From the IMG/VR virus record IMGVR_UViG_3300028590_000092, positions 1 to 22,517 of that record: DNA of 22,517 nucleotides; one strand, written 5' to 3'. This document shows, piece by piece, positions 1 to 22,517 of this stretch. Every line of letters begins with the position of its first letter. Positions within the stretch are counted from its first letter, which is position 1. A model generated the notes under the pieces. It worked only from the letters and a program-made list of their open reading frames with translations, was not told where the DNA came from and searched no databases. The position numbers were made by a program, and so were the translations under genes. The stretch is from a virus.

Positions 1-227
1 GATCGGTAGGAGCGCCCGCGAACGCACACCAGCGGAATGGAGCGCCTCTAGTTTCCGACGAAGGTTTAGCCCGGCAGAGAGTCGGGTTTCCGTGCGCGGT
101 CCACCAGTGCGTATTTCAAAACGCCCCTCGCAAAAAATCAAAACCAGACGAATGAAATTTCGAACGCATCCGCAGTAGCGAGATGACTCGACCACATTCG
201 CTCGCCCGTCTCATGGGTCACCAGTTA
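1..227. other. gene-less leader region
   Basis: I find no convincing coding frame here. A weak stem (AGCCCG at 68-73 with CGGGTT at 83-88) followed by a short T-run could be the terminator of a gene before the window, but it is short. The stretch 110-180 is A-rich and carries no promoter I would defend. Together with the palindrome just downstream it looks like the control region for the left plus-strand block. Confidence 0.5.
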
Positions 228-264
228 GTGCACCGGTCGCGCATACAATGTGCGACCGACGCAC
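228..264. promoter_or_regulatory. palindrome over a TACAAT box (operator/leader hairpin candidate)
   Basis: An 11-bp arm at 234-244 pairs with 248-258 around a 3-nt centre, with one G-U type mismatch. GTGC (228-231) and GCAC (261-264) extend it across a symmetrical AC/AC internal loop. The centre contains TACAAT (244-249), five of six matches to a -10 hexamer, but I see no good -35 at 16-18 nt. The first gene starts 37 nt further on. It could be an operator covering a promoter or a leader hairpin; the sequence alone does not decide. Confidence 0.45.
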
Positions 265-300
265 TGCCGGGTGCTGTTACCCAACAACGGAGAACGACAA

Positions 301-462
301 ATGAAAATCAAGCGCACGCCTAAAGTCACTCTTAGATTTAACGCATGGGAATTGTTGGCGATTGAGGAAGCGCTGCGTCAAGGCTTACCTTTCCTCCACA
401 AAGAAAGTCTTGAGGCTTTGATTTCTAAAATCGAAGACGCCAATGAACGCACTTCAAAGTAA
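301..462 (+). CDS. small hypothetical phage protein, 53 aa
   Basis: The start is the ATG that follows CAACGGAGAACGACAA; an in-frame upstream ATG at 250 lies inside the palindrome and has no ribosome site. The product is small, basic at its N-terminus (MKIKRTPK) and then mainly helical (ELLAIEEALRQGL). I do not recognise the family. It opens the left block, so it is probably expressed early. The next gene begins 16 nt after its stop. Confidence 0.7.
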   Translation: MKIKRTPKVTLRFNAWELLAIEEALRQGLPFLHKESLEALISKIEDANERTSK

Positions 463-478
463 AACAGGAGACTGCAAA

Positions 479-670
479 ATGAAACTAACAATTCAAGAAC
501 GCATCGTCGCGGCGATGGTCAACGAAGTCAAGGCAGAAGGATTCGCCTACGACCCAGCAACGCGCGACTGGACTAAGCGAGTCGAGATAACGCTCCGCAA
601 CCGGACTGAAGCTTTGAACTGGATCGAGTTCAATCGCAACTGGATGAAGAACCTTCGCGTCATCGACTAA
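479..670 (+). CDS. small hypothetical phage protein, 63 aa
   Basis: The start follows ACAGGAGACTGCAAA, a strong Shine-Dalgarno that lacks the usual CAAT part of the local box. The protein is mixed-charge with several tryptophans in its second half (DWTKR, NWIEFNRNWMKN), which suggests a compact globular fold. No family is recognised. It sits between two other tiny genes of the block. Confidence 0.7.
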   Translation: MKLTIQERIVAAMVNEVKAEGFAYDPATRDWTKRVEITLRNRTEALNWIEFNRNWMKNLRVID

Positions 671-699
671 GCCCGACCTCAACTCAATGGAGAGAACAC

Positions 700-879
700 A
701 TGAACAAACTGGCAAGAGAAGCAAAAGTCGTCGCCGCTATCTTCGGCGCAAAACAGGGCTCGAAGAAATCAGAACAGATGAGGGCGTTAATATCCGGTCT
801 GAAGATGGCCGGTGGCTCAAAGCGGCAAATTGCAAAATGGGAAGCCGAAGCCGCCAAGTTAGAAGCCGCTGGAAATTAA
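700..879 (+). CDS. small basic hypothetical protein, 59 aa
   Basis: The frame opens at ATG 700 with a perfect box (685-693) and closes at TAA 877-879. The product (MNKLAREAKVVAAIFGAKQG...) is Ala/Lys-rich and predicted helical, with a C-terminal WEAEAAKLEAAGN amphipathic stretch. A longer frame that begins inside the box at 687 runs through this gene in another phase; it is a shadow up to the next real gene. Function unknown; a small nucleic-acid-binding or adaptor protein is possible from its charge only. Confidence 0.65.
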   Translation: MNKLAREAKVVAAIFGAKQGSKKSEQMRALISGLKMAGGSKRQIAKWEAEAAKLEAAGN

Positions 880-920
880 ACGCAACTGACCAACCAACCG
901 CATTCAAATGGAGAGAAGCA

Positions 921-1211
921 ATGACCAACTATAGCAAGCGCAGCGCCGACGAAGCCACGACCTACGAACTGTTCGACGCCTCCTGCATCGACGCCAACCA
1001 CGCCGACTGGCAGAACCGCAGGATCATCGCGACCGTCTTTAAGGCCATGTGGAGCTACTCGATGCCGGTCGAGAAGATTGAGCGGATTGCCTGCGCGATG
1101 CTCAATCTCGAAAGCGTGGATCTGCAAGAGACTCTGACCACGTTAACGCGCAAGCGCATCCTGCGCAGCTACATGGATCACGGCGTTCGCCTTTACGAAG
1201 TCAACTACTAA
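921..1211 (+). CDS. hypothetical phage protein, 96 aa
   Basis: The start is ATG 921, 6 nt after an AAATGGAGA variant box. The same frame is open back to 687 but that part overlaps the previous gene and has no start signal of its own. The product is helical with conserved-looking aromatic and Cys positions (YELFDASCIDANHADW, IACAMLN). No domain is recognised. The 29 nt before the next start carry the next box. Confidence 0.7.
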   Translation: MTNYSKRSADEATTYELFDASCIDANHADWQNRRIIATVFKAMWSYSMPVEKIERIACAMLNLESVDLQETLTTLTRKRILRSYMDHGVRLYEVNY

Positions 1212-1240
1212 TCGCAACCGGAAATCAATGGAGAACTGAA

Positions 1241-1429
1241 ATGACCAACCGTCTTACCGAAGAGCAGATCGAGCGCCGCGTCGAGCGGCTGACCGACCGA
1301 TGGGATAGCCAGCTTATGGCGGGTCATATTTCCCAAAAACAATACGACGAGGAAATGCGCCACGTCGCCAAGTGGGCCGAGCAGGAATACCGGCGCCGCC
1401 GCTTGATGACTTTTCCAATCAACGACTAA
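1241..1429 (+). CDS. small helical hypothetical protein, 62 aa
   Basis: A perfect box at 1226-1234 sits 6 nt before ATG 1241. The product is highly charged and helical throughout (EEQIERRVERLTDRW; then AKWAEQEYRRRR). Its pattern LMAGHISQKQYDEEMR resembles small phage proteins built around one helical hairpin, in which a Gly-Ile/Leu-Ser/Thr turn is followed by an acidic helix. Function unknown. Confidence 0.7.
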   Translation: MTNRLTEEQIERRVERLTDRWDSQLMAGHISQKQYDEEMRHVAKWAEQEYRRRRLMTFPIND

Positions 1430-1462
1430 CGATCTCGCAACCGCAAATCAATGGAGACTCAA

Positions 1463-1732
1463 ATGTTCTACAACGGAAAAACCTACTCTGTCGTCAATAC
1501 CTACAACGGCAAAGACGGATGCCAGTGCGGCTGTCGCGGCAACTACTGCGCAGACCCGACCACGCCAGCTTTCAAGCGGCGCGTCAAGAAAGTCACTAGC
1601 TTCGTCGGTCCGGTTCGCCCGGACGCCGCCAACAATGGCGACGCCGTCTCCTACAGCAGCGAGGCGTTCGGTGGCGACTTCTACGCCTACGTTCGCGAGG
1701 GCGAGCGGGTCACCGTCGTTTACTTCAACTAA
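1463..1732 (+). CDS. Cys-cluster hypothetical protein, 89 aa
   Basis: ATG 1463 follows the box at 1449-1457; the in-frame ATG at 1451 is part of the box and should not be used. Near residue 20 a tight cluster, CQCGCRGNYC, puts four cysteines in ten residues, suggesting a small zinc or metal site. The C-terminal half is beta-like (VREGERVTVVYFN). No family is recognised. Confidence 0.7.
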   Translation: MFYNGKTYSVVNTYNGKDGCQCGCRGNYCADPTTPAFKRRVKKVTSFVGPVRPDAANNGDAVSYSSEAFGGDFYAYVREGERVTVVYFN

Positions 1733-1762
1733 CTCAAACCGCATTCAATGGAGAACCGCATC

Positions 1763-1918
1763 ATGACCACGAAGCAACTGCGCACGCGCAAGATGCTGAT
1801 CATCGCGGAGTTGACCAAACTCTCGCATCTGGGCTGGGACAAATGCCGTAGGGAGGACTGGCAGCCGCTCGAAGACGAGCTTAACCGGATCAACATGCTT
1901 ACGGAGGAATACCGATGA
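1763..1918 (+). CDS. small hypothetical protein, 51 aa
   Basis: The box at 1746-1754 precedes ATG 1763 by 8 nt. The frame ends at TGA 1916-1918, overlapping the next start in an ATGA. The protein is helical and charged (KQLRTRKMLIIAELTKL; PLEDELNRINMLTEEYR). The GGAGG at 1904-1908 inside its C-terminus serves as ribosome site for the next gene, so the two are translationally coupled. Confidence 0.65.
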   Translation: MTTKQLRTRKMLIIAELTKLSHLGWDKCRREDWQPLEDELNRINMLTEEYR

Positions 1919-2163
1919 CCGTGCGACCGCTGACCTACGCAAGCATAACGCCCACCGGCAACATGCAATATGCAGCAGAGGCTTCTTGCCTCGGCCTGCG
2001 ACCCGGCGATTGGCCCGACACATTGCCCGTAGCCGATAACATGGGCAACGGTTTGCCTTTCATCCGCAACCGCAACCCTCGCCTCTGCGCCGATGGTGAA
2101 CTGATCGGCTACCGCTATGTGCAGGCGCAAGGCGTGCTGACCCTTTTTGTGAGTAACGACTAA
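1915..2163 (+). CDS. hypothetical phage protein, 82 aa
   Basis: Starts by ATGA overlap with the preceding 51-aa gene, with GGAGG 6 nt upstream. The sequence is polar and mostly beta-like, with a Gly/Pro-rich middle (LRPGDWPDTLPVADNMGNGLPF) and two cysteines. I do not recognise the family. It has no CAATGGAGA box of its own, which fits reliance on coupling. Confidence 0.65.
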   Translation: MTVRPLTYASITPTGNMQYAAEASCLGLRPGDWPDTLPVADNMGNGLPFIRNRNPRLCADGELIGYRYVQAQGVLTLFVSND

Positions 2164-2191
2164 ACCGCATTCAACTCAATGGAGAACGACA

Positions 2192-2524
2192 ATGACCAAG
2201 ACCACCAAGATGCCGGAACGCAAGCGCATCGTTTGCTCCGCGATCCTCGCTATCTCGAATCTGGGAATGCCGCGCCCTTCGGCGCATGACGTAGCTAGAG
2301 TCCTCAAGCGGTTCGATGAACCGAAGCGCTACAGTCACACGCCACGCTCTATAGTCGAGAGCGCCGTAACCAGCCTCGGCCAGCAATACATGGAAAGCGA
2401 TGAACATCAGCGGATGTTTACCGCTGAGGCCATGTCTTTCTACAAAGACAAGACGCTCGCTCACAGTCTGGCGACATGCTGGAAGGACATAGACGCGATT
2501 TACGAAGCCGCGTCCAAAATCTGA
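2192..2524 (+). CDS. hypothetical phage protein, 110 aa
   Basis: The box at 2177-2185 precedes ATG 2192 by 6 nt. The protein is helical, with a segment (RIVCSAILAISNLGMPRPSAHDVARVLKRF) that could be read as a helix-turn-helix-like bundle, but no conserved motif proves this. It directly precedes the AAA+ ATPase gene, 35 nt away. Confidence 0.65.
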   Translation: MTKTTKMPERKRIVCSAILAISNLGMPRPSAHDVARVLKRFDEPKRYSHTPRSIVESAVTSLGQQYMESDEHQRMFTAEAMSFYKDKTLAHSLATCWKDIDAIYEAASKI

Positions 2525-2559
2525 AACCACCGCAAAACCGCATTCAATGGAGAACACCA

Positions 2560-4140
2560 ATGACTGAACAGCTTGAAATGACGAAGAGCCAGCTTGCTGC
2601 CGCTGACGTAGCTGCACTAGCCCGCGCTCGCAATCCGATTATCTGGATCACAAGCAAGGAGGAAGCCCGCGTCGAACGATACCTGATCGAGGCTGGCAAC
2701 TCCGCTGGCTATTCCGCACTGACATGGGACATCGCGCAGGGCGTGGTGGATATGCAGGGCGAACTGCTACGTGGCGTAGGTGGACAGGACCCGGGTGAGA
2801 CGCTGTCCTATATCAGCGCACAGAGCAACGGGCGCACCATGTGGATCATGCGTGACCTGCCGGTTTGGTTTACCGGACCGGCCGGTGCCCCGATCCTGCG
2901 GCAGCTTCGCAACCTCGCACGGTCATTGCCATCGATGCCGCGTGACCGGGCGCAGGTTATCATCATCCTGACGCCATCGTCCGACATTCCACCAGAACTA
3001 AGCAATCACGCCGTCATGATCGACTGGCCGTTGCCCGATCGCGCGGAGATTGCCGACATTCTGGATGCGGCTGTCGAGTCGCTTCCTGACGAACTGCAAA
3101 AGACCGCAGCCCCGAATGGCCAGCGCGCGACGGCCATCGATGCAGCGATTGGTCTTTCGGGTGAGGAAGCCCAAGCCTGCTTCGCCCGCTCGCTCGTTCA
3201 ACTGCGCCGTATCGATCCGGCTATGGTCGCGAATGAGAAGAAGCGGATCATCGCAGCCTCCGGAATTCTGGAGTGGGTCGACCAACTCGCAGGCGGCCTC
3301 GATGGCGTTGGCGGATTGGACGTGGTGAAGGACTGGCTCGGCACCCGCGCCGTTGCCTTTACGCCCAAGGCTCGCGCCTATGGACTACCAGCACCGCGTG
3401 GCCTGCTGTTCGTAGGCCCAGCCGGTACCGGCAAGACGCTGACGGCAAAGGCGACCGCTACCGCATGGCAGTGTCCGCTGCTCCGCTGGAATTTCGGCGC
3501 GATGAAGTCGAAGTTCGTAGGCGACAGCGAACAGAATATCCGCCGCGCTCAGAAGGTCATCGAATCCATCGGCAAGTGCGTCGTCTGGATCGATGAAATT
3601 GAGAAGGACCTACAGGGTGCGACCAGCGGCTCCGCCGATGGCGGTGTCTCTGCCGATGCTCTCGGCTCCTTCCTTTCGTGGATGCAGGAGAGGCAGGGCG
3701 AGGCGTTCGTCATCGCCACGTCCAACGATGTTTCCGCTCTACCGCCTGAGCTGCTCCGGAAGGGCCGCTTCGATGAAGTGTTCTTTATCGATATGCCGAA
3801 CCTTCCTGAGCGGAAGGCGATCCTTGACGCGGCGCTCCGGACGCACAACCGGGGTCGCGTCTCTATCGACCACGACAAATTAGCCGAAGCATCTGATGGC
3901 TTCAGCGGTGCCGAGATTGCGGCGTTGGTACCGGATGCGCTCTATCGCGCCTTCGGTGACGGCGAGCGTGAAATCATCACCGATGATCTGCTCAAGGCGG
4001 CGGCGACTGTCGTGCCAATGTCTAAGAGCAACCAGCAAAAAATCGAAAAGCTCCGTGAGTGGGGCAAGGTCAATGCGCGCGCTGCCTCTACCGGCATAGC
4101 CGCACAGGCCAGCCCAATGAAGCGGACGCTCGATATCTAA
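2560..4140 (+). CDS. Ycf46-like AAA+ ATPase, 526 aa
   Basis: Seen: Walker A GPAGTGKT (286-293), Walker B VVWIDEIEK with D345/E346, a pore-side FVGDSEQNIRRA, sensor-1 FVIATSNDV, arginine-finger region LLRKGRFDEVFFIDMP and lid FSGAEIAALVPDALYRAF. The N-terminal ~250 residues form a degenerate, Walker-less P-loop-like domain (TMWIMRDLPVWF, LRNLARSL, IIILTPSSDIPPEL, WPLPDRAEI). This order, with the GLDVVKDWL linker and a C-terminal VVPMSKSNQQKIEKLREW segment, is what I know from the Ycf46 family of cyanobacteria, plastids and some phages, whose role is poorly defined. Start set by the box at 2545-2553; an in-frame ATG at 2476 lies in the previous gene. The protein ends MKRTLDI, a tail echoed by the next gene. 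Role inferred: ATP-driven remodelling of a phage or host complex. Confidence 0.85.
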   Translation: MTEQLEMTKSQLAAADVAALARARNPIIWITSKEEARVERYLIEAGNSAGYSALTWDIAQGVVDMQGELLRGVGGQDPGETLSYISAQSNGRTMWIMRDLPVWFTGPAGAPILRQLRNLARSLPSMPRDRAQVIIILTPSSDIPPELSNHAVMIDWPLPDRAEIADILDAAVESLPDELQKTAAPNGQRATAIDAAIGLSGEEAQACFARSLVQLRRIDPAMVANEKKRIIAASGILEWVDQLAGGLDGVGGLDVVKDWLGTRAVAFTPKARAYGLPAPRGLLFVGPAGTGKTLTAKATATAWQCPLLRWNFGAMKSKFVGDSEQNIRRAQKVIESIGKCVVWIDEIEKDLQGATSGSADGGVSADALGSFLSWMQERQGEAFVIATSNDVSALPPELLRKGRFDEVFFIDMPNLPERKAILDAALRTHNRGRVSIDHDKLAEASDGFSGAEIAALVPDALYRAFGDGEREIITDDLLKAAATVVPMSKSNQQKIEKLREWGKVNARAASTGIAAQASPMKRTLDI

Positions 4141-4176
4141 AACCTACCACCCTCTTAAACCCAATGGAGAACTACA

Positions 4177-4968
4177 ATGATGGACATGCCTGTTTCAACT
4201 CTGCGACCCGGCCTCCTGATTTCACTCAAGACCTCGGTCGTCGGCAATGTCAGTTACTCGAAGCAGATCATCGAGCCTGACCACACGACCGATGCTGGGA
4301 CGCGCCGCGCCCAGTGGAATACGACGCGGGAGATTGTCGATCCTACCGAGCATAACCGGGCGATCAAGGCGCGTGGTCAAGCCCGGCAGAAGATACGGCA
4401 GGTCGCGGCACCGACAGCCTTCGGCCTGCTGTGTCCGGAGACTAACGAAAAGCAATTGAAGGAGGCGGTAGTCGAGGCTCGACAGATTGCCGATGAATTC
4501 AATAGGCGCGCGAAGTACACACGGCTTGAGGTCTATGTTTTCTGTGGGCGCGTTGCCCCCGATGACGTGGAGGCCGTTCGTGCCATCAACTCCGAGGTCC
4601 GTGACCTGCTGAATGAAATGCAGGAAGGTTTACGGACCCTCGATGTTAAGCGTGTCCGTAAGGCGGCGATGGAAGCCCGCAGTATCGGGAAGATGCTGAC
4701 GCCGCTGGCCGAGGCCCGCATCAAGAAGGCCATCGAAGCCGCACGTAGTGTAGCCCGCAAGATCGTCAAGTCTGGCGAGCAAGTCGCGCAGGAGATCGAC
4801 CGTGAGGCGATCAAGCAAATGGCCGAGGCGCGAACGTCGTTCCTCGATCTCGATACATTCGAGCAGGTCAGCCGCCCGGCTGAGAGCGGTCGCGCACTAG
4901 ACCTGATCCCTGAAGACACCGCGCCCACCAAAAAGAGCCGCGTCAAGTCCCGCGCGCTCGACCTCTAA
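4177..4968 (+). CDS. helical protein paired with the AAA+ ATPase, 263 aa
   Basis: The box at 4162-4170 sets ATG 4177. The N-terminal ~90 residues are basic and polar (TRRAQWNTTREI, RGQARQKIRQV). Residues ~90-225 are long Ala/Arg/Glu-rich helices (KKAIEAARSVARKIVK) that probably form a coiled coil. The C-terminus carries SGRALDLIPED and ends SRALDL, matching the TLDI end of the upstream ATPase. Position directly after the ATPase and the shared tail suggest a partner or substrate. Family not recognised. Confidence 0.75.
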   Translation: MMDMPVSTLRPGLLISLKTSVVGNVSYSKQIIEPDHTTDAGTRRAQWNTTREIVDPTEHNRAIKARGQARQKIRQVAAPTAFGLLCPETNEKQLKEAVVEARQIADEFNRRAKYTRLEVYVFCGRVAPDDVEAVRAINSEVRDLLNEMQEGLRTLDVKRVRKAAMEARSIGKMLTPLAEARIKKAIEAARSVARKIVKSGEQVAQEIDREAIKQMAEARTSFLDLDTFEQVSRPAESGRALDLIPEDTAPTKKSRVKSRALDL

Positions 4969-4980
4969 TGGAGAACAACG

Positions 4981-5325
4981 ATGCCGTGCGATACCCAGTT
5001 GCTCCCGAACCAGACAATCTCCGACCGCAAGGAGGATATTAAGCTGGCCGTCTCTGCCCTAGACAAGCTCATTCAGTCTGGGCAGGTCCGCGTAAAGGTC
5101 GGCCCGCAGGGCGCGGTCGCGTTCACAGGGTGGGCCGACAATGACCGCCGCCGTGTAACCGATGCCTGCGCCTATCGCCGCCTGCTGGTAACAGGCAGCG
5201 CGCTTGCTAAGGCTAAGATCACGCAGGCCGAGCAGCTAGCCGGGCGTGGTGTTAACCGGCAAGTCGTCGGTCATGGCGCACATAGCCATGATGATGGCAA
5301 GACATGGCATTCCCACAAGGGCTGA
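4981..5325 (+). CDS. hypothetical phage protein with His-rich tail, 114 aa
   Basis: The stop codon of the previous gene is part of this gene's box (TAATGGAGA, 4966-4974), so translation is tightly linked. The body (LAVSALDKLIQSGQVRVKVGPQGAVAFTGW) looks alpha/beta, with a conserved-looking CAYRRLL segment. The C-terminus is His/Gly-rich (HGAHSHDDGKTWHSHKG), a possible metal site. I believe this is a recurrent phage orphan family beside Ycf46-like ATPases, but give it no function. A terminator follows 8 nt after the stop. Confidence 0.7.
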   Translation: MPCDTQLLPNQTISDRKEDIKLAVSALDKLIQSGQVRVKVGPQGAVAFTGWADNDRRRVTDACAYRRLLVTGSALAKAKITQAEQLAGRGVNRQVVGHGAHSHDDGKTWHSHKG

Positions 5326-5333
5326 TGCCACGC

Positions 5334-5364
5334 GCGGAGAGGATGCCCAATCCTCTCCGCTTTT
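5334..5364 (+). terminator. intrinsic terminator
   Basis: Perfect 11-bp stem GCGGAGAGGAT (5334-5344) with ATCCTCTCCGC (5350-5360), 5-nt loop, then TTTT. It lies 8 nt after the stop of the 114-aa gene and should end or attenuate the first plus-strand transcript. Confidence 0.85.
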
Positions 5365-5397
5365 ACCAAACCGCAACCCCATCAATGGAGAACTACA

Positions 5398-5577
5398 ATG
5401 TGTGCGAAGCACATGCATCGGCGTTTCGATGAATCGACCGAATGGCGCATCGGCTACAACAACGGCTATTCCAAACGCCCACCGCATCCGGCGCTAATCA
5501 ACGAGCCCGCGTATCGCGACGGCTATGAGACTGGCGGCGAGGATCGCCGCGCAGGCGTCGTCATTTCATCATCGTGA
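5398..5577 (+). CDS. small hypothetical protein, 59 aa
   Basis: The box at 5383-5391 precedes ATG 5398; the frame closes at TGA 5575-5577. The protein is rich in Tyr, Arg and Gly, with a repeated G-Y pattern (EWRIGYNNGYSK; YRDGYETGGEDRRAG). This recalls small phage proteins with 'Y-x-x-G-Y-x-x-G' repeats, but I assign no function. It is the first gene after the terminator. Frames in other phases over this stretch look like shadows. Confidence 0.65.
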   Translation: MCAKHMHRRFDESTEWRIGYNNGYSKRPPHPALINEPAYRDGYETGGEDRRAGVVISSS

Positions 5578-5585
5578 GGGAGGAT

Positions 5586-5732
5586 ATGAAAATGAAAATT
5601 GGCGAAACCATCGTGATGTACATCGTCACCACGCTCGCTCTCTTGTTTGTGTTCGCTGTCTTAACCGGCGCGGTCAGCGCACACCCGAACAAGTCCTGCC
5701 ACAAGCACGACGCTGTGACGCATTGTAAGTAA
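5586..5732 (+). CDS. 48-aa secreted or periplasmic Cys/His micro-protein
   Basis: Start at ATG 5586 after GAGGGAGGAT. MKMKIGE is a short basic n-region; residues 9-30 are a hydrophobic core, followed by AVSA-HP, a fitting signal peptidase I site. That would leave a mature peptide of about 16 residues, HPNKSCHKHDAVTHCK, with two Cys and four His. The C-H-x-H ... H-C layout suggests a metal site or a disulfide. No lipobox is present. Function unknown; export to the host envelope is an inference from the signal sequence. Confidence 0.65.
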   Translation: MKMKIGETIVMYIVTTLALLFVFAVLTGAVSAHPNKSCHKHDAVTHCK

Positions 5733-5747
5733 GCCGGAGGATTAGCG

Positions 5748-5903
5748 ATGGAAGAACACCCGACCGTAAAGCTAGAGCGACTCAAGCACGCCTATGCTTG
5801 GGCGCTCAAGACTGAAACCCGGCTGTCGCTCGAATACCAGCAGGCGCGCGAACAGGTTGCCAGACTGGCGCAAGAAATCAGGGAGCTACAGTCATGTCAG
5901 TGA
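5748..5903 (+). CDS. small coiled-coil protein, 51 aa
   Basis: ATG 5748 follows CCGGAGGATTAGCG. The whole product is a heptad-like helix (VKLERLKHAYAWALKTETRLSLEYQQAREQVARLAQEIRELQ). It ends at TGA 5901-5903 and overlaps the next gene by 10 nt. Probably a small oligomerising adaptor; the family is not recognised. Confidence 0.6.
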   Translation: MEEHPTVKLERLKHAYAWALKTETRLSLEYQQAREQVARLAQEIRELQSCQ

Positions 5904-6373
5904 AGCCGCGCTACAAATGGCAACCGATGCGCCCGGCTATGATCCCAGCGATGCCGACTGAAAAGCTCATCGCTGAATGGGTCAACTCTAAACCCGGCAT
6001 GACGAAAGAGGAGGTCATTGCCCTCGCTATGGACTACGAAAAGAACTGCACCTATTGGCTTAACGATCTCTATCAGGTGCAGGTCCGGCCGCTTCCTGAG
6101 ATACGCTTTGTGCATCTGAATATCCGCCGCCGCGATGGCGGACCGATCTTGCGGGACTGGCGGCACTTCCAGCAGATCAAGAACGAGCTTGTTGGGCCGG
6201 AATGCGAGGCGATTGAATTATACCCTGCTGAAAGTCGCCTCGTGGACCAGACCAACAAATATCATCTCTATGCCTGCACCGACCCGGCCTTCCGCTTCCC
6301 TATAGGATGGACCGAGCGGGACGTGAGCTATGTAAACGGCTCGCTTCCCGGCACACGCCAACGACCACTCTGA
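5894..6373 (+). CDS. conserved phage protein, DUF7694-like, 159 aa
   Basis: Starts inside the end of the coiled-coil gene, with GGGAGCTACAGTC upstream. The C-terminal half carries the pattern I associate with a domain common in alphaproteobacterial phages: LNIRRRDGGPILRDWRHFQQIKNEL, then ELYPAESRLVDQTNKYHL. That family (DUF7694, as I recall it) has no known function. The gene at 21539 shows the same general design. The 'Y-P-x-E-S-R-x-V' core is the best handle. Confidence 0.7.
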   Translation: MSVKPRYKWQPMRPAMIPAMPTEKLIAEWVNSKPGMTKEEVIALAMDYEKNCTYWLNDLYQVQVRPLPEIRFVHLNIRRRDGGPILRDWRHFQQIKNELVGPECEAIELYPAESRLVDQTNKYHLYACTDPAFRFPIGWTERDVSYVNGSLPGTRQRPL

Positions 6374-6403
6374 CCACCCAAACTTAACCAATGGAGAACG
6401 ACA

Positions 6404-6913
6404 ATGGGAATCGACATCTACATGGAATGGCCCAAGCAAACCAAGGCCGAGAAGGCAGCGCAGATTACCGGCTTCAGTGCCACGCACGGCCACAAGGGCT
6501 ATCTGCGCGAAGCCTATCACGGCGGCCCCTACGTCACGAAGTTTCTGGTGAGGGAAGCGTTCGAGGCCGAGAGTGCCGAAGCGCAGATACCCGCCAAGGT
6601 GCTACGTGAGCGCCTGCCCGCCGCCGTCATGCTGGCGACGTACCGCAACCACGTTGTCTATGAGGAGCCAGACCCCGGCTTCGCCACTCTCGCAGACGCA
6701 CTGGCTACGGTGTTCGCAGAGACTAAGCGCACCGACAATGAGGGCGAAGAGATCGCTGCCAAGATGGTCGGTGAGCAACTACGGGCGGCAGAAGAACTGA
6801 TCAAGCAGCGCAAGCTGCCTGACTATTGCTTGAGCTACGTCGACTTTGTCGAACTGGCAGAGAAGGTCGAGGCCAAGCTAGGCAAGCCGGTAACCATCAT
6901 CGCCAGCTATTGA
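6404..6913 (+). CDS. conserved phage hypothetical protein, 169 aa
   Basis: The box at 6389-6397 fixes ATG 6404. The N-terminus MGIDIYMEWPKQ begins a small alpha/beta domain with HGHKGYLREAYHGGPY, a His/Gly/Tyr-rich segment typical of an orphan phage family; the remainder (EEIAAKMVGEQLRAAEELIKQ) is helical. No catalytic motif stands out. Function unknown. Confidence 0.7.
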   Translation: MGIDIYMEWPKQTKAEKAAQITGFSATHGHKGYLREAYHGGPYVTKFLVREAFEAESAEAQIPAKVLRERLPAAVMLATYRNHVVYEEPDPGFATLADALATVFAETKRTDNEGEEIAAKMVGEQLRAAEELIKQRKLPDYCLSYVDFVELAEKVEAKLGKPVTIIASY

Positions 6914-6979
6914 TCGGCAGCTACGATTTGCGTTTTAGACTGCCAAGCCCGATACCCGGAGTGTCAATGGAGAACGACT

Positions 6980-7774
6980 ATGAAAAAACCGAAGGTAAAG
7001 ACGACGACTGACTGTGAGCACGGGATGCCGAAATTCCTGTGTCGCGCCTGCACCCCGCAGAAGCCATCACTACAAACCGGATCGGTCGCGTTAGTCAAGC
7101 CAGAGCCACGGCGCGACTTCCGTATACCGAAGGGGATGAGTACCGAAGAAGGCAACGCCATGCTCGCGCAGCGTGAAGCCGAGAAGGCGTCAAAAAACAA
7201 GAGGGCGCTGAGCGGCCTCAAGGAAAAACATCAGGCTGAGTTTGTCCGTATCAACCTGTTGCGTGACTTTAACGGACTACAACCGCTGCCGGAAAACATG
7301 ATCCGGAAATTCAAAACCGACCCGGTGAAAAACAATCTGCTTTTCAGCCGCGTCATCATCAATGGAGAGACTGACATGACGACCACGACCACGACCAAGA
7401 CGAACGGCGAAGCCGTAAAGACCGCGAAGCCGACCGTCGAAAAGAAAGCCGCCGCCGCTGCGAAGCCAGCCGCCAAAGCGAAGAGCACCGCGAAGCCGGA
7501 GCCCGCCGCCAAAGCGAAGAGCAAGCCAGCCGCGAAGCCCGAGGGCAAAGGCAAGAAGTCGGGTGCGTTTACTGCTGAGGTAACCGCGATGCTCATCGGC
7601 ATGCTGAAGAAAGGCACGACCGCGAAGCAGATGATCGATGCCGCCAAGTGGGGTGGCTGCCCTAATCCGCTCAAGCGAGTGAACCGTTTTGTGACCAGCG
7701 TCGCTGAGAAGCAGCACAAGCTTAAGATCAGCATTGAAGGTCGCGGCGAAGAGAGCCTGTACAGCACCGAATAA
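6980..7774 (+). CDS. 264-aa protein: zinc-knuckle half joined to AKP-rich, H1-like half
   Basis: The box at 6965-6973 sets ATG 6980. Residues ~12-24 (CEHGMPKFLCRAC) resemble a short zinc knuckle. The stretch to residue 132 is polar, basic and shows no stop. Residues 133-264 start with a Thr run, then an Ala/Lys/Pro-rich linker like histone H1 tails, then a globular end (FTAEVTAMLIGMLKKGTTAKQMIDAAKWGG). The two halves are each 132 residues, and the junction contains a perfect box (7360-7368). It is either a real fusion or two genes whose separating stop was lost. DNA binding is inferred from the AKP tail. Confidence 0.7.
   Translation: MKKPKVKTTTDCEHGMPKFLCRACTPQKPSLQTGSVALVKPEPRRDFRIPKGMSTEEGNAMLAQREAEKASKNKRALSGLKEKHQAEFVRINLLRDFNGLQPLPENMIRKFKTDPVKNNLLFSRVIINGETDMTTTTTTKTNGEAVKTAKPTVEKKAAAAAKPAAKAKSTAKPEPAAKAKSKPAAKPEGKGKKSGAFTAEVTAMLIGMLKKGTTAKQMIDAAKWGGCPNPLKRVNRFVTSVAEKQHKLKISIEGRGEESLYSTE
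7376..7774 (+). CDS. nested in-frame gene: AKP-rich, H1-like protein, 132 aa
   Basis: ATG 7376 follows CAATGGAGAGACTGAC with the same spacing as the other boxed genes and is in frame with the 264-aa frame that encloses it. Initiation here would give MTTTTTTKTNGEAVKTAKP..., an AKP-rich basic tail of about 50 residues followed by an ~80-residue globular domain. Low-complexity basic tails of this kind occur in phage and bacterial nucleoid-like proteins. I think this start is used, perhaps in addition to the long form. It ends 15 nt before a strong terminator. Confidence 0.65.
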   Translation: MTTTTTTKTNGEAVKTAKPTVEKKAAAAAKPAAKAKSTAKPEPAAKAKSKPAAKPEGKGKKSGAFTAEVTAMLIGMLKKGTTAKQMIDAAKWGGCPNPLKRVNRFVTSVAEKQHKLKISIEGRGEESLYSTE

Positions 7775-7788
7775 AACCGTGTTAACCC

Positions 7789-7823
7789 AGCCCGCCCGGC
7801 GCCAGCCGGGCGGGCTTTCGTTT
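7789..7823 (+). terminator. strong intrinsic terminator ending the left block
   Basis: A perfect 12-bp GC-rich stem, AGCCCGCCCGGC (7789-7800) with GCCGGGCGGGCT (7805-7816), 4-nt loop, then TTCGTTT. It starts 15 nt after the last stop. On the opposite strand no T-run follows, so it should not terminate the converging operon. Confidence 0.85.
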
Positions 7824-7886
7824 GCCCGGTTTCCGGCGCCCTCTAGACCCCCGTCCCATAAGGCCCTAGCTGGAGGCCCCAGAAAC

Positions 7887-8087
7887 GCCCGCTGGTACGG
7901 TTTCCGGGGGTGGGGGCTCCTACCCTAGCCCGGACCCCTAGCCAGCCCCGGAAAAGCCCGCCTGCGCGGGTTCCCGGAGGCCCCTATGGCGGTAGTCGGG
8001 CATAAAGCCCGGCTGGGGCGGTTTCCGGGCGGGGGGTCCTGCCCTAGCCCGCCGCCCCAGCCAGCCCCGGATAGGCCGCCTGCGGGG
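7887..8087. repeat. two GC-rich degenerate repeats, period 120
   Basis: Copy A (7887-7970) and copy B (8007-8087) align over ~84 bp. Shared landmarks in order: GCCCG, CGGTTTCCGGG, a run of G, CCTAGCCCG, CCAGCCCCGGA, then CCTGCG. A shorter, more diverged copy may precede A (CGGTTTCCGG near 7827). The DNA is very GC-rich and has no coding frame I trust on either strand. It lies between convergent transcription units. Confidence 0.65.
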
Positions 8088-8105
8088 CGCTGCAGCCGCC
8101 CGGTT

Positions 8106-8121
8106 TTAGCCCTCCGGGACC
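8106..8121. repeat. direct repeat flanking the array (other copy 8335-8350)
   Basis: TTAGCCCTCCGGGACC here matches TTAGCCCTCCGGTACC at 8335-8350 in 15 of 16 positions. The right copy encodes the last residues and stop of the minus-strand IbrB-like gene, so the array seems to sit between an intact and a duplicated gene end. Confidence 0.6.
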
Positions 8122-8127
8122 ATCACG

Positions 8128-8305
8128 GTTTCGGAGTAAAGGCGTAGGCGTTTCGGAGTACAGGCGTAGCCGTTTCCGTTTCGGAGTACGACCGTAGGCA
8201 TTTCCGTTTCGGAGTAAAAGCGTAGGCATTTCGGAGTAGCACCGTAGGCGTTTCCGTTTCTGAGTACGGCGGTAGTCATCACGGTTTCGGAGTACAGCCG
8301 TAGTC
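8128..8305. repeat. seven-copy 22-nt repeat array
   Basis: Copies at 8128-8149, 8150-8171, 8178-8199, 8206-8227, 8228-8249, 8256-8277 and 8284-8305. Consensus GTTTCGGAGTA, four variable bases, then CGTAGGC. Spacing between copies is 0 or 6 nt; the 6-nt spacers are GTTTCC, ATTTCC or ATCACG. Unit steps of 22 or 28 nt place each copy on about the same face of the helix and rotate the reading frame, so this is not a protein repeat. It looks like an iteron or multi-site protein-binding array, perhaps a replication origin. Confidence 0.8.
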
Positions 8306-8309
8306 ATGC

Positions 8310-8330
8310 CTATGACATTAGGTGTCATAG
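8310..8330. promoter_or_regulatory. 8-bp palindrome beside the array
   Basis: CTATGACA (8310-8317) and TGTCATAG (8323-8330) are perfect inverted repeats around TTAGG. They lie 5 nt beyond the stop of the IbrB-like gene. No T-run follows on either strand, so a protein-binding site or RNA-end hairpin is likelier than an intrinsic terminator. Confidence 0.5.
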
Positions 8331-8334
8331 TGGC

Positions 8335-8838
8335 TTAGCCCTCCGGTACCCACCCGTTTCCAAAGGCGGCGGCGCTGCCGCGCTTGGTCATCCCGCCTTG
8401 ATCAACCAGCCGCTCGACTTCCTCATCTTCCATACCGAGGCGGCTCATAATCTCAGATTCAGAGATTTGCATTTCACCAGCCAACTGCCGAACAATCTCT
8501 GCCATCTTCAGGATGCCGTGCGTGCCGCGCGCTCGATTATGCCGGATCGTGGACATCATCTGATGCGCAGCGTCATTCGGTGCGAGCCAGACCACCGGCA
8601 CGAGCCCGTCCGTCATTGCCTGTATCTCTTTGTCGTTGGTCGCGAGCATGTATCGATGGAAGCCATCGACAATCTCTCCGTCTGGGCGAGCCACGATTGG
8701 CTGCGTCCAGCCATCTTCGATGATGGAAATCTTAAGCAGCCCTAGCTCTGGCGGCGCGACGTGATTCGGGTTGTAGTGATTCGCTCTTAGGCGCGACGGC
8801 GCGACCCACTCTACCTTGCTGACCGGCTGCGGCCTCAT
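8335..8838 (-). CDS. IbrB-like ParB/Srx-fold protein, 167 aa
   Basis: Start ATG 8838 follows CTGGAGGATTATCGCC; the in-frame ATG at 8889 lacks such a site. ParB N-terminal hallmarks: RLRANHYNPN (17-26), a helix with DGWTQPIV (42-49), and IVDGFHRY (56-63), the ParB/sulfiredoxin nucleotide-binding box. TIRHNRARGTH (97-107) and a helix-turn-helix-like end (ISESEIMSRLGMEDEEVERL) match what I recall of IbrB, which acts with IbrA (a PAPS-reductase-like protein) as an activator of eib genes in E. coli prophages. The PAPS-reductase-like gene lies just upstream in this operon, strengthening the call. Its role in a phage is unknown. Confidence 0.8.
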   Translation of the reverse strand: MRPQPVSKVEWVAPSRLRANHYNPNHVAPPELGLLKISIIEDGWTQPIVARPDGEIVDGFHRYMLATNDKEIQAMTDGLVPVVWLAPNDAAHQMMSTIRHNRARGTHGILKMAEIVRQLAGEMQISESEIMSRLGMEDEEVERLVDQGGMTKRGSAAAFGNGWVPEG

Positions 8839-9019
8839 GGCGATAATCCTCCAGTATGGCACTGATGATGCGAAGCTCCAGATCGGCACGGTATCGGCTA
8901 ATCCGGCCGGTCCTGATTTTTGCCGGATACACGATCTTACGACGACGAAGCTCCCGTTGCAGGCACAGGATTTTGTCGATCGTCATGACCGGAAGCATAT
9001 CGAGTTGACCCGGTAGCAT
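8732..9019 (-). CDS. small helical phage protein, about 95 aa
   Basis: Begins 6 nt after the stop of the PAPS-reductase-like gene. The segment ILCLQRELRRRKIVYPAKIRTGRISRYRADLELRIISAILEDY resembles a small phage family with 'REL-x-MR-x-x-YP-x-x-x-x-x-G' followed by 'ADxxIxxMxxIxxDY'. In that family the protein normally ends near DY; here the frame runs 107 nt into the IbrB-like gene, adding an Arg/Ala-rich tail. A one-base frameshift would instead let it stop at the ATGA of the next start. Function unknown. Confidence 0.6.
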   Translation of the reverse strand: MLPGQLDMLPVMTIDKILCLQRELRRRKIVYPAKIRTGRISRYRADLELRIISAILEDYRHEAAAGQQGRVGRAVAPKSESLQPESRRAARARAA

Positions 9020-9025
9020 CGTGAT

Positions 9026-10414
9026 TCACCATATCAATTCCTTAACCGGGACCGCCTTGATATCCGCCTCATACTTTTCGGCAGGCGCACCCATGTTAGG
9101 CTGGCGGCGATCCTTATAGTCACCGCGTATGGCGATATTTAATAGAAACATCCATGAAATGCCAGTGATTGGATGCGGAGCCTTTGGCGCGATCAAATCC
9201 GTGGTCTTGCTGTAATGGTTCTCAATCCACGTTCTGACCCGGTTTGCAATCTCTCCCTTGTATGGCTGCGGATGCTTGTCGATCCAGTACCGGATGTATT
9301 CCGGCCACGTCATGTCGGCTGGCTTCGGCGGCTGCTTGCCGAATGAATAGAGTTGGGTTTGCGAGTAGCGGGCGGCGGTAGCAGCACCGGGGACACGGTT
9401 GCTCATCTTGTCCCAAATGTCAGGGAAGCAACATGCGTATGTCCATAATCCCTGAAGTGGTTCTTCGCCGTAAGGCGGTGCGCAACGCTGATCCTTATGC
9501 GACATTCCAGCCATTTCCATCAGGTCATAGGAGCGATTGTAGTCCCACCCGAATTGATTCGGTGCGGTCCATACATCCTGCGTCCGCCAGTCATAGATTG
9601 GATAGACCTTCCAGAGTTTTTCTCCCGGCTTGTCGGCCCATGGTCTGATATAGGCTCGCGTATCGGCGTGCTTCTTCAGGATAGCGCGCGTCCGCGTCAG
9701 GCTTTCATCTGCGCGAATACCCATGATCATGCCGACCCGGCCATACTTGTGCGATGGAAATAGCAGCGGCACTGAGTCCGGCATCGACGGTCGTTTTTTT
9801 CGTTCGGCTGGGAAGCCTTCGATCTTGTCGAAGGTGATCCCTTCCGGCGGCATAGGACGCACCCACTTCGCTTCATCCTCCGGTGCCCACGGATACCAGT
9901 ATGGGTCCTTCCGCGTACAGGCATTGCGATGCTGGATCGGCAGGCAGAGCCACCATAGATCGAGGTCGGGATTGTCTTGATAGACGCGCCGAACATACTG
10001 CTCGGTCTCGAAAGAGATTGCTTCTTCATCGTAGTGAAAGGCGATGAGCCGCTGACCTCGCGCACGAGCCGCGTCGAGGGCAAGGTGGAGACAGACCGTC
10101 GAGTCCTTCCCGCCAGAGAACGATACCGCGACGGTATCGAACAGCTTGAATGCCTCTTCGACTCGCTCGCGTGCAAGGTCGATGACGGAGCGATCTACGT
10201 TTTGTTTTTTAGCGTGATGCCGAACACCCGAGTATTTGGCCTTCTCGGTTTCAACGAGTTCGTCACCGGAAAACCCTTCGTTCGCATCGCTCTGCTTTAC
10301 ATCCACTTCGGTGAGCCTGATGCCCGGCTCCCCATCGACCACAGTATGTTCTACGATCCCGTCTCTGACCATCTTTGCAACTGCGCTCTTGAGTGTGCCT
10401 TCCCACTGCTTCAC
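9026..10414 (-). CDS. PAPS-reductase-like (IbrA-type) enzyme, 462 aa
   Basis: GTG start at 10414, overlapping the cupin stop, with AAGGA 8-9 nt upstream. SGGKDST (100-106) is the ATP-pyrophosphatase PP-loop, followed by the fold's HLALD and AFHYDEE. Downstream motifs (MGIRADESLTRTR; VYPIYDWRTQDVW; CAPPYGEEPLQGLW; CCFPDIWDKMSNRVPGA) fit the phage/IbrA branch (DUF3440-like, as I recall) rather than biosynthetic CysH. The N-terminal ~40 residues (LKSAVAKMVRDGIVEHTVVDGEPGIRL) look like a winged-helix or wing fragment. The family activates a substrate with ATP and often handles sulfur; DndC of DNA phosphorothioation is a relative. The substrate here is unknown. Confidence 0.85.
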   Translation of the reverse strand: MKQWEGTLKSAVAKMVRDGIVEHTVVDGEPGIRLTEVDVKQSDANEGFSGDELVETEKAKYSGVRHHAKKQNVDRSVIDLARERVEEAFKLFDTVAVSFSGGKDSTVCLHLALDAARARGQRLIAFHYDEEAISFETEQYVRRVYQDNPDLDLWWLCLPIQHRNACTRKDPYWYPWAPEDEAKWVRPMPPEGITFDKIEGFPAERKKRPSMPDSVPLLFPSHKYGRVGMIMGIRADESLTRTRAILKKHADTRAYIRPWADKPGEKLWKVYPIYDWRTQDVWTAPNQFGWDYNRSYDLMEMAGMSHKDQRCAPPYGEEPLQGLWTYACCFPDIWDKMSNRVPGAATAARYSQTQLYSFGKQPPKPADMTWPEYIRYWIDKHPQPYKGEIANRVRTWIENHYSKTTDLIAPKAPHPITGISWMFLLNIAIRGDYKDRRQPNMGAPAEKYEADIKAVPVKELIW

Positions 10415-11172
10415 TGCCGAATTTCCTTGGTCCTGATTTCATCCATCGACTTCGCGCTGATGCCATCGACGATGGTACGGTTAAGCATCGGATGATTCTC
10501 ATGCGTGGGACCGAAATCAGTATCCGGATGAAACACCGTCAAGTCCATCGATGAGCCTTCAGTCACGAAGGCATGGATTGCATCCGGCGCAAGGATGAAC
10601 ATCCGACCCGGAAGCAAATCTTCTTCGCCATCCTCCGTGATGCACCGCCCCTTCCCTCCGTGGATCAGCCCGCATCGAACGGTAGGATGGGTGTGCTTGG
10701 TCTGCGTGATACCAGCCGGGAAGTGCAGCAGGTTAAAGCACGGATCACCGAGTAGCGGCGGCGGTATCAGCAGCGTATCGCTACAGCCATCGATGTATTT
10801 AAGCCGCCCGATCTGCTCGACCGGTCCACCCAGATGCCGCAGCCCCATGAAGTCCAGCCGATAGGCAAAGAATGCGCGCGCATCTTTGGACGCCAAGACC
10901 TTGATGCCGTTTTTGCCGGGAGCCGAGAAGTATTCGTTCGATGTTACCGGCGTCATGAACGAGCCGCCATGTCCAGAACCAAGAACATGGATGTTGCCAC
11001 TCTGGACGAAGCCGTATGCAGTCCCGCCGTGCGGCAAGATCAACCCATCAACACCGTTGCCTTTACCGTTGCCGTTGCCGCCGATGACGCCATAGACCTG
11101 ACACGGATATTTTTCGTTGCTGAAATCCGCCATCAGTCCATGCTTGAGGTCCAAGATAGTAGCGGCTTTCAT
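10411..11172 (-). CDS. cupin-domain protein, 253 aa
   Basis: ATG 11172 overlaps the upstream stop in an ATGA. The C-terminal half is a clear cupin: FNLLHFPAGITQTKHTHPTVRCGLIHGGKG carries the G-x5-H-x-H type metal motif, and LLPGRMFILAPDAIHAF supplies motif 2 with its histidine. A following FHPDTDFGPTHENHPMLNR is conserved-looking. The N-terminal half may be a second, degenerate cupin and includes a Gly/Asn repeat (GGNGNGKGNG) encoded by a GGCAAC-type run. Cupins include oxygenases, isomerases and small-molecule sensors; the reaction is not evident. Position between a ParB-fold gene and a PAPS-reductase-like gene suggests a shared pathway. Confidence 0.8.
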   Translation of the reverse strand: MKAATILDLKHGLMADFSNEKYPCQVYGVIGGNGNGKGNGVDGLILPHGGTAYGFVQSGNIHVLGSGHGGSFMTPVTSNEYFSAPGKNGIKVLASKDARAFFAYRLDFMGLRHLGGPVEQIGRLKYIDGCSDTLLIPPPLLGDPCFNLLHFPAGITQTKHTHPTVRCGLIHGGKGRCITEDGEEDLLPGRMFILAPDAIHAFVTEGSSMDLTVFHPDTDFGPTHENHPMLNRTIVDGISAKSMDEIRTKEIRQ

Positions 11173-11825
11173 TGTTTAACTCCGTCCTTCGCAACCGCTA
11201 TCAGCGCCTCGGCTGTAGTCCTGAGTTTGCGCACATCTCGCTCATGCGCCAGCCACGCGATAACCATATCGCGGTCGTTTGGCATCATATCGAATTTTAG
11301 TGAAACGCCACGCGCACCCGGTACGACCGCGCTCGATTCAGCAGTCGTCGTATCCCCAATAACGTCAGAGAGAAAGCCACCCGGATTCAGTATGCGAAGC
11401 TCTTTGCCATCGAAGCCTAGAAACTCGATATCGAACCCATTCATCTTCAGTTCGTCAATCTCAAGTCGCAAGATCGTTTCATCCCATTCCGATAGCAAGG
11501 CAACCTTGTTATCCGCGATGCGGATGGCGCGCTTGGTCGTGTCATCCAGACCGTGATGAATGACGACCGGGAATTCCGTGAAGCCAGCTTTGATGGCGGC
11601 TAACAGCCTACCGTGCCCCTTAAGGATCACGCCACCTTCATCGACTACGATGGGCTGATCGACCCCATGCTTGCTCATGAGGCGCGCGAGCAGTTCTATC
11701 TGCGCTGCCGGATGTTCACGAGCGTTTCGCTCATAGGGCTTGATGCGGTCTAGGGCCCAAGTCTCCACAACTTGAGCAGGCCAAGGTGTCTTGGCTGCTA
11801 CTGCCGCTTTTGCTTTTGGTGGCAA
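11169..11825 (-). CDS. ParB N-terminal-domain protein, 218 aa
   Basis: TTG start at 11825 with AAGGA 9 nt upstream; no closer in-frame ATG gives the whole domain. Motifs: RNAREH (33-38), LMSKHGVDQPIVV (49-61), VILKGHGRLLAA (66-77) and IRIADNKVALLSEWD (101-115). This is the ParB/Srx domain form that phages often fuse to DNA methyltransferases; here it stands alone, with a C-terminal ~80-residue tail and no methyltransferase motif. It differs in sequence from the IbrB-like protein of the same operon, so two distinct ParB folds are present. Confidence 0.8.
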   Translation of the reverse strand: MPPKAKAAVAAKTPWPAQVVETWALDRIKPYERNAREHPAAQIELLARLMSKHGVDQPIVVDEGGVILKGHGRLLAAIKAGFTEFPVVIHHGLDDTTKRAIRIADNKVALLSEWDETILRLEIDELKMNGFDIEFLGFDGKELRILNPGGFLSDVIGDTTTAESSAVVPGARGVSLKFDMMPNDRDMVIAWLAHERDVRKLRTTAEALIAVAKDGVKQ

Positions 11826-11984
11826 AGGAAAAAATCCTTGGTGGAGGAGCGGGACCAGCAGTCAATGGAGATCAACCTGTGATCCCGCTCCTTACGCTCA
11901 GCGACCCGTTGCCGGATCACCGCCAAGAACGACCCACCGCATGGATCGCACTTGTCCCTTGTGTAACATACAACGGATATTCAT
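11798..11984 (-). pseudogene. frameshifted small Cys-rich (zinc-ribbon-like) gene
   Basis: A 155-nt gap splits an otherwise overlapping operon. An ATG at 11984 overlaps the upstream stop in the operon's usual ATGA, but its frame (MNIRCMLHKG...) closes after 28 codons. One base over, a frame stays open to 11798 and reads CDPCGGSF ... ISIDCWSRSSTKDFFLCHQ, a C-x2-C plus C...C-H layout like a small zinc ribbon, with no usual start codon before it. The whole interval is 187 nt, 62 codons plus one base. A single-base error, a real inactivating frameshift or programmed +1 frameshifting would all explain it. Confidence 0.4.
11845..11892. repeat. 10-bp inverted repeat
   Basis: AGGAGCGGGA (11845-11854) and TCCCGCTCCT (11883-11892) are perfect inverted repeats with a 28-nt loop. 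They lie just upstream of the TTG start of the ParB-domain gene, so a hairpin in the minus-strand mRNA could affect its translation. They also fall within the frameshifted Cys-rich frame. Confidence 0.5.
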
Positions 11985-12733
11985 GGCAAACGTGTTGGCC
12001 GGGTTTTCAGCATATCCCGTAGCTCCGCAGAAACTACTAGATCGCCCGCCTTCAGAGGTTCTTCGCCGCGCTGCGCATAGTCGTCTACAATCTGTTGGGT
12101 GTTTCTATCGACCATGTATTGCTTCGTGCGCTCGATCCGCTGCTCGCGTTCTTCAGCATAGGGATCGAATACCTTCGCAGAAGTTGCCCGCCATTCTTCT
12201 ATGGCGCGATTGATACGCTCACGCTCCGATTCACTGACAACCGGCTGCTCAAGTTGCTTCGCATTCAAGATGCGCGAATAGCGAACTAGCTCAGCATTGA
12301 GTTTGTTCGCCCTCGCCTCGGCATCGGCATAGAGAATATTGGCAGGTGGCGGTAGGTCGGTGGCGAAGTGCTTGACCTTGTTTTTAGTGACCGCTTCACA
12401 GGTTTCTAGGATCGCGAATAGCGGCAGGTCCTTCAAGTGCAGAGCATAGGCAGCGATAGTATCCTTCGCATTGACGTTCCGCATCGTAGGGTAACCAGCG
12501 AACATGACAGCAAGTGCTTGCGCGGCACGCCTTTGATCTTCGCTAGCGTAGGTTATTGGTCTTAGTGCTCGCCTTAGATCACTCTCCCGCTGCTTTAGAA
12601 GCTGATACTCTGTCGGTGTAGGAAAACGGTTGATCAGAACGCGACCGCCTTCTTCAGTGATGCTAAAATTATCGGCCACCTTCAGCGCGGTAACATCGGG
12701 CAGGGATGTTGAATGCTTGATGATCTCATTCAT
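11981..12733 (-). CDS. conserved phage protein, replication-companion candidate, 250 aa
   Basis: ATG 12733 overlaps the stop of the replication-type gene (ATGA). The middle (VMFAGYPTMRNVNAKDTIAAYALHLKDLPLFAILETCEAV) is a pattern I associate with phage proteins encoded next to replication initiators; the rest is helical and highly charged (SERERINRAIEEWR, EEREQRIERTKQY). A helicase-loader or accessory role is suggested by position only. No Walker or other catalytic motif is seen. Confidence 0.7.
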   Translation of the reverse strand: MNEIIKHSTSLPDVTALKVADNFSITEEGGRVLINRFPTPTEYQLLKQRESDLRRALRPITYASEDQRRAAQALAVMFAGYPTMRNVNAKDTIAAYALHLKDLPLFAILETCEAVTKNKVKHFATDLPPPANILYADAEARANKLNAELVRYSRILNAKQLEQPVVSESERERINRAIEEWRATSAKVFDPYAEEREQRIERTKQYMVDRNTQQIVDDYAQRGEEPLKAGDLVVSAELRDMLKTRPTRLP

Positions 12734-13482
12734 GAGTCTAGCCTCCCCTTGGCTATGTCAGCAAAGCTAGGCTGCCCGTTTCGCTCATTGCGCTCATGCT
12801 CAAACTGCGCCTCTTTATCGATCCACATACGCCATGTTGCTGCTAGCCCACGCTCGCCTGCTATCTGTGTGCCTTTCGAGATATGATAATCACGACATTT
12901 TCGTATTAGTTTAGCGATCGTATTATCGGAATATCCGCGCTGCTTCGCGTAGGCTATTCCGAACGCATCTGGCTTCCAACCATCCGGCATTCGGCAACGC
13001 GGAGCGAACCGTTCTTTTCCCTTACTACTACCTTCTTCTTTTCCCTTATTCAGACCTATATCTATATCTTCTATATCCTGTGCCTGTAGAGTAGCCCCCC
13101 CTGTTATGTTTTTTGTGAAAGAAAACAATGGGTTACTTTGGGTGCCAAGTCGCCCGTTATTGCGGCTTTTCTGTGCCCGTAGCATCCGGCGACAATAGAT
13201 AATTCCACGCTTATCCCGACTAAAAACTCCCTTATCTTCGAGTTCCTTTAGTAGGTTTGTTACGTCATCAACAGTGTTTATCCCATTGCAAAAGAGCGCC
13301 GCTGTAATCGGCTGACCGCCGACTAACCCGAAACCATAATCCTCGCCATCATTAGAACCGGCGATGCATAATATTTCCATCCACAATCCGCGCGCCGCTA
13401 AAGAACAAGCCCTTAGACAATGATCACTTACCCAATCACTCCAGAAAAACGAAGTCGCTCTCTGTGCGCGTGCTATCCGCAT
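12730..13482 (-). CDS. phage replication-type winged-helix protein, 250 aa
   Basis: The start at 13482 is fixed by CAATGGAGC (13497-13489) on this strand; an in-frame codon at 13566 would add 28 residues across the promoter region. The N-terminal ~110 residues (FFWSDWVSDHCLRACSLAARGLWMEILCIA; then VTNLLKELEDKGVFSRDKRGIIYCRRM) follow the DUF1376/DnaD-like replisome-organiser winged-helix pattern. The middle is Lys/Gly/Ser-rich linker; the C-terminal part (PDGWKPDAFGIAYAKQRGYSDNTIAKLIRKCRDYHISKG) resembles a DnaT/primosomal-type module. Likely binds the phage origin or recruits helicase. It is the first gene of the minus operon. Confidence 0.75.
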   Translation of the reverse strand: MRIARAQRATSFFWSDWVSDHCLRACSLAARGLWMEILCIAGSNDGEDYGFGLVGGQPITAALFCNGINTVDDVTNLLKELEDKGVFSRDKRGIIYCRRMLRAQKSRNNGRLGTQSNPLFSFTKNITGGATLQAQDIEDIDIGLNKGKEEGSSKGKERFAPRCRMPDGWKPDAFGIAYAKQRGYSDNTIAKLIRKCRDYHISKGTQIAGERGLAATWRMWIDKEAQFEHERNERNGQPSFADIAKGRLDS

Positions 13483-13513
13483 CTTAGTGCTCCATTGTTT
13501 TGAAAACGCATCT

Positions 13514-13542
13514 ATGATTACTCCCGCAACCCCAGCCGTCAA
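13514..13542 (-). promoter_or_regulatory. promoter candidate for the minus-strand operon
   Basis: Read on the minus strand: TTGACG (13542-13537, five of six), 17-nt spacer, AATCAT (13519-13514, four of six). A transcript would start near 13507, about 25 nt before the replication gene and carrying its ribosome box. Confidence 0.4.
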
Positions 13543-13570
13543 AGCGAGATTTTGACTGGATAACATTTTT

Positions 13571-13598
13571 AATTTACTACGAATTACACCAGTAAATT
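13571..13598. promoter_or_regulatory. inverted repeat between divergent promoters
   Basis: AATTTACT (13571-13578) and AGTAAATT (13591-13598) are perfect inverted repeats with a 12-nt spacer, in the most AT-rich stretch of the window. Their position between the two promoter-like boxes suggests an operator serving both directions. No repressor gene is visible in the window. Confidence 0.5.
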
Positions 13599-13604
13599 TT
13601 TACG

Positions 13605-13632
13605 TAGACAGCAACGCCGATTAGGCTACTAT
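13605..13632 (+). promoter_or_regulatory. promoter candidate for the right plus-strand operon
   Basis: TAGACA (13605-13610, five of six to TTGACA), 16-nt spacer, TACTAT (13627-13632, four of six). The start would lie near 13640, giving a ~30-nt leader with a perfect CAATGGAGA box before the erf-like gene. Confidence 0.5.
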
Positions 13633-13671
13633 GTCCTAGCACCGCACTTTATGTTTCAATGGAGAAATTAA

Positions 13672-14433
13672 ATGGCAACGCGGCAACGCGCCGTCGCTAC
13701 GCGCAAAGCAACGCCCGTAGCTCGCCCACCGAATAACATACTAGGCATTATCGCGGACGCCGCCGCCGATGAAAGCGTGCAGCCAGAAAAGATGCGCGCG
13801 CTGCTGGATATGCAGAAAGAGATAATGGCGGAGGAAGCCCGCATCGCGTTTACAAAAGACTTCATAGCGATGATGGAGGAGTTGCCGACGATCAATGCTA
13901 CCGGGCGTATTGAAATAAGGGAAAAGGTTGCGGGACAGCGAACAGGCCCGGTTCAGCAATCGACGGCCTATGCGACATATAATGAAATCTGGAGAACGAT
14001 AAAGCCCATCCTGCTGAAACATCATTTCGGTTTGACGCACAGTAATATCGAATCGAGTGACGGTCGGGTCGTCGTTAAGACGACGCTCATTCACGAGCGC
14101 GGCCATCAGCGTGAAAGCATCATTCCGTTGCCGCTAGAGACGAGCGGTAGCAAGAACAACGTACAGGCTTATGGGTCATCGACTAGCTACGCCAAGCGAT
14201 ACAATACGGCACAGCTTCTCAACTTGATCAGTGAGTTTAAGGATGATCGCGATACGGATGGCGTAACGACGATTGATCAAAGCCAACTCGAAGAGCTAAT
14301 CGTGCTGGCTGACGAATTCGGCGTAGACAAGCGCCGCTTCTGTGAGCATTTCAAAATTCCAGCAATGATCGATTTGCCCGTTGCCCGTTTGGATGAAGCC
14401 AAGGGCATGATCCGCAAGAAGGGTAAGAAGTGA
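13672..14433 (+). CDS. erf: Erf-family single-strand annealing protein, 253 aa
   Basis: Box at 13657-13665, ATG 13672. The N-terminal ~40 residues are a basic, disordered lead. The core shows the ERF pattern: STAYATYNEIWRTIKPILLKHHFGLTHS (97-124), then a beta region, then VQAYGSSTSYAKRYNTAQLLNLISEFKDDRDTDG (164-197) with its SYAKRY signature. The C-terminal 60 residues are helical and end in a basic KKGKK. Erf proteins anneal complementary single strands in phage recombination. The YqaJ-type exonuclease gene follows after one small gene, giving an exonuclease/annealase pair. First gene of the right operon. Confidence 0.85.
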   Translation: MATRQRAVATRKATPVARPPNNILGIIADAAADESVQPEKMRALLDMQKEIMAEEARIAFTKDFIAMMEELPTINATGRIEIREKVAGQRTGPVQQSTAYATYNEIWRTIKPILLKHHFGLTHSNIESSDGRVVVKTTLIHERGHQRESIIPLPLETSGSKNNVQAYGSSTSYAKRYNTAQLLNLISEFKDDRDTDGVTTIDQSQLEELIVLADEFGVDKRRFCEHFKIPAMIDLPVARLDEAKGMIRKKGKK

Positions 14434-14747
14434 TGATGATATGGGAATTGTTACATCCAGAGATGACGGCAGAGCATCTTGGATTGCTGCCGGAAATGCT
14501 AACCACGAATAATCCGGCATCGGCCAGAGAACAATTCCACCACAACTATGCTCATGGTGGTGGATGGTTTCCATTTAATGGCTTCAAACTGAAAGATGAC
14601 AACAGCCTTCACTCTGATAGCGGAGACCCTGACTTGTATCCGGTCGCCAGAACCCGACTGCGCGATGAACTGATCTTGCTCTACCCGCATTCATGGGTAG
14701 CAATTATTCAGCCGGATCGGTCATTTGCAGTTGCGCGTATGGACTAA
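14433..14747 (+). CDS. conserved phage hypothetical protein, 104 aa
   Basis: Overlaps the erf stop (TGATG); ATG 14433 or 14436 may be used, both after AAGGGTAAGAAG. The text (HLGLLPEMLTTNNPASAREQFHHNYAHGGGWFPFNGFKL ... RDELILLYPHSWVAIIQPDRSFAVARMD) is a recognisable orphan phage family with the 'NYAHGGGW' core, function unknown to me. Its place between the annealase and exonuclease genes hints at recombination or early regulation. Confidence 0.7.
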   Translation: MMIWELLHPEMTAEHLGLLPEMLTTNNPASAREQFHHNYAHGGGWFPFNGFKLKDDNSLHSDSGDPDLYPVARTRLRDELILLYPHSWVAIIQPDRSFAVARMD

Positions 14748-14760
14748 AGGAATGCTCACG

Positions 14761-15429
14761 ATGAACCCGCTAGAGCTAATACAGAGAACACCAGAGTGGT
14801 TGACATACCGCGCTGGCAAAGTAACCGCATCAGGAATCTGCGATCTGATGCGGAAAACAAGAGACGGCAACTATTCGCAGACCCGCGCGGCGTACATGGG
14901 ACAAGTAGTCCGGGACCGTTATGCGCTACGGGCAGACCCAGCCTATGTACCGCCGCGCGGTTATAATAATGCAGCTATGCAATGGGGAACGGATACTGAG
15001 CCGATGGCACGTAGTGCCTACAGCATGCTCATGGATACCGATGTAATCGAGGTCGGGTTTGTTGATCATCCTAACATCCCGCTGGCGGGTTGCAGCCCCG
15101 ATGGCCTCGTTGGAGAACAGGGTCTTGTGGAAATCAAATGTCCTGAAACGCATTCGCACATAACAACGCTTATCGAGCGCGACTTTAATAAAGAATACAT
15201 CGTCCAGACGCAATGGCAGATGGCGTGCACCGGGCGCGAGTGGAATGATTTTGTTTCCTACGATCCCCGTCTGCCACCCAGACTGTGCATGTATCGACAG
15301 CGTGTCTACCGTGACGATGTAGCCATCAAGAAATATGAAGCCGCCGTGATCGAATTTCAGGCGGAAGCAGAAGAACTCATGGCTAGGCTGGATCGCTTAT
15401 ATCCGCCGGATGACGAGATAGCCGCATGA
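14761..15429 (+). CDS. YqaJ-type phage recombination exonuclease, 222 aa
   Basis: ATG 14761 follows AAGGA by 9 nt; ATG 14752 is a weaker alternative. YqaJ/lambda-exonuclease signatures: RTPEWLTYRAGKVTAS near the N-terminus, QWGTDTEP with E80, AGCSPDGLV with D114, GLVEIKCP with E124/K126, and YIVQTQWQMACTG with the conserved glutamines. These are the metal-binding and catalytic residues of the PD-(D/E)XK nuclease fold. Length is normal. It probably resects duplex ends to supply single strands to the Erf-like protein. It ends in an ATGA overlap. Confidence 0.85.
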   Translation: MNPLELIQRTPEWLTYRAGKVTASGICDLMRKTRDGNYSQTRAAYMGQVVRDRYALRADPAYVPPRGYNNAAMQWGTDTEPMARSAYSMLMDTDVIEVGFVDHPNIPLAGCSPDGLVGEQGLVEIKCPETHSHITTLIERDFNKEYIVQTQWQMACTGREWNDFVSYDPRLPPRLCMYRQRVYRDDVAIKKYEAAVIEFQAEAEELMARLDRLYPPDDEIAA

Positions 15430-15683
15430 ACTCCGCCATCTACACCATCAAGCTGGCGGTGCCGTTGCCGGACAGTCAGATAACGACGACCACCATCATC
15501 AACATTACCTCGCTTGGCGCGATGCAGCAGGCTTTGAACTTTGCCAAAAGCCAAGGCTGGGAGGTAGTCGAAACCAGCATGTCGCACACTTGCGAAACGC
15601 TCGATGAAGTTAAGACCAAGATTGAGCAGCACATGAAGGCTTGCGGCGTGCGCTGGAAGCGTCTGCCAAGGAAGGCCGGATGA
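15426..15683 (+). CDS. small hypothetical protein, 85 aa
   Basis: Coupled to the exonuclease gene by ATGA. An N-terminal beta stretch with a Thr/Ile run (DSQITTTTIINITS) precedes two helices and a basic end (RWKRLPRKAG). This could be a small alpha/beta domain; no family is recognised. Confidence 0.65.
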   Translation: MNSAIYTIKLAVPLPDSQITTTTIINITSLGAMQQALNFAKSQGWEVVETSMSHTCETLDEVKTKIEQHMKACGVRWKRLPRKAG

Positions 15684-15689
15684 CGAGCC

Positions 15690-16391
15690 ATGAACGACCC
15701 CGAAACCGCGCTGATCGCCAAGGAGGACGAATGGCGACTTATGCGGGCTCTGCACCTGTTGCCGTCGAGGGAGGAACAGGTGCTGCGTGACAGGTTCGGG
15801 CTTGATGGCGAACCCAAGCTTTCAAAGCAGATCGCTGCCGAACAGGGCTGCACCACGTCGCGCATCTGGCAGCTTGAAAAGAAGGCTCTTCGAAGACTGA
15901 AGGGCATGGCCGCAGTGCAGAAGCTTGCCAGAGAACATAACATCAACATCTTACGCGCTAGCCCGTCACCGCCAGAACATTATTATTCAACGGTGGTGAA
16001 CGTCGCTGCCGAATATCTGCCGCCGCCCCGCAAGCCGTCACCGCCTTGGCTGAAATATCGCTGGTTCGACGTAGCTGACCCAATGACGTGGTTGGATCGG
16101 GAGGCATTGGATGAACAGATCGACGCTCCCTATCATCCGCGAAGACCTTACATCGTGATGGCGTTCACTGAACAGGATGGCCATGTGGTGCCATCGCGTG
16201 AATTCTTTGCGACCGAACAACAGGCGATTGAAGCAATCGCACGCAACGCCGGGTATCCTATTATATTTTGTAGCTTTGCGTTCTGCGTCAAGGATGGATG
16301 GCGGTTTGTTACCAAATACGGATCGCTACCGGAGGACTATGCGGAAACCACTTACATCTATCCCAGCATCAGGGATTGGACAGCCGCATGA
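15690..16391 (+). CDS. sigma-70 region-4-like regulator with unknown C-terminal domain, 233 aa
   Basis: Residues ~15-72 read LMRALHLLPSREEQVLRDRFGLDGEPKLSKQIAAEQGCTTSRIWQLEKKALRRLKG, the sigma-70 region-4 pattern ('LPxREExVLxxRFGL ... SRIxQLExKALxxL') that contacts the -35 element and the RNA polymerase beta flap. No region 2 or -10-binding motif is present. A Pro-rich linker (~100-125) leads to a ~100-residue C-terminal domain I do not recognise, rich in Tyr/Phe (FFATEQQAIEAIARN; FCSFAFCVKDGWRFV). It may redirect host polymerase as an activator or appropriator; this is inference. Start 6 nt after the previous stop. Confidence 0.75.
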   Translation: MNDPETALIAKEDEWRLMRALHLLPSREEQVLRDRFGLDGEPKLSKQIAAEQGCTTSRIWQLEKKALRRLKGMAAVQKLAREHNINILRASPSPPEHYYSTVVNVAAEYLPPPRKPSPPWLKYRWFDVADPMTWLDREALDEQIDAPYHPRRPYIVMAFTEQDGHVVPSREFFATEQQAIEAIARNAGYPIIFCSFAFCVKDGWRFVTKYGSLPEDYAETTYIYPSIRDWTAA

Positions 16392-16660
16392 CAAAGCAGT
16401 TTTCCGCCGAGAGCCGAGTATTAGCAACCGAAGCGTTGCGTTTGTCTGAGACAATACGCCCTATGTTAGCTGGTATTGCCCACGAAATTCAGGGAGCCGC
16501 GCTTGCCGATTTGGTGTCTGTCTTTATAGCTGGCCACCATCCTGATCTGCGCGAAAAAGCAATCAAGCTTTGGTCTGAAGCGATGATCGCACTGATCCCG
16601 GAAAGCGAGCAGCAGATGTTGGAAAAGCTGGGATTTGATCCGTGGGAGGATCAGCGATGA
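16388..16660 (+). CDS. small helical hypothetical protein, 90 aa
   Basis: ATGA overlap at both ends. Helical, with a hydrophobic middle (MLAGIAHEIQGAALADLVSVFIAGHHPDLREKAI) that resembles a small bundle rather than a membrane segment, and a C-terminal LGFDPWEDQR. No family is recognised. Confidence 0.65.
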   Translation: MTKQFSAESRVLATEALRLSETIRPMLAGIAHEIQGAALADLVSVFIAGHHPDLREKAIKLWSEAMIALIPESEQQMLEKLGFDPWEDQR

Positions 16661-17184
16661 CCTACCGCGCGCCGATCTATTTTGAGTGGAACGGCGAGGC
16701 TATGCGACCCCTGCCCCGATTCCTGCCAATCGCAGATAAGATGTATGACGTTGGTCAGGTCTACCGGCTGGAGACTGTAGAGGAACGCAGCGGTCCGGCG
16801 CATAGACGCTATCATGCGGCGCTGCATGAAGCGTGGCTTCAGCTACCTGAAAACAAGGCGCTGGAATATCCGACCGAAACGCACCTTAGACGATGGGCTT
16901 TGATTGCGACTGGGTATGCCGATGAGCGCACTATAGTCTGCGATACGGAAGCTGATGCGGCGCGGATCGCGGCGATTATAAAGCCGCTCGATAGCTATGC
17001 GGTCGTCGTGAAAAAAAAGAATGTCGTAAAAATCTACACGGCCAAGAGCCAGAGTTATAGAGCGATGGGGAATGCGGAATTTAATGCCAGCGCAGACGCG
17101 GTACTGGCAATGCTTGCAAAAGTTATAGGCGTCACTCAAGCGCAGTTGACGAAGGAGGCGGATCAAAGTCCGAATCAACCATGA
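16657..17184 (+). CDS. conserved phage protein, 175 aa
   Basis: ATGA overlap with the previous gene. Pattern: FEWNGEAMRPLPRF, YRLETVEERSGPAHRRYHAALHEAWLQLPE, LRRWALIATGYADE, and YTAKSQSYRAMGNAEFNASADAVLAMLAKVIGV. This is a familiar orphan family in Rhizobiales phages, and its RYHAALHEAW helix recalls recombination-associated orphans such as NinB, but I cannot confirm homology. Neighbouring recombination genes make that role possible. Confidence 0.65.
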   Translation: MTYRAPIYFEWNGEAMRPLPRFLPIADKMYDVGQVYRLETVEERSGPAHRRYHAALHEAWLQLPENKALEYPTETHLRRWALIATGYADERTIVCDTEADAARIAAIIKPLDSYAVVVKKKNVVKIYTAKSQSYRAMGNAEFNASADAVLAMLAKVIGVTQAQLTKEADQSPNQP

Positions 17185-17525
17185 GCAGAATGAAAGATTT
17201 GTTTGGTGATAGTCCCTATCCGGCACCAGCCGCGCTGTCGCGCCACACTGACCCGGATACTAGTCACGCAGCGGCGCGCTCAATCGAGGCTGACGTTCCT
17301 CGTATGGAGCTATTAGTGCTGAATGATTTGATCCGGCGCGGCGATCACGGTGGAACATGGAATGAAGTTTCCGAGAGTACCGGCCTCGACAGAGCGACTG
17401 TATCGCCGCGCTTTAAGCCACTATGCAAGAAGGGCTTTGTAGAGATGCGCTGGCGGAATGGAGAAGTCATCAAACGCCCCGGATATTCTGGTCGCGGTCA
17501 GATCGTCTGGTTTGCCCGCAAATGA
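17181..17525 (+). CDS. winged-helix DNA-binding protein, 114 aa
   Basis: ATGA overlap at both ends. Residues ~38-95: VPRMELLVLNDLIRRGDHGGTWNEVSESTGLDRATVSPRFKPLCKKGFVEMRW forms a MarR-like winged helix (recognition helix RATVSPRFKPL) with a wing at NGEVIKRPGYSGRGQIVWF. The N-terminal part contains a HTDPDTSHAAA segment often seen before such domains in phage proteins. Probably a transcription regulator. Confidence 0.75.
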   Translation: MSRMKDLFGDSPYPAPAALSRHTDPDTSHAAARSIEADVPRMELLVLNDLIRRGDHGGTWNEVSESTGLDRATVSPRFKPLCKKGFVEMRWRNGEVIKRPGYSGRGQIVWFARK

Positions 17526-17995
17526 CCAAGCGCACCAAGCTTACCCTCAAGACTAAGCTGGCGTCCGCGCTATGTCAGATGTTGCGCCCTAACACAGTAG
17601 GCGGTTACGAGCGGATCATTTCGCACGAAGACGCCAAGCGCATGAGCGAGGATCAGATACTCGCGGTGTTCGACTGGGACCATTTCCCAATCCCGAAGGC
17701 GCATGACGGTCCCGATGAGCATTGGAATTTGACGCCGACGCCACGGCCAGAGCATCGAACAAAAACAGCGAAGCATGACGTCCCGATGATCGCCAAGGTT
17801 AGGCGGCTCTCACAGGATCAGGAGGATTTTAGGCGCAAGGTTTTAGAGCGGCCTACAGGCCAGAAGCGCCAGCGCACCGGCAAGATCAATAGCCGAGCAT
17901 GGGACGAGTGGCGCACCCCGCACCCTGACAATGTGAAGAAGAGCAAGATCAAGATTAAGAGCCGACCAAGCTGGCCGAAAAGGAGCTTCCGATGA
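17522..17995 (+). CDS. HNH-like nuclease family protein, 157 aa
   Basis: ATGA overlap at both ends. Seen: FDWDHFPIPKAHDGPDEHWNLTPTPRPEHRTKT with D53-H54, N69 and H78 in the HNH order, but without the usual Cys pairs. The rest is very basic (RPTGQKRQRTGKINSR; KKSKIKIKSRPSWPKRSFR), fitting DNA binding. It may be a small nicking or processing nuclease, or a decayed one. An HNH frame followed by a Lys-rich tail also occurs in phage packaging-related nucleases, though no packaging genes are in view. Confidence 0.65.
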   Translation: MTKRTKLTLKTKLASALCQMLRPNTVGGYERIISHEDAKRMSEDQILAVFDWDHFPIPKAHDGPDEHWNLTPTPRPEHRTKTAKHDVPMIAKVRRLSQDQEDFRRKVLERPTGQKRQRTGKINSRAWDEWRTPHPDNVKKSKIKIKSRPSWPKRSFR

Positions 17996-18192
17996 AATTC
18001 GAATGCGGCAACTGCAGATTTTCCCTGCCGACCGCCGACAGACCAAACCAAATCTATTGCCGCCGGTTTCCGCCTTACGTCATCCCGCGAGGAGATGGAA
18101 ATTTCGGAACGGAATTTCCGCAGATGATGAGTGATGGATGGTGTGGAGAGTTTCAGCAGCCTTTGCCTTGGCCACCGGAGCGCAGACAGTGA
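17992..18192 (+). CDS. zinc-ribbon orphan, 66 aa (paralogue of 22034 gene)
   Basis: ATGA overlap with the HNH-like gene. ECGNCRF (C5, C8), YCRRFPP (C23) and DGWCGEF (C51) give four cysteines in a C-x2-C ... C ... C order, a minimal zinc site. The gene at 22034 has the same plan, with C-x2-C, C-x-R-x-PP and EWCGE. Function unknown; small zinc ribbons of this type recur in alphaproteobacterial phages. Confidence 0.7.
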   Translation: MKFECGNCRFSLPTADRPNQIYCRRFPPYVIPRGDGNFGTEFPQMMSDGWCGEFQQPLPWPPERRQ

Positions 18193-18428
18193 CAAGAATC
18201 TGTGCCCGTTGCGGCACGCCCTTTGAAACCTATGCGACCTTTTCAGATGTGGTCATGTGCAAGGGACGCATTGGCCGCGCTGGAAGTCTGCACGAGCGGT
18301 TCGCTTTCTGGATCGCCCGACTGGTCACCGCTGCGATCATGCGTGATCCGCAATTGCGGAAAGAGTTAGTGATTGCAATTTCCGATGCGCAAGATCGTTT
18401 CGCTAAACAAAAGTGCAAGTGTTCATGA
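18189..18428 (+). CDS. zinc-ribbon small protein, 79 aa
   Basis: GTG start at 18189 overlapping the previous stop (GTGA); upstream in-frame ATG at 18138 lies in the preceding gene. RICARCGTPFETYATFSDVVMCKGR contains C-x2-C and a third Cys; the C-terminus ends KCKCS. A helical middle (FAFWIARLVTAAIMRDPQLRKEL) is moderately hydrophobic. Family unknown. Confidence 0.6.
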   Translation: MTRICARCGTPFETYATFSDVVMCKGRIGRAGSLHERFAFWIARLVTAAIMRDPQLRKELVIAISDAQDRFAKQKCKCS

Positions 18429-18526
18429 TGGACCGCTATGAATTACGAACATTGCTTTTAGAGGTGTCCTATCTCGTCGGAATGGTCGTGGTGATCGTCT
18501 GCGTTGTTCTAATGTTTTTACTTTAA
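18425..18526 (+). CDS. 33-aa single-span membrane protein
   Basis: ATG 18425 overlaps the previous stop (ATGATGG) and the frame ends at TAA 18524-18526. MMDRYELRTLLLEVS leads into YLVGMVVVIVCVVLMFLL, an 18-residue membrane span; the acidic/basic N-terminus is likely cytoplasmic. Small phage membrane proteins of this size may alter host envelope processes; no family is recognised. Confidence 0.6.
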   Translation: MMDRYELRTLLLEVSYLVGMVVVIVCVVLMFLL

Positions 18527-18540
18527 CCAGAGGAAGGAAA

Positions 18541-19116
18541 ATGAAAATGCCAAAGCAGCAAGAGCCCGGAAGCACGATGCCCGAATTCATTCGAAGGCAA
18601 CCAGCAGCAGCGTCTGGTGTTGGCAAAGCTGTTGCCACTCCTGACATTCGGAATACCCTAAACGGCAACGGCAACGGCAATCATCCACCAGCAATGGCAG
18701 CAGACCCGATGGTAGAGCAGGCGTCGCAGGGACTGGAAGCGATCAATGTTCTGGTTAACGAGCGCAACCGGATGCGGGAGGAAAATGAATTCCAGCGCCA
18801 TCGCATTTCCGATCTGGAAGCCAAGCTCGCCAACTCGGAATATTATCACGACTATTACCGCAACAAGTCAGAACACTATGAAAGGTTTTCTTTCAGCATT
18901 CGACAACAGATCGCTACTTGCGTCATGATCATGAACGAGTGCCAGAAAAAAGCACTGGATGATGGCTACAATGAATATGCGCCTACGGCAGCAACACCAG
19001 TGCCGGACGCTGCACCACCAGTAGCTCCGGTACCGCCGCAGGACCCGGCGGAAATGCTGCAAGAAATGGAAGCCAACCGCCTACGTGATCTGGCCTCGCA
19101 ACTAGAGCGCCCATAA
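18541..19116 (+). CDS. coiled-coil protein with disordered ends, 191 aa
   Basis: AGAGGAAGGAAA gives a strong ribosome site before ATG 18541. Residues 1-60 are disordered and include NGNGNGN encoded by a short repeat near 18661. Residues ~60-110 are a coiled coil (INVLVNERNRMREENEFQRHRISDLEAKLAN), followed by a Tyr-rich helix (YYHDYYRNKSEHYERF). The end is Pro/Ala-rich and then helical. Probably an oligomeric scaffold or DNA-associated protein; function unknown. Confidence 0.7.
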   Translation: MKMPKQQEPGSTMPEFIRRQPAAASGVGKAVATPDIRNTLNGNGNGNHPPAMAADPMVEQASQGLEAINVLVNERNRMREENEFQRHRISDLEAKLANSEYYHDYYRNKSEHYERFSFSIRQQIATCVMIMNECQKKALDDGYNEYAPTAATPVPDAAPPVAPVPPQDPAEMLQEMEANRLRDLASQLERP

Positions 19117-19421
19117 TGCCGAAGCCGGTCTGCCTGAAGTGCCAGCGGTTCTATCGCATGAAGAAAGGCGGCATCGGCATCATCGAGGGGATGCCGATCA
19201 ATAGCGCATACGACACTAAACCCGGCACTGCCGATCCGCACTTATGGGCACCCTACAAAATCTGGCAGGCAGACCTTTGGGAATGCCACGGCTGCGGCCA
19301 TGAACTGGTCGCTGGCTTCGGCCAGCAACCGGTCATGGTCCAGCACCATGATGGCTTCATGGATCGCGTACTGACGTACAGGAAAATGTGGCCGAACATT
19401 CCGCAGATCAACGATTGCTAG
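19116..19421 (+). CDS. zinc-ribbon conserved phage protein, 101 aa
   Basis: ATG overlaps the previous TAA (TAATG). CLKCQRFYRMKKGGIGIIEGMP (C6, C9) and WQADLWECHGCGHELVAGFG (C-x2-C) form a two-knuckle zinc ribbon. I recognise the 'KCQRFYRxKKxG ... DLWECxGCG' layout from alphaproteobacterial phage orphans; its function is not known to me. Confidence 0.7.
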   Translation: MPKPVCLKCQRFYRMKKGGIGIIEGMPINSAYDTKPGTADPHLWAPYKIWQADLWECHGCGHELVAGFGQQPVMVQHHDGFMDRVLTYRKMWPNIPQINDC

Positions 19422-19434
19422 GAGCGAGCGACCA

Positions 19435-19632
19435 ATGAACAATGAAGAATATATCGGAGACGGTCTGTATACTTCCTTTAATGGCTTTGAATTTACACTG
19501 CGGGCACCCCGTGAAGGCGGTGACCACTATGTAGTTCTTGATATGACCGTGTATGCCAACTTCAATCTGTATGCGGCCAAGATGCTGCGCAAGAAACAGA
19601 TCGCGGTCACAGGGGTCGCCAACGATATCTAG
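19435..19632 (+). CDS. small conserved phage protein, 65 aa
   Basis: Starts 13 nt after the zinc-ribbon gene with GGAGCGAGCG upstream. EYIGDGLYTSFNGFEFTLRAPREGGDHYVVLD is a known orphan pattern ('YIGDGLY-S-G-F ... LRAPREGGDH'), compact and beta-rich. Function unknown. Confidence 0.7.
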   Translation: MNNEEYIGDGLYTSFNGFEFTLRAPREGGDHYVVLDMTVYANFNLYAAKMLRKKQIAVTGVANDI

Positions 19633-19646
19633 GTGGAGTGGGTGAT

Positions 19647-20114
19647 ATGAACAACTCTTGGACAACGGAGATGGAGGACCTATTCCACGAGCTAGTCCGC
19701 TCGAAAAAGCCGACTATTGAAATTGCCTACATCATGAAGCGCACCAAGAACTCCATCATCGGTAAGGCGCATCGTTTGATGTTTAGGCAGCGCCCCGGAT
19801 TCAAGGAAGACTGGCAAGCGCCTAGCCGTAACCGGGCCGCGCTGATTCCGACTGACTACAAGACCCATGTGAAGCGCATCACACCAGCACCAGTGCCACG
19901 GGAGCCGAAGCGGTTTGTTCATCCGCCTGCCACATACATACCACCGCCGGAAGAATTTTCACCGCCACCTATAGAAGGTGTGCGGATCAGGGAGCTAACG
20001 CCGTTGTCATGCCGCTTCATGGTTGGTGACAAACTTTATTGCGGTGAGAAAATACACAAGCAGTCCTATTGCGAGCACCACTACATCACCACTCGAATCA
20101 TAAAGGTGAGCTAA
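19647..20114 (+). CDS. GcrA-like cell-cycle regulator homologue, 155 aa
   Basis: Start ATG 19647 follows GGTGGAGTGGGTGAT. The N-terminal 45 residues (SWTTEMEDLFHELVRSKKPTIEIAYIMKRTKNSIIGKAHRLMFRQRP) match the GcrA helix-turn-helix. A Pro-rich linker leads to a C-terminal C122, C132, C142, H144/H145 cluster (SCRFMVGDKLYCGEKIHKQSYCEHH), the short zinc end seen in GcrA-type proteins. In Caulobacter, GcrA activates promoters carrying CcrM-methylated GANTC through RNA polymerase sigma-70. A phage copy could steer host or phage transcription by methylation state. Confidence 0.8.
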   Translation: MNNSWTTEMEDLFHELVRSKKPTIEIAYIMKRTKNSIIGKAHRLMFRQRPGFKEDWQAPSRNRAALIPTDYKTHVKRITPAPVPREPKRFVHPPATYIPPPEEFSPPPIEGVRIRELTPLSCRFMVGDKLYCGEKIHKQSYCEHHYITTRIIKVS

Positions 20115-20461
20115 TGCCGAAACCTGAGATGAAAGATGTACAAAGATTGGAGCACGCTATGATCATGGCGGTCCGGCTATGTCATGAAAAGACAACGGTC
20201 CCTGCCGGTGTGCGAACCGACCTGATTAGGCGATACCTTAACGCACTGCAATTTACTTACATGGCCAGCATTATGGCCGAGCTTGTTTTGCCGACCCTGC
20301 ATGAAGCGCACGAGGCTTGCGAACCAGCAGGAAAAGAACTGTTGGCGGTTTTGATCAACGGTTTTGCTGACGCTGGCATCGAGGCTTGCGACAGGGCTGC
20401 AACATTGCAAGATCAGGCGCAAAACATCCTACTGGCGCACAAGGAGGAGTTCTCATCATGA
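20114..20461 (+). CDS. helical hypothetical protein, 115 aa
   Basis: TAATG overlap with the GcrA-like gene and ATGA overlap with the next. Entirely helical (MKDVQRLEHAMIMAVRLCHEK; MASIMAELVLPTLHEAHEACEPAGKELLAVLINGFADAG), with a possible four-helix bundle. No family is recognised. Confidence 0.65.
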   Translation: MPKPEMKDVQRLEHAMIMAVRLCHEKTTVPAGVRTDLIRRYLNALQFTYMASIMAELVLPTLHEAHEACEPAGKELLAVLINGFADAGIEACDRAATLQDQAQNILLAHKEEFSS

Positions 20462-21201
20462 TCACCACTCCAGTCGTCATCTTGATCAATGGTCTGTTCA
20501 TGTATCAGCCGGGCATTGTGACCCCGCTGGCACCGCTGGCCAATCGATTGGAGGCGGCTGGCTGGGAGGTCTGCATCGACACTCATCTGCTGACGCGATG
20601 CCCCGGCGTCAAACCTGATTTGATCATCGGTCACTCGCAAGGCGGCAAGTCTGCCTTAGAGCTAGCAGCACGTTATCCTGATTCAACCGTGGTGACGTTT
20701 GATGCGGTGCGGATGCCGCCGTGTCGCGCCCGGCGCTGCGTCAATTTCCGTACTGCTGGTTATCCCAACGTGGCCCACGCGGAAAACATTCCGGTGTTCG
20801 CTATGCACACCACCATGGTCTATCACGGCAACCTGCAAGCTAAGGTGCTGGCGATGGCCGATGAAATATCCGCAGCGCCAAAAGCCGCCACCGTTACAGC
20901 CAGAAAGTATTCACGGGCAGAACGCCGCTACACGCGCCGAACTAAGCGCAAGGCACCAGCGCCCGAGATGGTGGCCGCGCTGCACCCGCCAGAGCCTAAG
21001 CCCGCATGGCAACCGCCTAACCCGCACAATGAATTTCCGATCCTGATCAGGACCGTCAAAGTTTCCCAGATGTTCGAGTGCGACTTCTCCTGCCGATGGG
21101 AAGAGGCGGAATTGCTTTACACAATGGATGAACCGGAATGGTCGATGGAGACGATCTGCGCCATGATGATTCATCGGGATGCCGCGATATGTCCGCGATG
21201 A
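20458..21201 (+). CDS. alpha/beta-hydrolase-like protein with extra C-terminal domain, 247 aa
   Basis: ATG 20458 overlaps the previous stop, with AAGGAGGAG upstream. Residues 6-14 form a first strand (VVILINGLF); IIGHSQGGKSALELAARYP (56-74) is the nucleophile elbow G-x-S-x-G with S60. D82 (VTFDAV) and H117 or H123 (AMHTTMVYHG) are candidate triad partners. The fold is smaller than usual (~145 residues). After a basic linker (RAERRYTRRTKRKAPAPE), residues ~195-247 form a separate unit (MFECDFSCRWEEAELLYTMDEPEWSMETICAMMIHRD). Lipase/esterase or thioesterase activity is inferred; no signal peptide, so cytoplasmic. Confidence 0.7.
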   Translation: MITTPVVILINGLFMYQPGIVTPLAPLANRLEAAGWEVCIDTHLLTRCPGVKPDLIIGHSQGGKSALELAARYPDSTVVTFDAVRMPPCRARRCVNFRTAGYPNVAHAENIPVFAMHTTMVYHGNLQAKVLAMADEISAAPKAATVTARKYSRAERRYTRRTKRKAPAPEMVAALHPPEPKPAWQPPNPHNEFPILIRTVKVSQMFECDFSCRWEEAELLYTMDEPEWSMETICAMMIHRDAAICPR

Positions 21202-21305
21202 GGCTTATGGCGGGCGGTGTTCACAAGGCTCTCTCTTCCCGTAGCGGAGAGAGTGACCCACTGGTGACAATGGGTTACACGCCGCCCGCCGCCACAACAA
21301 AATGA
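21198..21305 (+). CDS. possible 35-aa peptide overlapping an RNA fold
   Basis: The frame ATG 21198 to TGA 21303-21305 joins the operon by ATGA overlap at both ends. The peptide (MRLMAGGVHKALSSRSGE...) has no recognisable features, and most of its codons lie in the predicted three-way RNA junction. The overlaps argue for translation; the RNA pairing argues that the sequence is constrained otherwise. Confidence 0.3.
   Translation: MRLMAGGVHKALSSRSGESDPLVTMGYTPPAATTK
21209..21290 (+). ncRNA. three-way-junction RNA candidate, 82 nt
   Basis: P1: 12 bp, 21209-21220 with 21279-21290, one G-U. P2: CTCTCTC (21229-21235) with GAGAGAG (21247-21253), extendable by one G-U, 11-nt loop. P3: TGACCCA (21254-21260) with TGGGTTA (21271-21277), one G-U, 10-nt loop. 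P2 and P3 abut, with 8 nt between P1 and P2. No T-run follows, so it is not an intrinsic terminator. I do not recognise a known riboswitch or ribozyme core; no hammerhead CUGAUGA/GAAA set. Confidence 0.45.
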
Positions 21306-21382
21306 GTAAAGAAAAATGGGCACTGAAGGCGATCCTGATCGCGATGGTGATCGCAACAATCCTGATAGCATTGGTATGGTGA
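21302..21382 (+). CDS. 26-aa membrane peptide
   Basis: ATG 21302 overlaps the preceding frame's stop and ends at TGA 21380-21382, which overlaps the next start. MSKEKWALK precedes AILIAMVIATILIALVW, a full membrane span with positive-inside charges. No clear Shine-Dalgarno, so translation would depend on coupling. Confidence 0.45.
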   Translation: MSKEKWALKAILIAMVIATILIALVW

Positions 21383-21537
21383 TGAAACGTCTACCGATCA
21401 TTCGTCATCTTCGCTGGGTCTACCACACTTGGCAGGTCAACAAGCACTATGAGTTTTATCGAAAGTTAGGGATGCTGCCGGTCAACGCTGACAAGGATTA
21501 TGAAGTGCTGGATGCGATCTGGCGCGGTGAGTACTAA
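21382..21537 (+). CDS. small basic/aromatic protein, 51 aa
   Basis: TGATG overlap fixes ATG 21382; the in-frame ATG at 21316 lies inside the membrane peptide gene in another phase. MKRLPIIRHLRWVYHTWQVNKHYEFYRKLG is basic and aromatic, possibly membrane-surface or nucleic-acid associated; the C-terminus NADKDYEVLDAIWRGEY is acidic. No family recognised. Confidence 0.6.
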   Translation: MKRLPIIRHLRWVYHTWQVNKHYEFYRKLGMLPVNADKDYEVLDAIWRGEY

Positions 21538-21538
21538 A

Positions 21539-21898
21539 ATGAAAATGTCTCCAACCCTAGAAGCTCACCGAATTAGATCAGGTCCCTACGCCAGCGATAC
21601 CGGTGATCCTTATGGCGCGTTCATAATCCTTGGCCCCAGCAAGGAGACAAGGCTGAAGATCATAGTGGACGATGGTGCTGAAACGAGGTGGGAGCACGTC
21701 AGCGTATCAACTGAAAAGCGCACCCCAACTTGGGATGAAATGTGTTTCGTTAAAAAACTATTCTGGACGCCGGAAGAATGTGTGGTGCAGTTTCATCCGC
21801 CAGAGTCACGCTATGTCAACGCGCACCCGTTCTGCTTGCACCTATGGAGGCATCTGGATCAGCAATTCCCTGCACCGCCCATGTTGCTGGTCGGATGA
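21539..21898 (+). CDS. conserved phage protein, DUF7694-like, 119 aa
   Basis: ATG 21539 is one base after the preceding stop, with GGTGAG upstream. LKIIVDDGAETRWEHVSVSTEKRTPTWDEMCFVKKLFWTPEECVVQFHPPESRYVNAHPFCLHLWR is a highly conserved-looking stretch typical of a phage orphan domain (DUF7694, as I recall). Trp/His/Cys-rich and compact; role unknown. The gene at 5894 has a related 'EAIELYPAESRLVD' design. Confidence 0.75.
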   Translation: MKMSPTLEAHRIRSGPYASDTGDPYGAFIILGPSKETRLKIIVDDGAETRWEHVSVSTEKRTPTWDEMCFVKKLFWTPEECVVQFHPPESRYVNAHPFCLHLWRHLDQQFPAPPMLLVG

Positions 21899-22053
21899 CC
21901 AGATATGCGATCCGAAGAGTTGGCAAAGGTTACAGCCTTATAGACATGCGCACGAAAACTTTAATCTCGTGGCACAAGACTTTTGCTGAAGCTACCAAGG
22001 CAAGGGACGACTATCGATTAAAGGAGAAACAAAATGCCAAAGCCAGTCGATGA
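21895..22053 (+). CDS. small basic protein, 52 aa
   Basis: ATGA overlap with the previous gene. MTRYAIRRVGKGYSLIDMRTKTLISWHKTFAEATKARDDYRLKEK looks like a small beta-hairpin plus helix and is strongly basic. It overlaps the next gene by 20 nt. No family recognised. Confidence 0.6.
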   Translation: MTRYAIRRVGKGYSLIDMRTKTLISWHKTFAEATKARDDYRLKEKQNAKASR

Positions 22054-22300
22054 GACCTGTAGCAACTGCCAGTTTGGCGTGATCAAGCTTGATGAAATCC
22101 TGTACTGCCAGCGGCTGCCGCCAACGGTGCGCGTGGTCAACAAGACCGGCAACGACATTACCGAGCCGCTGTTGCCGGTCTATGATTATCCATTCCCGGC
22201 GGTGGCGCCGGATGAATGGTGCGGCGAGCATCGCGCCGTGAAGGCCACGCCAGTGGCAGGAGCGAAGCCCGCGCCGCTGCCACCGATACAGGTGAGATAG
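22034..22300 (+). CDS. zinc-ribbon orphan, 88 aa (paralogue of 17992 gene)
   Basis: ATG 22034 follows AAAGGAGAAACAAA. CSNCQF (C9, C12), YCQRLPP (C25) and DEWCGEH (C63) repeat the plan of the 66-aa gene at 17992, with a longer insert and a Pro/Ala-rich tail. Two copies in one region point to a duplicated or twice-acquired small zinc protein. Function unknown. Confidence 0.7.
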   Translation: MPKPVDETCSNCQFGVIKLDEILYCQRLPPTVRVVNKTGNDITEPLLPVYDYPFPAVAPDEWCGEHRAVKATPVAGAKPAPLPPIQVR

Positions 22301-22336
22301 AGATGCAGACGCGCTAAATAAGAGGATAATGCGGTT

Positions 22337-22517
22337 ATGATCGGCGCTCACTGTGAACACTTCCCGTCCTGCATGGCGATCTCGGATCAACCAAGAGCGC
22401 CGAAGTGCGACAGGGCCGATTGCCCCGGCAATGCGACGTGGGCAGGATTTTTTGGGGCCGCGAGTGCGGCTTCGAAGGACGCGCCGGATGAAACAACATC
22501 CGGGGAACTGGTGAGGG
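22337..22517 (+). CDS. partial Cys-rich hypothetical gene, runs off window
   Basis: ATG 22337 follows AGAGGATAATGCGGTT, and the frame stays open to the window edge (60 codons). MIGAHCEHFPSC, KCDRADC and GNATWAGFF show five cysteines in the first 30 residues, arranged C-x5-C ... C-x4-C, a likely metal site. The C-terminus and total length are not visible. Confidence 0.55.
   Translation, partial: MIGAHCEHFPSCMAISDQPRAPKCDRADCPGNATWAGFFGAASAASKDAPDETTSGELVR

Follow-up and report, generated by a model that had tools for sequence, protein, structure and literature searches.

In a metagenomic phage fragment, a virus record of 22,517 bases (the window), the convergent 3′ gap between two gene blocks contains a tandem array of seven direct units at about 8121..8307 on the + strand. 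Judging from the sequence, our tentative reading, held at somewhat less than even confidence, is that the array represents a cluster of putative protein-binding sites, specific to this lineage, that grew by duplication and perhaps serves as a nucleoprotein transcription block. The repeated element is a 19-nt motif, TTTCGGAGTA-N4-CGTAG, whose seven copies all lie on the + strand in direct orientation, with unit starts at 8129, 8151, 8179, 8207, 8229, 8257 and 8285 and cores spanning 8129-8303. The four internal bases (N4) read AAGG in unit 1 (8129..8147), CAGG in unit 2 (8151..8169), CGAC in unit 3 (8179..8197), AAAG in unit 4 (8207..8225), GCAC in unit 5 (8229..8247), CGGC in unit 6 (8257..8275) and CAGC in unit 7 (8285..8303); unit 6 is degenerate, with TTTCTGAGTA on one side of its N4 and GGTAG on the other. 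The seven repeat units reported in the initial annotation are thus confirmed, at steps of 22, 28, 28, 22, 28 and 28 nt, the linkers between them measuring 3 or 9 nt. Tandem Repeats Finder detects a higher-order repeat with a period of 78 nt (2.4 copies, score 260), and because this best tandem period equals 22+28+28, the array appears to have grown at two levels. The core is not self-complementary, and the units are accordingly non-palindromic.

The array is far from chance expectation. When up to two flank mismatches are allowed, the motif matches seven times in the window, while 20 dinucleotide shuffles gave no match in 19 cases and one match in the other. The array also recurs without change in another contig of this virus, which departs from the window at 1 base in 15,188, making an assembly artefact unlikely, although the two samples are perhaps not independent.

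The gap extends over 560 nt between the end of the + block (7774) and the convergent end of the − block (8335). An intrinsic terminator-like hairpin (7789..7816, +) closes the + gene block, and the remainder of the gap is occupied by a GC-rich sequence of about 85 nt that is present twice, the copies being 80% identical to each other (7884-7969 and 8004-8087). Next to the array, the 3′ end of the ibrB-like gene is found once more at 8106..8130 (+), matching the original at 8335-8359 at 80% over 25 nt, with 12 nt exact (TTAGCCCTCCGG). A palindrome, TATGACA-TTAGG-TGTCATA (8311..8329), the sole copy in the window, separates the array from the end of the ibrB-like gene, and the copied and original 3′ ends bracket both array and palindrome. 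The array looks as if it had arisen by, or been inserted along with, a local duplication of the ibrB-like 3′ end. It is non-coding, because neither 22 nor 28 is divisible by 3 and because the minus ORF that spans it (8044-8328) has a codon score of −0.04, compared with 0.05-0.29 for the 19 genes scored; this ORF, tried as a coding reading and rejected, matches no NCBIfam model. A tRNA search returned nothing.

Two further observations concern other genes of the window. Many + genes are preceded by a long ribosome-site box, roughly TCAATGGAGAACNACAATGA (for example at 686, 1227, 2178, 2546, 4163, 5384, 6390, 6966 and 13658), and AATGGAGA occurs 16 times on the + strand, 14 of these with an ATG within ~11 nt, and 0 times on the − strand. 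The box is similar in kind to sequences associated with gene starts in cluster K mycobacteriophages (PMC3203893), and five weaker copies are present in the first 20 kb read of the syntenic relative described below. The product of 2476-4140 is an AAA+ ATPase (phrog_8638), ~45% identical to AAA-ATPases of Mycobacterium phages and distantly similar to IetA of a defence system.

The array was found in one virus only, represented by two contigs. Searches for further relatives used three neighbour proteins, two of which were also run as alignments; among viral contigs they recovered nothing beyond this same virus and a single relative, represented by two contigs (L013/L014; at length L048) and the sole syntenic one found, and among genomes only distant cupin homologues. 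This relative matches the right end of the + block, runs across the gap and continues through the − block, with 58-80% identity overall for three aligned neighbour proteins. It keeps the convergent gap and its own + terminator, with another hairpin at the opposite side of the gap, and the search for the unit in relatives that the initial annotation had proposed came back negative, as the array is absent from this gap and from the 40 kb of the relative examined. An ordinary repeat interspersed in hosts was considered and rejected, the two-unit pattern being absent from a genome collection of 84,980 species, and blastn of the array found nothing in plasmids or in phages. Four other viral contigs contain a single core once each, which we take as chance. 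With a relaxed two-unit pattern, a two-unit match was obtained inside a coding sequence of one contig (L063) and a further match in an unrelated phage contig (L062), where an eight-unit array of 25/26-nt units (CTGAGTAAAAGCGTAGGGTATATAC) occupies a long non-coding region near an endolysin gene (6707-6907) and shares GAGTAAAAGCGTAGG with unit 4. The reversed-motif control gave three two-unit matches, the shared 15-mer has a blastn E of 0.56 and the two phages have no protein in common; homology with the L062 array is therefore not claimed.

The pattern of mutation among the units is what points to a motif that is read. The initial annotation noted that the four internal bases vary while the flanks are kept, and this holds: differences from the consensus fall in 12/28 N4 cells and 2/105 flank cells, a count that is circular in that these seven units also served to define the flanks. 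A non-circular comparison, in which column classes were taken from units 1-3 and differences were counted between the 78-nt partners 1/4, 2/5, 3/6 and 4/7, gives 13/24 differing cells in variable columns and 2/64 elsewhere (p=1.6e-7). None of the N4 words in units 4-7 is present among units 1-3, so they look like new mutations rather than copies. The linkers mutate as well as N4, and the flanks stay fixed. With the flanks constrained and N4 and the linkers free, the motif looks selected, as far as seven units in one genome can tell, and would most simply be a bipartite protein-binding site. This lends indirect support to the earlier suggestion that a two-part DNA-binding protein reads the sites, and the iteron or origin function proposed along with it is not supported.

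Two rivals to a binding-site cluster take the array as inert DNA or as RNA. Replication slippage could have left a functionless minisatellite, since nested duplications of 22, 28 and 78 nt are its typical product and, as in intergenic minisatellite-like tandem repeats, the array belongs to one lineage, being absent from the syntenic relative and, as a two-unit pattern, from the genome collection. Neutral decay, however, should strike all columns and spread mutations evenly, whereas differences between the 78-nt partners avoid the two conserved blocks, and we regard this explanation as unlikely, if well short of negligible. The array also lies just downstream of the minus block, where it might form an RNA element, structured or made of protein-binding repeats, in the 3′ region of the minus transcript. 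Predicted folding is somewhat stronger than in shuffled sequences on both strands (z of −2.6 and −2.3), but the seven units pair differently and the predicted folds lack a uniform unit structure on either strand, which supports the binding-site reading; the array has no match in Rfam, an RNA family is rejected, and an RNA element seems quite improbable.

The genes beside the array raise the question of partition. The 3′ end of an IbrB-like ParB/sulfiredoxin-fold gene (8335..8889, −, phrog_2159) abuts the array region, and phage matches of its product are annotated as ParB-like, ParB/sulfiredoxin or IbrB. Its predicted structure, a modest model (pLDDT 68), resembles ParB, Noc and KorB over ~145 residues with the helix-turn-helix included, so DNA binding by the IbrB-like protein is possible. 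The family keeps D-G-x-H-R and the gene shares its block with a PAPS-reductase-like gene, features that suggest an enzyme. For the second ParB-fold protein, from the same block (11169-11825), matches came from ParB-like phage families and from a methyltransferase family model, of which it covers the N-terminal part. The block at 8335-11825, comprising IbrB-like, PAPS-reductase-like (with distant DndC similarity), cupin-like and ParB-like/methyltransferase-N-terminal genes, is kept in the relative and might serve to modify nucleotides or DNA. Both ParB-fold proteins are candidate ligands of the array, and neither has the appearance of a partition protein.

The array could still serve the adjacent IbrB-like protein as a site for partition or silencing, and it resembles parS and KorB sites in being a cluster of sites beside a ParB-fold gene; the modest model of the gene product matches ParB, Noc and KorB. 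ParB and KorB sites are palindromes, however, and the array core is not; ParA was not recognised among the proteins scanned from this fragment record, which included part of the small ORFs; the neighbouring protein belongs to an enzyme-like family with a PAPS-reductase-like partner; and 27 other ibrB-like loci lack a comparable array within 1.5 kb downstream (a few of these contigs end sooner). We consider such a site very unlikely. An origin, with the seven units as iterons bound by the replication-type protein of the minus block, which would open nearby DNA, is improbable as well. The array does resemble the iterons of P1, F, RK2 and R6K and the phage lambda ori in having several fixed-core repeats of ~19-22 nt, mostly direct in plasmids, and its ~22-nt direct repeats with a fixed bipartite core are within the ~17-22 nt expected of iterons. 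The replication-type gene, moreover, lies in the same minus block as the genes adjacent to the array. As a rule, the iterons of plasmids follow the helical phase, and an A+T-rich unwinding element is a common component of origins (PMC5043065). The helical phasing claimed in the initial annotation is wrong, however, with only two of the six steps at 22 nt and four at 28 nt (2.67 turns), giving a coherence of 0.14 at 10.5 bp/turn, and the gap lacks an unwinding stretch, its best 40-mer having 55% A+T against 80% for the best in the window (13563-13602), which falls at the start of the replication-type gene. Unlike an iteron array with an adjoining initiator gene, the array sits at a convergent junction ~4.4 kb from the nearest replication-initiation/primosomal-type gene (12730..13566, −, phrog_1408 and phrog_3992), whose product yielded a structural model too poor to use (pLDDT 41).

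The cumulative GC-skew minimum, the check proposed for an origin at the array, likewise falls elsewhere, at 13767, although gene orientation also shapes GC skew and the window is a fragment. The replication gene contains two 22-nt repeats (13012-13057). Taken together, the skew, the A+T peak and the repeats inside this gene place the likely origin at 13.0-13.8 kb, and the array is likely not a replication origin. The absence of the array from the relative is weaker evidence on this point than it appears, because the replication protein of the relative is very different (24% identity). The replication gene of the relative carries two 19-nt repeats and inverted repeats, and the strong GC-rich direct and inverted repeats inside it, at 7458-7529 of L048, are a candidate lambda-like origin.

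The binding-site cluster that we prefer can be pictured as seven same-direction, non-palindromic bipartite sites, each of 10 fixed, 4 free and 5 fixed bases. Tandem duplication of the 22/28-nt units, followed by duplication of a 78-nt block, would have built the array, and point mutations arising after duplication would have been tolerated in N4 and the linkers and not in the two recognition parts. We infer a ligand protein, its binding and a purpose for the array: a DNA-binding protein of the virus or its host would load onto the array and make a nucleoprotein block, which would most likely end or insulate the minus-strand transcript at a place where the relative has ordinary hairpins. The insulator role is inferred from position, and the + terminator of the window lies at the convergent junction, with that of the relative at the same place. 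A more far-reaching proposal, and a long shot, is that a DNA-binding protein of the phage, as yet undescribed and perhaps the IbrB-like protein itself, uses the array as a platform and forms a nucleoprotein barrier between convergent operons or a mark on phage DNA, with the IbrA/IbrB-like pair acting on the array. With the array present in one virus only, this phage type as a whole must be able to do without it. It is easy to take a short direct-repeat array in a phage gap for an origin; in this case helical phase, unwinding element, skew, neighbouring initiator and conservation all speak against one, while the mutation pattern indicates that the motif is read. The array is a compact and testable candidate set of binding sites, and the search for the origin of this phage shifts to 13.0-13.8 kb.
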